DNA from: Chlorobiaceae bacterium
GTDB taxonomy: Bacteria > Bacteroidota > Chlorobiia > Chlorobiales > Chlorobiaceae
Assembly (NCBI GenBank): GCA_013334435.1
Contig: JAAXXP010000004.1
Coordinates: forward strand, 1 to 56,631
DNA: 56,631 nucleotides
Direction: 5' to 3'
Shown here: positions 1 to 56,631 of the stretch, in pieces
Numbering within the stretch: position 1 is the first letter of the stretch
How the letters are laid out: each line of letters begins with the position of its first letter
Program-made: the position numbers and the translations under genes
The notes under the pieces: generated by a model
Databases searched by the model: none
What the model was told of the DNA's origin: nothing
The model's input: only the letters and a program-made list of their open reading frames with translations

Positions 1-28
1 CCGTATTATCAGGGCCTGCATGTAACGG

Positions 29-100
29 TGGGGCGTCGCCAAGCGGTAAGGCATCGGCCTTTGGAGCCGACATCCGCAGGTTCGAATCCTGCCGCCCCAG
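29..100 (+). tRNA. tRNA-Gln (TTG anticodon)
   Basis: A full cloverleaf can be drawn. The acceptor stem TGGGGCG pairs with CGCCCCA, followed by discriminator G. The anticodon loop reads CTTTGGA, giving TTG (glutamine), and the T-arm contains GGTTCGAATCC. CCA is not encoded. The promoter would lie outside the window. Confidence 0.95.
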
Positions 101-154
101 CATGTAATCAGCAAGATCAGTCCGATCCGACTGATCTGACCGATCGGAACGTAA

Positions 155-193
155 ACAGAAAAGGCAGCCTTAGCGGGCTGCCTTTTCTGTTTT
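155..193. terminator. Bidirectional intrinsic terminator of the metK-ahcY operon
   Basis: A perfect 15-bp inverted repeat, ACAGAAAAGGCAGCC and its complement, surrounds a short loop. A/T-rich flanks provide a U-tract in both directions. It lies between tRNA-Gln and the 3' end of ahcY, so it can end the minus-strand operon and also the tRNA transcript. Confidence 0.85.
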
Positions 194-205
194 GCTGATG
201 GTGCA

Positions 206-1621
206 TCAGTAGCGGTAATGGTCGGGCTTGTAAGGACCTTCGACAGGAATGCCGAGGTAGTCGGCCTGTTCCTTCGAAAGGGTCGTCAGTTTGACGCCGA
301 GCTGTCCGAGGTGCAGTCTTGCGACCTCTTCGTCAAGCTCTTTCGGCAGGCGGTAGACGTCAATGGCATACGCTTTCGTCCAGAGCTCGATCTGGGCGAG
401 GGTCTGGTTGGTGAAGGAGTTGCTCATGACGAATGACGGGTGACCGGTAGCGCAACCGAGGTTCACCAGACGGCCTTCGGCAAGCAGGTAGATCGAATTG
501 CCGTTCTCGAAAGTGTACTTGTCGACCTGCGGTTTGATGTTGAGCTTTTTCGCTCCGGCATAGGCGTTGAGCATCTCGACCTGGATTTCGTTGTCGAAAT
601 GGCCGATGTTGCAGACGATGGTTTCGTCTCGCATCTGCTTCATGTGTTCCAGGGTGATGACATCCTTGTTGCCGGTGGTGGTGACAAAAATGTTGCCCTC
701 TCCGACGGCCTCTTCCATGGTGGTTACTTCAAAACCTTCCATCGATGCCTGCAGGGCACAGATCGGGTCGATTTCGGTAACGATCACCCGCGCGCCGTAA
801 GAGCGCATGGAGTGTGCGCACCCTTTGCCGACGTCGCCGTAGCCGAGCACCACAACAACCTTTCCGGCAATCATGACGTCCGTGGCGCGCTTGATGCCGT
901 CGGCAAGCGATTCGCGGCAACCGTAAAGATTGTCGAATTTGGATTTGGTGACCGAGTCATTGACGTTGATGGCAGGGAAGAGCAGTTCGCCTTTTTCCAT
1001 CATCTGGTAGAGGCGGTGAACGCCGGTGGTGGTCTCTTCCGACACGCCTTTCATTTCCGCGGCTACCTTGTGCCAGCGCTGCGTATCTTCGGCGTACACC
1101 TCACGGAGCTGCTGGAAGAGTGCTTTCTCTTCGGCGTTGCCGGGAGCTTTTTCGAGCAGTTCGGGGCTGTTCTCGATCTTGTAGCCGAGGTGGATCATGA
1201 GGGTTGCATCGCCGCCGTCGTCAACGATGAGGTTCGGGCCTTTGCCGCCTTCGAACTCGAGGATCTGGCGGGTGCACCACCAGTACTCATCGAGGGTTTC
1301 GCCTTTCCATGCAAACACCGGGATGCCAGCCTTGGCGATAGCCGCGGCTGCATGGTCCTGGGTCGAGAAGATGTTGCAGCTCGCCCAGCGAACCTCGGCT
1401 CCGAGGTCCACCAGCGTTTCGATCAGCACGGCAGTCTGGATGGTCATGTGCAGCGACCCGGTAATACGGGCGCCTTTGAGGGGCTTCTGGCCGGCATACT
1501 TCCGCCTTGTGGCCATCAGGCCGGGCATCTCTTTTTCAGCGATCTCTATCTCCTTGCGCCCCCATTCGGCAAGGGATATGTCCGCTACTTTATAGTCAAG
1601 CACTTCCGCTTCGATTGTCAT
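206..1621 (-). CDS. ahcY: Adenosylhomocysteinase
   Basis: S-adenosylhomocysteine hydrolase splits SAH reversibly into homocysteine and adenosine, removing the inhibitory product of methyl transfer. It is a cytosolic NAD-dependent enzyme. At 471 aa it has the normal bacterial length. Visible hallmarks are [20 protein letters not shown] near the N-terminus, the cofactor-binding [10 protein letters not shown], and the C-terminal KPDHYRY that reaches the neighbouring subunit's NAD site. It lies 40 bp downstream of metK on the same strand, so one operon makes SAM and disposes of SAH. The ATG start gives the conserved N-terminus. A strong hairpin follows the stop codon. Confidence 0.97.
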
Positions 1622-1661
1622 AAGAGTCGATTGGTTTTGAATGGTATTGTCTTCAGAGTTC

Positions 1662-2876
1662 TCAGGCCATGCCGAACGCTTTCTTCAGTTCTTCGACCTT
1701 GTCGGCTTTTTCCCACGGGAAGATGTCGCGGCCGAAGTGTCCGTATGCTGCAGTTTCCTGATAGCACCAGCCGTGAGGTCTGTCGAGATTGAATCGTCTG
1801 ATGATCGCTGCCGGACGAAGATCGAAGATCTTTTCGGCTTTTTCCTGGATTTCAGCATCGGAAAGGCCGTTTTTAGCGGTGCCGTGGGTATTGATGTAGA
1901 TCGATACCGGGCGGGCTACACCGATGGCATAGGATACCTGAACGGTGCATTTGTCGGCCAGGCCTGCAGCCACAATGTTTTTTGCGACGTGGCGGGAGGC
2001 GTAAGCCGCGCTGCGGTCAACCTTCGAAGGATCTTTGCCGCTGAACGCGCCGCCACCGTGAGGGGCTGCTCCGCCGTAGGTATCGACAATGATCTTGCGT
2101 CCGGTCAGGCCGGTATCGCCGTGAGGTCCGCCGATTTCGAAACGGCCGGTGGGGTTGATGTGGAACTTGGTGTTGGCGTCGAGCATGTCTGCGGGAATGA
2201 CCACTTTCACCACATTCTCGATAATGTCTTTCCTGATCACGGCCTGGAACTCCGCTTCGCTCATGCCTGCCGGTTCCGGATCGTGCTGGGTCGAAACAAC
2301 CACGGCGTCGACGCGGGCTACTTTGTCATCGATGTATTCGAGGGTCACCTGGCTTTTCGCATCGGGGCGGAGGTAGGTCATGATTTTGCCTTCCTTGCGG
2401 ATTTCGGCAAGTTTCTTGACGAGCTGCTGGGCGAACTGGATGGCGGCAGGCATCAGCTCGGGAGTTTCCGTGCAGGCGTAACCGAACATCATGCCCTGGT
2501 CACCGGCTCCGACACGGTCGAACTCGTCGGCAATCTCTTCCTTGCGGTCAACGCCCCGGTTGATGTCGGGTGACTGGCTGTGCAGGGCGGAGAGCACGCC
2601 GCAGGAGTTGGCTTCGAACATATACTCGCCTTTGGTGTAGCCGATTTCGGTAACAACCTTGCGGGCGATTTTCTGGATATCGACAATACCTTTGGTGGTG
2701 ACTTCGCCGCCGACGATAACCTGACCGGTGGTGACGAAGGTTTCACATGCTACACGTGAATTGGGATCCTGACGGAGAAAATCATCAAGCACGGCATCGG
2801 AAATCTGATCTGCAACTTTGTCCGGATGTCCTTCTGATACGGATTCAGAGGTAAAGAAATACCTTGACTGTGACAT
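1662..2876 (-). CDS. metK: S-adenosylmethionine synthetase
   Basis: Methionine adenosyltransferase makes SAM from ATP and methionine. The product is 404 aa, as expected. It shows the N-terminal [17 protein letters not shown], the signature [12 protein letters not shown], and the glycine-rich loop [16 protein letters not shown]. It is the first gene of the minus-strand metK-ahcY operon. The leader of about 165 nt upstream has the features of the SAM-Chlorobi RNA, so expression is probably tied to SAM or SAH level. That regulation is an inference from the RNA class and was not tested. Confidence 0.97.
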
Positions 2877-2977
2877 GGTTCTGGTAATGGTTTGGTTAAA
2901 CGAACAACAGAAACAACTGGGAAAACAGCTTCAGGAAAAGAATTTTCAGTGAACGGGAGTTCAATGGGAGAGACTCT

Positions 2978-3045
2978 GGACACGGAAAAAATTTCCTCAG
3001 GCAACCGGAAAGGGTTTTCCCGGAAGAGCCTGCGGCACCGTGTCC
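2978..3045 (-). promoter_or_regulatory. SAM-Chlorobi RNA motif candidate (structured metK leader)
   Basis: Read on the minus strand, an outer helix GGACACGG/CCGTGTCC encloses a second helix CAGGC/GCCTG and a GGGAAAACCC hairpin. Known: SAM-Chlorobi is a conserved RNA reported only in Chlorobi, always in 5' UTRs of operons with metK and ahcY and preceded by a Bacteroidota/Chlorobi-type promoter. Position, downstream genes and promoter all agree here. I assigned it by context and visible helices, not with a covariance model. The true boundaries may reach closer to metK. Confidence 0.7.
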
Positions 3046-3076
3046 ATAGGTAATGGGGATGCCGTTGCTTGACAAA
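3045..3076 (-). promoter_or_regulatory. Chlorobi-type promoter of metK-ahcY
   Basis: On the minus strand TTTG is followed after 20 nt by TACCTATG, close to the TTTG/TAnnTTTG promoter of Bacteroidota and Chlorobiota. Transcription would start at or just inside the outer helix of the structured leader. Confidence 0.5.
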
Positions 3077-3118
3077 GCAAAAATGTAAGCAATCGGCTGC
3101 ATTCATGCAACAACTCTC

Positions 3119-4099
3119 TTATCGCACCCGTATTTCCGAATAGTCGCCGATGTTGATTTCGTGCGGATTGCCGCTGATCGATGCATTGTTGCCGACAATG
3201 GAGTGGTCGATCATGATGTGACTCACCCGCGCATCGTTGCCGATAATGGAGTCCCTGATGATGGCATCGGAGACCACGGCATGTTCTCCGATGGTGGCAT
3301 TGGGTCCGATGATGGCGTTTTCGACCGATGCGTTTTTCGCGATGAAAACAGGGTCGTTGATGATGCAGCCGGGGTACTGTTTTGTTCCGGGCTGATTCTC
3401 GAGAAGAAGGGTTTTGTTGGTCGAGAGCAGGGTTTCCGGTTTTCCGCAGTCGTACCATCCCTCGACGGCAAAGGTGGTGAATATCTCGCCCTGTTCGATC
3501 ATGAGCTGCAGGGCATCGGTGAGCTGGTACTCACCCTTTGTTTTCATTTCGTTCTCGATTATGTGATCGATCGAGGAGAAAAGTCCTCCCGAATGCAGGA
3601 GGAAGTAGAGGCCTACTATGGCAAGATTGCTGACCGGTTCGTCCGGTTTTTCGACCAGCTTCAGGATTTTTCCGTTTTCCGTCACCGCAACGCCGAACCG
3701 GCGGGGATCCTTCACTTCATGAACCCCGAGAGAGGATACCGGGCTTTTGAGCACAGCCTGCAGATCGACGTCGAAGATCGTATCGCCGAGAATGATGAAA
3801 AGAGGTTCATCCTTTTTTACATGGGGTTTGCACATCCAGAGGGCATGGGCCAGGCCGAGCCGTTCGGACTGGTTCACGAAGGTGAACCTGATGGAGTAGT
3901 TTTTTCTCAGCCACTCTTCGACCATGTTTCCGAGGTATCCTACAATGACGATCGCCTCGTCGATGCCCGCGTCGATGAGTTTGTCCATGATATGGCCGAT
4001 AATGGGCTTTCCCGCTACGTTCAGCAGTACTTTGGGGTGTGAGAAGGTGTGTGGACGCAGGCGGGTGCCGACTCCGGCAACGGGGATGATGGCTTTCAT
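3119..4099 (-). CDS. Sugar-1-phosphate nucleotidyltransferase with left-handed beta-helix tail
   Basis: This enzyme probably activates a sugar phosphate to an NDP-sugar for surface polysaccharides. The N-terminus carries the nucleotidyltransferase signature GVGTRLRPHTFSHPK and a GDTIFD motif near residue 108. Residues about 240-320 are hexapeptide repeats such as AIIGPNATIGEHAVVSDAII, typical of a beta-helix. Length (326 aa) suits glucose-1-phosphate thymidylyltransferase or mannose-1-phosphate guanylyltransferase-like proteins. Neither sugar nor nucleotide can be decided, so no symbol is given. It lies upstream of the metK leader on the same strand but is separated from it by the metK promoter. 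Confidence 0.85.
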   Translation of the reverse strand: MKAIIPVAGVGTRLRPHTFSHPKVLLNVAGKPIIGHIMDKLIDAGIDEAIVIVGYLGNMVEEWLRKNYSIRFTFVNQSERLGLAHALWMCKPHVKKDEPLFIILGDTIFDVDLQAVLKSPVSSLGVHEVKDPRRFGVAVTENGKILKLVEKPDEPVSNLAIVGLYFLLHSGGLFSSIDHIIENEMKTKGEYQLTDALQLMIEQGEIFTTFAVEGWYDCGKPETLLSTNKTLLLENQPGTKQYPGCIINDPVFIAKNASVENAIIGPNATIGEHAVVSDAIIRDSIIGNDARVSHIMIDHSIVGNNASISGNPHEINIGDYSEIRVR

Positions 4100-4194
4100 G
4101 ACAGAGGGTGCTTGAGCTGGGTTGAAAAAACCTTGTTTTTATATTTTAATGAAAATAAGGGTAATTCCGAACTGCATCTGCCTCCGCGTCTCCG

Positions 4195-4662
4195 ATGCCG
4201 GAAATATGGAAATCAATTGTATTTTATCGGCGAGAAACGACAAAAAAGAAATTTCCGGGTGCGAAGTTGAAAAGACTTTTTAAACAGTCAGGGGTGATTC
4301 CCGTTCTTGAGGACAGGCTGGTGCTGATTACGGCCAGGAAATCCGACCGGTGGATCATTCCGAAGGGATATGTTGAAAAAGGGCTCTCCCCGGCGGATTC
4401 TGCCGCCAAAGAGGCCTATGAGGAGGCCGGGCTTGTCGGCCGTGTCCGTTACAAGGAGATCGGAGAGTACCGGTACCGGAAGTTCGGCAAACAGTTTTCC
4501 GTGAAGGTTTTTCCTTTCTTCATCGAAAACATGCTTGACGAGTGGGAGGAGATGCATCTGCGCGAGCGCAGGGTGGTCTCTCCCGGAGAGGCTTTCGACA
4601 TGCTCTATCATGATGAACTGAAAGCCATCATTTCGGGTTTTTTCGGAATAAGCCGGTCCTGA
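4195..4662 (+). CDS. Nudix hydrolase (DIPP-like)
   Basis: Nudix proteins hydrolyse nucleoside diphosphates linked to another group. The box is seen as KGYVEKGLSPADSAAKEAYE followed by EAGL. Compared with GX5EX7REUXEEXGU, the first Glu is Leu and Arg is Lys, while the metal-binding KEAYEE core is kept. The fold starts around FKQSGVIPVL, so the first 24 residues of the ATG-started ORF may not be translated; a TTG at 4267 would remove them. Neither start has a clear Shine-Dalgarno sequence. The substrate is unknown. Confidence 0.8.
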   Translation: MPEIWKSIVFYRRETTKKKFPGAKLKRLFKQSGVIPVLEDRLVLITARKSDRWIIPKGYVEKGLSPADSAAKEAYEEAGLVGRVRYKEIGEYRYRKFGKQFSVKVFPFFIENMLDEWEEMHLRERRVVSPGEAFDMLYHDELKAIISGFFGISRS

Positions 4663-4759
4663 ACCGACGCTTTTCGGCGGAAAGTGGGGATCCGGTTTTC
4701 ATGGATCCAGTGGCTGCGCCGGAGAAGACGGCAGGTTTTTTTATGTGAGGGATTATTTT

Positions 4760-4790
4760 TTTGGTAATGTTGTTCCATGTCTTATATTGT
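4760..4790 (+). promoter_or_regulatory. Promoter of the tRNA-Pro/Arg/His/Glu cluster
   Basis: TTTG is followed by exactly 19 nt and TATATTGT, a good fit to the TTTG-N19-TAnnTTTG promoter of Bacteroidota/Chlorobiota. It ends 20 bp before tRNA-Pro, which places a start site at about 4797. Confidence 0.65.
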
Positions 4791-4809
4791 GAGCCTTCCA
4801 TTAAGGAAA

Positions 4810-4882
4810 CGGGGCATGGCGCAGCTGGTAGCGTGCCTGCTTTGGGAGCAGGAGGTCCCGAGTTCGAGTCTCGGTGCCCCGA
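4810..4882 (+). tRNA. tRNA-Pro (TGG anticodon)
   Basis: The acceptor stem is CGGGGCA/TGCCCCG with discriminator A. The anticodon loop TTTGGGA gives TGG, and the T-arm reads AGTTCGAGTCT. It is the first of four tightly spaced tRNA genes, probably one transcript. CCA is not fully encoded. Confidence 0.93.
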
Positions 4883-4909
4883 CCGGGTGGGTTCATTGAC
4901 AGATGTGTT

Positions 4910-4982
<73 letters not shown>

Positions 4983-5007
4983 CAAGGTGTATCCATAGGC
5001 TTTTTAT

Positions 5008-5082
5008 GGTGATTGTAGCTCAGTTGGTTAGAGCGCCAGGTTGTGGCCCTGGAGGTCGGGGGTTCGAGTCCCCTCATTCACC
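5008..5082 (+). tRNA. tRNA-His (GTG anticodon)
   Basis: The anticodon loop TTGTGGC gives GTG. An extra 5' G at 5008 pairs with C73 at 5082, the normal identity feature of tRNA-His. The acceptor stem has one T-T mismatch. It is the third tRNA of the cluster. Confidence 0.93.
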
Positions 5083-5089
5083 CGCAGAA

Positions 5090-5161
5090 GGCCCCATCGA
5101 CTAGTGGTTAGGTCATCACCCTTTCAAGGTGGTAGCACGGGTTCGAATCCCGTTGGGGTCA
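5090..5161 (+). tRNA. tRNA-Glu (TTC anticodon)
   Basis: The acceptor stem is GGCCCCA/TGGGGTC with discriminator A. The anticodon loop CTTTCAA gives TTC (glutamate). It is the last tRNA of the cluster and lies about 150 bp upstream of pheT. Confidence 0.93.
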
Positions 5162-5312
5162 CACGATTGTTCAGCCTGCACCGGCGCCTGCCGGTTCTTC
5201 CCGCCGGGAGTTGTGCAGGAGTGGAAACATCTTTTCGTTGCTGTTTTTTCAAGCTCTGTACGTTGCCGGTCCAGAGCTTTTTTTATTTTCAAATGCAGAT
5301 TCTCCCGGTCCT

Positions 5313-7724
5313 ATGAAAATATCTGTCAACTGGCTCAAAGATTTCCTCCCGTCGTTTTCTCCCGACATCCCTGCACTTGTTGAAAAACTGACCTTTCTCG
5401 GTCTTGAAGTCGAGGAGGTGCATGCCATGCAACTGCCTGATGAACTGGTTGTTGCCGGCCGGATCGAGGATGTTCAGCCTCATCCCGATGCCGACCGTCT
5501 GACGGTCTGCAAGGTTGCTGCCGGCGGCCATGAGCTGCTGCAGATTGTCTGCGGTGCGCCCAATGTGCGCCAGGGAATGATCGTGCCTGTCGCTACCGTC
5601 GGCGCAAAGCTGCGGCTGCCGGACGGAGAGGTTCTGGCCATCAGGAAATCCAAAATCCGGGGAGTGCACTCTTTCGGCATGATCTGTGCCGCCGATGAAC
5701 TCGGTTTGTCGGAGGACCACAGCGGAGTCATGGAACTCGATCCCTCAGTCTTGCCCGGTACGCCGCTTTCGGCTGTTCTGGAGAGTGACGTCATGCTTGA
5801 TATAGCCGTTACTCCCAACCGTCCCGATGTGCTCTCGCACCTTGGCATGGCCCGCGAACTCGCCCCTCCCGAAGAGATTATCCTGCCGCCGGGGCATCCG
5901 GTGAATTTTTCCGGAACCGGCACGCTGGTTGAAATCGCCGACAGGGAAGCCTGCCCTTACTATACCGCGGTTGTGATTCGCGGCATCGAGGTGCGGGAGT
6001 CGCCGGCATGGCTGAAGCGCCGCCTGGAAAGCATCGGACTGAATCCGAAAAACAATATTGTCGATATCACCAATTACATCCTCCACTCCATCGGTCAGCC
6101 CCTGCATGCCTTCGATCTGAAGAAGCTTTCCGGCGAGCGGGTGGTGGTCCGCAGTGATGTCGCTGCCGGCTTTACGGCGCTCAATCAGGAAAACTGCGCC
6201 GTTCTTGCGGGGATGCCGGTTATCTGCGATGCCCTGAAGCCTGCTGCACTGGCCGGGGTTATGGGCGGACTCGATTCTGCGGTTTCGGTCGCCACAACGG
6301 ACATTCTGCTCGAGTCGGCTTATTTTTCCCCGTCCCGTATCAGAAAGTCCGCAAGGAAAGCCGGAATTTCGTCCGATTCGTCCTATCGTTTCGAAAGGGG
6401 GGTCGATCCCCTGAATGTGAAAAGGGGAGCGGAATGCGCCGTTGCAATGATTCTTGAACTTGCCGGCGGCCGGATAACCGAGGCCATGGAGTGCGGTTCC
6501 CTGCCGGAGGAGCCCTGCAGGGTTACACTGAGACCCGACAGGGTCAACGCCATGCTCGGCAGTTCCATCGCCGCGGATACCATGAAGCACATTCTTGTCC
6601 GTCTCGGCTTCCGGTTTGCCGCTTCGGCGGAGAATGGCGGTATGGAGTTCATTGTTCCGTCATGGCGAGTTGACGTAACGTCGGAGATCGATCTCGTCGA
6701 AGAGGTCGCCAGGGTATACGGGTACGACAATATCCAGCCCTCGGCCCAAATGAGGACAACCTATCCCCAGTCCCGCAAGGTGCCGGAATATTTTCCGGAT
6801 TATCTCCGGGGTATTCTCATCGGGCTCAATTTTCGGGAGATTCTCACCAATCCGCTGATCAGGCGTTCGGAAGCCGAACTGTTCGACAGCCGGGTCGTTA
6901 CCGCTCTCAATCCCATCAGTGAAGGGCTGGAGGTTCTGCGCCCTTCGCTTGTTCCCGCTTTTCTGAAAGTGATTGCACACAATATCCGTCACGGAAACAG
7001 AGACCTGCGGTTTTTTGAGATTGCCAGCGGGTTCCTCGCTGCAGGTGTTTCCAGGGACGGGGCGTCGCCTCTCGAAGCATTCGGTGAGCGCGAGTATCTT
7101 GTCATGGCCATAACCGGCTCCAGCCATCCCCGCCTCTGGAATCAGCCTGCCGTGAAGAGCGATGTTTACGATATGAGCGGCGCGGTGCAGATGCTGCTCG
7201 AGAAGCTGAATTTACTTGACAAATCAGCGCTTATTGCATATAATGAAAATACGGTTGGTATTGATTTGCTGCTGACCGGACAGGGGGAGAGCCGTACCTG
7301 CCGTGCAGGGACGGTCCTGATGGTGGACAGTGCTGTGCTCGGCGAGTTCGATATCGGGCAGGATGTGTTTCTTGCGGAACTCGATACCGCGGTGCTTGAG
7401 GAAGCGTTCAGCGCTGCAGTCGTTTATGATCCACCCTCCAGGTTTCCTGCTGTCCAGAGAGATCTATCGTTCATTCTTCCCCGTGGCGTGGCTGTTCAGA
7501 AGCTTGTCGATGTTGTCAGGGCAAGCGATCCCCTCATCAGAAGCGTCTCTGTTTTCGATCATTTCGAACGCAGTGCGGAACAAGGTGGGGAACGCAGTGT
7601 GGCGCTCTCTCTTGATATTGTCGATCACGAGAGAACCCTGCAGGACGAGAGAATCAACGGTATACTTGAAAAGGCCGGCACGAATGCCGGAAAACAACTT
7701 GGTGCGGTAATTCGACAAGTCTGA
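5313..7724 (+). CDS. pheT: Phenylalanyl-tRNA synthetase beta subunit
   Basis: The beta subunit of the alpha2-beta2 enzyme that charges tRNA-Phe; it carries the editing domain. The ORF track begins at 5211, but homologous sequence starts at MKISVNWLKDFLPSF, so I use the ATG at 5313, giving 803 aa, close to the usual size. Seen in order: an N-terminal tRNA-binding OB domain (VVAGRIEDVQPHPDADRLTV), the B3/B4 editing region with LKRRLESIGLNPKNNIVDIT, the B5 domain, the core lobe containing VEEVARVYGYDNI, and a C-terminal anticodon-binding domain (PSRFPAVQRDLSFIL). pheS is not adjacent. Confidence 0.95.
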   Translation: MKISVNWLKDFLPSFSPDIPALVEKLTFLGLEVEEVHAMQLPDELVVAGRIEDVQPHPDADRLTVCKVAAGGHELLQIVCGAPNVRQGMIVPVATVGAKLRLPDGEVLAIRKSKIRGVHSFGMICAADELGLSEDHSGVMELDPSVLPGTPLSAVLESDVMLDIAVTPNRPDVLSHLGMARELAPPEEIILPPGHPVNFSGTGTLVEIADREACPYYTAVVIRGIEVRESPAWLKRRLESIGLNPKNNIVDITNYILHSIGQPLHAFDLKKLSGERVVVRSDVAAGFTALNQENCAVLAGMPVICDALKPAALAGVMGGLDSAVSVATTDILLESAYFSPSRIRKSARKAGISSDSSYRFERGVDPLNVKRGAECAVAMILELAGGRITEAMECGSLPEEPCRVTLRPDRVNAMLGSSIAADTMKHILVRLGFRFAASAENGGMEFIVPSWRVDVTSEIDLVEEVARVYGYDNIQPSAQMRTTYPQSRKVPEYFPDYLRGILIGLNFREILTNPLIRRSEAELFDSRVVTALNPISEGLEVLRPSLVPAFLKVIAHNIRHGNRDLRFFEIASGFLAAGVSRDGASPLEAFGEREYLVMAITGSSHPRLWNQPAVKSDVYDMSGAVQMLLEKLNLLDKSALIAYNENTVGIDLLLTGQGESRTCRAGTVLMVDSAVLGEFDIGQDVFLAELDTAVLEEAFSAAVVYDPPSRFPAVQRDLSFILPRGVAVQKLVDVVRASDPLIRSVSVFDHFERSAEQGGERSVALSLDIVDHERTLQDERINGILEKAGTNAGKQLGAVIRQV

Positions 7725-7737
7725 TACTTTTTGTTCC

Positions 7738-8031
7738 ATGCATGATCAGGACAGGCAGACCATCATGGCTGATGTCAGCCTCCTTGAAGAGAATGTCGGA
7801 AACCTCGTTTCCCGGCTGGATGAATGCCGGAGAGAAAATGAGCTGCTTCGTTCGGAGCTTGCGACTCTTCAGAATATTCTGAGATCCTGCAAGCTGCCTG
7901 ATACAGGCTCGACTCCCCTGACCGGTCCTGAATCCGAGTTTACCTATGCCGAGAAACTGCGGGTCAAGCAGAAGCTTGTACTCATTCTGCAGAAGATCGA
8001 GCTGGAACTGAGAAGTCCCCGAAACTTGTAG
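7738..8031 (+). CDS. Small coiled-coil protein upstream of zapA
   Basis: A 97-aa soluble protein. Residues about 12-50 have heptad-like spacing (SLLEENVGNLVSRLDECRRE), predicting a coiled coil. The C-terminal third (KLRVKQKLVLILQKIELEL) is also helical. It starts 13 bp after pheT and ends 9 bp before zapA, so it is probably in the same operon. Size, coiled coil and position suggest a partner of ZapA or a ZapB-like division factor, but I see no diagnostic ZapB motif. An internal ATG at 7765 (MADVSLLEE) is an alternative start. Confidence 0.75.
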   Translation: MHDQDRQTIMADVSLLEENVGNLVSRLDECRRENELLRSELATLQNILRSCKLPDTGSTPLTGPESEFTYAEKLRVKQKLVLILQKIELELRSPRNL

Positions 8032-8040
8032 GAGAGCCGT

Positions 8041-8307
8041 ATGGAAAAGATCGATGTAAATGTCTACGGCGACAGTTATCCGCTGCGCACCGGAAGCCGT
8101 GAGCTGACTGAAAATGCGGCTCAGGATGTGGATCGTGCCATGCGGCTGTACGCCGAAAAAGCGCCGACTTTTGAACCGGTTAAACTTGCTGTGCTTTCAG
8201 CGATTTCGTTTGCCGAAAAGAATATCGAACTCGAAGAGGAACTGGAAGAGTTGCGGCAGAAAATAAACCGGATCAATGTTTTTATTGGGCAAAGTTTACA
8301 GGAATAA
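8041..8307 (+). CDS. zapA: Cell division protein ZapA-like
   Basis: ZapA binds FtsZ and bundles its filaments at the division ring. This 88-aa protein has the typical N-terminal strand pattern VNVYGDSYPLRTG, a middle helix with KLAVLSAISFAEKNIELEEE, and a C-terminal coiled coil. Length matches short ZapA proteins. It follows the coiled-coil gene by 9 bp. Its TAA stop codon doubles as the start of the -7 element of the promoter proposed for the downstream 6S-like RNA. A zapA-6S neighbourhood is also known in Enterobacteria. Confidence 0.85.
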   Translation: MEKIDVNVYGDSYPLRTGSRELTENAAQDVDRAMRLYAEKAPTFEPVKLAVLSAISFAEKNIELEEELEELRQKINRINVFIGQSLQE

Positions 8308-8312
8308 TTTAC
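8285..8312 (+). promoter_or_regulatory. Promoter of the 6S-like RNA, overlapping the zapA stop
   Basis: TTG (8285-8287) and TAATTTAC (8305-8312) resemble the -33/-7 elements of this phylum, with spacing slightly shorter than the ideal. The predicted start is about 8318, roughly 12 nt upstream of the terminal helix of the RNA. The element includes the TAA stop of zapA. Confidence 0.45.
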
Positions 8313-8329
8313 ATTAGAGTAGAAGAAAT

Positions 8330-8558
8330 ATCCGCACCAGGTACGAGGGGTGTATTGTAAGTAAAAGAACTAACACTATTAAGACGGGAGCCGAACTCTT
8401 CTTTTTGATTGCAGGCCTTGATTGACTCTCCGGTTCATCCGGGTATCATCGGCAGTCACCGGATTTGCCGCATTGGAAGCAAAAAACCTGAAGGAGGCGC
8501 CCACCGTGTTGCACGGGTTCTTGAATCTTACACATCCCGCCTTGGTGCGGATTTTTTT
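8330..8558 (+). ncRNA. ssrS: 6S RNA candidate
   Basis: The 311 nt between zapA and rny hold no convincing gene but fold like 6S RNA, which binds housekeeping RNA polymerase by mimicking an open promoter. The ends pair as CCGCACCA/TGGTGCGG, then after an internal loop GGGGTGT/ACATCCC. A large central bubble follows. Its 3' side has the small hairpin in GCCCACCGTGTTGCACGGGTTC, typical of many 6S RNAs. The closing helix runs into seven T's, so it may also terminate transcription. The zapA neighbourhood supports the call. No covariance search was done. Confidence 0.75.
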
Positions 8559-8618
8559 GTTTAAAACGGTGCTTCCTTCTCCTGAGAGGTGGAGCATGTT
8601 AAAAGGAGGTAAACGGTA

Positions 8619-10193
8619 ATGGGTATTGTCATAAACCTGTTTCTGATTGTATTTGCGGCGGTCGTGTTTTTTGTCATCGGTTTTTTTCTCGGACGGTATT
8701 TCCTTGAACGTATCGGTACTACAAGGGTTCTTGAAGCTGAAGAACGGGCTGTACAGATAGTTCAGGAGGCCCAGAAAGAGGCCAACGAGTACAAGGAGCT
8801 CAAGGTTACCGAAGTAAATCAGGAGTGGAAGAAGAAACGGAGGGAGTTCGACCAGGAAGTGGTCATCAAGAACAACAAGTTCACCCAGCTCCAGAAACAG
8901 ATCCAGCAGAAGGAAGGTCAGCTGAAGAAGCAGAGCCAGGACCTCCGGGATGCCGAACGCAAGCTCCAGGAGCAGCGCAAGGAGTCCGAACAGACGATGG
9001 AAACGGTCAGGAACCGCTCCGCCGAGCTTGAACGGATCATTGCCGAGCAGAACCAGCGGCTCGAGAGCATCAGCAACCTGCAGGCCGACGAGGCCCGCCA
9101 GATGCTTGTAGACAATATGGTGTCGAAGGCCCGCGAAGAGGCTACCGAAACGATTCACCGCATTCACGAAGATGCCGAGCAGCAGGCCGAACGTCTTGCC
9201 GAGAAGACCCTGCTTACGGCCATCCAGAGAATTTCCTTCGAACAGGCCACCGAAAACGCCCTTTCGGTGGTGCACATCCAGAGTGACGAGCTCAAGGGCC
9301 GCATTATCGGCCGCGAAGGCCGGAACATCAAGGCTTTCGAGAATGCAACCGGTGTGGATATCATAGTCGACGATACCCCTGAAGTGGTCATTCTCTCCTG
9401 CTTCGATCCCCACCGCCGCGAGCTTGCAAAGCTTACCCTGCAGAAGCTGCTCGTTGACGGCATCATTCATCCCGTTGCCATCGAGAAAGCCTATGAGGAT
9501 GCCAAAAAAGAGATCGACGACGTCATCATGACCGCCGGAGAGGAGACTCTCGCCTCGTTGCAGCTTCCCGATATGCCTGCCGAACTGGTGCGGCTGATCG
9601 GCAACATGAAATTCCATACCGTTTACGGTCAGAACCTTCTGCAGCATACCAAAGAGGTAGCCATGCTGGCAGGCCTCATGGCCGCCGAGCTCAAGCTCGA
9701 TGTGCGCATTGCCAAGCGTGCAGGGCTTCTGCACGATATCGGCCTGGTTCTTCCTGCGGGCAACGAACCCCACGCCCTGACCGGAAGCGCTTTCCTGAAG
9801 AAGTTCAATGAGTCGCCGCTGGTCATCAATGCGGTGGCCGCCCACCACGGGGACGTTGAAAAAGAGTCTCCTCTTGCCGATCTTATCGATGCGGCAAATG
9901 TCATTTCGCTCTCACGGCCCGGAGCCAGGGGCGCTGTGACCGCCGACGGCAACGTCAAGAGACTCGAAAGCCTCGAAGAGATCGCAAAGGGATTTCCCGG
10001 TGTCCTGAAGACCTATGCCCTGCAGGCCGGAAGGGAGATCAGGGTTATTGTCGAAGGCGACAACGTCAGCGACTCCCAGGCCGATGTGCTTGCCCACGAC
10101 ATTGCCAGCAAGATCGAGTCGGAAGCCCAGTACCCTGGCCAGATCAGGGTGACCATCGTACGGGAGAGGCGGTCGATAGCATACGCCAAGTAA
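8619..10193 (+). CDS. rny: Ribonuclease Y
   Basis: A membrane-anchored endoribonuclease that starts mRNA decay in bacteria lacking RNase E. At 524 aa it has the normal length. An N-terminal transmembrane helix (about 4-25) is followed by a long charged coiled coil (about 35-190), a KH domain (LKGRIIGREGRNIKAFE), and an HD domain with LLHDIG around residue 375 and a downstream HHGDVE. The start has a strong Shine-Dalgarno sequence, AAAGGAGGTAAACGGTAATG, unusual in this window. It follows the 6S-like RNA and ends before a hairpin terminator. Confidence 0.95.
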   Translation: MGIVINLFLIVFAAVVFFVIGFFLGRYFLERIGTTRVLEAEERAVQIVQEAQKEANEYKELKVTEVNQEWKKKRREFDQEVVIKNNKFTQLQKQIQQKEGQLKKQSQDLRDAERKLQEQRKESEQTMETVRNRSAELERIIAEQNQRLESISNLQADEARQMLVDNMVSKAREEATETIHRIHEDAEQQAERLAEKTLLTAIQRISFEQATENALSVVHIQSDELKGRIIGREGRNIKAFENATGVDIIVDDTPEVVILSCFDPHRRELAKLTLQKLLVDGIIHPVAIEKAYEDAKKEIDDVIMTAGEETLASLQLPDMPAELVRLIGNMKFHTVYGQNLLQHTKEVAMLAGLMAAELKLDVRIAKRAGLLHDIGLVLPAGNEPHALTGSAFLKKFNESPLVINAVAAHHGDVEKESPLADLIDAANVISLSRPGARGAVTADGNVKRLESLEEIAKGFPGVLKTYALQAGREIRVIVEGDNVSDSQADVLAHDIASKIESEAQYPGQIRVTIVRERRSIAYAK

Positions 10194-10271
10194 GGTGAAT
10201 GGCAATGGTGCTTTCCGCTCATGACAACGGGGAGCGGAGCACGTTTCCGACAGGGGACAATGGAGAAATGA

Positions 10272-10306
10272 AAAAAGGCTGCAGGGGATTTCCCGGCAGC
10301 CTTTTT
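10272..10306. terminator. Bidirectional terminator between rny and hisB
   Basis: AAAAAGGCTGC and GCAGCCTTTTT form an 11-bp stem, with a GGG/CCC extension in the loop. A-runs and T-runs on both sides let it serve the converging rny and hisB transcripts. Confidence 0.85.
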
Positions 10307-10330
10307 CAGTTTTAAACCGGACGATTGATT

Positions 10331-10933
10331 TTACAGGACGCCTTTCGTCGATGGCAGCTCCTTGCCGGTTATGGCTACGGCCATTTTCATGGCATAGGCG
10401 AACGCCTTGAACATGGCCTCGATCATGTGGTGGGTGTTTTTCCCGTCAAGAATCGCCAGGTGGATGTTTGCATGCATGGTTCTCGACAGGGACAGAAAGA
10501 AATGCTCGACCATTTCGGTTGAAAATCCCCGGATAACCGAACGTTTGAAATCCGCCGAGAAGACGCAGTAGCTCCGGCCGCCGAGATCGAGGGCGCAACG
10601 GGCAAGCGTTTCGTCCATGGGGATCATGGCCCAGCCATAGCGCTGGATTCCCGCCTTGCTGCCAAGCGCCTGGTTGAGGGCGGTGCCGAGCACCAGCGCG
10701 ATATCCTCTACCGAGTGGTGGTCGTCTACCTCCGTATCCCCCTTGCAGTCGAGGATGATGTCGATTCCTGAATGTTTGCTGAAGTTGGCAAGCATATGGT
10801 CGAAAAAGACCACTCCGGAACGTATGCTGGCGGCGCCGGTGCCATCGAGGTCGACGGTTGCCGTAATATCGGTTTCTTTTGTCGTTCTTGTAACGGTTGC
10901 CTTTCGGCCTGGGGTGTTCAGGGTTTGCAGCAT
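10331..10933 (-). CDS. hisB: Imidazoleglycerol-phosphate dehydratase
   Basis: Catalyses the sixth step of histidine synthesis, dehydrating imidazole glycerol phosphate to imidazole acetol phosphate. At 200 aa it is the monofunctional form without the phosphatase domain. Metal-binding motifs are visible: [28 protein letters not shown] and the C-terminal [12 protein letters not shown]. It lies 6 bp downstream of the DUF2905 gene on the same strand, so the two are probably cotranscribed. No other his gene is near, as is common where the pathway is scattered. Confidence 0.95.
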
Positions 10934-10939
10934 GAGCGG

Positions 10940-11200
10940 TCAGCGGATAAATTTGTTGATAAGGAACAGCACAAGGCTGAGAAGTACGGACAGGAGTATC
11001 GACGAGCCGAGAGGAAAGAAAAACCGGAAGTTTTCCTTTCTGATACGGATATCGAGAGGAAGGTTGCCGAACCAGTTCAGCCATCCCGGTATTCCTGCTT
11101 TTCCTGCAGCCATGAGCAGCAAGCCGCAAATTACGGCACAAAGTCCGGTCAGAACAAGGAATTTCCCCGCATCGGTAAACACAGCTTGGAAATAATTCAA
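10940..11200 (-). CDS. DUF2905-family small membrane protein
   Basis: An 86-aa protein with two hydrophobic segments (about 13-33 and 63-83) around a polar loop, GNLPLDIRIRKENFRFFFPL. GK-LVLTGL near the start and the LPLDI/FFFPLGSS pattern fit the DUF2905 family, whose function is unknown. It precedes hisB with a 6-bp gap and is divergent from secG. Confidence 0.75.
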   Translation of the reverse strand: MNYFQAVFTDAGKFLVLTGLCAVICGLLLMAAGKAGIPGWLNWFGNLPLDIRIRKENFRFFFPLGSSILLSVLLSLVLFLINKFIR

Positions 11201-11269
11201 AAGTTGCTAAATTAAGGCCTTTGTCAGTGATAAGATACGATATTTGGAACATTAATACAGCGGCTGGAA

Positions 11270-11629
11270 ATGCATGTCTTTCTTGTAATTGTCGGTTTGC
11301 TTGCTTCGATTCTGCTTGTAGGGTCTGTTTTACTGCAAAGCCCGAAAAGCGGAAGTGGTCTTACCGGCGGTATTGCCAGTATGGGTACGGTTCAGACTCT
11401 CGGAGTCAGAAGGACGGGTGACTTCCTCAGCAAGGTTACGGCCACCCTGGCCGCCGTTGTCATGATCGCCGCTTTCATCGCCCAGTTTACCCTTCCGGCA
11501 AGAGATGCGAAACTGAAAAGTTCGAAAAGCATTCTGCAGGAGAGCGCTCCGGTTGCACCGCTCAAAAGCGTTCCTTCGCTTCCGAAAACTCCGGTCTCTC
11601 CGTTACTTCCTGCTGCTCCGGCGAAATAA
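11270..11629 (+). CDS. secG: Preprotein translocase subunit SecG
   Basis: SecG is the small auxiliary subunit of the SecYEG channel in the inner membrane. This 119-aa protein has two membrane helices, about 1-22 and 52-72. The connecting loop is [20 protein letters not shown], where the LLQ-GLTGG pattern is the family hallmark. The C-terminal tail is proline- and serine-rich, as in other long SecG proteins. It is divergent from DUF2905-hisB, and tRNA-Lys follows 16 bp later. Confidence 0.92.
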
Positions 11630-11645
11630 TATTCTTTTAGGCAAT

Positions 11646-11721
11646 GCACCCGTGGCTCAATCGGTAGAGCAACTGACTCTTAATCAGTGGGTTGGAGGTT
11701 CGAGTCCTCCCGGGTGCACCA
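11646..11721 (+). tRNA. tRNA-Lys (CTT anticodon), CCA encoded
   Basis: The acceptor stem GCACCCG/CGGGTGC is followed by discriminator A and an encoded CCA. The anticodon loop CTCTTAA gives CTT (lysine AAG). It is the only tRNA in the window with a complete encoded CCA. It borders the accessory patch downstream, a common integration position. Confidence 0.93.
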
Positions 11722-11726
11722 GTAGC

Positions 11727-11760
11727 AAAACCCGCAGTTCCGCAAGGAGCTGCGGGTTTT
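11727..11760. terminator. Terminator after tRNA-Lys
   Basis: AAAACCCGCAGTTCC, a GCAA tetraloop, and GGAGCTGCGGGTTTT form a stem of about 15 bp with one G-U pair, ending in four T's. Confidence 0.85.
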
Positions 11761-12289
11761 CTGCTTTCAGGGAGGCAGTGTGTTTTACCGGTAAAACAGG
11801 TTTTGTCCGCTGAGTCGGGTCTGTCGGGCAGGTTCGGCGGAAATTATCTTTCAGCAGTGAGAGCTGCTGCCGCATTCCCCCTGATTCCTTCCGTATTGGC
11901 AATCGTCGAAAAAGAGAGAGTGGAACATTCCTTTGTCCGGTGATTGCCCTGCCAGAGGGCCGGACAACCTTTGCATCGATCCTCAGTTGCATGCTGAATC
12001 GTGATCGCCTGCATGATGGCTTCAAATGGTTTCCTCCCGATAACCTCCGCCACAAAACAAGGATGGACGCGAGCCAGAGACAGGCGTGTGTCCCGGAAGA
12101 ACTCCGCTCATACGTCGATAATCGATAGAGTGGCGTCATCGGCATCTGTAGCTGTTATAACTGACGATCCGGGATGAACGGTGATCCGGTAAAAATGGTA
12201 TAACCGGACAGCGCCCCCGTAATGAGACAATTGACACAATATTTTGAGGAAAGTCTGCGTCACTGAAGGTATGGCGCCTGGCAATTAAT
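11761..12289. other. Gene-poor stretch between tRNA-Lys and the restriction remnant
   Basis: Several short ORFs (62-150 codons) occur on both strands, but none shows a family motif, a ribosome-binding site or an uninterrupted frame of useful length. Composition is coding-like up to about 12130, so it may be decayed foreign DNA. The origin is not recognisable by eye. Confidence 0.5.
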
Positions 12290-12851
12290 ATGTATGATAT
12301 CGCCGAGCAACTCGATTGTTGCGAGAGTTTTAAGATTGGGGAGACTGCCGGTGAGACAAATAAGATTTCAATTCACTCGATGCTCGGGATTGCCTTTTTT
12401 GCAAGCCTGCAGGTACTACTGATTTTGCCTGCAAAAGCATTGCCGGGATTTCCCTGGAGATTCATCCTGTGGTTTTCAGGCAGTACCGGGAGAATCCGGA
12501 ACATTTCATTGCTGAAGCAGCCTTCCTGATCAGGGAGCAAAACCCCGGCATTATTATCGGGCGATTGGCATGCGATGAAATTGCCGATCGGTGCGATATC
12601 GTAATCTTTACCACAGGTCAGTGCTCGCGGGACTTCTCGATGGCGGATGAAAAGCTGAGGAATCACATCTGCGATTATGTGGTCACGGACTCTCAAATCG
12701 AAAAGGATTTTTGTGCATCGAATATCCATGGGTTTTTTTTGGGGTTGACCAGGATAAGGTCAAGTATAATGCTGCAGACAATTTCTGTGCGTTGATGGGG
12801 ATTGTGCCGATGGAGGGAATGATCCGTTGTGCTACAGAGAAAAAAGATTGA
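12290..12851 (+). pseudogene. Remnant of a type III restriction enzyme Res subunit (C-terminal part)
   Basis: Joined over frameshifts, the reading contains HPVVFRQYRENPEHFIAEAA, then a LIREQ segment, NHICDYVVTDSQIEKDF, and finally KVKYNAADNFCALMGIV. These follow the order of the C-terminal region of type III Res proteins, whose family pattern runs roughly QYRENPEEF, INEQKAT, HIxDYVVTDSxIEREF, then VVDSYxSLM. An in-frame TAA lies at 12361 and a frameshift at the T8 run (about 12728-12735). The part between YVVTDS and the C-terminus, normally with the PD-(D/E)XK residues, is deleted. No mod gene or Res helicase region is present. It is a dead fragment. Confidence 0.7.
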
Positions 12852-13350
12852 CAGGGTATGCCGGCTCCATAATTATCGATAAGACATACAAATCCACGTC
12901 AAGCTGCAATGTCGTTGCGTAAAAGAAATACGATTCTCAATAAACTGTCGTTTAATGAGAATCTCCGGCAAGGGCACGTAATGGGCGCCGCTTTTCAGGA
13001 ATGACGGAAAAAATACTACAGTAAATCGGTTCGGAAATTATGTTCGGCTGTAGACTTTTGACCGGAAGCCAAATCCCGGCTTGTTCCCTTTTTCCGGTTT
13101 GATGTCAATAGAGAGAAATTACTCGGTTTTTTTATTTTCCGGCGAATAGAGTGTTTGTGTGATATAAGAGTAAATGTTTAGGGTTGAGACAATTTATAGA
13201 TCATGAGAAGATGGCCGGGTGCTTTTATTTTTCTGAATAAGACGAGCTCGGGAATAAATTCAGAACTGTATTCCGGAATTTTTTATTGGAAAAAATTTTT
13301 ATATTGAATTGTTCTCAGTATCTCTTGAAATATTATAATCATGACTTATT
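12852..13350. other. AT-rich intergenic stretch upstream of the H-NS-like gene
   Basis: No ORF of interest is seen. The segment is clearly richer in A+T than its surroundings, with runs such as ATTTTTTATTGGAAAAAATTT near 13278-13300, the kind of curved, AT-rich DNA that H-NS proteins bind. It also contains the 32-bp dyad listed separately. Confidence 0.6.
12932..12963. repeat. 32-bp imperfect inverted repeat
   Basis: GATTCTCAATAAAC, four central bases, and GTTTAATGAGAATC form a dyad with one mismatch per 14-nt arm. It could be an operator (TGAGAATC also occurs in Fur boxes), a small hairpin, or a mobile-element trace. No gene partner is certain. Confidence 0.5.
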
Positions 13351-13653
13351 ATGCAAACTATTGCAGAATTACAGGCACAGATGGCTTCAATCCAGAAGCA
13401 GATTAATGAACAGAAAGCAGCAGGCAAAAGAGAGGCTATCAGCGAGATAAAAGCAAAAATGGCCGAGTTCGACATTACGGTGGACGACCTTCAGTCGAGA
13501 GGAGTTTCAAGAGGTTTCAAGGAAAAAAAACCTTCCGTGATCAAATACCGCAAGAGCGATAGTGAAACCTGGGTAGGCAGAGGCCCCAAACCGGCCTGGG
13601 TCAAGGATGTCGAAGCTGCTGGCGGAAAACTCTCCGATTATCTCGTACAGTAA
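13351..13653 (+). CDS. H-NS family nucleoid protein
   Basis: A 100-aa H-NS-like DNA-binding protein. Residues about 3-45 form a charged oligomerising coiled coil. The C-terminus has the H-NS signature region YRKSDSETWVGRGPKPAWV, with the GRGPKP loop (about 76-81) that inserts into the AT-rich minor groove. H-NS proteins silence AT-rich foreign genes; they are mainly proteobacterial, so this gene may have been acquired by transfer. It sits beside AT-rich DNA and a dead restriction gene, and its own upstream region is AT-rich, so autorepression is plausible. The start lacks a clear Shine-Dalgarno sequence. Confidence 0.85.
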   Translation: MQTIAELQAQMASIQKQINEQKAAGKREAISEIKAKMAEFDITVDDLQSRGVSRGFKEKKPSVIKYRKSDSETWVGRGPKPAWVKDVEAAGGKLSDYLVQ

Positions 13654-14017
13654 TCTCCCTTGATTGCAATTCCGGCAATTTCAGCGAGTATAATGTTTGA
13701 GATTGCCGGGATATGCGTTTTCCCGTTCCGTTGCATTCCATTACTCATCCGGTGTTTTCGTAACCCATTTGCGACACCCTGTTCCGATCCGGTCCTTTGC
13801 AAACGGGAGGGATGCTTGTGCGCAAGCGGGTAGGCATTTCCCGTGATAGCACACTTCTCAGGACTGCAGGTTAGCGTGCTTGTCGGTTCGTCAATCGCGT
13901 AACGGGGGAAATTGCCGGAAGGTTTTTTTATCCCGATATGCCGCTCTTATTGGTTTTCGGCAGTATATTGCCTCAACGCCGGAAAACCTGATGACACCGA
14001 GGACGACCATTTTGTCT
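13654..14017. other. Intergenic region with hairpins between hns-like and lptF-like genes
   Basis: ATTCCGGCAAT and ATTGCCGGGAT (about 13669-13726) form a large-loop hairpin that may end the H-NS transcript. At about 13803-13843, ACGGGA and TCCCGT flank a perfect inner hairpin, GCTTG-TGCG-CAAGC. The track ORF start at 13880 gives a non-conserved N-terminus, so the region is taken as untranslated. Confidence 0.45.
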
Positions 14018-15220
14018 ATGAACATTATCGACCGCTATATCCTCAAGTCCCATATCGGGCCCTTCTTTCTTTCGTTTTTCACAATCATTTTCGTGCTGGT
14101 CCTGCAGTTTCTCGCGGGCTTTTCCGACCGTTTTCTGGGAAAGGGCATCGGTTTTGCCGATATCGCCGAGCTGGTGATGCTGCAGTCGGCCTGGATGGTT
14201 GTTTTTGCCGTTCCCATGGCGGTGCTGATTTCCGTGATCATGGTTTACGGAGCCATGACAAATGCTTCGGAAATGACGGTGCTCAGGGCTTCGGGTCTGT
14301 CGCTTTTCCGCCTTGCGGTTCCGGTACTGGTTGTGGCGGCTGGTCTGTCGCTTCTCGTGGAGCGCTTCAATAATGTGGTGATACCCGATGCCAATTACCG
14401 ATCAAAAGCGCTCATGGCCGATATTCTGAGGGCCAAGCCCGCCTTCGGTCTTACGGAAAATGCCTTTTCGAGCTTTATCGACGGGTATTCGATTTTTGTC
14501 GGTGAAACCGACGAGGCTTCAGGAGAGATGAGGGGCGTGCGTCTTTACGACCTGACGAGGCCGGGACACCGGACGATGGTGAGCGCCGAAAAGGGCATTA
14601 TCGGGTTTTCGCCTGACGACCGCTATCTCGTGATGACGCTTTTTAACGGCGAACTGCATGAAATCGGATATCCCGAGCTGATCCGATACCGGACGATGAG
14701 TTTCGCACGGCACCGTATTGTTTTCGAGTCATCAGGGTTCGGTTTCACCCGCACTGCTGAAGACCGGATGCGGGGTGATGCGCGCGAGCTTTCAGCCGAA
14801 GAACTGCTTGCCGCCGGAAAAATCCTGAAGCGGGACATCGCTGCAGCCGAACGGAGCGCGGCTTCTGCAGAGGCCGGTCCGGACGTCCGCCGGCGTCTTG
14901 TTTCGCTGCAGGAGAAATACAACGGCTACATGGCCGAATTCCATAAAAAATATGCCCTTCCGTTTGCCTGTCTGGTTTTCGCCCTTGCCGGAGTGCCGCT
15001 CGGGGTGCTTGCACGGCGCGGCGGGTTCGGGGCAGGCGCCGGTCTCTCCCTCCTTTTTTTCGTGCTCTACTGGTCCATGATCATTTCCGGCGAAAAGCTT
15101 GCCGAACGAGGTCTTCTCGATCCGGCACTCTCCATCTGGTCGGCCGATGCTATTCTCGCGCTTGCGGCTCTGCTGCTGATCCGGCGTTTGAACGGTTCGG
15201 TAGCGGCCGGTTCCAGATAA
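14018..15220 (+). CDS. LptF/LptG family lipopolysaccharide-export permease
   Basis: A likely inner-membrane subunit of the LptB2FG ABC exporter that lifts lipopolysaccharide to the Lpt bridge. The conserved family start, MNIIDRYILKSHIGPFFLSF, begins at 14018, so the 46 residues upstream in the ORF track are rejected; MTPRTT at 13991 is a possible alternative. Three N-terminal membrane helices are followed by a periplasmic domain of about 170 residues and three C-terminal helices, including FACLVFALAGVPLGVLARRG. Length is about 400 aa. No lptB or second permease is adjacent, so LptF versus LptG cannot be decided. Confidence 0.85.
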   Translation: MNIIDRYILKSHIGPFFLSFFTIIFVLVLQFLAGFSDRFLGKGIGFADIAELVMLQSAWMVVFAVPMAVLISVIMVYGAMTNASEMTVLRASGLSLFRLAVPVLVVAAGLSLLVERFNNVVIPDANYRSKALMADILRAKPAFGLTENAFSSFIDGYSIFVGETDEASGEMRGVRLYDLTRPGHRTMVSAEKGIIGFSPDDRYLVMTLFNGELHEIGYPELIRYRTMSFARHRIVFESSGFGFTRTAEDRMRGDARELSAEELLAAGKILKRDIAAAERSAASAEAGPDVRRRLVSLQEKYNGYMAEFHKKYALPFACLVFALAGVPLGVLARRGGFGAGAGLSLLFFVLYWSMIISGEKLAERGLLDPALSIWSADAILALAALLLIRRLNGSVAAGSR

Positions 15221-15236
15221 CGGCATCCTTCACCGG

Positions 15237-16694
15237 CTACAGAAAAAACGAAATCCCCAGAAATGTCAGCGAAATCAGCGCTGCCGACGTGATGTTCATG
15301 ATCAGGCCGGCTTTTACGACGGTTTTCAGCGATACGTGTTCCAGTCCTCCGAAGGCCAGCGTGTTTGCCGGAGAGGCCAGGGGCGTCATGTAAGCCGCGC
15401 TGGCTCCAATGGTCAGCGAGAGCAGCAGCAGGAGCGCGCTGAGCGAGGTGTGCGGGGCAAGAGTGATTACAAGCGGAGCGAGGATCGCCACGATTGCGGT
15501 ATTGCTGAGCAGTTCCGAGGAAAAGACTGCCGCCATGTTCATGACGGGGAGAAACAGCAGAGGGGATTTCAGCGGTTCGAGAACTCCGAGGACAAGCGCG
15601 CCGAGGGAGGTTATGATGTAACCGTCGCTTTCAGGCGTTGCGGGATTGTCTCCGGCTTTTACGGCAAAGTAGAGCAGCGATCCGAAGATCATGATGAGCA
15701 GCAGTCCGAAATAGGGGATATCGAGAATGATTCTGTTGATGGAGAGTACTGCGTTGCCGTTCGGCGTTTCAAGGCTTCCGGGCTGTTCACCGAAGATGCG
15801 TCCCCAGACGGCATCGAAAAATTTCTGAAGCGCCCGTTCCGGAACGACGTGGAACGGGGTGAGCGGAATCCGCAGATGCCGCTCCATCTCCATGGCGATC
15901 CGGCTGAAAAGGAGCACCGGAAAAGCAGCAACGAAGAAGATGAGAAAGAGCGCGTTTTTGCGGATGCTTCGGGGTTCGCCTTTTTTTTCCGGATAGAGGA
16001 AGGAAAACAGGATGAAGAACACGCCGTAGCAGAGGAATGAAAGATCTATCCACGACAGGCTCGCAACCGACGGCTCCGGTTTCAGGAAAAACTGCACCCC
16101 GGTCAGGGTGGTGACGAACCCCATATTGATAGCGAAAAACAGCAGTGGACGATGCGGGAAGAGAGCTGTTTCGGAACTTGTGGCGTAGACAAGCGCGGTC
16201 TCACTGCAGTTCCGGGCCGCATGGAGGAGTATCGTACGCCCGCAGGTAATGATCAGGAGCGAAACCGGAAGCCCCACCATCAGCCAGGAAAAGAAGTTGA
16301 CCTGTTCCCTGTGATCGACACGGTAGAACTCCAGAAGGCCGACGGCGAAGGCATTGAGAGGATTGCCGCTGAGGGATGCCAGTCCCCCGGTTGTTGCTCC
16401 GAAGGTCAGGGCAAGATAGAACATCGTCGCGATCTCTTTTTTTGATGCCCTGTCCGAGAGAAAGTTCATAAGGCGGTTGATGACCGGGAGCATGGCCAGT
16501 ACCACGACGGTATTGGAAAGAAATATCGAGAGTCCGTAGGAGATCAGGAGAACCGATGTCAGGAGCGAACGGAAACCCGACCCGCCATGCCGGAGCAGAA
16601 ATGCGATGAGCCGGTAATGGGTGTTCGTTGCAATAAGCACCTGCGAAAGGAGAAAGCCTGTTGTCAGGATTATGACATTCTGAAGCAGGTTCAT
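15237..16694 (-). CDS. SLC13/DASS-type anion transporter
   Basis: A polytopic inner-membrane carrier of 485 aa with about ten hydrophobic segments. Two inverted halves each carry a hairpin signature: SNTVVVLAMLPVINRL and GGLASLSGNPLNA in the first, SNTAIVAILAPLVITLAP and ASAAYMTPLASPANTLAFGG in the second. This layout is that of the DASS/SLC13 and ArsB-like ion transporter superfamily (dicarboxylate, sulfate or related anions). The substrate is not predictable. It converges on lptF and is divergent from the plsC-like gene. Confidence 0.8.
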   Translation of the reverse strand: MNLLQNVIILTTGFLLSQVLIATNTHYRLIAFLLRHGGSGFRSLLTSVLLISYGLSIFLSNTVVVLAMLPVINRLMNFLSDRASKKEIATMFYLALTFGATTGGLASLSGNPLNAFAVGLLEFYRVDHREQVNFFSWLMVGLPVSLLIITCGRTILLHAARNCSETALVYATSSETALFPHRPLLFFAINMGFVTTLTGVQFFLKPEPSVASLSWIDLSFLCYGVFFILFSFLYPEKKGEPRSIRKNALFLIFFVAAFPVLLFSRIAMEMERHLRIPLTPFHVVPERALQKFFDAVWGRIFGEQPGSLETPNGNAVLSINRIILDIPYFGLLLIMIFGSLLYFAVKAGDNPATPESDGYIITSLGALVLGVLEPLKSPLLFLPVMNMAAVFSSELLSNTAIVAILAPLVITLAPHTSLSALLLLLSLTIGASAAYMTPLASPANTLAFGGLEHVSLKTVVKAGLIMNITSAALISLTFLGISFFL

Positions 16695-16735
16695 CGGGCG
16701 GCGGCTTTATGCTTTGGAAAAACAGTCGGTTTCTT

Positions 16736-16826
16736 CCGTAACGGCCATTCCTGTTACGGTCCCGAGACATAATAAGCTGGGTTGCTCACAATTTTCAGAA
16801 TCGTTACACAACCGTAACCGTTACCC
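16736..16826. promoter_or_regulatory. Cluster of GTTACGG-type motifs in a divergent intergenic region
   Basis: CCGTAAC and GTTACGG form a perfect 7-bp dyad at 16736-16759. Related words recur at about 16801-16825 in CGTTACACAACCGTAACCGTTACC. The cluster lies between the divergent SLC13-type and plsC-type genes, where a shared regulator could bind. The regulator is unknown. Confidence 0.35.
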
Positions 16827-16910
16827 AACACTGATTTTCTTTATTGCCTGAAGTAGTTGGAAACAGCATTTCGCCGGTTTTTCCTACAGAAAAAAGGTAA
16901 TGAAAAAATC

Positions 16911-17729
16911 ATGCAAACCCTCTTCAGGCCACTTCCTTACCTCAGCTTTCGAAAAGCCCTGCTGCTCAGGCTGCTTATGGTGCCGAACCTGTTCCTGAAT
17001 CGTGCAACGGGGCTTGAAAACCTTCCGCAGTCCGGGTCGGCAATTTATGTATTCAACCATAACAATGCGCTTGAATCCCTGCTTGTTCCGGTTTTTCTCA
17101 TGTTCCATCTCGGAGGAAGAACGGTGAGTTTTGTCATTGACTGGATGTACGGGAAAATTCCTGTGCTCGGCTGGCTGATGCGATTGACCGATCCACTCTA
17201 CGTCTATCATAAACGATCGACAATTCCGCTGATCGAAAGACGACGGCCCGCATTGCCGTCGCCGGGTGTTGTCGAACGCTGTTGCCGGAGGCTTGAAGAG
17301 GGGGGGAGTATCGGCATTTTTCCCGAAGGCAAAAGAAACCCTCATCCCGAACGCCTTGCCAGGGCAAAGCCGGGTATCGGCCATATCGTTCTCCAGTCAG
17401 GAAAACCGGTAATACCGGTGGGTATAGATTTTCCGGTACGCCGGCAAAAGGGCAGAATCCCGGTTTTCGGCCGGATGGTTCTCACGGTCGGGACTCCGCT
17501 CTCTTTCTCCGAATGGTCGGAGCGATATACGGCATGCAATGCACGAAACGGCAGTTATGGCGAAAGCCGTCGCCAGCAGCACGATCTGGCGGATGCAACG
17601 ACCCGAACGCTCATGCGGAAGCTTTCGGAACTATGCGGGAAAAGCTTCGGAGAGCCGGAATCTCCTGTTTCCGGATTATGCGTTTTCAATCATACAACCA
17701 GCAAAAAGGAGCTGCCATGTCCGGTATAA
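16911..17729 (+). CDS. PlsC-like 1-acylglycerol-phosphate acyltransferase
   Basis: Members transfer acyl chains to lysophosphatidic acid or a related acceptor at the inner membrane. Motif I reads NHNNALES, with Glu where HX4D is usual; GIFPEGKRN is motif III; PVIPVGI is the usual distal motif. The ATG at 16911 (MQTLFRPLPYLSF) is preferred over the track start at 16857 because the first 18 extra residues look non-conserved. That leaves 272 aa. It overlaps the downstream GNAT gene by 13 bp, which suggests translational coupling and a joint task in lipid acylation. Confidence 0.8.
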   Translation: MQTLFRPLPYLSFRKALLLRLLMVPNLFLNRATGLENLPQSGSAIYVFNHNNALESLLVPVFLMFHLGGRTVSFVIDWMYGKIPVLGWLMRLTDPLYVYHKRSTIPLIERRRPALPSPGVVERCCRRLEEGGSIGIFPEGKRNPHPERLARAKPGIGHIVLQSGKPVIPVGIDFPVRRQKGRIPVFGRMVLTVGTPLSFSEWSERYTACNARNGSYGESRRQQHDLADATTRTLMRKLSELCGKSFGEPESPVSGLCVFNHTTSKKELPCPV

Positions 17730-18385
17730 CTGTTCAGCGGGTATTGGGTTCCGATGACCGCCAGGGGGTTATCGACATTATCGAGCAGGTTTTCCAGAAG
17801 GAGAAAAACTGGATCAGCAGCGCTCACTCCCAGATACCGGAGGAGCTCGATGCCGATCAGCCTTTTTCCTGGTTCATTGCCAGGGTGAACGGCCGTCCCG
17901 CAGGCGTGCTCAGATTGCTGTACGATCCGCCCCTGAATCTTCCCGAAGCTTACCATGTGACTTTCGTGCCGGGTATCGATGCCGATTTTCTGAGGCAGCA
18001 GGGCAGGTATGTGGAAATAGGACGATTCATGATTCCCTGGGAGTTCCGGCGCAACCACCGGATCGCGCTTCGTCTCATGAGAGCCGCAACCGAGGAGGTT
18101 GTTTCCCGTGATTATACCCACTTCATTACCGATGTTTTTGAAAACGAACAGCACTCCCCCCTGAACTTCCATACCAGGGTGCTTGGATTTGAAGTGATCG
18201 GCAGGCATCTGTTCGGAGATCTGAATTGCGGCTGCACAAGGATCATTCTCACGCTTGATATCCTGAAACTCTACAGCCGGGTTAAAGACAGCAGAAGCCG
18301 GATATACAGCGAACTGACAGCAGGCATGCATTCGCTTCTCGAATACAAGAAGAGAAAGCTGCAGACTGATATTCCGAAATCGTAG
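17717..18385 (+). CDS. GNAT/FeeM-like N-acyltransferase
   Basis: A 222-aa protein with an acyltransferase fold of the GNAT/acyl-homoserine-lactone-synthase type. Visible strands include FIARVNGRPAGVLRLLYDPP and YVEIGRFMIPWEFRRNHRIA, the latter a typical beta4-alpha3 acyl donor site. The start at 17717 has a good Shine-Dalgarno sequence (AAAAAGGAGCTGCC) and removes 68 upstream residues of the track ORF. It overlaps the plsC-like gene. A GNAT plus PlsC pair is the arrangement of aminolipid synthesis (OlsB/OlsA), but the similarity here is only at fold and layout level. Confidence 0.65.
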   Translation: MSGITVQRVLGSDDRQGVIDIIEQVFQKEKNWISSAHSQIPEELDADQPFSWFIARVNGRPAGVLRLLYDPPLNLPEAYHVTFVPGIDADFLRQQGRYVEIGRFMIPWEFRRNHRIALRLMRAATEEVVSRDYTHFITDVFENEQHSPLNFHTRVLGFEVIGRHLFGDLNCGCTRIILTLDILKLYSRVKDSRSRIYSELTAGMHSLLEYKKRKLQTDIPKS

Positions 18386-18421
18386 CACATTTTCGGCTAA
18401 CACATTTACCGGGGAAGAACC

Positions 18422-18682
18422 ATGCTGCAGCTTGACGAACTCAGAGAGAATGTAAAGGCCGAATTTTATGTGCACGAAGAGTTGCAGCAGCACGACGTCC
18501 ACAAGGTCAACGCACGTGCCGATATCATCATCAAGCCGTCAGGCCGCAAGGACCTGCAGAAGCTGCTTTCCCGGCTTGAAAAAAACGGGTTTCCCCATAT
18601 CGTCATCAACTCCAAAGGCAGGGTTGTGTTTCCCGATGGCCGGTTCCGGGGCGCGGTTATTGTGACGGATATCAAATTGTAG
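18422..18682 (+). CDS. Small protein of unknown function
   Basis: An 86-aa soluble protein not recognised by eye. It has a charged helical first half (LDELRENVKAEFYVHEELQQ) and a strand-rich second half ending in DGRFRGAVIVTDIKL. It starts 36 bp after the GNAT-like gene on the same strand and may be the third gene of that operon. An ORF of this length without interruption, with upstream GGGGAAGAACC before the ATG, supports it as real. Confidence 0.55.
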   Translation: MLQLDELRENVKAEFYVHEELQQHDVHKVNARADIIIKPSGRKDLQKLLSRLEKNGFPHIVINSKGRVVFPDGRFRGAVIVTDIKL

Positions 18683-18865
18683 GCATAGCTGTTTTATGCG
18701 GTAATTTCGCTTTTTATACGACACTCGTCGAGTTTGCAATCTTGTAGCACTCCCTTAACGATTCCTCAATAAAAGGAGTGGTAGATTAGCCCACGAATCG
18801 GAACATGCACGAAACGGCATGGAAGAATTCATGAACGCATCACACTAACCAATCCTACTCTTATT

Positions 18866-19990
18866 ATGAAAAAAGTCGCTTTACTGGTCGGTCTGGCAGC
18901 TGCTCTCGGCTTCAACAACGCTGAAGCTGTAGACTGGAACTGGAAAGGGGATATTCGTTACCGTTACGAATCGACGTTTAAAGATACGGACGCGAACGAT
19001 GAAGAGCACAGTCGCGACCGTCACCGCATGCGTGTTCGTATCGGGGTCTATCCATGGATTACCGAAGAACTCTCCGCCGGTGTGCAGATTTCTACAGGAG
19101 GTACCGAGCCGACATCGCGCAACGAGACCTTTGATGACCTTTTTGCTTCCGACGACGTCTATCTGAACGAGGCCTATATCGATTATCATCCGATGTTTCT
19201 GAACGGAGATGTCAATGTCATTCTCGGTAAACGGGATGTGGCAAAAACCCTCATCGTGATGAAGGACCTTGTCTGGGACAGCGATCTCACTTTTGAAGGC
19301 GCTACCCTGCAGTACGGCAAGGATGCCGATGGAAAGGAGAAAGACGGTATCAGCGCGGTTGCCGGTTACTATGTGATCGATGAAAACAGCAGCTTGACTA
19401 CAAAAGAGCAGGATGCCTATATCGTTGCCGGTCAGCTTGCTTACACCGGTGAGGTGAGCGATCTGGGCTTCAAGATCGGCGCAGGCTACTACGATTATGT
19501 ACACCTTGACGGTTACTCGGTTTCTTCTTCGGCAGTATCGAAACCAACCGATTCCGCTTTCAAGCCGGGTCTGGATTTCAATATCGTTGAGTTTTTTGCA
19601 AGTGTCGGCGGCAACATTACCGAAACGCTTCCCTGGAAGGTGTACGGCCAGTATGCCTTCAACACGGCGGAACATGCGGACTTCAGCGCCATTGACGACG
19701 CCAAGAGAGATTCCTATCTGATCGGCCTGCAGATCGGCAATGCCAAGAATCCCGGCCAGTGGTCACTCAGTGGCGAGTATGTCTCGATTGAAGAGGATGC
19801 GGTTGCCGATATCACCGATTCCGATCGCAACGGGGGCAGCTTCACCGATCTTGAAGGCTTCAAGATCGGCGCGACATACCATCTTGTCCAGAATATGACG
19901 CTTGGCGCCACCTATTACAACTTCAACAAAATAGATGACGATACGACGACCAATCATCTGTTCCAGGCCGATGTAGTGGTGAAGTTCTGA
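18866..19990 (+). CDS. Putative outer-membrane porin of the phosphate cluster
   Basis: A 374-aa beta-barrel candidate. A signal peptide, MKKVALLVGLAAALGFNNAEA, is followed by alternating hydrophobic strands such as WNWKGDIRYRYESTF and LGATYYNFNKIDD. The last residue is Phe (ADVVVKF), the usual barrel-insertion signal. It resembles putative porins (Porin_5-like). Its place directly before two pstS genes suggests passage of phosphate across the outer membrane, an inference from position. The upstream 180 bp contain small hairpins (ACTCGTCGAGT; CACTCC/GGAGTG). Confidence 0.75.
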   Translation: MKKVALLVGLAAALGFNNAEAVDWNWKGDIRYRYESTFKDTDANDEEHSRDRHRMRVRIGVYPWITEELSAGVQISTGGTEPTSRNETFDDLFASDDVYLNEAYIDYHPMFLNGDVNVILGKRDVAKTLIVMKDLVWDSDLTFEGATLQYGKDADGKEKDGISAVAGYYVIDENSSLTTKEQDAYIVAGQLAYTGEVSDLGFKIGAGYYDYVHLDGYSVSSSAVSKPTDSAFKPGLDFNIVEFFASVGGNITETLPWKVYGQYAFNTAEHADFSAIDDAKRDSYLIGLQIGNAKNPGQWSLSGEYVSIEEDAVADITDSDRNGGSFTDLEGFKIGATYHLVQNMTLGATYYNFNKIDDDTTTNHLFQADVVVKF

Positions 19991-20054
19991 GGTTAGTGTG
20001 TGGTTGTTCTTTTCTCCGTTCGGGTTGTGTGTGTCTGTTCTTTTACGCGGCAAA

Positions 20055-20078
20055 GCTGCCCATGAGGTGATGGGCAGC
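20055..20078. terminator. Hairpin between porin and pstS
   Basis: GCTGCCCAT and ATGGGCAGC form a perfect 9-bp stem with a 6-nt loop. No T-tract follows, so it may attenuate, stabilise or help separate the porin and pstS transcripts rather than end transcription alone. Confidence 0.4.
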
Positions 20079-20106
20079 GACGCTGTGTGCCCGGGGACTT
20101 TTCGAA

Positions 20107-20134
20107 TTGACTTTTTCTGTATGACCGTATTTAT
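20107..20134 (+). promoter_or_regulatory. Possible promoter of the first pstS gene
   Basis: TTGACT is followed after 15 nt by TATTTAT, 28 bp before the pstS ATG. The spacing is short for a classical sigma-70 site but near that expected of this phylum's -33/-7 promoters. No clear Pho box is seen. Confidence 0.35.
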
Positions 20135-20161
20135 CCAACATCAATAAAATCAAATAGCAAC

Positions 20162-20977
20162 ATGAATCTTTTCAGGAAAATAGTTTTCGGCGCGGCGGTT
20201 CTCGGTTTTATGGCCGGAGGAACTGCAGAGGCAGCAAACAAGATCGTCATGGACGGTTCGACCACGGTCGGTCCGATAGCCAAGTCGTTTGCCGCGTATT
20301 TCACCAAAACCACCGGTGTTCAGGTAACGGTAAGTGAGTCCGGTTCGGGCAACGGCGCCAAGAGCCTCATCAACAAAACCTGCGACATTGCCAACATGTC
20401 CAGAGAAATGAAGGACAAGGAGCTTGCCGCAGCAAGAGCAAAAGGCGTCAAGCCGGTCGAGCACATCGTCGCCATGGATGGCATTGCCATTGTGGTGCAT
20501 CCGGGCAACCGCGTGAACGCTCTTTCCAAGGCGCAGATTCGCGGCATCTACAACGGCAAGTACACCAACTGGAGTCAGGTAGGCGGTCCGAATGCCCGTA
20601 TCGTGGTGATCCAGCGTGAATCGAACAGCGGAACCCAGGACTCCTTCAAGGAACTGGTCATGGGCAAGGAATCCCCCATCACCAAGAATGCGGAAACCCA
20701 GGCCAGCAACGGTGCCGTGAAAAACCGCGTTGCAACGACTCCTGCAGCTATCGGTTTCATTGGTCTCGGTTTTGTTGACAGTGGCGTCAAGGCGGTTATG
20801 GTCGATGGTATCGAACCTGACGAGAGGACGGTCAAGAACGGGACCTATCCGATCACCCGTCCGCTTTTCATGTACACCAACGGTCCGGCTACCGGTGCCG
20901 TGAAGCAGTTCATCGACCTGAAGAGCACCCCCGAAGGCAAACGCATGATCAGCGAGCTTGGCTTTGTCAACCACTGA
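20162..20977 (+). CDS. pstS: Phosphate ABC transporter substrate-binding protein (copy 1)
   Basis: A periplasmic phosphate-binding protein of 271 aa. A signal peptide is followed by the typical first binding segment MDGSTTVGPIAKSFA, the SGSGNGAKSLI loop, the NMSREMKD segment, and the C-terminal-lobe motif VIQRESNSGTQDSFKELV. All face the phosphate in PstS structures. Length fits the short PstS type. A second copy follows 155 bp downstream, and pstCAB-phoU lie beyond. A strong terminator separates the two copies. Confidence 0.93.
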   Translation: MNLFRKIVFGAAVLGFMAGGTAEAANKIVMDGSTTVGPIAKSFAAYFTKTTGVQVTVSESGSGNGAKSLINKTCDIANMSREMKDKELAAARAKGVKPVEHIVAMDGIAIVVHPGNRVNALSKAQIRGIYNGKYTNWSQVGGPNARIVVIQRESNSGTQDSFKELVMGKESPITKNAETQASNGAVKNRVATTPAAIGFIGLGFVDSGVKAVMVDGIEPDERTVKNGTYPITRPLFMYTNGPATGAVKQFIDLKSTPEGKRMISELGFVNH

Positions 20978-21020
20978 GGGCAATCTGTTTTCGCCATGCA
21001 GTTTCCATTCCCGTTCTTTG

Positions 21021-21050
21021 AAAAAGCCGCCTTTTCCGGGCGGCTTTTTT
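21021..21050 (+). terminator. Terminator between the two pstS genes
   Basis: AAAAAGCCGCC, a 7-nt loop, and GGCGGCTTTTTT form an 11-bp stem ending in six T's. Confidence 0.85.
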
Positions 21051-21132
21051 GTCGGGTTCCTTTTCGTAATTCCAGAGGCTTTTCATACCTTTACCGACAG
21101 GACGATCAACAACACTATCAACGGATATCAAG

Positions 21133-21951
21133 ATGAAAACGATGAAGCATGTTCTGCTGCTGGCGGCTCTGTTCGCTGTGGCCGTATCCTCTCCGCTCTC
21201 TGCGGCGGGCAAGAGTATTGTCATGGACGGCTCCACTACGGTCGGCCCCCTTGCCAAATCCTTTGCGGCATACTTTACCAGAAAATACGGCGTCAAGGTT
21301 ACCGTCAGCGAATCGGGGAGCGGCAACGGTGCGAAAAGCCTCATCAACAGGAGCTGTGATATCGCCACCATGTCGAGGGCAATGAAAGCCCAGGAACTCG
21401 TCGCAGCGAGGAAAAAAGGGGTCAACCCGGTGGGACACACGGTGGCGCTCGACGGCATCGCCATGGTCGTTCATCCCGGCAATCCGGTACGGAATCTCAC
21501 GAAGGCGCAGATCGCCGATATCTACAAGGGGCGCATTACCAACTGGAACCAGGTAGGCGGTCCGACGGCGCGTATCGTGGTGATCCAGCGTGAATCGAAC
21601 AGCGGAACCCAGGAGTCGTTCAAAGATCTGATCATGGGTAAAACGGCGCAGATTTCGAAAACCGCCGAAACGCAGTCGAGCAACGGGGCTGTGAAGAACC
21701 GGGTTTCATCCACCCGTTCGGCAATCGGCTTTCTTGGTCTCGGCTTTGTTGACCGTTCGGTCAAGCCCGTTGCGGTAAACGGCGTGCTTCCCTCCCCGGT
21801 CACGGTAAGGAAAGGCATCTACCCGATTTCCCGTCCGCTCTATATGTACACGAACGGCCAGCCTGCAGGTTCGCTGAAAACGCTGATCGATCTGTCGAAA
21901 ACACCCGATGGAAAACGGATGATCACCGAGCTTGGTTTTGTCAATAAATAG
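21133..21951 (+). CDS. pstS: Phosphate ABC transporter substrate-binding protein (copy 2)
   Basis: A tandem paralogue (272 aa) of the preceding gene, with the same signal peptide layout and ligand loops (MDGSTTVGPLAKSFA, SGSGNGAKSLI, VIQRESNSGTQESFKDLI). Most differences lie in the leader and surface regions. The two copies share a 44-bp stretch with no mismatch across the binding motif, far above their average identity, which suggests recent gene conversion or strong constraint. Separate terminators allow separate expression, perhaps at different phosphate levels. Confidence 0.93.
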   Translation: MKTMKHVLLLAALFAVAVSSPLSAAGKSIVMDGSTTVGPLAKSFAAYFTRKYGVKVTVSESGSGNGAKSLINRSCDIATMSRAMKAQELVAARKKGVNPVGHTVALDGIAMVVHPGNPVRNLTKAQIADIYKGRITNWNQVGGPTARIVVIQRESNSGTQESFKDLIMGKTAQISKTAETQSSNGAVKNRVSSTRSAIGFLGLGFVDRSVKPVAVNGVLPSPVTVRKGIYPISRPLYMYTNGQPAGSLKTLIDLSKTPDGKRMITELGFVNK

Positions 21952-21981
21952 CCGGAATTTTTCGTTTTATCCTTTTTATGC

Positions 21982-22018
21982 AAGCCGGTACTCCACTTTG
22001 GTGCCGGCTTTTTTTTTG
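21982..22018 (+). terminator. Terminator after the second pstS gene
   Basis: AAGCCGGTAC and GTGCCGGCTT form a 10-bp stem with one wobble pair, followed by a T9 run. Confidence 0.85.
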
Positions 22019-22035
22019 ATACGCTGGTTGCCGAC

Positions 22036-22128
22036 ATGTTGCAAAGTTGTAACATAATCCAGTTTTTTTCTTGACGTAAAGGGTATAGATTAGGGCGGTC
22101 ATAACGATGGGCTGGAGCAGATCTGCTC
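22036..22128. promoter_or_regulatory. Two dyad elements upstream of pstC
   Basis: ATGTTGCAA-AG-TTGTAACAT (22036-22055) is an operator-like dyad with 8 of 9 arm matches. GAGCAGATCTGCTC (22115-22128) is a perfect 14-bp palindrome. They flank TTGACG at 22071. Neither resembles the enterobacterial Pho box. They are candidate binding sites for control of pstCAB-phoU. Confidence 0.4.
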
Positions 22129-22156
22129 AGGGTTAATCCGGTAATAAATTGCCACC

Positions 22157-23323
22157 ATGATGAGTGAAGATGTTTTGAAAGAGAGCGGGCGTTCGGGAGC
22201 CTTTATCGTCAGCGCTCAAAAAAGGAAGATGCAGAAGCTCGCCAAAACGGCGGGAGAGTCGATATTGCTTCTTATCGCCTCGTTCGTTGCCATTGTCGTA
22301 CTCTTCATTTTCTATTTCGTCACTGTCGATGCGATTCCCTACTTTCAGCTGCAGGGATTCAGGGAGTTTTTCACCAGCAGCAACTGGTATCCTGCGGGCG
22401 ATCCGGGGGAGTTCGGCGCCCTGGCCATCATCTACGGAAGCGGTATGGTCACGCTCGGTTCGACGCTGCTTTCGGTGCCTATGGGCATTGCGGCGGCCAT
22501 CTGCCTCAGCGATATTCTTCCCTTTTCCGTTCGTCAGTACGCCAAGCCGGTTATCGAGATGCTTGCGGCAATCCCTTCGGTGGCTTTCGGCTTTTTCGCG
22601 CTGGTAATTTTCGCTCCGCTGCTTCAGACCCAGGGAGGGCCTATTCTCATGTGGGCATGGTGGATTCTTGCCGCTCCGTTTCTGCTTCTTGCCGTCATCG
22701 TCATATCGGACCTGCTCAGCGCCAAAATCGAAGACCCGAAACGCCGCCAGCAGATATCGATGTTCCTTCTTGTCGTTTTCGGCGTCGGTGCGCTCGCATT
22801 TCTCTACTGGGTGGGATCGGTGCTGCAGGGTATTGAAATCATCACCGGTACCAACGCGCTCAACGTTTCCATCATTCTCAGCTTCATGGCGCTTCCCACC
22901 ATCGTGAGCGTTTCGGAGGACGCCCTGCAGGCGGTAGGACGCGAACTTCGCGAAGGGAGCTACGCGCTTGGAGCCACACGAGCCGAAACCATCGTCAAAA
23001 CCATACTTCCCGCCGCCAGCAGCGGTATTCTTGCCGCGGTGATTCTGGGTGTCATGCGCGCTCTTGGCGAAACCATGGTGGTGTGGATGGCTTCAGGCAA
23101 CTCCTCGCATATTCCCGAGCCCTGGTTCAACTATCTCGAAGCGATAAGGACGCTTACGGCGACCATTGCCGGCGATATGGGAGAAGCCGACCAGGTGACC
23201 GGTTCGGCCCGTTATCATGTGCTTTTCGCAATGGGCCTTCTTCTCCTGGTCATCAGCTTTATCAGTAATCTGGTCAGCGAAAGGATTGTTGTGCGCCAGA
23301 GAAAGATTCTCTCCGGACAGTAG
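22157..23323 (+). CDS. pstC: Phosphate ABC transporter permease PstC
   Basis: An inner-membrane permease that pairs with PstA. It has 388 aa, longer than E. coli PstC (319), with an N-terminal cytoplasmic extension and an extra hydrophobic segment (ISMFLLVVFGVGALAFLYWV) in the middle. The ABC permease EAA loop is seen as REGSYALGATRAETIVKTIL, followed by ALGETMVVWMASG, the conserved PstC end of the substrate path. The start has tandem ATGs (22157/22160). pstA follows after 50 bp. Confidence 0.93.
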   Translation: MMSEDVLKESGRSGAFIVSAQKRKMQKLAKTAGESILLLIASFVAIVVLFIFYFVTVDAIPYFQLQGFREFFTSSNWYPAGDPGEFGALAIIYGSGMVTLGSTLLSVPMGIAAAICLSDILPFSVRQYAKPVIEMLAAIPSVAFGFFALVIFAPLLQTQGGPILMWAWWILAAPFLLLAVIVISDLLSAKIEDPKRRQQISMFLLVVFGVGALAFLYWVGSVLQGIEIITGTNALNVSIILSFMALPTIVSVSEDALQAVGRELREGSYALGATRAETIVKTILPAASSGILAAVILGVMRALGETMVVWMASGNSSHIPEPWFNYLEAIRTLTATIAGDMGEADQVTGSARYHVLFAMGLLLLVISFISNLVSERIVVRQRKILSGQ

Positions 23324-23373
23324 TTTGCGACAGCCATGAAAAAAGGACTTTTTTGTAATCAGAATCAGCAGTC

Positions 23374-24720
23374 ATGAATCTCGGAACACGAAAGATACTT
23401 GACCGTTCATTTACCGCGGTCGGTTTCGGCTCGATTGCAGTTATGGGTATCGCTCTTCTCATCGTTCTGGCGCCCATAATCTATAACGGTATCGGCTCGG
23501 TGTTCTTTACCGGTACCCTCGAGCACCGAAACATGCTTTTCAATGAGTTCGGGCGGGGCGACAAGGAGGAGCTTGTAAAGGAAAATGCCGCATCGGAGGT
23601 ATATCGCAAGCAGATCTACGGCATGCTTGATGCATTCGAGGCGGAGCTCGAAACCATGGAGCCCGAAAAAAAGCAGGATTACCTCTCCAAATACGGTCCG
23701 GTGCGAACCGCCCTGCAGACACTGATCGGTCCGCTTCCGGGCGAAGAGACGGCGATCCTGACCCGCTACAAGTACGGGCAGACCAGATGGGAAAAGGCCG
23801 AGGAAAAGCTTCACGAGTTTCTCTACGAGGCCAAGTGGGATTACTCCAACCCCGACGTCATGGCTAAGGAGTATTTCGTCAGCCGGGCGGCAGAGTTCGA
23901 GGGAACCTCTCTGGTTAAACTGTTTCCCTATGTCGAGAAGCATCTTCCGGATGTGCTTCGTCCGCGCTTTACGGTTTACTGGGGATTCCTGACCGACAGT
24001 TCGGTCGATTCCCATATTTTCGGAGGTATCTGGCCGGAAATCCAGGGGACGTTTTTTCTGGCCGTCGGCGCCATGCTCTTTGCCTTTCCGCTCGGCGTGA
24101 TTGCGGCGGTCTATTTTACCGAATATGCAAGAGAGGGTTTTTTCAACAGTATATTACGCAGTGCGAACAGCACGCTTGCCGGGGTGCCCAGCATTGTGTT
24201 CGGTCTGTTCGGTCTGGCTTTTTTTATCAATACCCTCAAGGTGTCGGAGTCGAAGAGTGTGCTTGCAGGTTCGCTGACGCTTGCCATCATGATTCTTCCG
24301 ACCATCATCCGTGCAGCTGAAGAGGCCATTCTTTCGGTGCCGAAAACCTACAAGGAGGCTTCGCTGAGCCTCGGTTCCACAAAATGGAATACCATTATGA
24401 CGGTCATTCTGCCTGCGGCGCTTCCGGGAATTCTTACCGGCGGAGTTATCAGTCTCGGCAGGGCTGCCGGCGAGACGGCTCCCATCATCTTTACCGCAGC
24501 CGTGAGTGTTGGTTCGGCGATCGGTCTGGCCGATGTGTTTTCGTCGCCGACTCCGGCGCTTTCGTGGAATATCTACAATCTTGCCAGCGAGCACGAGGCT
24601 GCCGCCGAAATCAGGCATGTCCAGTACGGCATGGTGCTTGCGCTGGTAAGTATCGTGCTGCTTCTGAATTTGTCGGCAATTTTTCTGAGAGCACGTATTT
24701 CCAAAAAATTAAAAGGCTGA
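23374..24720 (+). CDS. pstA: Phosphate ABC transporter permease PstA with large insertion
   Basis: Partner permease of PstC. At 448 aa it is about 150 residues longer than E. coli PstA (296). The extra length sits between the first membrane helix (about 15-40) and the permease core that starts near residue 215 (GIWPEIQGTFFLAVG). It is highly charged and helical (ELETMEPEKKQDYLSKYG), so it should form a periplasmic domain. The core has the EAA loop TYKEASLSLGSTKWNTIMTV and GRAAGETAPIIFTAA. pstB begins 6 bp after the stop, indicating an operon. Confidence 0.93.
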   Translation: MNLGTRKILDRSFTAVGFGSIAVMGIALLIVLAPIIYNGIGSVFFTGTLEHRNMLFNEFGRGDKEELVKENAASEVYRKQIYGMLDAFEAELETMEPEKKQDYLSKYGPVRTALQTLIGPLPGEETAILTRYKYGQTRWEKAEEKLHEFLYEAKWDYSNPDVMAKEYFVSRAAEFEGTSLVKLFPYVEKHLPDVLRPRFTVYWGFLTDSSVDSHIFGGIWPEIQGTFFLAVGAMLFAFPLGVIAAVYFTEYAREGFFNSILRSANSTLAGVPSIVFGLFGLAFFINTLKVSESKSVLAGSLTLAIMILPTIIRAAEEAILSVPKTYKEASLSLGSTKWNTIMTVILPAALPGILTGGVISLGRAAGETAPIIFTAAVSVGSAIGLADVFSSPTPALSWNIYNLASEHEAAAEIRHVQYGMVLALVSIVLLLNLSAIFLRARISKKLKG

Positions 24721-24726
24721 GGAACC

Positions 24727-25587
24727 ATGCACATGACAGCAGATAGCCGGGAAACATCGCAGAAAGAGCAGGTGAAAACCGCAAATCGTGAGATTTATCT
24801 GCCTTCCGAGAGAAAAAACATATCCGGCGGCGGAACTCCTCATGTTGTGGCAAAGGATTTTTCCATCTATTACGGTGAATTCGAGGCGGTCAAAAAGGTA
24901 AACGCCGATATTCTTTCCAGATATGTGACGGCGATCATCGGACCGAGCGGCTGCGGCAAGAGCACCTTTCTCCGGGCGATCAACCGGATGAACGATCTTA
25001 TTCCGAGCTGCCATACCACAGGGGCGCTCAGGTTTGACGGCGAGGACATTTATGGTAAATTCACCGATGAGGTGCTGCTTCGCAAAAAGATCGGCATGGT
25101 GTTTCAGAAGCCGAATCCGTTTCCGAAATCCATTTTCGACAATATCGCCTACGGGCCGAGACTGCATGGCCTGAACGATCGCAAACAGCTCGCTGAAATC
25201 GTCGAGCGGAGTCTGAGAAAAGCCGCTTTGTGGGATGAGGTGAGCGACCGGCTCGACAAGAATGCGCTCGGTCTCAGCGGAGGTCAGCAGCAGCGCTTGT
25301 GTGTGGCCAGGGCGCTTGCCGTGGAACCTGAAATACTCCTGCTCGATGAACCGACATCCGCGCTCGATCCGAAGGCAACCGCAAAGATCGAGGATCTCAT
25401 CCAGGAGCTGCGGGGCAGTTACACCATCATGATCGTCACCCACAACATGCAGCAGGCATCGAGGGTATCGGATTACACCATGTTTTTTTATGAAGGTGTT
25501 CTGGTGGAGTATGCACGTACGGCACAGCTGTTCACCAACCCGAAGGACAGGATGACCGAAGATTATATAACCGGAAGATTCAGCTAA
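24727..25587 (+). CDS. pstB: Phosphate ABC transporter ATPase PstB
   Basis: The ATP-hydrolysing subunit that powers phosphate import, bound to PstCA on the cytoplasmic face. Walker [10 protein letters not shown], signature LSGGQQQRL, Walker [14 protein letters not shown] and the switch His in IVTHNMQQA are all present. The family-specific [11 protein letters not shown] after Walker A and YFFY-like [11 protein letters not shown] near the end are PstB features. Length is 286 aa; the first 37 residues are a variable extension. phoU follows after 18 bp. Confidence 0.96.
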
Positions 25588-25605
25588 CGAAACCACTTTA
25601 CCGTC

Positions 25606-26292
25606 ATGTCAGACAGACCGGTTCATGAACTTATCAAAGAGCTGTCCGAGTCGCTTGTTCAGCTTTCCGACAAGGTGTTGCAGAATTTCTACAACGCCCT
25701 TACCGCGGTAAAGAATCAGGACGAACAGCAGGCAAGGGAGATCAGACTGGTGGACGATGAGATCGATCTGACCGAAGTCCGTCTTGAAGAGCGCTGTCTT
25801 GCCTTTCTTGCCCTCCAGCAGCCGGTTGCCCGCGATCTGCGCACCATCGTGACCATCATGAAAATCAATGACGATCTGGAGCGGATCGGCGATCTGGCGG
25901 TTCACATCATCGAGCGTATGCCGGAAATCAACTCGGAGATGCTCGATAAATTCGATTTCGAAACGATGGGTCATCATGCCGGCGAGATGACCGCCAGGTC
26001 TATCGAGGCTTTTGTCAACAAGGACCGTATTCTTGCCGACCGGGTTGAGGCCATGGATGAGGAGATCGACGCCATGCACAGCGCCGTGTTCAAGAAAGTC
26101 GCCCGGCAGATGAAAGACAGCGAGGCCGATATCGACCAGCTTATCGCGGCGCTCAGCATTTCCCGTTATATTGAAAGAATGGCCGATCATGCCACGAGAA
26201 TAGCCGGTGAAGTTATCTATCTGGTTACCGGAGAAATTGCAAGGCACTCGGAAAGTTCATATGAAAAGCTTATCCAGTCGCTCAAGGATTGA
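25606..26292 (+). CDS. phoU: Phosphate signalling regulator PhoU
   Basis: PhoU restrains phosphate uptake and signals sufficiency through PstSCAB and usually a PhoR kinase. The 228-aa protein forms two three-helix repeats. Each holds the metal-cluster motif: DDLERIGDLAVHI in the first and RYIERMADHATRI in the second. It is the last typical gene of the pst operon, 18 bp after pstB. No phoR/phoB pair is found in the window. Confidence 0.95.
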   Translation: MSDRPVHELIKELSESLVQLSDKVLQNFYNALTAVKNQDEQQAREIRLVDDEIDLTEVRLEERCLAFLALQQPVARDLRTIVTIMKINDDLERIGDLAVHIIERMPEINSEMLDKFDFETMGHHAGEMTARSIEAFVNKDRILADRVEAMDEEIDAMHSAVFKKVARQMKDSEADIDQLIAALSISRYIERMADHATRIAGEVIYLVTGEIARHSESSYEKLIQSLKD

Positions 26293-26422
26293 ACCGGGGG
26301 ACACGGAAGTCTTCGAATGGGTGCGATTTGTTTTTTTTCCTTGAATTAACCCTTCCGGGAAACTAAATTGAAAGCACTTTTTCACATCCGGTTTTTTAAC
26401 GCAAGCATGGTATTGTAATCAT

Positions 26423-27154
26423 ATGGCAAATCTTTTAGGCAAGCTTTTCGGAGAGACACCGAAATCTGTCGAGACTCCGAAAGCGTTTACTATCCAGATC
26501 GATCCGGCCAAGTTCAATCTTTCCACCAAACCTGACGGTCCGGTTCATATTCAGCTTGAGTCGCTCAAGCAGAAGCTTACCAAGCTTTCCTCGAATGTCG
26601 AAAACAACCTGATGCTGAGCATTCGTGCATCGACCAAGAAAAATGTCGAGCTTGCCATGTCGGCGTTCAAATTCGACGAGGAGTATATCCAGAAAGGCAA
26701 GTTTGAAGTCGAGTATCTCACCCTTGCCTATGCATCGTTCCAGAATCTTAACGACGAGCAGCTTGCGGTTGTCAACAACGCCCGTATGATCCTGCAGGAG
26801 CTTGAACGGCTTGCGCAGTTTGCGCTCAATATTGCCGAAAAGGCTGCACATGTGCAGTTCGCCAATGTTCAGGAGCTGCACAAGGACGAATACGGTCTCA
26901 AGCCTATGGGCGACATTACCGCAGAAATGATCAAGAAAGCGGTCGAGGCTTTTGTAAGCGGGAATTCGAAACACGCCAGCGAAACACTCGACATGATGAA
27001 GGAAATACAGGACCTGTACGATAAGGCGCTGGTCAAGATCAAGTCTTCGGTCAACGATCAGAATATCACGAATCTGACCGGTATCCTCTCGATCCTCAAC
27101 CATGTCAAGGCCTCTGCCGATATTTCCTGCTCCATATCGCGCCATTTCTGCTGA
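26423..27154 (+). CDS. PhoU-like protein without metal-ligand motifs
   Basis: A 243-aa helical protein 130 bp downstream of phoU. Helix pattern and length match PhoU, and the segment ELERLAQFALNIAE aligns with DLERIGDLAVHIIE of the true PhoU. Asp of the ExxxD-type metal motif is replaced by Gln, and in the second repeat RYIERMADHATRI is matched by SILNHVKASADIS, without the acidic ligands. The N-terminal 45 residues are an extra polar segment. It may be a structural or regulatory paralogue that cannot bind the metal cluster. Confidence 0.65.
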   Translation: MANLLGKLFGETPKSVETPKAFTIQIDPAKFNLSTKPDGPVHIQLESLKQKLTKLSSNVENNLMLSIRASTKKNVELAMSAFKFDEEYIQKGKFEVEYLTLAYASFQNLNDEQLAVVNNARMILQELERLAQFALNIAEKAAHVQFANVQELHKDEYGLKPMGDITAEMIKKAVEAFVSGNSKHASETLDMMKEIQDLYDKALVKIKSSVNDQNITNLTGILSILNHVKASADISCSISRHFC

Positions 27155-27288
27155 TGGAGCCGACGCTTTTCGTACCGATGTTATTGCTAAGAGAAGGCGG
27201 AGCTTGAGTTCCGCCTTCTGCGTTTCAGGGATTATGCGCCGGGGGCAGCGGTACGCTCAGCCCTTTATACGATCAGGACAGATATACG

Positions 27289-28362
27289 ATGAAACAGAAA
27301 AAACTCGCGATAGTCATTCTTGTCATTGCCGCTCTTTGCGGCCTTTTCTGGTGGCAGCAGCACCGTTCTGAACCTGTCGGGACCGATTCGGCTTATTCGC
27401 TGGCCGTTCCTGTAGCGGTCGTTCCGGTTCGGCGGACTGTCGTTCGCGATTCGCTTGCGCTTACCGGGACCGCGGAAGCCTTCAGGGATGTCGAGGTTTT
27501 TTCGGAAACCGGCGGTCTGGTAAGAAAAGCCATGTCGGAAACCGGCGACCGGAAAGCTGCCGGAGAGGTGCTTTTCGTTGTCGATGACGAACTGCAGCAA
27601 TCGGCCCTGAAAAAGGCGAAGGCCGCGTTCGAAAAAGCCGATCTCGATCATACGCGTTATCTCAATCTGTTCCGTGAAGGCGCCGTATCGCCTTCCGGTC
27701 TGGAGGCCGTCCGCCTGAAACGCGACGAAGCTGAAGCCGATCTGATCGAGGCTCGCCGCAAATACCGCGATACGCGTATCAGGGCTCCTGTTTCGGGAAC
27801 CGTTACCGTTAAGCTTGTCGATGAAGGCGAAATGGTCCAGCCGGGCATGAAAGTCGCCAATCTTGTCGATCTGTCGAAGGTTCGCATCAGGTTTTTTCTT
27901 TCAGAAAGAGAGGTGCTGGACATTGCTTCCGGGTATCCCCTGGAGATACGGGCTGCCGACGGTTCCGGGCCGGTGCTGCGGGGCCGGGTTACCTCGGTAA
28001 GCGGCAAGGCCGGCCGTGACAGGACCTACGAGGCTGAAGCCGTGCTTGCGAACTTCGCGAATTCGCCTTTGAAGGCGGGAATGTTTGTCAGGGTCATCCT
28101 GGCCGGAAAGGAGAGCCGTGAGGCGCTCGTCGTTCCCAGAACCGCGCTTGCCGGAAGTGTCATGAAGCCGGAGGTCTATGTCGTGCGCAAGGGCATTGCA
28201 CGTCTGCGAAAGGTAACCGCCGGGAGGGAGTTTCAGGAACAGCTTGAAATTCTCGGAGGTCTGGCCGCAGGTGAACAGGTGGTGACGAGCGGGCAGAATG
28301 AACTTCACGATGGCGCGAAAGTAACCATCATCCCGCAGAAAAACATGGATAGCGCACGATGA
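27289..28362 (+). CDS. RND efflux periplasmic adaptor (membrane fusion protein)
   Basis: A periplasmic adaptor linking an RND pump to an outer-membrane channel. An N-terminal anchor (KLAIVILVIAALCGLFWW) precedes the lipoyl halves, one containing VFSETGGLVRKAMSETGDRK and the other DTRIRAPVSGTVTVKLVDEG. A short alpha hairpin and a beta-barrel domain follow. At 357 aa it is a compact HlyD/AcrA-type member. Its stop overlaps the start of the pump gene (ATGA), so the two are coupled. No TolC-like gene is adjacent. Confidence 0.9.
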   Translation: MKQKKLAIVILVIAALCGLFWWQQHRSEPVGTDSAYSLAVPVAVVPVRRTVVRDSLALTGTAEAFRDVEVFSETGGLVRKAMSETGDRKAAGEVLFVVDDELQQSALKKAKAAFEKADLDHTRYLNLFREGAVSPSGLEAVRLKRDEAEADLIEARRKYRDTRIRAPVSGTVTVKLVDEGEMVQPGMKVANLVDLSKVRIRFFLSEREVLDIASGYPLEIRAADGSGPVLRGRVTSVSGKAGRDRTYEAEAVLANFANSPLKAGMFVRVILAGKESREALVVPRTALAGSVMKPEVYVVRKGIARLRKVTAGREFQEQLEILGGLAAGEQVVTSGQNELHDGAKVTIIPQKNMDSAR

Positions 28363-31300
28363 CCCTGACCGAACTTGCCATAAAGCGGCCGAGCCTCGTT
28401 GTCGTTATTTTTTCCGTACTCGGCATTCTGGGCTTTTTCAGCTACCGGCAGCTGCAGTATGAACTGCTCCCGAAAATGACGCCTCCGGTAGTTTCCATTT
28501 CCGTGCAGTACCCCGGTGCTTCGCCCGGAGAAGTCGAGACATCGGTAACCAAGCCGGTTGAAGATGCTGTTTCGGCGCTTGAAAAAATTGTAACGGTTTC
28601 ATCGGTATCCTCCGAAGGGCTTTCGGCCGTTACCGTGGAATTTTCCAACGATGCCGATATCGACAAGGCGCTTCAGGACGCCCAGCGCAAGGTCAATGAA
28701 ATCCGCGAGCAGCTGCCGGAGGATGCCAGGGAGCCGGTAATCAGCAAATTCGCACTCGACGAAGTGGCTGTCCTGCGCATAGGCGCGACCTCCTCGCTTC
28801 CCGATACGCGCTTCTACCAGCTGCTCAAGGACGACATCAAACCGCAGCTTTCGAGCATTCCGGGTGTGGGCCAGGTCTACCTGACCGGCGGCCGGGAGCG
28901 CGAGATCAGGGTGAACCTCGATATCGGGCGTCTTCAGGCATACAATCTTACGGTAACGGACGTGCTCGCAGCAATCGACCGGGCAAACCTCGACTTTCCT
29001 ACAGGAAAAATCGATGCCTCCGACCGGCAGTTCACGCTGCGTCTTGCCGGAAAATTCACCGGTCTCGACGAGCTGGAAAACCTTGTTCTCCGCTCCTCCG
29101 AGCCGGGCAGCGATGTCCGCCTGAAAGATGTGGCCGAAGTCCGCGACGCGTTCAGGGAGATCACCACCATGACGCGCGTAAACGGCAGAAGCGCCGTAGG
29201 CATCATGATCATGAAGCAGAGCGACGCCAATACGGTCGATGTCAGCAGGCAGGTCCGCCAGAAGCTGAAAACGCTCGAAACGCTTTACAGCAACAGGAAT
29301 CTCCGGTTCAATGTCGCCCAGGACGCTTCGACCTTTACCGTTGAAGCCGTTACCGCCGTGCAGCATGATCTCGTGATCGCCATTCTGCTTGTGGCTCTTG
29401 TCATGCTGCTCTTTCTGCACAGTGTGCGGAACTCCCTGATCGTCATGCTTTCGATTCCCACCTCCCTGGTAACCACCTTCATCGGGATGTATGTGTTCGA
29501 TTTTTCCCTGAACCTCATGACGCTTCTCTCCCTCTCGCTGGTTGTGGGTATTCTGGTCGATGACTCGATCGTCGTGCTCGAAAACATCTACAGGCACCTT
29601 GAAGATGGCGAGGAACCGCGCAAGGCGGCGCTTCGCGGCAGAAATGAAATCGGCTTCACCGCACTCTCGATCACCCTTGTCGATGTGGTGGTTTTTCTTC
29701 CGCTTTCGCTGGTCAGCGGCATTGTCGGGAACATTCTCCGTGAATTCGCCATTGTCATGGTGCTCTCCACCATGGTGAGCCTTTTTGTCTCCTTTACCGT
29801 TACGCCGCTGCTCGCTTCCCGTTTTTCAAGGGTTGAACGGCTTCAGCCCGTCAATGCGCTTTCCCGCTTCGCAATCGGCTTCGAACGTAACTTTCAGCGT
29901 ATTCGGGAGTGGTATGTCAGTTCGCTCCGCTGGAGTCTCGGGAACGGATGGAAAGTCATTGCCGGTTCAACGGCGCTGCTCCTGCTCTCGTTCAGCCTGC
30001 TGGTGTTCGGGTTCATAGGCGGGGAGTTCATCGAGGTTTCCGATAGGGGGGAGTTTTCCGTGATTATGGAATATGAGGCGGGCACCAGACTCGACGAAAC
30101 CGACCGCATGACCAGGGAGATCGAACGCAGGATAGCGCGCATGCCCGAAGTTGAAAAGATACTGACAAACGTCGGAGCCTCGAGCGAAGGCTTTTTCAAC
30201 CAGAGTGCCGATAATGTTTCCGAACTCAATATCACCCTTGTTCCGAAGCAGGAGCGAAGCCGTTCAACCGACGATTTCATGCAGGAGATCCGCAGGAGTA
30301 TTCGGGATATTCCAGGCCTGAAGGCAAGCATCAACCCCATCGGCATATTCGGAACGGCAAACGAGACTCCGGTTATTGTCGTTTTAAGCGGTCCATTCCG
30401 CAATGAGGTCACCCATGCAGCCGAAGCGCTTCGCGACAGCCTCCGCAGTACGCCCGGAAGCGCCGATGTCAAGCTTACCTCTTCTGCCGGAAGTCCCGAA
30501 ATACGCGCGAGGATAGACCGGGAAAAAATGGCTTCGTTCGGCCTCACCGTTGCCGAGGTCGGTGCAGCGCTTCGTACCGCCTATGCGGGCGACGATGCAG
30601 GAACCTACAGGGAGGGCGACAACGAGTACGATATCCGGGTCATGCTCGACGAATATTTCCGCAACGATACCCGCACCATCGAACAGATAACTTTCCGCAC
30701 CCCGGGCGGGGAACAGGTGCGTCTCGGCCAGTTCGTCACCTTCGAGCAGGACCGGGGCTACACCAGGCTTCAGCGGAAGGATCGCAACAACGCTGTCTGG
30801 GTAAAGGCCCAGGTCATCGGCCGTCCGGTCGGCAGCGTCGGTCAGGATATCGAACGCATCATCTCCGGCATGAAGAAAAACGGGGTCATGCCTCCGACGG
30901 TCTCGCATGCATACGAATCCGACCTGAAGCGCCAGGGGGAGTCCTTTTCCACCCTTCTCGTTGCGTTTCTCGTAGCCATTGTTTTTGTCTATCTCATCAT
31001 GGTCGCCCTTTACGACTCCTATATCTGGCCGATGGTTGTGATGTTCTCCATTCCTCTTGCCGTGATAGGCGCGCTTTTCGCGCTTGCGGTTTTCGGCAAG
31101 TCGCTCAGCATTTTCACCATTCTCGGCATTATCATGCTGGTCGGCCTTGTCGGCAAGAACGCCATCCTGCTGGTGGATTTCATCACGAAGTTCCGCAGTG
31201 AAGGCATGGAACTGCATGAAGCCATCATCGAAGCCGGCCGGGAACGGCTGCGCCCCATTCTGATGACCACCTTTACCCTGATATTCGGCCTCATGCCCAT

Positions 31301-31484
31301 CGCGCTTTCGGGAAGTTCCGGCTCCGAGTGGAAATCAGGGCTTGCCGTTGCCCTGATCGGCGGTCTCGGAAGCTCGATGTTTCTCACTCTTCTGGTCATA
31401 CCGGTGGTGTATGTCGGTTTCGATCGCTTCCGGAGCTGGCCCGAACGTTTCCTGAAGCGATGGCGCAGGGCGCCGGAACCCTGA
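28359..31484 (+). CDS. RND efflux pump, HAE1/AcrB-type permease
   Basis: A proton-driven trimeric exporter of 1041 aa. Twelve membrane helices and two large periplasmic loops can be traced. The start TELAIKRPSLVVVIFSVLGI, the helix IV segment SLVVGILVDDSIVVLENIYR with the proton-relay acidic pair, and LGIIMLVGLVGKNAILLVDF near the C-terminus are diagnostic. HAE1-type pumps usually export drugs, bile salts or lipids; the substrate here is unknown. It overlaps the adaptor by 4 bp. Confidence 0.93.
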   Translation: MTLTELAIKRPSLVVVIFSVLGILGFFSYRQLQYELLPKMTPPVVSISVQYPGASPGEVETSVTKPVEDAVSALEKIVTVSSVSSEGLSAVTVEFSNDADIDKALQDAQRKVNEIREQLPEDAREPVISKFALDEVAVLRIGATSSLPDTRFYQLLKDDIKPQLSSIPGVGQVYLTGGREREIRVNLDIGRLQAYNLTVTDVLAAIDRANLDFPTGKIDASDRQFTLRLAGKFTGLDELENLVLRSSEPGSDVRLKDVAEVRDAFREITTMTRVNGRSAVGIMIMKQSDANTVDVSRQVRQKLKTLETLYSNRNLRFNVAQDASTFTVEAVTAVQHDLVIAILLVALVMLLFLHSVRNSLIVMLSIPTSLVTTFIGMYVFDFSLNLMTLLSLSLVVGILVDDSIVVLENIYRHLEDGEEPRKAALRGRNEIGFTALSITLVDVVVFLPLSLVSGIVGNILREFAIVMVLSTMVSLFVSFTVTPLLASRFSRVERLQPVNALSRFAIGFERNFQRIREWYVSSLRWSLGNGWKVIAGSTALLLLSFSLLVFGFIGGEFIEVSDRGEFSVIMEYEAGTRLDETDRMTREIERRIARMPEVEKILTNVGASSEGFFNQSADNVSELNITLVPKQERSRSTDDFMQEIRRSIRDIPGLKASINPIGIFGTANETPVIVVLSGPFRNEVTHAAEALRDSLRSTPGSADVKLTSSAGSPEIRARIDREKMASFGLTVAEVGAALRTAYAGDDAGTYREGDNEYDIRVMLDEYFRNDTRTIEQITFRTPGGEQVRLGQFVTFEQDRGYTRLQRKDRNNAVWVKAQVIGRPVGSVGQDIERIISGMKKNGVMPPTVSHAYESDLKRQGESFSTLLVAFLVAIVFVYLIMVALYDSYIWPMVVMFSIPLAVIGALFALAVFGKSLSIFTILGIIMLVGLVGKNAILLVDFITKFRSEGMELHEAIIEAGRERLRPILMTTFTLIFGLMPIALSGSSGSEWKSGLAVALIGGLGSSMFLTLLVIPVVYVGFDRFRSWPERFLKRWRRAPEP

Positions 31485-31611
31485 AAAAGAAACCTTCAGG
31501 CATCAGTGCTCCCGGCCGGAGTTTTTTTATTAACAGCCATCATAGGATTCCTTTACGACTGAACTGTTATCTTGCAGTAAGGCAGTTACGTTTTCACTAT
31601 CGTATCCAGGT

Positions 31612-32004
31612 ATGAAATCATTTTCGGAACAGGGGGGTGTCATGCTTTTCAGCAGGATTGCCCTTGCGTTTTCATGGATCTATCAGGGGGCGGTTCCCAA
31701 GCTCGTGTGCAGAAGCGCCGGAGAGACCGAGCTTCTCGGTCATGTCATTCCTGTTTACCAGTGGGCTTGCATGGCGGTAAGCTGGATGGGCGCCGGAGAG
31801 ATCGTTTTCGGGCTGCTGCTGCTTGCAGTCCGCCGGATATGGATATTCCATCTCAATATCGCGGTGCTTGTCTTTCTCCTGATCTTCGTGCTGCTTTTCG
31901 AGCCGCAGCTTTTTACCGAGCCGTTCAATCCGCTGACGCTCAATGTCGCGCTTATCGCACTATCGCTTATCGCTATTGCAGAGTTGAAAAAAATGAAAAA
32001 CTGA
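31612..32004 (+). CDS. DoxX-like membrane protein
   Basis: A 130-aa protein with four hydrophobic segments. The first one, ALAFSWIYQGAVPKLVC, and GAGEIVFGLLLL fit the DoxX-like family (small quinone-linked or unknown-function membrane proteins). An alternative start is MLFSRIALAF at 31642. The next gene begins 8 bp downstream, so the two are likely cotranscribed. Weak hairpins but no strong terminator lie upstream. Confidence 0.6.
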   Translation: MKSFSEQGGVMLFSRIALAFSWIYQGAVPKLVCRSAGETELLGHVIPVYQWACMAVSWMGAGEIVFGLLLLAVRRIWIFHLNIAVLVFLLIFVLLFEPQLFTEPFNPLTLNVALIALSLIAIAELKKMKN

Positions 32005-32011
32005 CCAATCG

Positions 32012-33328
32012 ATGTTCATGGACCACCACCTCCAACCCGGCAGCGCACTTGAACTGGTCGTAAAACGGTTTTTTACCGTATCGGTAACCGTAGTTGCCAT
32101 GGCGGCTTTGCTCGGCGCGGCAGGGGCTTTCACCGGGAACCATTTTCTTTACCGTATTCACCCGTACATTTTTTTTATCGGCTTCGGCAACCTTGCCATC
32201 CTGCTGCTCAACCGTTACCTGACAGCCACCATCTACCCCGAGCTGGTCGTGGATCCGGAGAAGCAGATGCGCTATATCTCTTCCGTACTGCTCGCTCTGC
32301 TCTCCATTACCGTTGCCGTTTTCATGGAGTGGCCCCTGCTGAAAGCAGCCACCGGGCTTTTTCTCATGATTCTGGTCTCCGGTCCGCTTCGCGAGATATT
32401 CACGACGCTTTCCGTCGGCAGAATCTGGAAGGAGGTTTCCGTGCGCTACTATATTTTCGATGTGCTTTTTCTGCTTAATGCCAATCTCGGACTTTTTGCA
32501 CTCGGATTGAAAGAGGCTTTTCCCCACAGCGGCATCATTCCGTTTTTTGTCACCCAGTCGGCCTACTTTCTGGGTTCCTCGTTTCCCCTGAGCATCAGCG
32601 TCATGGGATTTCTCTATACCTATGCGTGGAGAGACTCATCGAAAAGAGCGCTGATCAGAACCCTTTTCAGCCTCTGGTTCTATATTTTCGTCGGGGGTGT
32701 CCTGATCTTTCTCATCGTTATTCTCGTTGGCAACTATTTCGGCATGATGCTGGTCAGCCACATTCTTCTTTTCGGCGTCATGGCATTGCTCGGGAGTTTT
32801 GCCCTCTACCTCTACAACTTTTTCAAAACAAGTTTCCGACATCCGGCGCTGGCTTTCCTTCTGAGCGGCCTGGCCCTGCTTTTCGCAACCAGCGCGTTCG
32901 GCATCATGAACATTTATTACATCAAAGGGATCCCTTTCGGCTTTCATCCCCCCATCCGCATCGATAAAATGTGGATCTATCACTCGCATACCCATGCCGC
33001 ACTGCTCGGCTGGATAACCTTTTCCTTTATCGGCATGATCTATATCGTCGTCCCTTCGATTCTCAGAACAGCTTCGCTCGAAAAACTCGGAAGCGAGCAG
33101 GCTCTTTCGGAGCTGCTCGACGGCCGAACCATGAAAAAGGCATTCCGGCAGCTTACCTTCATGCTCCTGTCCTCGACCGGGGTGCTGCTCGGGTTTTTTC
33201 TCGATAGCGGTATGCTGCTTGGCAGTGCGGGAGTGGTTTTCGGGTGCTGCGTGGCTTACCTTCTGAAAAACCTCAATACGGAACTATACCGTGAAAACCT
33301 TATAAAACTTGAGACTCATGCAAAATAG
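32012..33328 (+). CDS. Polytopic membrane protein with HxH motif (haem-copper oxidase I-like)
   Basis: A 438-aa protein with about twelve membrane helices. HSHTHAALLGWITFSFIGMI near residue 327 resembles the His-bearing helix of haem-copper oxidase subunit I and NnrS-like proteins. Other conserved-looking His residues lie at HPYIFFIGFGN (about 50) and SHILLFGVMALLG. It is too short and lacks the complete six-His set expected of an oxidase, so a haem-binding or NnrS-like role is an inference. It is sandwiched between a DoxX-like gene and a pentapeptide gene that overlaps it by 11 bp. Confidence 0.55.
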   Translation: MFMDHHLQPGSALELVVKRFFTVSVTVVAMAALLGAAGAFTGNHFLYRIHPYIFFIGFGNLAILLLNRYLTATIYPELVVDPEKQMRYISSVLLALLSITVAVFMEWPLLKAATGLFLMILVSGPLREIFTTLSVGRIWKEVSVRYYIFDVLFLLNANLGLFALGLKEAFPHSGIIPFFVTQSAYFLGSSFPLSISVMGFLYTYAWRDSSKRALIRTLFSLWFYIFVGGVLIFLIVILVGNYFGMMLVSHILLFGVMALLGSFALYLYNFFKTSFRHPALAFLLSGLALLFATSAFGIMNIYYIKGIPFGFHPPIRIDKMWIYHSHTHAALLGWITFSFIGMIYIVVPSILRTASLEKLGSEQALSELLDGRTMKKAFRQLTFMLLSSTGVLLGFFLDSGMLLGSAGVVFGCCVAYLLKNLNTELYRENLIKLETHAK

Positions 33329-34541
33329 TATTCAGCGCCATATCCGTCCGGTTCTTCTTTTCTTCGCGCTTGTTCCGGTTTCGTCCGCTCCGGCTTCGGC
33401 ATTCGATGCCGCCGATTTCAAGGCGCTGAAAACCGGAGTGACATCATGGAACAGCTACAGGGCAGGGCTTCCGGGACGTTTTGCGGATCTCTCCGGGGCG
33501 CAGCTCAAAGGCATGAACCTGAGAGGTGCGGACCTGAGCAACGCCGATCTTTCCGGCGCCGATCTCGGCAGTACCGACCTCAGCAAAGCCAGGCTCGATC
33601 ATGCCAGGCTCGACTCCGCCCGGCTTTCCTCGGCATTGCTTGTCAGGGCTTCGCTCAACGGGGCGACGCTTCGAAATGCCGATCTTGAAGAGGCCGTACT
33701 TGAGGGTGCGTCGCTTAAAGGCGCCCTTATGCAGACCGCGGTACTCAAGAAAGCAGACTGCACCGGTGCCGATTTCAGCGGTGCGGATCTTCAGGAGACG
33801 AATTTTCGTGAAGCCAGGCTTGCCGGCGCACAGCTTGCCGGTGCGGATCTTCGGGCAGCCTACCTATGGCGCGCCGACATGAGCCGATCAGACATGACCG
33901 GCATCAGGGTTTCGCCATCCACGGTGCTTGCTTCCGGCAGCTATGCCTCACAGGCATGGGCATCGGAGCATCGGGCGCAGTTTCTCGACGATGCCCCAAA
34001 ACCCGTTCCGGCTGTTGCCGGGCAGGCGCTTCCGACGGGATCGGGAAAAGGCGGAAATTCCGGGCCGGGGAAAACCGGATCGAGCGGGAACCTTTGGCGC
34101 ATGTCCGGTTCCGGCGCAACTGTCGCTTACGATCAGGTGCTCTACAAAAAGCTCAAATCCGGGGTATTCGCCTGGAACGACATGCGCAAGCATGACCGGG
34201 CCATGGAGGTGAATCTTCGTGAAGCGAAGTTCGATCAGAAAAACCTCAGTTATGTCGATCTTGCCCATGCGAAGCTGCAGGGCGCAAGTTTCAGGAAAGC
34301 CGATCTTTTCGATGCCGATCTGCGTGATGCCGATCTGTCGGGCTGCGATCTTCGCGAAGCGAATCTTGAAAAGGCCGATCTGGGTGGGGCCGATCTTTCC
34401 GGTGTCAATCTCTGGCGGGCCAATATGAGCCGGGTGCGTCTTGACGGGGTGAAGGTTTCCGGATCGACCATTCTCGATACAGGCAAAAAGGCCACCCCGG
34501 AGTGGGCCGGAAGGCACGCTGCCGTATTTATTCATGAGTAA
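33318..34541 (+). CDS. Exported pentapeptide-repeat protein with duplicated domain
   Basis: 407 aa from the ATG at 33318, which overlaps the preceding gene by 11 bp. A signal peptide (about 1-27, ending SAPASA) directs export. Two pentapeptide domains with A(D/N)LXX repeats follow, e.g. LRGADLSNADLSGADLGSTD. Each is introduced by a related module (FKALKTGVTSWNSYR, YKKLKSGVFAWNDMR) and ends with LWRA(D/N)MSR, then a VS-ST(V/I)L segment and an AWASEHRA/EWAGRHAA tail. A Gly/Ser-rich linker joins the halves. The beta-helix could bind or mimic a surface. The role is unknown. Confidence 0.8.
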   Translation: MQNSIQRHIRPVLLFFALVPVSSAPASAFDAADFKALKTGVTSWNSYRAGLPGRFADLSGAQLKGMNLRGADLSNADLSGADLGSTDLSKARLDHARLDSARLSSALLVRASLNGATLRNADLEEAVLEGASLKGALMQTAVLKKADCTGADFSGADLQETNFREARLAGAQLAGADLRAAYLWRADMSRSDMTGIRVSPSTVLASGSYASQAWASEHRAQFLDDAPKPVPAVAGQALPTGSGKGGNSGPGKTGSSGNLWRMSGSGATVAYDQVLYKKLKSGVFAWNDMRKHDRAMEVNLREAKFDQKNLSYVDLAHAKLQGASFRKADLFDADLRDADLSGCDLREANLEKADLGGADLSGVNLWRANMSRVRLDGVKVSGSTILDTGKKATPEWAGRHAAVFIHE

Positions 34542-34580
34542 GCCCTTGTGGCTTAAGAGCTGTTTTTATGGAGGTATTAT

Positions 34581-35423
34581 ATGATGTTTTCCCATAACCG
34601 GCCGGTGGTGTCGGTTGTCGTCCCTATGTACAATAACTCCCGTTTTATCGGCGATACCATCCGTTCGATTCTCGGGCAGTCGTTCAGCGATTTCGAACTT
34701 CTGATCTATGACGATCATTCAACCGACGATTCAGTGGAGCTTGCGTCATCGTTTTCCGATTCCCGGATAAAGATTTTCAGGAGCCCGGTCAATCTCGGGC
34801 CGGAGAAAAACTGGAACCGGGCGATCAGCGATGTCAGGGGGAGGTACGTCAAGCTGGTTTGCGGCGACGATATTCTTTTTTCCGAATGCCTTGAAAAGCA
34901 GGTCGGGGTTCTTGAAAATCCCGTGCATGCCGGGATCAGTCTTGTCAGTTGCCAGCGAACGATCATCGATCCCGAAGGCAAGCCGCTCATCAAGAAAGTC
35001 AACTTCATGTCCGGCGGCCGCATCGAGCCGGTCGATGTGATCAGAAAGATGATCCGGATGGGTACCAACATCATCGGGGAGCCGGTCTGCGGCCTCTATC
35101 CGGCGGAACTTATCGGCAAAATAAACGGATACAGCGCCGTTGTGCCCTATACCATCGATCTTGATTTCTGGATGCAGCTGCTCAAGCACGGCGATCTCTA
35201 CATGATTGACGAACCGCTCTGTGCGTTCCGGATATCCAACCTTTCCTGGTCGTCGAGAATAGGGGAGCTGCGTCACAGCCAGTTTCTCGAGTTCATGGAA
35301 CAGGCAGCTTCCGATAAAAGTCATGAAGTGACCGATCTGGATATGTTTATCGGCCGCATCAACAGCGCGGTCCAGTCCATGACCAGCCTCATGGGCTTCA
35401 AGCTTTTCGCCAACCACGAGTGA
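34581..35423 (+). CDS. Family 2 glycosyltransferase
   Basis: A 280-aa GT-A-fold enzyme. The nucleotide-sugar site shows [20 protein letters not shown] and YDDHSTDDS, and KLVCGDDIL holds the metal-binding DxD-like motif. It probably adds a sugar to a glycan or other acceptor. A Shine-Dalgarno sequence, GGAGG, precedes the ATG. It begins the run GT2, SDR, Nif11 peptide and hydrolase on one strand, with 34 bp to the SDR gene. The acceptor is unknown, and ordinary cell-surface glycan synthesis is equally possible. Confidence 0.85.
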
Positions 35424-35457
35424 CATTCAGAGAGAAAAACAGAGAGGAGGCGCAACT

Positions 35458-36216
35458 ATGAGACTGAGGGGGAAAACGGCGCTCGTCACGGGAGCGGCAG
35501 GGGGCATCGGGAGCGCAGCGGCGTTCTGTTTCGCCGAAGAGGGAGCCTCACTGGTACTGAGCGATATCGATCTCGACGGTTGCGAAACGGTATGTCGCCG
35601 GATCAGGGCGCAGGGAGGGAAAGCATCGGCCGTGGGCGCGGATCTGACCATTGAAGAGCAGATTGTCGATCTGTTTGCAGCTGTCCGCAGAACGGAGGGC
35701 GGGCTCGATATTCTGGTAAACATCGCAGGAGGCGATCTCGATCCCTTTTCTGCAGCCGACTCGATCAGCAGCGAATCGATAGACCGGAACATTGCACTCA
35801 ATCTGAAGTCGTGCATGCTCTGCTGCAGGGAGGCCGTCAAAATTATGCAGCCCCGACAGTACGGGCGGATCGTCAACATGAGCTCCCTGGTTTACCGGGG
35901 CGCCGATCACCAGTTTTCCTATGCTGCCGCCAAGGGGGGGATTGCCGCATTCACCCGTTCCCTCGCCCTGTCGCTCGGCCAGAGCAGCATCACCGTCAAT
36001 GCTCTTGCCCCCGCTCTTGTCGACGTACCTGTTTTCCGGAAAGCTCTCGGCCCCGAGCGATGGGAGGCCCTCGCGAGGGAGTGTGCCTCCCGTTATCCAC
36101 TCAAACGGGTCGCCTCTCCCCTCGATGTCGCCAGAGCGGCCCTGTTTCTCGCCTCGGATGACGCATCTTTCATAACCGGCCAGATTCTGGAGATTTCCGG
36201 CGGCGCAAGGCTGTAG
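35458..36216 (+). CDS. Short-chain dehydrogenase/reductase
   Basis: A 252-aa NAD(P)-dependent oxidoreductase of the classical SDR family. The coenzyme motif TGAAGGIGSAAAF is near residue 11, NIAGG marks the central strand, and the catalytic Ser-Tyr-Lys set is seen around MSS and YAAAK. Gly-rich ITGQILEISGG ends the family fold. FabG-like ketoreductases and sugar or alcohol dehydrogenases share this form, so the substrate is open. It has a strong ribosome-binding site (GAGAGGAGG) and follows the GT2 gene by 34 bp. Confidence 0.9.
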   Translation: MRLRGKTALVTGAAGGIGSAAAFCFAEEGASLVLSDIDLDGCETVCRRIRAQGGKASAVGADLTIEEQIVDLFAAVRRTEGGLDILVNIAGGDLDPFSAADSISSESIDRNIALNLKSCMLCCREAVKIMQPRQYGRIVNMSSLVYRGADHQFSYAAAKGGIAAFTRSLALSLGQSSITVNALAPALVDVPVFRKALGPERWEALARECASRYPLKRVASPLDVARAALFLASDDASFITGQILEISGGARL

Positions 36217-36317
36217 CCGGTGCTATGATTACTGCCGTATTTTGCAGATATTGACAACAGGAGGCTCCGGAAATTCCGGCCGTTTGTTTTTACCGAACCT
36301 TTAATGGAGACAGTGGC

Positions 36318-36581
36318 ATGTCAATCGAATCCGCAAGACAATTTCTTGTACAGCTTGCCGAAGAGGAGACTTTTCGCGACAATCTGGTGCGGCAGCTTGC
36401 CGAAAAACGTCGTGAGCTGGTCAGTGCTGCAGGGTATGATTTTACCGAAGAAGAACTCGAAGCGGCAAAATCGGTACTCCCTCCCGGAGCCCTCGGCCAT
36501 GTCGCCGGCTGGTTCTGTGACGTTGAAAGTGACAGCAGGCCCATGCACGGCAGGCGATGCGGCGGCGGTCTCTGGCATTGA
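36318..36581 (+). CDS. Nif11-type leader peptide, RiPP precursor candidate
   Basis: An 87-aa peptide. Residues 1-50 match the Nif11-like leader (MSIESARQFLVQLAEEE, then AAGYDFTEEELEAA), a family of precursors for ribosomally made, post-translationally modified peptides. The usual leader end, a VAGG cleavage site, appears here as HVAGW. The following core of about 23 residues, WFCDVESDSRPMHGRRCGGG plus LWH, has two Cys and two Ser, suited to thioether or disulfide formation. No lanthionine synthetase, radical SAM enzyme or peptidase-ABC exporter lies nearby. A GGAG motif precedes the ATG. A longer ORF in another frame (36304-36660) has no such similarity. Confidence 0.75.
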   Translation: MSIESARQFLVQLAEEETFRDNLVRQLAEKRRELVSAAGYDFTEEELEAAKSVLPPGALGHVAGWFCDVESDSRPMHGRRCGGGLWH

Positions 36582-36656
36582 AGCCAGGGCGATTGCGCTC
36601 TCCGGTACTGTTTTTTCTGTTGAACTAACCCCCATTAACTCCTCAATAGCACCGTT

Positions 36657-37892
36657 ATGAAGCCCATCTGCATCAACAACTACTGTTTCGACCGCGTTCA
36701 TATCTGGGTACAGTACGACTGGCTGGTGCCCCAGTTCGTCGAACTGGTTATCGAAGTATTCTACCCTAAAAACAGGGCAGCCAACGGGCTGGTGATGTTC
36801 AGTCACGGCTTTCTGATCGGCAACGATCTCCTCTTCTATCCGAAGAAAGTCGCCGGAGCACTCCTGAACGACAATCCGCTCTTCGGCATCAATCCCTCTT
36901 CCTATTACAACTACAGCGAAGCTATCGTTGAAAAAAACTGGGCCATGGGGTTCGTTACCGCAGCCCACATGCAGTCGGCTCTCATACCGTGGGTCGATCT
37001 GGGAGGGAACCCGAGAGTCGGGCAGGAGGCATACGCCGCGGCATCCTATCTCATCAAATACGGAGCTACGGACGAGTTCTATAAAATCGACGAGCACAAC
37101 AGGAACCAGAGTTTCCATGATCGCGAGATTCTCAACAGAACCCGCTTCATGAAGGGCAACAACGTCATCTTCGCCGGTCATTCCGTCGGTGGAGCCCATG
37201 CCCAGGCTGCCGCAGTGGGTTTCGAGAACCTGCGGAAACTCGGCGGAAAAAGTTTCCGTCCCTTCAATCCGGTGATTTACGACCGGGAGTTCATTCCGGC
37301 CTATTCCGAACGAATGGAAAAGTGGAATCCCGAAGACAGGGCCAATCCCGTCGGACTCCTCCAGCTTTCGCCGGTCGATATGAATATTCCCCTCATTGCG
37401 CCCGGCATGAAGCCGTACCGTGATATTCTCTCAGAAACCGGGATACCGGAACTGATGGTGGTGGGTCAGTGCGACTGTGCAACCCTGGAGAGCTCCAATC
37501 CGCCCTCCTGGTCATCCACATCGGGTACCCCAACCCAGTTTACCCAGCTCTCCTCTCCCGAAAGCTGGTCCTCGGTTGCCCGCATCGAAAAGGGTGCGCA
37601 CTGCGGCTACCTCACTGAAAAGAGCGAGTTGTGCAAGCAGGCCGACAACCCCTCGAAGTGCAAGCTCTGCCCCGGAGTGGAGACCTACAAACCAAACGGA
37701 GCCGAAACCGCATTTACCATTGACATGTTCAGGCGCTTCATAAGACTTTATCCCGATGCAGGCGGTTTTCAGGGTACGTTCGAAGCGTGGAAACAGAGCG
37801 ATTTCATGCAGTGGCTGAACAGGGAAAGCCCCGACGGCACCGTCAGGCTGGTTCCGTTCGCCGACGGGCAGTATGTCGATTTCGCCCGCTGA
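36657..37892 (+). CDS. Alpha/beta hydrolase beside the Nif11 peptide
   Basis: A 411-aa protein with a nucleophile elbow GHSVGG (Ser near 176) and an upstream strand, NGLVMFSHGFLIG, that supplies the oxyanion region. The C-terminal half carries a Cys-rich patch (CKQADNPSKCKLCPG) and an acidic-aromatic tail. No signal peptide is visible. It follows the Nif11 gene by 75 bp on the same strand, so it could be an esterase or peptidase that trims or modifies the peptide, or a plain lipase-like enzyme. I do not recognise a defined subfamily. Confidence 0.65.
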   Translation: MKPICINNYCFDRVHIWVQYDWLVPQFVELVIEVFYPKNRAANGLVMFSHGFLIGNDLLFYPKKVAGALLNDNPLFGINPSSYYNYSEAIVEKNWAMGFVTAAHMQSALIPWVDLGGNPRVGQEAYAAASYLIKYGATDEFYKIDEHNRNQSFHDREILNRTRFMKGNNVIFAGHSVGGAHAQAAAVGFENLRKLGGKSFRPFNPVIYDREFIPAYSERMEKWNPEDRANPVGLLQLSPVDMNIPLIAPGMKPYRDILSETGIPELMVVGQCDCATLESSNPPSWSSTSGTPTQFTQLSSPESWSSVARIEKGAHCGYLTEKSELCKQADNPSKCKLCPGVETYKPNGAETAFTIDMFRRFIRLYPDAGGFQGTFEAWKQSDFMQWLNRESPDGTVRLVPFADGQYVDFAR

Positions 37893-38170
37893 AGAAGCGA
37901 TCTCGCGCCGCGTCCCGCAGAGTGCATAGAGCCTGCAGGATGCGGCGCTTTCCGTTTCGCTTTTCTTTTCTCCGGCAGGCATCCTTCCGCGGAATTCTCA
38001 ACAGTTCAAAAGGGTTTGTAAGGTTATCGGATTGCAAATCAATCCTTTGCCCCGCTTTCCGGCTCCGGGTTGGAGTTGGAATTGAAAATATTTGTACTTT
38101 CCAGTCGACAAATACCCTTTACCGGGTTTTGTGAGTCTGCGATAAAGGATCCGAAAAGGTTTTATTAGCC

Positions 38171-41100
38171 ATGATGTTAACAACCGGACCCGAAACGGCG
38201 ACAGTTTCACATGCCGTTCCAAGGGAAATTCCATTCAACTATACTTCGGCCGACGACCGGCAGGCAATCGCCTCGCTGCTTGGCCGCGATATTGTCAGAA
38301 CGCTCGACGAGCTCCGTGAACACCGGGTAACCGGCCGTTCGGCACGCCTGCTCATGAGCAGTATCGGCGAAATTCTCATTCACCGGCGCAATCCCTACCT
38401 GTTCCAGGAACTGGTGGATTCGCCGCAGCGCCGCCAGCGCCTTTTCGAACGGGCGGCCAAGGATCTCGATATCATCGCCAATTCAGCCAACGGAGAGACC
38501 AGGGTGATTACCGTGGTGGCCGCCGTGCGTGAACAGCTCGACCGCTTTCGAACCGCCGTGGAGAACACTCCCGAACTGCGCCGCAGGCTCAGGCGGGAGC
38601 TCGGGGCTGTGGTGGGGGTGAAAAATGTGCTGTTCGACCCCTTCTCCCTTGCCGCGCATGCGACCGACGCGACCGACTGGCGACTGCATCTTCCCGTCGC
38701 CGTCGTGACTCCCGCAGAGGAACACCAGGTGGCTCCGCTCATTACGGCCATTGCCAATCTCGGGCTCAAGATCATCCCCAGGGGAGCGGGTACCGGCCTT
38801 ACCGGCGGAGCGGTTCCGCTCCGTTCGCGCTGCGTCATCATCAATATGGAGAAGCTGAACCGGAGCCGGGGCATTTCCCTGCGTGATTTCCATCTGGACG
38901 ACGGCTCCGTGCGGCAGGCTCCGGTCATCGAAATCGAGGCAGGCGTCGTCACCGAAAGGGCCATGCACGAGGCCGAAGAGCAAGGGCTGGTTTTTGCGAC
39001 CGATCCGACCAGCGAATGGTCGTGCACGGTGGGGGGCAACATCGCCGAGAACGCCGGCGGCAAGATGGCCGTGCGCTGGGGCACCTGTATCGACAACCTG
39101 CTCGAGTGGCGCATGGCCATGCCTTCGGGAGAGCGCTGGACAGTCAGGCGGACCGATCATCAGCTCCGTAAAATCCTGCATGAGGATACGGTATCTTTCG
39201 AAGTGCTCGATGAAGCCGGAAAACGGCTTGAGAGGATAGAGCTTTGCGGAACCGATATCCGCAAGAAAGGGCTCTGGAAGGACATTACCAACAAGGCGCT
39301 CGGCGGGGTTCCGGGACTGCAGAAGGAGGGCACCGACGGGGTGATCACCTCCGCGGTGTTTGTGCTCTACAGGCAGTATCCCGAAAAGAGGACGCTCTGT
39401 CTGGAGTTTTTCGGCCAGGACATGGACGAAGCCAGCCGGGTGATCGTGGAGCTGTCGAAAATTTTTCCCCTGCCGTTCAACGACGAGGAGGCGCTGCTCG
39501 CGCTCGAACACTTCGACGACGAATACGTGAGGGCAATCGACTACAAGGTGAAGGCTCCTCGTCCCCAGACGCCGAAGGCCGTGCTCCTGATCGACATTGC
39601 CGCCCGCACTCCGGGCGAAGTGCAGCGGGGGGTCGACCGGGTAGCGGCCCTGCTCGAACACCATCCGAACACCCTCATGTTCGTGGCCCGCGACAATGCC
39701 GAGTCGGTGCGTTTCTGGGCCGACCGCAAGAAACTCAGCGCCATCGCCCGGAGGACCAACGCCTTCAAGCTGAACGAGGATATCGTCATCCCTCTTGAAG
39801 CTCTTGCCGAATTCGCGCGATTCATCGACCATCTCAATACCGACGAGGAGCGCTACTCGCAGCTCCGCTTCGTCGAAAGGGCCTCGGAGATCCTGCAAAC
39901 CGCAAAAGTGAACGAAGACGGCGGACAGTTTGCCTCCAAAGTGCCCACCGGCCTGGAACTCTGCGGGGAGTTCCGCCGCAAGGTGCTTGACGCTCCGGAC
40001 GAGTCGCTGCGCTCCCTTGAGATTCTGCATGATTTCTCCGGAGAGCTTGCCGAACTCCTGCAGGGATATCCGAAAATCCAGGGCGCGGTGGAGCAGGCCA
40101 AAGAGTACATCCGCAACAGCAGGATCGCCATCGCCACCCACATGCATGCCGGAGACGGCAACGTGCATGTCAATATTCCGGTGCTCTCCAACGACCGGCT
40201 GATGCTCGAACGCGCCGACAAGGTGGTCGATCAGGTGATGGAAAAGGTCGTCTCCCTTGGTGGCGTGGTTTCCGGCGAGCACGGCATCGGTGTCACCAAA
40301 CTGAAATATCTGGATGCCTCGATCGTTGACGAACTTGCCCGGTACCGCCGGAAAGTCGATCCAAAAGGGCTCATGAACCCCGGAAAACTCGAAGACATGG
40401 ATGTGCTCGGCCATATCTTCACGCCCTCCTTCAACCTGCTTGAGCTTGAAGCGCATATTCTCAAACGAGCCAAGATCGAGGAGCTTTCCAAAAAAGTCGA
40501 TTACTGCATCCGGTGCGGAAAGTGCAAAACCGACTGCTGCGTCTACTACCCGGCACGGGGCATGTTCTATCATCCCCGCAACAAGAATCTCGCCATCGGT
40601 TCGCTCATCGAAGCCCTGCTTTTCGATGCACAGCGGGAGCGTTCCACCGATTTTGAACTGCTTCAGTGGCTCGACGAGGTTGCCGATCACTGCACGATCT
40701 GCCATAAATGCCTGAAACCCTGTCCGGTCGATATCGATACCGGAGAGGTCTCCGTACTCGAACGTGAACTGCTTGCCGGAAGGGGATTCAGGCACTCCTC
40801 GCCGGTAACCGAGATGACCCTGCACTATCTCGACAGCCGCTCGACGCTTTTCAACACCGTTTTCCGTAATACGGTGCTTCGTTTCGGCGGCGCCATGCAG
40901 CGTGCGGGCAACCGTCTCAGCGCACCACTGCAGCCGGAGGACGATCCGCCGGCATTCTATCCGCTCAGGCTGTTGCGTTCATCGGTGCCTCCGGTTCCCC
41001 GGAAAACCCTGCGTGACGTTCTTCCCGAGTGCGGCCAGGACCAGGTACTGGTTTTCGAACCGTCGGGTGTTGGCAACAGTACGGTTTTTTATTTTCCCGG

Positions 41101-41830
41101 ATGCGGTTCGGAACGACTGAACTCGACCATCGCCATGGCCGCCCTGCATCTGCTGCTTGAGACCGGCACACGGGTAATCCTCCCGCCGCCGTTTCTCTGC
41201 TGCGGCTTTCCTGCGCATGTGAATGCCAAGAGCGATCAGTATTCGAGCATCGTCCTGCGCAATACCGTCCTGTTCAGCCAGATTCGTGAAATGTTCTCCT
41301 ATCTGGATTTCGATGCCTGCGTGGTGACCTGCGGCACCTGTCTTGAAGGGCTCGATGCCATTGAAACCGGAAAGCTTTTCGGCGGAAGGATCATCGATAC
41401 CTCGGCTTATGCTCTCGAGAAAGGGTTCAGGCTGCAGGAGCCGGGAGGAAGGTATCTCTATCATGCTCCGTGCCACGATTCCCTGGGAGGCAAGGCTCTC
41501 GATACTATCGGCAAACTCGGCGGATTCGAATCCGTCAAGGCGGTTGCGCACTGCTGTTCAGAGGCCGGAACCCTCGCGTTATCGAGGCCGGATATCACCG
41601 ACGCCATGCTGCACCGCAAGCGCGACGCCATCCGCGAAGCCATGAACGGGTCGGGGGAGAAGGTGGTGCTGACCAACTGCCCCTCCTGTGTACAGGGACT
41701 CGGCAGAAATCTCGATCTTGGCATCGAGCCGAAACATCTTGTGGTGGCGCTTGCAGAAAAGTATTCCGGCCCTGACTGGCAGGAGAAGCTGCAAGCCCAG
41801 GCAAGCCGTGCGTCGGCAGTCAGTTTCTGA
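38171..41830 (+). CDS. Large FAD/Fe-S oxidoreductase (DUF3683, D-lactate dehydrogenase-like)
   Basis: A 1219-aa fusion. An N-terminal DUF3683-type domain (about 1-150) precedes an FAD-binding-4 domain (IIPRGAGTGLTGGAVPL, about 198) and an FAD-oxidase C domain (THMHAGDGNVHVNIP, VSGEHGIGVTK). Ferredoxin-like Cys motifs CIRCGKCKTDC (about 779) and CTICHKCLKPC (about 841) follow, then CCG modules containing CCGFPAHVNAKSDQ. Such proteins oxidise 2-hydroxy acids, especially D-lactate, and feed electrons to quinone or other carriers. Subunits that are separate in GlcDEF-type enzymes are fused here. The substrate is not proven. Confidence 0.88.
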   Translation: MMLTTGPETATVSHAVPREIPFNYTSADDRQAIASLLGRDIVRTLDELREHRVTGRSARLLMSSIGEILIHRRNPYLFQELVDSPQRRQRLFERAAKDLDIIANSANGETRVITVVAAVREQLDRFRTAVENTPELRRRLRRELGAVVGVKNVLFDPFSLAAHATDATDWRLHLPVAVVTPAEEHQVAPLITAIANLGLKIIPRGAGTGLTGGAVPLRSRCVIINMEKLNRSRGISLRDFHLDDGSVRQAPVIEIEAGVVTERAMHEAEEQGLVFATDPTSEWSCTVGGNIAENAGGKMAVRWGTCIDNLLEWRMAMPSGERWTVRRTDHQLRKILHEDTVSFEVLDEAGKRLERIELCGTDIRKKGLWKDITNKALGGVPGLQKEGTDGVITSAVFVLYRQYPEKRTLCLEFFGQDMDEASRVIVELSKIFPLPFNDEEALLALEHFDDEYVRAIDYKVKAPRPQTPKAVLLIDIAARTPGEVQRGVDRVAALLEHHPNTLMFVARDNAESVRFWADRKKLSAIARRTNAFKLNEDIVIPLEALAEFARFIDHLNTDEERYSQLRFVERASEILQTAKVNEDGGQFASKVPTGLELCGEFRRKVLDAPDESLRSLEILHDFSGELAELLQGYPKIQGAVEQAKEYIRNSRIAIATHMHAGDGNVHVNIPVLSNDRLMLERADKVVDQVMEKVVSLGGVVSGEHGIGVTKLKYLDASIVDELARYRRKVDPKGLMNPGKLEDMDVLGHIFTPSFNLLELEAHILKRAKIEELSKKVDYCIRCGKCKTDCCVYYPARGMFYHPRNKNLAIGSLIEALLFDAQRERSTDFELLQWLDEVADHCTICHKCLKPCPVDIDTGEVSVLERELLAGRGFRHSSPVTEMTLHYLDSRSTLFNTVFRNTVLRFGGAMQRAGNRLSAPLQPEDDPPAFYPLRLLRSSVPPVPRKTLRDVLPECGQDQVLVFEPSGVGNSTVFYFPGCGSERLNSTIAMAALHLLLETGTRVILPPPFLCCGFPAHVNAKSDQYSSIVLRNTVLFSQIREMFSYLDFDACVVTCGTCLEGLDAIETGKLFGGRIIDTSAYALEKGFRLQEPGGRYLYHAPCHDSLGGKALDTIGKLGGFESVKAVAHCCSEAGTLALSRPDITDAMLHRKRDAIREAMNGSGEKVVLTNCPSCVQGLGRNLDLGIEPKHLVVALAEKYSGPDWQEKLQAQASRASAVSF

Positions 41831-41851
41831 TTCCGGATTTTGAGTGCCTCG

Positions 41852-42331
41852 ATGCATGGTTTGAACGACAGGATGCGCTTCGGCATCAGAGGGATCGCTC
41901 TTTTCGAGGCGGGAAAGGGCATTCTCGTCCTTGCTGCCGGATTTTCGCTGTTTTCGCTGATACATCAGAATATGCAGGCGTTTGCCGCTCGACTGGTCGG
42001 GCATTTGCATCTCAACGCAGCAAAGCACATCCCCGGGATTTTTTCCGAAGCTGTCGGCACTATTGCCGACAGCCGGTTGCGGCTTCTGGCGGTTCTTGCA
42101 CTCCTCTATTCGGTTATGCGATTTGTCGAGGCTTACGGCCTCTGGTTCGCAAAGCGATGGGCACGATGGTTCGCTTTGCTGAGCGGAGCCGTTTATCTGC
42201 CCTTCGAACTGTATGAACTTGCAAAAGGCTTTTCGTGGATCACGATCGTTTTTCTTCTCGTCAACCTCGCAGTTGTTCTCTCCATGGGTTTTTCGCTTAA
42301 GGCAAAACGCCGCGGAAACAACCTTTCCTGA
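41852..42331 (+). CDS. DUF2127 family membrane protein
   Basis: About 159 aa with four hydrophobic segments. The pattern RGIALFEAGKGILVLAAGF at the start and RWARWFALLSGAVYLPFELY near the C-terminus fit DUF2127, whose function is unknown. The ATG at 41852 is preferred to the TTG used in the track (41840). It follows the DUF3683 gene by 21 bp. Confidence 0.75.
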   Translation: MHGLNDRMRFGIRGIALFEAGKGILVLAAGFSLFSLIHQNMQAFAARLVGHLHLNAAKHIPGIFSEAVGTIADSRLRLLAVLALLYSVMRFVEAYGLWFAKRWARWFALLSGAVYLPFELYELAKGFSWITIVFLLVNLAVVLSMGFSLKAKRRGNNLS

Positions 42332-42480
42332 AGACGCCTTTGATTTTTCGATGAATTTCCGGAGCGCAGCCCCGGGTCTCTGCCTGGAGGGGTTGCTGCC
42401 GGGGGATGTTTTCCCGCTCTTGTGTGCGAAGCGCCCGGGCGGGCATCAGGATCGAAAGCCGCGCACTCGCTTGTCCATCT

Positions 42481-42810
42481 CTATACCAGTACATAGACAA
42501 TAAGACCGCAAACAACCACCATCAGTACGAGTCCGGCGATAAATATCGTGTCGGCGGTGCGTTCCATCCCATGCATCCGGTGCCCGCTGCGAGTCCGGAG
42601 GGCGAAATAGGAGAGCATGCACGAAAACAGAAAGAGCAGCGCGTCCAGAGAAAGAAGATCGTCGACGAATGTCGTGACCTGCCGGCTGTTGATGACAATA
42701 TGAAGAATTCCTATTACCGTCAGGCATACGCCCACCATGGCTGCCGAGACGGTAAAAATATGGATGGATATGTCCTCTTCCAGATGTTCGTTTTCTTCGC
42801 TGTTACCCAT
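42481..42810 (-). CDS. Small three-helix membrane protein
   Basis: A 109-aa protein on the minus strand with an acidic N-terminus (EENEHLEEDISIHIF) and three membrane helices, about 20-40, 53-70 and 88-108. A similar layout occurs in small DUF202/YidH-like proteins, but no signature is certain. It lies between convergent and divergent neighbours and has no obvious operon partner. Confidence 0.55.
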   Translation of the reverse strand: MGNSEENEHLEEDISIHIFTVSAAMVGVCLTVIGILHIVINSRQVTTFVDDLLSLDALLFLFSCMLSYFALRTRSGHRMHGMERTADTIFIAGLVLMVVVCGLIVYVLV

Positions 42811-43027
42811 GGTTTTTCATGTTTGTCGCGATTGCGCTTCGGTGCCGGGTGTTGCCCATCGGGAGGCCGGGTGCGCAATCGGGAGGTGTTGTTCGATCTT
42901 TTATGCCCGTTTTATGGTTAATCTAATCACAGCAGGACTTTTTTCCCGTTTCGGGATGCTCCGCATGGGCTCGATGTGGATCCTGCGGGGAAGGTATCGA
43001 TGAAAACAAACGCAAACGCGACATCCT

Positions 43028-45691
43028 ATGATGCATGAACTCTGGCATACCCTGACTTCGGAGGCCGTTTTGGGCCGTCTTGGCGTTACCGGTCCGGGGC
43101 TCGATTCCGACGAGGCCGATCGCCGCCTTCGGGAGTACGGCCCCAACATCCTGCAGTCAAAAAAGGGCGTCAGCCCCTGGAAGCTGCTCTTCGATCAGTT
43201 CAAAAATGTCCTGATCATAACCCTGCTCCTGGCCACCGTGCTGTCGGCTTTTCTCGGCCACGGCCTCGAAGCCGCAGCGATTGCCGTGATCGTGCTTTTT
43301 GCCGTGCTGCTCGGTTTCATTCAGGAGTTCAGGGCGGAAAAAGCCATCGATGCGCTCCGGAGCATGGCGGCTCCGCAGGCCAGAGTTATCCGCGATGGCA
43401 GGGAACAGCTCGTTCCGGCCTCGGAAGTCGTGCCCGGCGATATGGTGATGCTCGCCGCAGGCGACCGCATACCCGCCGATGCCCGGCTGGTCGTGTCGGT
43501 CAACCTGCAGGTCGAGGAGGCCTCCCTGACCGGTGAATCCCTGCCGTCCGAAAAGGACGCAGGCTCGCTTTCGCCCGCAAATGCCGGACCCGGCGACCGC
43601 ATGAACATGGTGTTTGCCGGAACAGCGGTGAGCTACGGTCGCGGATCTGCGGTGGTGGTTGCTACCGGCATGCAGACCGAGTTTGGCAGGATCGCTGCTC
43701 TGCTCCAGCAGGTCGAGACGGAGAAAACCCCGCTGCAGAAAAATCTCGATCAGGTAGGCGCAGTGCTTGCCCGGGCTGCGATGGTCATCGTGCTGGTGAT
43801 TGTGGCGCTCGGCCTTTTCCGCGGCCAGTCGTTTATCGACATGCTCATTTTCGGCATTGCCCTGGCCGTGGCTGTCGTGCCCGAAGCGCTTCCCGCAGTC
43901 GTCACCATTTCGCTGGCGCTCGGTGTCCAGCGAATGGTAAGGCGCAACGCCCTCATGCGGAGGCTGCCGGTCGTCGAAACGCTGGGCAGCACCACGGTGA
44001 TCTGTTCCGACAAAACCGGCACGCTTACCCGCGACGAAATGACCGTCCGGTCGCTCTATATCTCCGGCACCCTGATTGACGTCGGAGGGTCGGGCTATAT
44101 TCCCGAAGGCGGCTTTACGGTTGCGGGCGGCGGGCCCCTTCCCGGCAGTCTGCACCGCTTTCTCACAGCGGGGGTGCTCTGCAGCGACGCCCGGCTGCTG
44201 AAAAACGAAGAGGGGGAGTGGGATATCAAGGGCGATCCAACCGAGGGAGCGCTCCTGGTGGCGGCCGTGAAAGCAGGACTCGACATCGCGGAACTGCAGG
44301 CGCGTTTTTCCCGCATCGACGAACTGCCCTTCTCCTCCGAAACGAAGCGTATGATCACCCTGCATGACGATGGTGGCGTTCCGAACGCCTTCATAAAGGG
44401 TGCTCCGGAAGTGATCCTTCAGGACTGCGCGACGGTGCTGACCTCTGAAGGCGTTACGCCTCTGGATTCCTCCATGAAAGAACGGCTGCACGCCGAAGCC
44501 GAAGCCATGGGCCGAAAAGCCCTCCGGGTGCTCGCTATCGCCGAAAAGCGCGGAGCTTCCATCGGCACGGCTTCCGTCGGCATGAATTTTCTCGGATTCG
44601 CCGGCATGATCGATCCGCCGAGGCCCGAAGCTGCTGAAGCCGTCAGGCGCTGCATCGAGGCAGGCATCCGTCCGGTCATGATTACCGGCGATCATCCGGT
44701 CACGGCCGAAGCCATCGCCCGCGAACTCGGCATTCTTCGGGGCGGCAGGGTTGTGGCGGGATCGGCGCTGCAGGAAATGAGCGACCTGGAGCTGCGCCGT
44801 TCGGTCGAGGGTATCAGCGTGTTCGCCCGCGTCGCTCCCGAACACAAGCTTCGAATTGTCGATGCCCTGCAGAAAAACGGAGAAATCGTGGCCATGACCG
44901 GCGACGGGGTCAACGACGCCCCTGCGCTGAAAAAAGCCGATATCGGCATTTCCATGGGCATTACCGGCACCGACGTTTCCAAAGAGGCCTCGGCCATGAT
45001 GCTGACCGACGACAACTTCGCATCTATTGTCGCAGCGGTCGAAGAGGGGAGGGGAATCTACGACAACATCAGGAAATACCTGACCTACCTGCTCTCGTCG
45101 AACATCGGCGAACTGGGCCTCATGGCCGGAGCCTCACTGTTCGGTCTGCCGCTGCCGCTCACTGCCGTACAGATCCTTTACGTCAATCTCGCCACCGACG
45201 GCCTTCCCGCACTGGCGCTGGCCGTCGATCCGCCCGAGAAGGATATCATGAAACGTCGCCCGAACGATCCCCGTCAGGGCATTTTCACCCGTCCCGTGCT
45301 TGCGCTCATGCTTGCCGGAGGCATCTGGTCCACCGTGGTGAACATGTCGCTTTTCAACTGGGCCCTCCACTCCGGCCGCCCGGTACGCGAGGCGATGACC
45401 ATGACCTTCGTCTCCCTGGTGCTGATACAGTTCTTCAAGGCCTACAATTTCCGTTCCGAAACCCGTCCGCTCTATTACAGGCCCTTCGCGAACCGGTGGC
45501 TGAACCTGGCCATTCTTTGGGAGCTGATTCTGCTTGCCCTCATCATCGCGGTTCCTTTTCTGCGGATACCCTTCAGCACCTTCTGTCTTACTCCCGAGGA
45601 CTGGCTGATCGTGCTGCTTTCGTCGCTCACCATCGTTCCGGTCATCGAACTGGTGAAGCTGATGATCCGCAAAAAAGTGATTCAGGGGTAG
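43028..45691 (+). CDS. P2-type cation-transporting ATPase
   Basis: An 887-aa P-type ATPase that couples ATP hydrolysis to cation movement over the inner membrane, most like Ca2+ or Na+/K+-type (P2) pumps. The actuator motif LTGESLPSEKDAG, the PEALPAVVT segment in membrane helix 4, the phosphorylation site DKTGTLTRDEMTV (Asp near 328), FKGAPE-like FIKGAPEVIL and the hinge TGDGVNDAPALKKADIGISMG are all present. Ten membrane helices with the long C-terminal group are visible. The exact ion is uncertain. An ATGATG start permits a start one codon later. Confidence 0.92.
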   Translation: MMHELWHTLTSEAVLGRLGVTGPGLDSDEADRRLREYGPNILQSKKGVSPWKLLFDQFKNVLIITLLLATVLSAFLGHGLEAAAIAVIVLFAVLLGFIQEFRAEKAIDALRSMAAPQARVIRDGREQLVPASEVVPGDMVMLAAGDRIPADARLVVSVNLQVEEASLTGESLPSEKDAGSLSPANAGPGDRMNMVFAGTAVSYGRGSAVVVATGMQTEFGRIAALLQQVETEKTPLQKNLDQVGAVLARAAMVIVLVIVALGLFRGQSFIDMLIFGIALAVAVVPEALPAVVTISLALGVQRMVRRNALMRRLPVVETLGSTTVICSDKTGTLTRDEMTVRSLYISGTLIDVGGSGYIPEGGFTVAGGGPLPGSLHRFLTAGVLCSDARLLKNEEGEWDIKGDPTEGALLVAAVKAGLDIAELQARFSRIDELPFSSETKRMITLHDDGGVPNAFIKGAPEVILQDCATVLTSEGVTPLDSSMKERLHAEAEAMGRKALRVLAIAEKRGASIGTASVGMNFLGFAGMIDPPRPEAAEAVRRCIEAGIRPVMITGDHPVTAEAIARELGILRGGRVVAGSALQEMSDLELRRSVEGISVFARVAPEHKLRIVDALQKNGEIVAMTGDGVNDAPALKKADIGISMGITGTDVSKEASAMMLTDDNFASIVAAVEEGRGIYDNIRKYLTYLLSSNIGELGLMAGASLFGLPLPLTAVQILYVNLATDGLPALALAVDPPEKDIMKRRPNDPRQGIFTRPVLALMLAGGIWSTVVNMSLFNWALHSGRPVREAMTMTFVSLVLIQFFKAYNFRSETRPLYYRPFANRWLNLAILWELILLALIIAVPFLRIPFSTFCLTPEDWLIVLLSSLTIVPVIELVKLMIRKKVIQG

Positions 45692-45836
45692 ATGTAACAG
45701 CTATGTCGACAGAGGTGTTCTGTTGTGGTGCGCGGTTCGTTTTCTCTTGCACTTTTTTAGGCTGAAACTCTGAAAATGCTTTAATTAAGGCTTACAGCCC
45801 GTCTTTTCGACCATCAACAAAACCGGGACCGCACCC

Positions 45837-47321
45837 TTGAAGAACAGTTTCAGGAAAAAGCCTCTTGCGCTGCTGCTCGAAGAAATGAAGGGCGAGCATC
45901 GTCTGAACCGCATTCTCGGTCCCCTGGCCCTCACCAGTCTCGGTGTCGGGGCGATCATAGGCACAGGAATCTTCGTGCTGATAGGCGTCGCCGCCCACGA
46001 CAAGGCTGGTCCCGCCGTCACGCTTTCGTTCGCAGTGGCCGGACTCGCCTGTATTTTCGCTGCGCTCTGCTATGCCGAGTTCGCCTCCATGGTGCCTGTC
46101 GCCGGTTCGGCATACACTTACGCCTACGCCACTCTCGGAGAACTTTTCGCCTGGATCATCGGCTGGGATCTTATCCTCGAATATGCCGTCGCCTCTGCTA
46201 CGGTCGCACATGGATGGTCCCACTATTTTCAGGACTTCATCGGCATATTCGGGCTCGGGGTGCCCGCGCTTTTTTCCAGGGCGCCGCTCGATTTCAATCC
46301 CGAAACCGGCATGCTCGCCCTTACCGGTTCACTTTTGGACCTGCCCGCCATGCTCATTGCCGCGATCATCACGGTGATTCTCGTAAAAGGCATCAGGGAG
46401 AGTTCCGGTTTCAATACTGCGATGGTAATCTTCAAGGTTGCCATTGTCCTGCTGGTCATCGTGCTCGGCGCGCAGCATGTCAACCCGGATAACTGGCAGC
46501 CTTTCGCGCCGTTCGGTTTTTCAGGCCTGAGTGTTTTCGGCCACCTTGTGCTTGGCGAGCCCGGACTTGGAGGGGCGCCGGTAGGCGTGCTGGCCGGAGC
46601 GGCCATGATCTTTTTCGCCTATATCGGCTTCGACTCCATCTCGACCCATGCCGAAGAGGCGCGTAACCCCCAGAAAGACATTCCCATCGGTATCATCTCC
46701 TCGCTCATCGTCTGCACCATACTCTACATAGCCGTCGCCGCAGTCATAACAGGCATGGTGCCCTACAACGAAATCAACATCGATGCTCCGGTATCGCACG
46801 CTTTCAGTCGGGTTGGTCTCGGATGGGCGCATTTCATCATTTCACTGGGAGCGATAGCCGGAATCACCTCCGTGCTGCTCGTCATGATGCTCAGCCAGCC
46901 GCGCATTTTCCTTGCCATGGCGCGTGACGGACTGCTGCCGAAAAACATTTTCGGGGCCATTCACGAAAAGTTCAGAACCCCCTGGAAATCCACCATTCTC
47001 ACCGGCATCTTCGTGGCCTTCATGGCCGCCCTGCTGCCGCTTCGCCTGCTTGCCGAGCTGGTCAATATCGGCACGCTTTTCGCGTTTGTCGTCGTCTGCA
47101 CGGCCGTGCTCATCATGCGCCGCAAGCATCCCGAAGCCGAGCGTCCCTTCAGGGTGCCCTTTGTTCCCTTCGTCCCTATTGCCGGTATTCTCACCTGTCT
47201 GTTGCTCATGTTCTCCCTGCCGGCAGAAAACTGGCTCCGTTTGCTGATCTGGCTGCTTATCGGCATGGCGATCTACTTTTTTTACGGCAGACACCACAGC
47301 AAGCTTGGCAAGATGCCGTGA
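45837..47321 (+). CDS. APC-family amino-acid permease
   Basis: An inner-membrane transporter of 494 aa with about twelve helices. The opening sequence RILGPLALTSLGVGAIIGTG and GIFVLIGVAA form the unwound first helix that binds the amino group, and EYAVASATVAHGWS fits cationic amino-acid transporter-like members. The N-terminus FRKKPLALLLEE matches family leaders, so the TTG at 45837 is accepted; an ATG at 45885 would remove 16 residues. The substrate is unknown. Confidence 0.88.
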   Translation: MKNSFRKKPLALLLEEMKGEHRLNRILGPLALTSLGVGAIIGTGIFVLIGVAAHDKAGPAVTLSFAVAGLACIFAALCYAEFASMVPVAGSAYTYAYATLGELFAWIIGWDLILEYAVASATVAHGWSHYFQDFIGIFGLGVPALFSRAPLDFNPETGMLALTGSLLDLPAMLIAAIITVILVKGIRESSGFNTAMVIFKVAIVLLVIVLGAQHVNPDNWQPFAPFGFSGLSVFGHLVLGEPGLGGAPVGVLAGAAMIFFAYIGFDSISTHAEEARNPQKDIPIGIISSLIVCTILYIAVAAVITGMVPYNEINIDAPVSHAFSRVGLGWAHFIISLGAIAGITSVLLVMMLSQPRIFLAMARDGLLPKNIFGAIHEKFRTPWKSTILTGIFVAFMAALLPLRLLAELVNIGTLFAFVVVCTAVLIMRRKHPEAERPFRVPFVPFVPIAGILTCLLLMFSLPAENWLRLLIWLLIGMAIYFFYGRHHSKLGKMP

Positions 47322-47398
47322 ACGTCCTCCGGTCTGCTGCCCTTCTTGTGAACGCAGCCGAAACTGCGTATCTTTTACCATAAAAGCTTCCCGCATCT

Positions 47399-47431
47399 CC
47401 GCCATCTTCCGTGTTCACCGGAAGATGGCGG
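47399..47431. promoter_or_regulatory. Strong 12-bp hairpin upstream of the patatin gene
   Basis: CCGCCATCTTCC, a 9-nt loop, and GGAAGATGGCGG form a perfect 12-bp stem ending 61 bp before the patatin ATG. No T-tract follows, so it is not a typical terminator. It may be a leader structure or an operator. The only gene just upstream is the permease, which ends 77 bp earlier. Confidence 0.45.
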
Positions 47432-47492
47432 AACGCCGACGAGCTTCAGCCGTATTCCGCACGACTTTTTCAATCGAAAACCCCTGTCTGCA

Positions 47493-50400
47493 ATGGCTGC
47501 CACCGTTTCCCCGAAATCCGAAATACGCTTCGCCGTCGTCATGTACGGGGGAGTATCCCTTGCGATCTACATGAACGGCATAGCGCAGGAGCTGCTGCGC
47601 ATGGTCCGAGCGACTGCTACGGGGCAGGACGGCGTTACGCCGCTCATTCCTTCGGGGATGCTTGATCGGGTGGAAACCGTTTACCGGAAGATTGCCTATC
47701 GCCTTGCCGGCTCGACGAACGTGGATGAAATGCTGGTGCGCGACGCCGCACTGGAACGCAAATTTACTATTGATGTCATTTCCGGTACCTCGGCAGGAGG
47801 AATCAACGGCATTTTTCTTGCCAAAGCGCTTGCAACGGGCCTTGGCATGGAAGATCTCAAGAACCTCTGGATTGCCGAGGGTGATGCCTCGCTGCTCATC
47901 AACGACTCGAGGTCGGTGAAAGATACCGTGCTGAAGGCAGAGCGATCGCCCCAGTCGCTTTTCAACAGCAGAAGAATGTACCAGAAGCTGCTTGAGGCGT
48001 TCGAAAACATGGATGATGCAGGGCAGCCAGGAACAGGTCGAGTTCCCTCCGCTTATGTGCGGGAACTCGATCTGTTCGTTACCACGACCGATATTCTCGG
48101 CCTCACCCTGCCCATCGAACTCACCGACAGCACGGTCTACGAACGGAGGCACCGCAACGTGTTCAGGTTTTCATGTTCCGATACAGGCCAGAGCGCCTGG
48201 AACGATTTCAGCAAAGAGAACAACCCCATGCTTGCCTTTGCGGCTCGTTCCACCTCATCGTTTCCCTTTGCCTTTGAGCCGGTCATGCTCAGCGATATTG
48301 ACGATGTGCTCAGGCGCAAACGGTACGGCGATGAGTATCTCTCCAGCGGTGATCGCTGGAAACGGTTTTTCCGGGGATATCCCGACAAGCCTGCTGCAGG
48401 CTGCGTATCGTACCGAAACCGGCCGTTTGGCGACGGAGGCTATCTCGATAACAAACCGTTTTCCTATGCGGTTGAAACCATTTCGGCCCGTCACTCCGAC
48501 CTGCCGGTCGAGCGCAAACTGCTCTATATCGAGCCGGTTCCCGACCATCCGGAATCCGATCCTGAACGGGACGGCAGGCCCAACGCCATTGAAAACAGCG
48601 TTGCCGCTCTCCTGAAACTGCCTCGATACGAAACCATACGAGGCGACCTCGAGAAAATTCTCGAACGGAACCGGCTGCTTGACCTGATAGAGCGGATTAC
48701 CATAAACCTTGATGCCGACAAACTGCAATCCGGGTGGGTTCCGCCTTATGGCGATGTTTATCTGGCGTGGCAAGAGAAAATCGAAAAAGGCGAAGATGCC
48801 GGAGCTGAGCCGTTCTGGGCAAAGCCCGGTCTCAATGACCAGGAATGGGGCATGCTCGACATGGCTGACATGACCCTTCGAAAAGGTCCGGGATATGCGG
48901 CATACCAGCGGCTTGAAATTGAAGCGGTGACCGATGATTTCGGCAAACTGCTTGCCAGGGTTGCAGGATTCGACGAACAATCCGATACGGCACGAGTGTT
49001 CAGAAACCTCGTGCAGGCATGGCGGGAAAAACGGTTTGTCAGATACCGGGGAGAGGAGTATGGAACCGACCGAATAGAGGATGCGCAGGAGGAACAGGCC
49101 CCTCGTACCATGAACACTTTTTTGCACTGGTTCGACCTGACGTTTCCCCTCAGGCGACTGCGGTTTCTCAAGCGTCGTATCGACCGGTTTTATGCCATGG
49201 ATGCAGAGGCGTTGCCAAAAGATCTCGGAAAGTGGCTTGATGAACCGCTTCCTGCCGGCCCGGTCGACTGGGTTTCGTCCTTCAGGGCCGAGCTGCTTTC
49301 GGCAAGAAAAGAGACGCTTGCGATGCAGAGCCGGCTTCTCGATGCAGGCCGTGAGCTTCGCTCGCGGTTCAAGCCTCGCGAAGGAACGGACGGGAAAGAT
49401 GCCAACCCGCTCTATGATCTTGTGTCGGATCTTGTCGATGCTCTTTCCGGAAGTGACGATGTCCGTCTTTCGTTTTCATTGCAAAGCGGTTCCTCGAAAC
49501 AGGCCGGCGATGACCGGGATGCCACGTTCAGGCCGGTTATCGACTTTTTCCTCGGTTCCGGCCGAGCCAGAGGCAAGAGCCCGGAACAGACCAGCGAGGA
49601 TATTGCCGCAGGTTTTCTGCAAGGCAACAAAAAAGTGGTCCGGCTGCTCGACCGTATTGCCATCAAGGTCAAAAACCGGTTGACCCAGGCTATAGAGGAA
49701 AGCGACGAAGTGTGCCGAAAGGCGCTTTGTCTCGATGAACCCGCGGCAGTGAATGCCGATTTCGGCGCGACTGCCGCCCGTTCGGTTCTCGGCAACACCT
49801 ACCGGAGCTATAGCGATTACGATATGGTGCTTTTCCCCATTCTTTACGGCACAGGCACCTGTGAAGGAACCAGAATAGACGTATCTCGCATCAGCCCGGA
49901 AGACGCGACTTTTCTTGTGGACGAGAGGAAAGATCGTCTGAAAAAACTTGCGGGAACAGCTCTGGGAAACTTCGGGGCCTTCATGGAAGAGCGGTGGAGG
50001 CGCAACGATATCATGTGGGGGCAGCTCGACGGGGCAGAGCGGATCATCAGGGCGCTTCTTCCCGATGCCTCGGATGCCGATCCTTATATCGGCGAGGCGC
50101 ATGCGGCAATCGTGCTCGATACGATGAGACAGATGGGGCCGGGCGAATCGAAAGACCTGCTCGTTGAAGCCTTCATGCGCCCGGTTTCCGGCAAACCGGT
50201 TCCTGAGTTGTTTGTGTCGTTTATCCGCAGGCTGAAAACGTATACAAAGAAGATGGCCCGTTCACGCCATGACTATTCGCAGGCGTTTCGCGACATCGAC
50301 GAACGGGAGTTGCGTGACCATTACCTTCGGGTGTTTCGCTCAAACCATGTGCCGGAACCAGAAGCCGCGCTGAAAAATGCGGCAAGGGCGGCAACCGTCA

Positions 50401-50876
50401 CCGGCAAAATCCTTTCGGGTATTGCCGACGAGTACGGCATTGCAGGCAAAAGCTATCTGGCGGTGCTGACGCGAGCCGGTACATTTTTTCTGTGGCTCGT
50501 CGAGGCGGCGGTTCCGCGAAGCATGAGCAGCCTCGTATTCAAACACTGGCTCAAGCTTCTCTACCTTTTCGAAGTGCTGCTTCTGGTTGCCGGTTTTCTC
50601 TTTCTGAATGAGCATGTACAGCGTCTTGGCCTGACCATTGCGGGTGTTACCGCAGCGCTGCATATCGCATTTTTGTGGATCAGGGATATAGTGCTTTCCA
50701 GACAGCGTGTTTCGATGGTGCTCAGAAGCATTGCCGTCACTCTTGTTTTCGTTATGGTCGTTTCAGGTCTGGCGGCGCTTCTTGCCGTTACAGGTCTGTT
50801 CGGCGATCTGTGGGTCACATTCGACCGGCTGCACGATTGGTTCCTGCACCTTGGTTTGCGGGCGCAGACCGGATGA
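47493..50876 (+). CDS. Patatin-like phospholipase with membrane C-terminus
   Basis: An 1127-aa protein. The patatin domain is N-terminal: VVMYGGVSLAIYMNGIAQEL forms the oxyanion region, GTSAGG holds Ser100, and GDGGYLDNKP holds Asp314, giving the Ser-Asp dyad that cuts acyl ester bonds of lipids. It resembles the long patatin-related proteins (TIGR03607-like). A middle region of about 600 residues is helical and charged. The C-terminus has about three to four membrane helices (LLYLFEVLLLVAGFLFL and following). It is followed after 84 bp by a TIR protein. A role as a membrane-damaging effector is an inference. Confidence 0.85.
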   Translation: MAATVSPKSEIRFAVVMYGGVSLAIYMNGIAQELLRMVRATATGQDGVTPLIPSGMLDRVETVYRKIAYRLAGSTNVDEMLVRDAALERKFTIDVISGTSAGGINGIFLAKALATGLGMEDLKNLWIAEGDASLLINDSRSVKDTVLKAERSPQSLFNSRRMYQKLLEAFENMDDAGQPGTGRVPSAYVRELDLFVTTTDILGLTLPIELTDSTVYERRHRNVFRFSCSDTGQSAWNDFSKENNPMLAFAARSTSSFPFAFEPVMLSDIDDVLRRKRYGDEYLSSGDRWKRFFRGYPDKPAAGCVSYRNRPFGDGGYLDNKPFSYAVETISARHSDLPVERKLLYIEPVPDHPESDPERDGRPNAIENSVAALLKLPRYETIRGDLEKILERNRLLDLIERITINLDADKLQSGWVPPYGDVYLAWQEKIEKGEDAGAEPFWAKPGLNDQEWGMLDMADMTLRKGPGYAAYQRLEIEAVTDDFGKLLARVAGFDEQSDTARVFRNLVQAWREKRFVRYRGEEYGTDRIEDAQEEQAPRTMNTFLHWFDLTFPLRRLRFLKRRIDRFYAMDAEALPKDLGKWLDEPLPAGPVDWVSSFRAELLSARKETLAMQSRLLDAGRELRSRFKPREGTDGKDANPLYDLVSDLVDALSGSDDVRLSFSLQSGSSKQAGDDRDATFRPVIDFFLGSGRARGKSPEQTSEDIAAGFLQGNKKVVRLLDRIAIKVKNRLTQAIEESDEVCRKALCLDEPAAVNADFGATAARSVLGNTYRSYSDYDMVLFPILYGTGTCEGTRIDVSRISPEDATFLVDERKDRLKKLAGTALGNFGAFMEERWRRNDIMWGQLDGAERIIRALLPDASDADPYIGEAHAAIVLDTMRQMGPGESKDLLVEAFMRPVSGKPVPELFVSFIRRLKTYTKKMARSRHDYSQAFRDIDERELRDHYLRVFRSNHVPEPEAALKNAARAATVTGKILSGIADEYGIAGKSYLAVLTRAGTFFLWLVEAAVPRSMSSLVFKHWLKLLYLFEVLLLVAGFLFLNEHVQRLGLTIAGVTAALHIAFLWIRDIVLSRQRVSMVLRSIAVTLVFVMVVSGLAALLAVTGLFGDLWVTFDRLHDWFLHLGLRAQTG

Positions 50877-50960
50877 TTGTGCATCCGGCGTGTCTCCTTC
50901 ATGAGGCTTTCCGTGTTTCTTTCGTATGTGGTTTCTTTTTTATAACCAGAAATAGAGATC

Positions 50961-52439
50961 ATGAAAAAAATATTCTTCAGCTACAGCGAACGGAGCAAGG
51001 ATGCGCTTCAGCTGCTGATTGCCGATTTGAAGGAGATGTCCGACTATGAATTATGGATCGACCGAAAACTGACTGGGGGGCAGCAGTGGTGGAACGAGAT
51101 ACTCAGAAACATCCGGGAGTGCGACGTGTTCCTGTTTGCCATGTCTCCAGAATCGCTGGAATCAGAAGCCTGTTCCCGTGAGTACACCTATGCATCGCAG
51201 CTCGGCAAAAGCATCCTTCCGGTAATGGTTGCGGATGTCGATACCCTGAACCTGCTTCCGAAAGAGCTGAAGATGGTGCAGTACATCGATTACCGGGCAG
51301 CCGACAAGCATGCGTTCATGAGGCTTGTCACGGCCCTCGACTCCCTTCCGAAAAGCGGCCCTCTGCCCGAACTGCTGCCCGTAGAGCCCGAGGTTCCGGT
51401 ATCGTATATCGACGAGCTTTTTTCCGTCATCAGGTCTTCCGACCCCATGTCTTTCGATCAGCAGGCCTCGATACTGGTCAAACTGAAAGAGAAACTGCAT
51501 TCGGAAAGCGAACGACAGGATGCCATAAAGCTGCTTGAAAAGCTCCGTGAACGGGACGATCTGTACAGCAAGATAGGCAATCAGGTTACCGATATTCTTG
51601 CTTCGGAACCACGCAAAAATGTCCGGAAAAATAGTGACGGCAGCGGAAAGAAAGCCGTTCCTTCCGTGCATGAATCAAGTTCCGGGTATCAGGTTAACCG
51701 GTCTGCCCAGGATGCATCGCGTGAAATTTCGGGCGTAAAGAACCCGGATGCTGAGAAAGTGATAAAAAAGAAGAACCGAGTGGTTCTTTTTGCTGCCCTT
51801 GCGATCATTGTCGTGCTTGCCGGGGCACTGTACAATTATTTTTCCCCCGGTGTCGATGAAGAATGGCCTGTGGCTGCGAGTGACGATTTCTCCGCTCTGC
51901 CCTGCAGATGGGCCTGCGGCTCTGCTTCGAGTAATTTCGCAATGGCACAGGCGACGCAGGTTAATGGCCAGTACAGGGCTGACGTCAGCTTCAGTCAGCC
52001 CAACTGGTTTTTGTTTCCATCACCCTATGCACAGTCCGGCGACTTCTATCTTGAAGCGGACGTGCAGATTGTTTCGAGAACCAGTCAGGACGCCAGTGTA
52101 GGCCTGTTTTTCCGCGGGAACGGAAACAGCTATTATGTGTTGAGAATAGGCGATTCGGGCAAGTATGCCCTTTGCTACAACCAGAACGGCGTATTCAGGG
52201 ATCTGATAACCTGGACGCAGATTCCGAACTTCGATCCGTTCCGGATGAACAGGATCGGCGTGCTTGCCGAGGGAACGACGATCTCGGTATTCATTGACGG
52301 CCGGAAATCCGGAGAGGTGCAGGACAGTTCCAGCCTTGCGGGTGCGATGGGTTTCGAAGTGGCTGCATGGAACCCCATGCAGGTTTCCGTGGCTTTCGAT
52401 AACGTTGTATTGACGCAAAAACCTTTGCAGGGTTCCTGA
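50961..52439 (+). CDS. TIR-domain protein with transmembrane helix and lectin-like C-terminus
   Basis: A 492-aa protein. Residues 1-130 are a TIR domain: KKIFFSYSERSKDALQLLI opens it, and SPESLESEACSREYTYA carries the pattern of the catalytic Glu (about E74) found in NAD-cleaving TIRs. A helical region (about 150-215) is followed by a polar linker, one membrane helix (about 274-294, VVLFAALAIIVVLAGAL) and a 190-residue extracytoplasmic domain of concanavalin/DUF1080-like look, with LPCRWACGSASSNFAMAQ and VGLFFRGNGNSYYVLRI. The layout suggests an outside sensor and an inside NADase. It starts 84 bp after the patatin gene. Confidence 0.85.
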   Translation: MKKIFFSYSERSKDALQLLIADLKEMSDYELWIDRKLTGGQQWWNEILRNIRECDVFLFAMSPESLESEACSREYTYASQLGKSILPVMVADVDTLNLLPKELKMVQYIDYRAADKHAFMRLVTALDSLPKSGPLPELLPVEPEVPVSYIDELFSVIRSSDPMSFDQQASILVKLKEKLHSESERQDAIKLLEKLRERDDLYSKIGNQVTDILASEPRKNVRKNSDGSGKKAVPSVHESSSGYQVNRSAQDASREISGVKNPDAEKVIKKKNRVVLFAALAIIVVLAGALYNYFSPGVDEEWPVAASDDFSALPCRWACGSASSNFAMAQATQVNGQYRADVSFSQPNWFLFPSPYAQSGDFYLEADVQIVSRTSQDASVGLFFRGNGNSYYVLRIGDSGKYALCYNQNGVFRDLITWTQIPNFDPFRMNRIGVLAEGTTISVFIDGRKSGEVQDSSSLAGAMGFEVAAWNPMQVSVAFDNVVLTQKPLQGS

Positions 52440-52480
52440 AAAACATTTTGCCCGGTTCAATTTTTTTTGAGATGGATGCC

Positions 52481-53149
52481 ATGATTACCTCTTCAACACT
52501 GTCGTTTCTCCGAGGCCTTAGGGCCGATAACTCCCGCGAGTGGTTCGAGCTGCACAGACCCGAGTATCAGGAGGCGTACGGGGAGGTGATCGGGCTCGCT
52601 GCCGGGCTGCTGCGGGAGGTTTCCGCATTCGATCCCGCAGTCGCCGCGTCGGGCCTCGATCCGAAAAACTGCATCATGCGCATCTACCGCGACGTACGCT
52701 TCTCTCGCGACAAGTCGCCCTACAAGACCAACTTTTTCGTGTTCATCAACCGTGGCGGGCGCAGGAGCAGTTTCGGCGGTTACTACGTCCATATTGCCCC
52801 TGAAGGGGAGTCGTTCGCGGGCGGCGGCGTCTATATGCCTGAGCCTGCGGTGCTTGAACTTCTGAGGGAGGAGATCGGCGGGCATTTCAGCGAGTGGCGT
52901 TCGATTCTCTCTGACGAAGCGTTCAGTAAGGAGTTTCCCGAAGGCGTGCTGCCCTCGGGACTTCTGAAGCGGCCTCCGAAAGGGTTCGATGCCGACGATC
53001 CGGCCATCGACTACCTCAGGTACAAGGGGTACTACACCCGGCGGTTCTTCAGCGATGCCGGGGTTACTTTACCAGGTTTTGCGGGAGTGCTTTCCGACCT
53101 GTTCCGCACGGTGAAGCCGATGGTGGATTTTCTCAACCGGGCGCTGTAA
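52481..53149 (+). CDS. DUF2461 family protein
   Basis: About 223 aa. LSFLRGLRADNSREWFELHR, RIYRDVRFSRDKSPYKTNFF and GGGVYMPEP follow the DUF2461 (TIGR02453-like) family, whose function is unknown; fold and conserved basic residues suggest a binding or catalytic role. MITSSTLSFL at 52481 is chosen; MDAM at 52472 is an alternative, and the track's TTG at 52448 is rejected. It follows the TIR gene by 41 bp. A link to the patatin-TIR pair is not evident beyond proximity. Confidence 0.85.
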   Translation: MITSSTLSFLRGLRADNSREWFELHRPEYQEAYGEVIGLAAGLLREVSAFDPAVAASGLDPKNCIMRIYRDVRFSRDKSPYKTNFFVFINRGGRRSSFGGYYVHIAPEGESFAGGGVYMPEPAVLELLREEIGGHFSEWRSILSDEAFSKEFPEGVLPSGLLKRPPKGFDADDPAIDYLRYKGYYTRRFFSDAGVTLPGFAGVLSDLFRTVKPMVDFLNRAL

Positions 53150-53197
53150 CGATCTGTTTTCGTTTCCCCCATAACCATAATCGCGTTACCGTTCATC

Positions 53198-54517
53198 ATG
53201 CATCCCCCTCCATCTCCGGCCGGTGAGCCTGCGGCCTACCGCAAGGCCGCATGGCGTCTCGTGCCGTTTCTGTTCTTCTGCTACATCCTCGCCTATCTGG
53301 ACCGTGTCAACGTGGGCTTCGCGAAGCTGCAGATGTCGCGCGACCTCGGTCTCGGCGATATCGCCTACGGGACGGGTGCGGGTATCTTCTTCATCGGGTA
53401 CCTGCTTTTCGAGGTGCCGAGCAACATCATCCTTTCGAAGGTAGGCGCGAGGATATGGATCGCGCGCATCATGATCACCTGGGGCATCGTCGCCAGCCTG
53501 CAGCTGTTTGTCTCAGGCGAGCACGCATTCTACCTGCTGCGTTTTCTGCTCGGAGTGGCCGAAGCGGGCTTCTTTCCCGGCATAATTCTCTATCTCACCA
53601 TCTGGTTCCCGTCGGAGTACCGGGCACGGATGGTCGCCTGGTTCATGACGGCGGTAGCCATTGCGGGCGTTGTTGGCGGGCCGGTTTCCGGGGCTATTCT
53701 CGAGGCCATGGACGGGTTCGGGGGGCTGCAGGGCTGGCAGTGGCTTTTCGTGCTCGAAGGCCTGCCCTCGGCTGCGATGGGCGTGGTGGTGCTTTTTTAT
53801 CTCGACGACTCGCCCCGCGACGCCTCATGGCTCGACACTGAGGAGAAGGATCTGCTGATGCGGCGGGCCGCCCTCGACGGGGAGCGGCGGCTGGGCGGCG
53901 CGGAGGAGCATACGGCGGGCTACGCCATGAAAAATCCGAAAGTGTGGGGGTTCAGCGGAGTGTATTTTCTCGTGGTCATGGGGTTGTACGGCATCTCGTT
54001 CTGGCTGCCGCAGATCATCGGCGACACCATCACATCCGACGAGCGGGCTATCGGCTGGATCTCCGCGATACCCTGGCTTGCGGCAGCCGTAGCGATGGTG
54101 CTCAACGGCGTGCATTCCGACCGGAGCGGGGAGCGCCGCTGGCATGTCGCGGCGCCCTGCCTCGTAGCCGCGACGGCTTTTGCTCTCTCCGCCATGCCAC
54201 AGCCTGGAGGGTGGTACGGCATCGTGGCGCTCTCGGTTGCCACGGCCGGCATCATGTCCGCACTTTCGTGTTTCTGGTCGCTGCCTTCATCCATGCTCGG
54301 AGGTACGGCTGCAGCTGCGGGCATAGCGGTCATCAACTCGTTCGGCAACATCGCCGGATACGTAAGCCCGGAACTGGCCGGGAGGATTCGCGAAAGCGCA
54401 GGGGACCGGATGGAACCCGTGCTCGCCATGTTTTCCCTCAGTCTGCTTCTTGCGGCGTTTGCCACGCTTGCAGTAACGCCTGTAAAACAACCACAATCAA
54501 ACACTCGGTATCAATGA
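53198..54517 (+). CDS. MFS transporter, anion:cation symporter type
   Basis: A 439-aa, twelve-helix transporter. YLDRVNVGFAKLQM after helix 1 is the hallmark of the anion:cation symporter (ACS) subfamily, which carries sugar acids, tartrate, phthalate or similar organic anions. LGVAEAGFFPGIILYLTIWF and FEVPSNIILSKVGAR fit as well. The substrate is unknown. Its stop codon overlaps the start of the next gene (ATGA), so the two are coupled. Confidence 0.9.
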   Translation: MHPPPSPAGEPAAYRKAAWRLVPFLFFCYILAYLDRVNVGFAKLQMSRDLGLGDIAYGTGAGIFFIGYLLFEVPSNIILSKVGARIWIARIMITWGIVASLQLFVSGEHAFYLLRFLLGVAEAGFFPGIILYLTIWFPSEYRARMVAWFMTAVAIAGVVGGPVSGAILEAMDGFGGLQGWQWLFVLEGLPSAAMGVVVLFYLDDSPRDASWLDTEEKDLLMRRAALDGERRLGGAEEHTAGYAMKNPKVWGFSGVYFLVVMGLYGISFWLPQIIGDTITSDERAIGWISAIPWLAAAVAMVLNGVHSDRSGERRWHVAAPCLVAATAFALSAMPQPGGWYGIVALSVATAGIMSALSCFWSLPSSMLGGTAAAAGIAVINSFGNIAGYVSPELAGRIRESAGDRMEPVLAMFSLSLLLAAFATLAVTPVKQPQSNTRYQ

Positions 54518-56247
54518 GTTCACTCGAACTGATCACGAACGGGAAACCGTCGGGAAACAACATTTCCCGGAAAAAAACCTCAAAGGGAGCCCTGCTCGAT
54601 ATCGCCGCACTGATGGACGCCATGGGCGGCCGGTGTACGCCGATGCTGCTCGACAGGGGCGTTGTCGCCCAGTACGGCAAGCGGATCGGGTTTGCCGCCG
54701 CAGGAGATGCCTGGGGCATGGTGCAGGTGAAGCTCTGCCAGATGGAACCTCCCGTAACCTTCGAGGATGGCTTTCTCTGGGCTCCGACCGGATTCGTGGC
54801 GGAGGTGCTGGGAGGCTCGGTTACGCTTGACGAAGAACGGCAAACCCTCGAGGTGGCCGCCCCGCCGCCATTGCGGATCGGCGATATCGAGCCATCGGCA
54901 AAGGATCTCCTTCCCGCGCTCGAATCCCTCGGCTACAGGGTAGAGCAGGGCGACATGTGCCTGAGCGACGCCATCGACGTCTGCTTTGCCGGGTACAGTC
55001 CGAACGCGAACGGCAACAATGCCGGATTTCCGTACCTCTGCATCCAGGCCCCGCAGCCACCGGGAATCGATCATGCCGCCGTATCGCCCTCAATCGCTTT
55101 TACCATGCGTGAGGACGAGGGATTCGTGCTGATCGGCAGAACGCCTCCTGAATGCGACTACTACAGCTTCCGCAGTTATCTGGCCAGTCGGTGCCTGAGC
55201 ACCGTGAATCCCTTCGAGCGCCAGAAAATCTATACCCAGCTCGGCGATCCGGTCAACTCGTACAACGTGCAGGAGGATATGTTCTATCCGCCTCAGGCGT
55301 CGAAGGTGGATGGTGTGTTCGAATCGTTTTTCATTCTGGTCTCCACCGCCGACCGGCGGCTTTACGACGATCTGCTGCATGCCGTTGACGAAGCGGGCCT
55401 CGACACGGGCAAGGTGCTGCTCGATGTGATCGATTCCGGTCTTGTCAGGTTCGGCAACGACGATTTCGCCGATCTTTTCAATGTGCTGCACCGTTTCTCG
55501 AACCCTCATGACAAGGCGGCTGGAGAGGCATACACAACCCGTCCCACGCTGGAAGTGCTGCGCCTCACGCCGCTTAAGGAGCGCAAGGCGGAGTTTCTGC
55601 AGCCGTTTCCTGCGCGACAGCGGGGTTCGGGCACGAATGAGGATCATCTGCAGCGATCTCTCCTGACGCTCAGGAAGAGCATCATCGACACCTACAGCTC
55701 CCGCTACTGCATTCGTGAGCTCGATACGCAAATCTGGCTCGGAGACACTGGCGAGCAGGCCATCGCCAGGCTTGAGGACGTGCTGGGCGAAACCCGCGAT
55801 ACGCTCTATCTTCGTTCGGAGAGTTTTCCCTTCAACCCGGATACGCTGGTTATCGTCTATGGGGTGAACCACAACACGATTCCCAAGACCGTCTATACCA
55901 ACGTGAGTTGCTACGGCGAGCGGTATTTCAACGGTTTTGGCGGTATTACCAATGCGGATTATGCAGGCAATGTCGCGCGGAACTTTCCTGAACTGGAGTA
56001 TGTGGCGGAAATGGACAGGCTCTATGTGTGGAAGTTCGCGCGCACGCGGCTTGACGGCGACACTTTCGCGGTGCCGCAGGACACTGGCCGGAACCTGCGG
56101 GGCATCAACGACGGCGATACGGCGTTCATCGGCTTCAGGAACTATGTCGATCCGGGATCGCCGGACCTCATCGGGCCAGATCCCGACGAAATCATTTTCG
56201 ACCGGGCTATCGTCCTGACCCCGATCCCTTCGCCCGATCCCCGATAG
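54514..56247 (+). CDS. Large protein with copper-amine-oxidase-N-like domain, function unknown
   Basis: 577 aa from the ATG at 54514, which overlaps the MFS stop by 4 bp; the track ORF begins far upstream inside that gene. Residues about 28-115 resemble the Cu-amine-oxidase N-terminal-like domain (LLDIAALMDAMGGRCTP, then FVAEVLGGSVTLDEERQTLE), a beta fold often used as a structural or binding module. The remaining 450 residues are not recognised and contain aromatic-rich segments (YYSFRSYLASRCLSTVNPFE; YGVNHNTIPKTVYTNVS). There is no signal peptide. Coupling to the transporter suggests a role with its substrate. Confidence 0.65.
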   Translation: MSSLELITNGKPSGNNISRKKTSKGALLDIAALMDAMGGRCTPMLLDRGVVAQYGKRIGFAAAGDAWGMVQVKLCQMEPPVTFEDGFLWAPTGFVAEVLGGSVTLDEERQTLEVAAPPPLRIGDIEPSAKDLLPALESLGYRVEQGDMCLSDAIDVCFAGYSPNANGNNAGFPYLCIQAPQPPGIDHAAVSPSIAFTMREDEGFVLIGRTPPECDYYSFRSYLASRCLSTVNPFERQKIYTQLGDPVNSYNVQEDMFYPPQASKVDGVFESFFILVSTADRRLYDDLLHAVDEAGLDTGKVLLDVIDSGLVRFGNDDFADLFNVLHRFSNPHDKAAGEAYTTRPTLEVLRLTPLKERKAEFLQPFPARQRGSGTNEDHLQRSLLTLRKSIIDTYSSRYCIRELDTQIWLGDTGEQAIARLEDVLGETRDTLYLRSESFPFNPDTLVIVYGVNHNTIPKTVYTNVSCYGERYFNGFGGITNADYAGNVARNFPELEYVAEMDRLYVWKFARTRLDGDTFAVPQDTGRNLRGINDGDTAFIGFRNYVDPGSPDLIGPDPDEIIFDRAIVLTPIPSPDPR

Positions 56248-56425
56248 ATCGACGATGTATCGCCTGCGGGGCAGAATCCGGTAATTTGTTGATGGCGGGA
56301 ACCCTGCGCTTCGAGTTCATTGTGTTCATGCCGGCTTGTTCCTGACGGGAATACGCCGTAACTTCCTGAAAAATATCGTTGAAGTTCGTGTCTGCATTCA
56401 GGGAACCCCAAACCGGAATAATGCA

Positions 56426-56631
56426 ATGCTTGTAAAAATGGAAGAGCAGTTCAGGGGACTGCCGATGGCGGATCTCATCGGCGGGCCGCTTCAGGCCGCA
56501 TGCGAAGCGCAGATGCGCCTTGCCGAGGCCACCGCCGATTTCATCAGGAATGTCGGCTTCGATATCGACCCTGCGGGACAGCGTCCGCCCGTCATGCGGG
56601 TCGAGTTCATCCGCCCCGACAGGCACGAGCC
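56426..56631 (+). CDS. DUF2589-like protein, truncated by window end
   Basis: The first 68 codons are visible: MLVKMEEQFRGLPMADLIGG, then PLQAACEAQMRLAEATADFI. GLPM-DLIGGPLQAA-EAQ followed by a FI--VGF segment is typical of the DUF2589 family (unknown function, often in multi-gene clusters with structural proteins). The open end prevents judging length. It follows the 577-aa gene after 178 bp on the same strand. Confidence 0.65.
   Translation, partial: MLVKMEEQFRGLPMADLIGGPLQAACEAQMRLAEATADFIRNVGFDIDPAGQRPPVMRVEFIRPDRHE

Follow-up and report, generated by a model that had tools for sequence, protein, structure and literature searches.

The pst-phoU locus and its 3′ neighbour

The window (that is, the whole 56,631-nt stretch of Chlorobiaceae DNA that was analysed) harbours a phosphate-uptake operon in the order pstS-pstS-pstC-pstA-pstB-phoU, followed after a spacing of 130 bases by a further gene, here designated D (Table 1). 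All five transporter genes passed their NCBIfam cut-offs. The window genome also encodes a pair resembling PhoB/PhoR, with a PAS domain, that scored below the curated cut-offs.

Both in the window and in orthologous loci, D is adjoined by pst-phoU and by an RND efflux pair, and it is linked to pstSCAB in the window and in most of the orthologous loci, not in all of them. D lies directly 3′ of phoU in 44 of the 48 loci with enough upstream sequence, a count that includes two loci with a split or truncated phoU. In the second genus of the family the phoU-D linkage is kept, though genes are often inserted between the two, and in three loci (L070, L072 and L074) pst-phoU has been relocated with D still in place. 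The conserved synteny and the lack of a plasmid match ruled out D as a recently mobile gene.

At two loci (L056:4635-4940 and L100, at about 4907) a C-terminal phoU remnant precedes D, with the complete phoU and pstA on another contig; these remnants record a relocation of the operon in which D stayed behind. The phoU of Chlorobium ferrooxidans DSM 13031 (L060:1361-2037) is present as two ORFs in the draft, owing either to a frameshift or to a sequencing error.

Table 1. Coordinates of gene D, its flanking genes and its features in the window
Feature	Position	Strand	Basis or remark
First pstS	20162..20977	+	TIGR02136, 281.8 bits
Second pstS	21133..21951	+	TIGR02136, 277.3 bits
pstC	22157..23323	+	TIGR02138, 250.8 bits
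pstA	23374..24720	+	TIGR00974, 277.5 bits
pstB	24727..25587	+	TIGR00972, 412.7 bits
Canonical phoU (228 aa, four metal motifs intact)	25606..26292	+	TIGR02135, 199.7 bits (cut-off 130.25)
-35-like TTGAAT before D	26341..26346	+	TTGnnn in 65/69 upstream regions
-10-like TAAATT before D	26364..26369	+	17 nt after -35; 69/69; invariant in intergenic alignment
D (PhoU-fold protein lacking the metal sites, 243 aa)	26423..27154	+	ORF with ATG start; PF01895; fold; 73 orthologues
D N-terminal tail, residues 1-40, absent from PhoU	26423..26542	+	Predicted unstructured, pLDDT 36-78
D metal motif 1, broken: D85-E86...Q90 (PhoU D50xxxD54)	26675..26692	+	D54 position Q/R in 73/73
D metal motif 2, broken: E128xxxQ132 (PhoU E92xxxD96)	26804..26818	+	Q132 invariant, 73/73
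D loop 144-158, helices 3-4, longer than in PhoU	26852..26896	+	Near-invariant N148 and L152-H-K-D-E-Y157 (K154 K/R)
D K183-H184, start of helix 5, invariant	26969..26974	+	PhoU has L at the H184 position
D metal motif 3, broken: M192xxxQ196 (PhoU D151xxxD155)	26996..27010	+	First ligand M/L/I in 73/73
D metal motif 4, broken: K229xxxD233 (PhoU E190xxxD194)	27107..27121	+	First ligand K/H/R/Y in 72/72
D Cys236	27128..27130	+	Invariant, 72/72
D Cys243, last residue of the protein	27149..27151	+	Invariant, 72/72

The predicted fold of D is that of PhoU

D matched the Pfam PhoU family (PF01895) over two stretches with a score of 65.8 bits, well above the cut-off of 23.5, and thus its homology to PhoU is far beyond chance; against the NCBIfam PhoU equivalog TIGR02135 it scored 60.3 bits, under the cut-off of 130.25. 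A weak Phasin_2 match (E 0.08) was taken as chance. An AlphaFold2 model built on 53 orthologues (pLDDT 83, pTM 0.82) features six helices (residues 41-71, 75-104, 111-143, 159-179, 182-209 and 215-240) arranged as a double three-helix bundle, and a control model of the window's canonical PhoU has six matching helices.

When the model was searched against the PDB using Foldseek, the best match was the PhoU structure 1t8b (TM 0.75 by query and 0.87 by target, rmsd 1.9, E 3.8e-6), and all ten matches at E<=0.001 were PhoU-type structures, which rules out an unrelated helical fold. The first-pass annotation, which took D for a PhoU-like paralogue with its helical scaffold preserved, is therefore supported by both the family score and the match to PhoU crystal structures.

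All four metal motifs and two PhoU signatures are lost in D

Ligand positions of PhoU were taken from the published E(D)xxxD motif (PMC5686610) together with conservation, and 73 D orthologues were compared with 54 adjacent canonical PhoUs. Intact motifs 1 to 4 were found in 0/73, 0/73, 0/73 and 0/72 of the D orthologues, respectively, as compared with 46/54 (the other eight having Asn), 54/54, 54/54 and 54/54 of the canonical PhoUs. In a further 18 PhoUs from the phylum, motifs 2 to 4 are always intact, and 15 of these proteins have all four. The first two motifs of D follow the patterns [D/E]xxx[Q/R] and ExxxQ (73 orthologues), while the third and fourth read [M/L/I]xxx[Q/D/K/E] and [K/H/R/Y]xxx[mostly D/E] (73 and 72 orthologues, respectively). 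For motif 1, the helix ends in the D and PhoU models put the one-residue insertion of D in the alpha1-alpha2 loop, so that the pair E86/Q90 is likelier than D85/I89; the motif is lost whichever register is used.

Two of these motifs had been described as degenerate from the window sequence. The change from GD to AQ is exact, as G95-D96 of PhoU aligns with A131-Q132 of D, with the glutamine the same in every orthologue. The change described as ERMADHA to NHVKASA holds in that the motif is degenerate, with E190 replaced by K229, but its register was two residues off: MAFFT, HMM and profile-profile alignments agree on the pairing of IERMADH with VKASADI, and D194 of PhoU stays D or E in most D orthologues.

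The loss reaches further than those two motifs. Besides all four ligand sites, the QPVARDLR signature between helices 2 and 3 is gone (P73 is replaced by L in 73/73, and V74 and A75 are mostly replaced), its PVA-D/E-L/F-R form being found in 18/18 other PhoUs of the phylum. Also gone is the alpha6 RxxERxxDH motif, which has been proposed as phosphate-binding in PhoU (PMC12301784). Over the whole D versus PhoU alignment, 23 columns are conserved differently between the groups and 47 are conserved in PhoU only. No orthologue with an intact motif was found among the 73.

Features newly conserved in D

The extra N-terminal segment that had been pointed out in D is borne out as a tail of about 40 residues, low in model confidence (Table 1) and carrying the invariant residues G6, K7, K14, P19, A21, F22, D27 and P28. 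With these residues fixed in a stretch predicted to be unstructured, the tail resembles a binding peptide. The window D has just two cysteines, Cys236 and Cys243, and three histidines (H153, H184 and H227) are invariant in D. Judged by the helix order in the model, H184, Cys236 and Cys243 would share one end of the C-terminal bundle.

The upstream region of D

Upstream of D, TAAATT with a -35-like hexamer 16-18 bases before it was found in 69/69 distinct upstream regions, which come from related loci and are not independent observations. The window pair (TTGAAT-17-TAAATT) was not called in a generic promoter scan, having 8/12 consensus matches at a threshold of 9. A strong terminator hairpin lies between phoU and D in one locus (L071) and such a hairpin is visible in four others (L040, L057, L067 and L069). 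From these sequence elements we infer that D is a separate transcription unit with its own promoter.

A further element, AAGCATGG, is conserved at 26403-26410 of the window and in the orthologous loci, about 15-20 bases 5′ of the D start codon. In many relatives it begins a tiny reading frame (for example, MVFEPYG) that ends over the D start.

Distribution, conservation and origin

D was found in 81 of the 86 Chlorobiaceae genomes (64 of the 65 good ones), comprising 60/65 in the window's genus (47/48 among its good genomes) and 21/21 in the second genus. It was not found in 12 other Chlorobiales nor elsewhere among the 395 phylum genomes searched, where the best match outside the family was at PhoU level (E 6e-14). 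Canonical PhoU was present in 65/65 good genomes of the family, so D would act beside PhoU, and D as a replacement for a lost PhoU was ruled out. Neither D nor PhoU was found at the thresholds used in one genome of the same order (G026, a single contig of 3.3 Mb). If, as we guess, G026 is Chloroherpeton thalassium, this result agrees with the published statement that the species lacks PhoU (PMC6616575).

D is not decaying, and its conservation equals or exceeds that of phoU. In the first locus set, invariant columns amount to 106/243 in D and 51/228 in the PhoU of the same loci. Compared with the window genes, D orthologues have a median identity of 81%, those of phoU 73% and those of pstB 86%, with D above phoU in 44 of 53 loci, and the pairwise omega of D, at 0.03-0.10, is within the range of phoU and pstB. 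In the phylogeny, all D sequences group in one clade (support 100/100), whose stem measures 4.59 changes per column. The long stem and the later conservation look like rapid change at first and constraint from then on. Since the stem is so long, the root and the exact sister group are uncertain and the parent gene cannot be placed; D may have come from an old transfer.

Other PhoU paralogues were met in the search. At locus L116 (contig C84; 1887-4451 and 5044-5742), the window genome has its second canonical PhoU, which adjoins an arsenite-oxidase-like molybdopterin oxidoreductase carrying a Rieske_3 domain and a gene matching a molybdate-type solute-binding protein. In some Chlorobium, a PhoU paralogue is followed by an LTSLEGAP-type repeat protein of 334-397 aa (L074:3818-4822, L099:4282-5289 and L101:683-1876); its repeats ruled out an assignment of this neighbour as PitA. 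One paralogue (L131; genome G056, contig C21) has GG for the first metal motif, with the other three intact.

Proposed role of D

The data suggest that D is a core regulatory adaptor and not a decaying copy. The reading that we favour, at a probability of roughly 55%, is that D is a neofunctionalised, metal-independent adaptor with the PhoU fold, which has its own promoter and works alongside PhoU, most likely in phosphate control. A phoU-type gene would have been duplicated before or in the common ancestor of Chlorobiaceae, and the copy that gave rise to D would have shed its metal- and phosphate-sensing residues and been rebuilt under strong purifying selection. With a promoter of its own, D would have been kept alongside the true PhoU and not instead of it. 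Its two three-helix bundles may serve as a docking scaffold, with partner proteins bound by the tail and by family-specific surfaces, that is, helix 1, the LHKDEYGLKPMGD loop and the end formed by helices 5/6. D would act most likely in the control of phosphate uptake, beside PstB-PhoU and the PhoBR-like pair, and would work without the metal-dependent switching proposed for PhoU; judging from its ligand positions, it probably carries no bound metal. The most likely role in phosphate control rests on the gene neighbourhood and on co-occurrence with PhoU; because D lost the presumed partner- or phosphate-contacting surfaces of PhoU, this link may instead be a relic of tandem duplication. Also counting against the favoured reading are the loci where D stayed behind when pst-phoU moved, the failure of the generic scan to call the promoter and the sub-cut-off scores of the PhoBR-like pair.

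The first-pass annotation had offered two roles, a pseudo-regulator competing with PhoU or a separate phosphate-linked adaptor. As a pseudo-regulator, D would pair with PhoU or replace it on PstB or on a PhoR-like kinase and so damp the PhoU signal. The shared fold, the position of D next to pst-phoU in most genomes and the canonical PhoU that always accompanies D in good genomes are all as such a role would have it. However, QPVARDLR (P73 to L in every orthologue), the alpha6 RxxERxxDH motif and many other positions conserved in PhoU are changed, and with 23 columns conserved differently and 47 in PhoU only, D is unlikely to make the same contacts as PhoU; the promoter-like sequence of its own also speaks against a fixed D:PhoU ratio. 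We regard the pseudo-regulator as a serious but unlikely alternative, since the two lost signatures, the new invariants and the apparent own promoter are better fitted by a separate adaptor than by a competitor.

Less probable is that the metal site was replaced by a new Cys/His site at the opposite end of the C-terminal bundle (H184, Cys236 and Cys243, perhaps with N181/K183), which would turn D into a sensor responsive to redox, sulfide or metal. The sole two cysteines of the window D, near or at its C terminus, are both invariant (72/72), H184 stands where PhoU conserves Leu, and by the helix order of the model helix 5 begins at the same end at which helix 6 finishes. Yet two cysteines and one histidine are few for a metal site, and their invariance may come from packing or partner binding. 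That the site formed by H184, C236 and C243 reads redox, sulfide or another metal and so ties phosphate control to sulfur-based photosynthesis is a still more speculative, improbable extension. Finally, a decaying phoU duplicate without function, for which the loss of motifs common to PhoU proteins might speak, is highly improbable given an omega of 0.03-0.095, 106 invariant columns and the retention of D across the family.

If the favoured reading of D as a metal-independent adaptor holds, D would be a natural case of separation of function, a scaffold without the metal site. Classical PhoU binds PstB and PhoR and represses the Pho regulon; it is regarded as a metal-dependent intermediary between Pst and PhoR, with the share of the metal in that work unsettled; in D, all metal motifs were stripped on one ancestral branch and the protein then stayed nearly unchanged family-wide beside an intact PhoU. 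Annotation by domain match alone would label D as PhoU and mask this difference. The phosphate supply of green sulfur bacteria is relevant to models of the early ocean (PMC6616575).

Relation to known PhoU-family systems

In the open-access literature on degenerate PhoU and on PhoU in Chlorobaculum tepidum, no account of D was found, and D is apparently an undescribed core gene of green sulfur bacteria. The presence of several PhoU-type regulators within one cell is already known (PMC13170248, PMC5686610); in the published accounts compared, the PhoU paralogues are described as either retaining their metal sites or serving other transporters.

Like classical PhoU (TIGR02135; structures 1t72/1t8b, 1sum, 4q25, 1xwm and 2i0m), D has two PF01895 domains and six helices and is found at the end of pstSCAB. 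It differs from PhoU in having no E(D)xxxD motif intact, no QPVARDLR and no alpha6 RxxERxxDH, and in its extra 40-residue tail, shortened helix 6 and terminal Cys. The other PhoU-like structures 3l39 and 2olt matched D far more weakly in Foldseek.

More than one PhoU-family protein per cell is also the case for PhoY1/PhoY2, for PhoU1/PhoU2 of M. smegmatis and for PhoU1/PhoU2 of S. epidermidis. The paralogues of S. epidermidis and M. tuberculosis are reported to retain their metal-binding sites (PMC5686610), whereas none of those of D is intact. The Pit- and NptA-associated PhoU-like regulators are, as is D, distinct from classical PhoU. Unlike the PitR family, D has no linkage to pitA, and unlike NptA-PhoU it is a stand-alone protein of 243 aa, not fused to a Na/Pi transporter: while the PitR/NptA-type regulators accompany Pit and NptA transporters, D is associated with pst-phoU.
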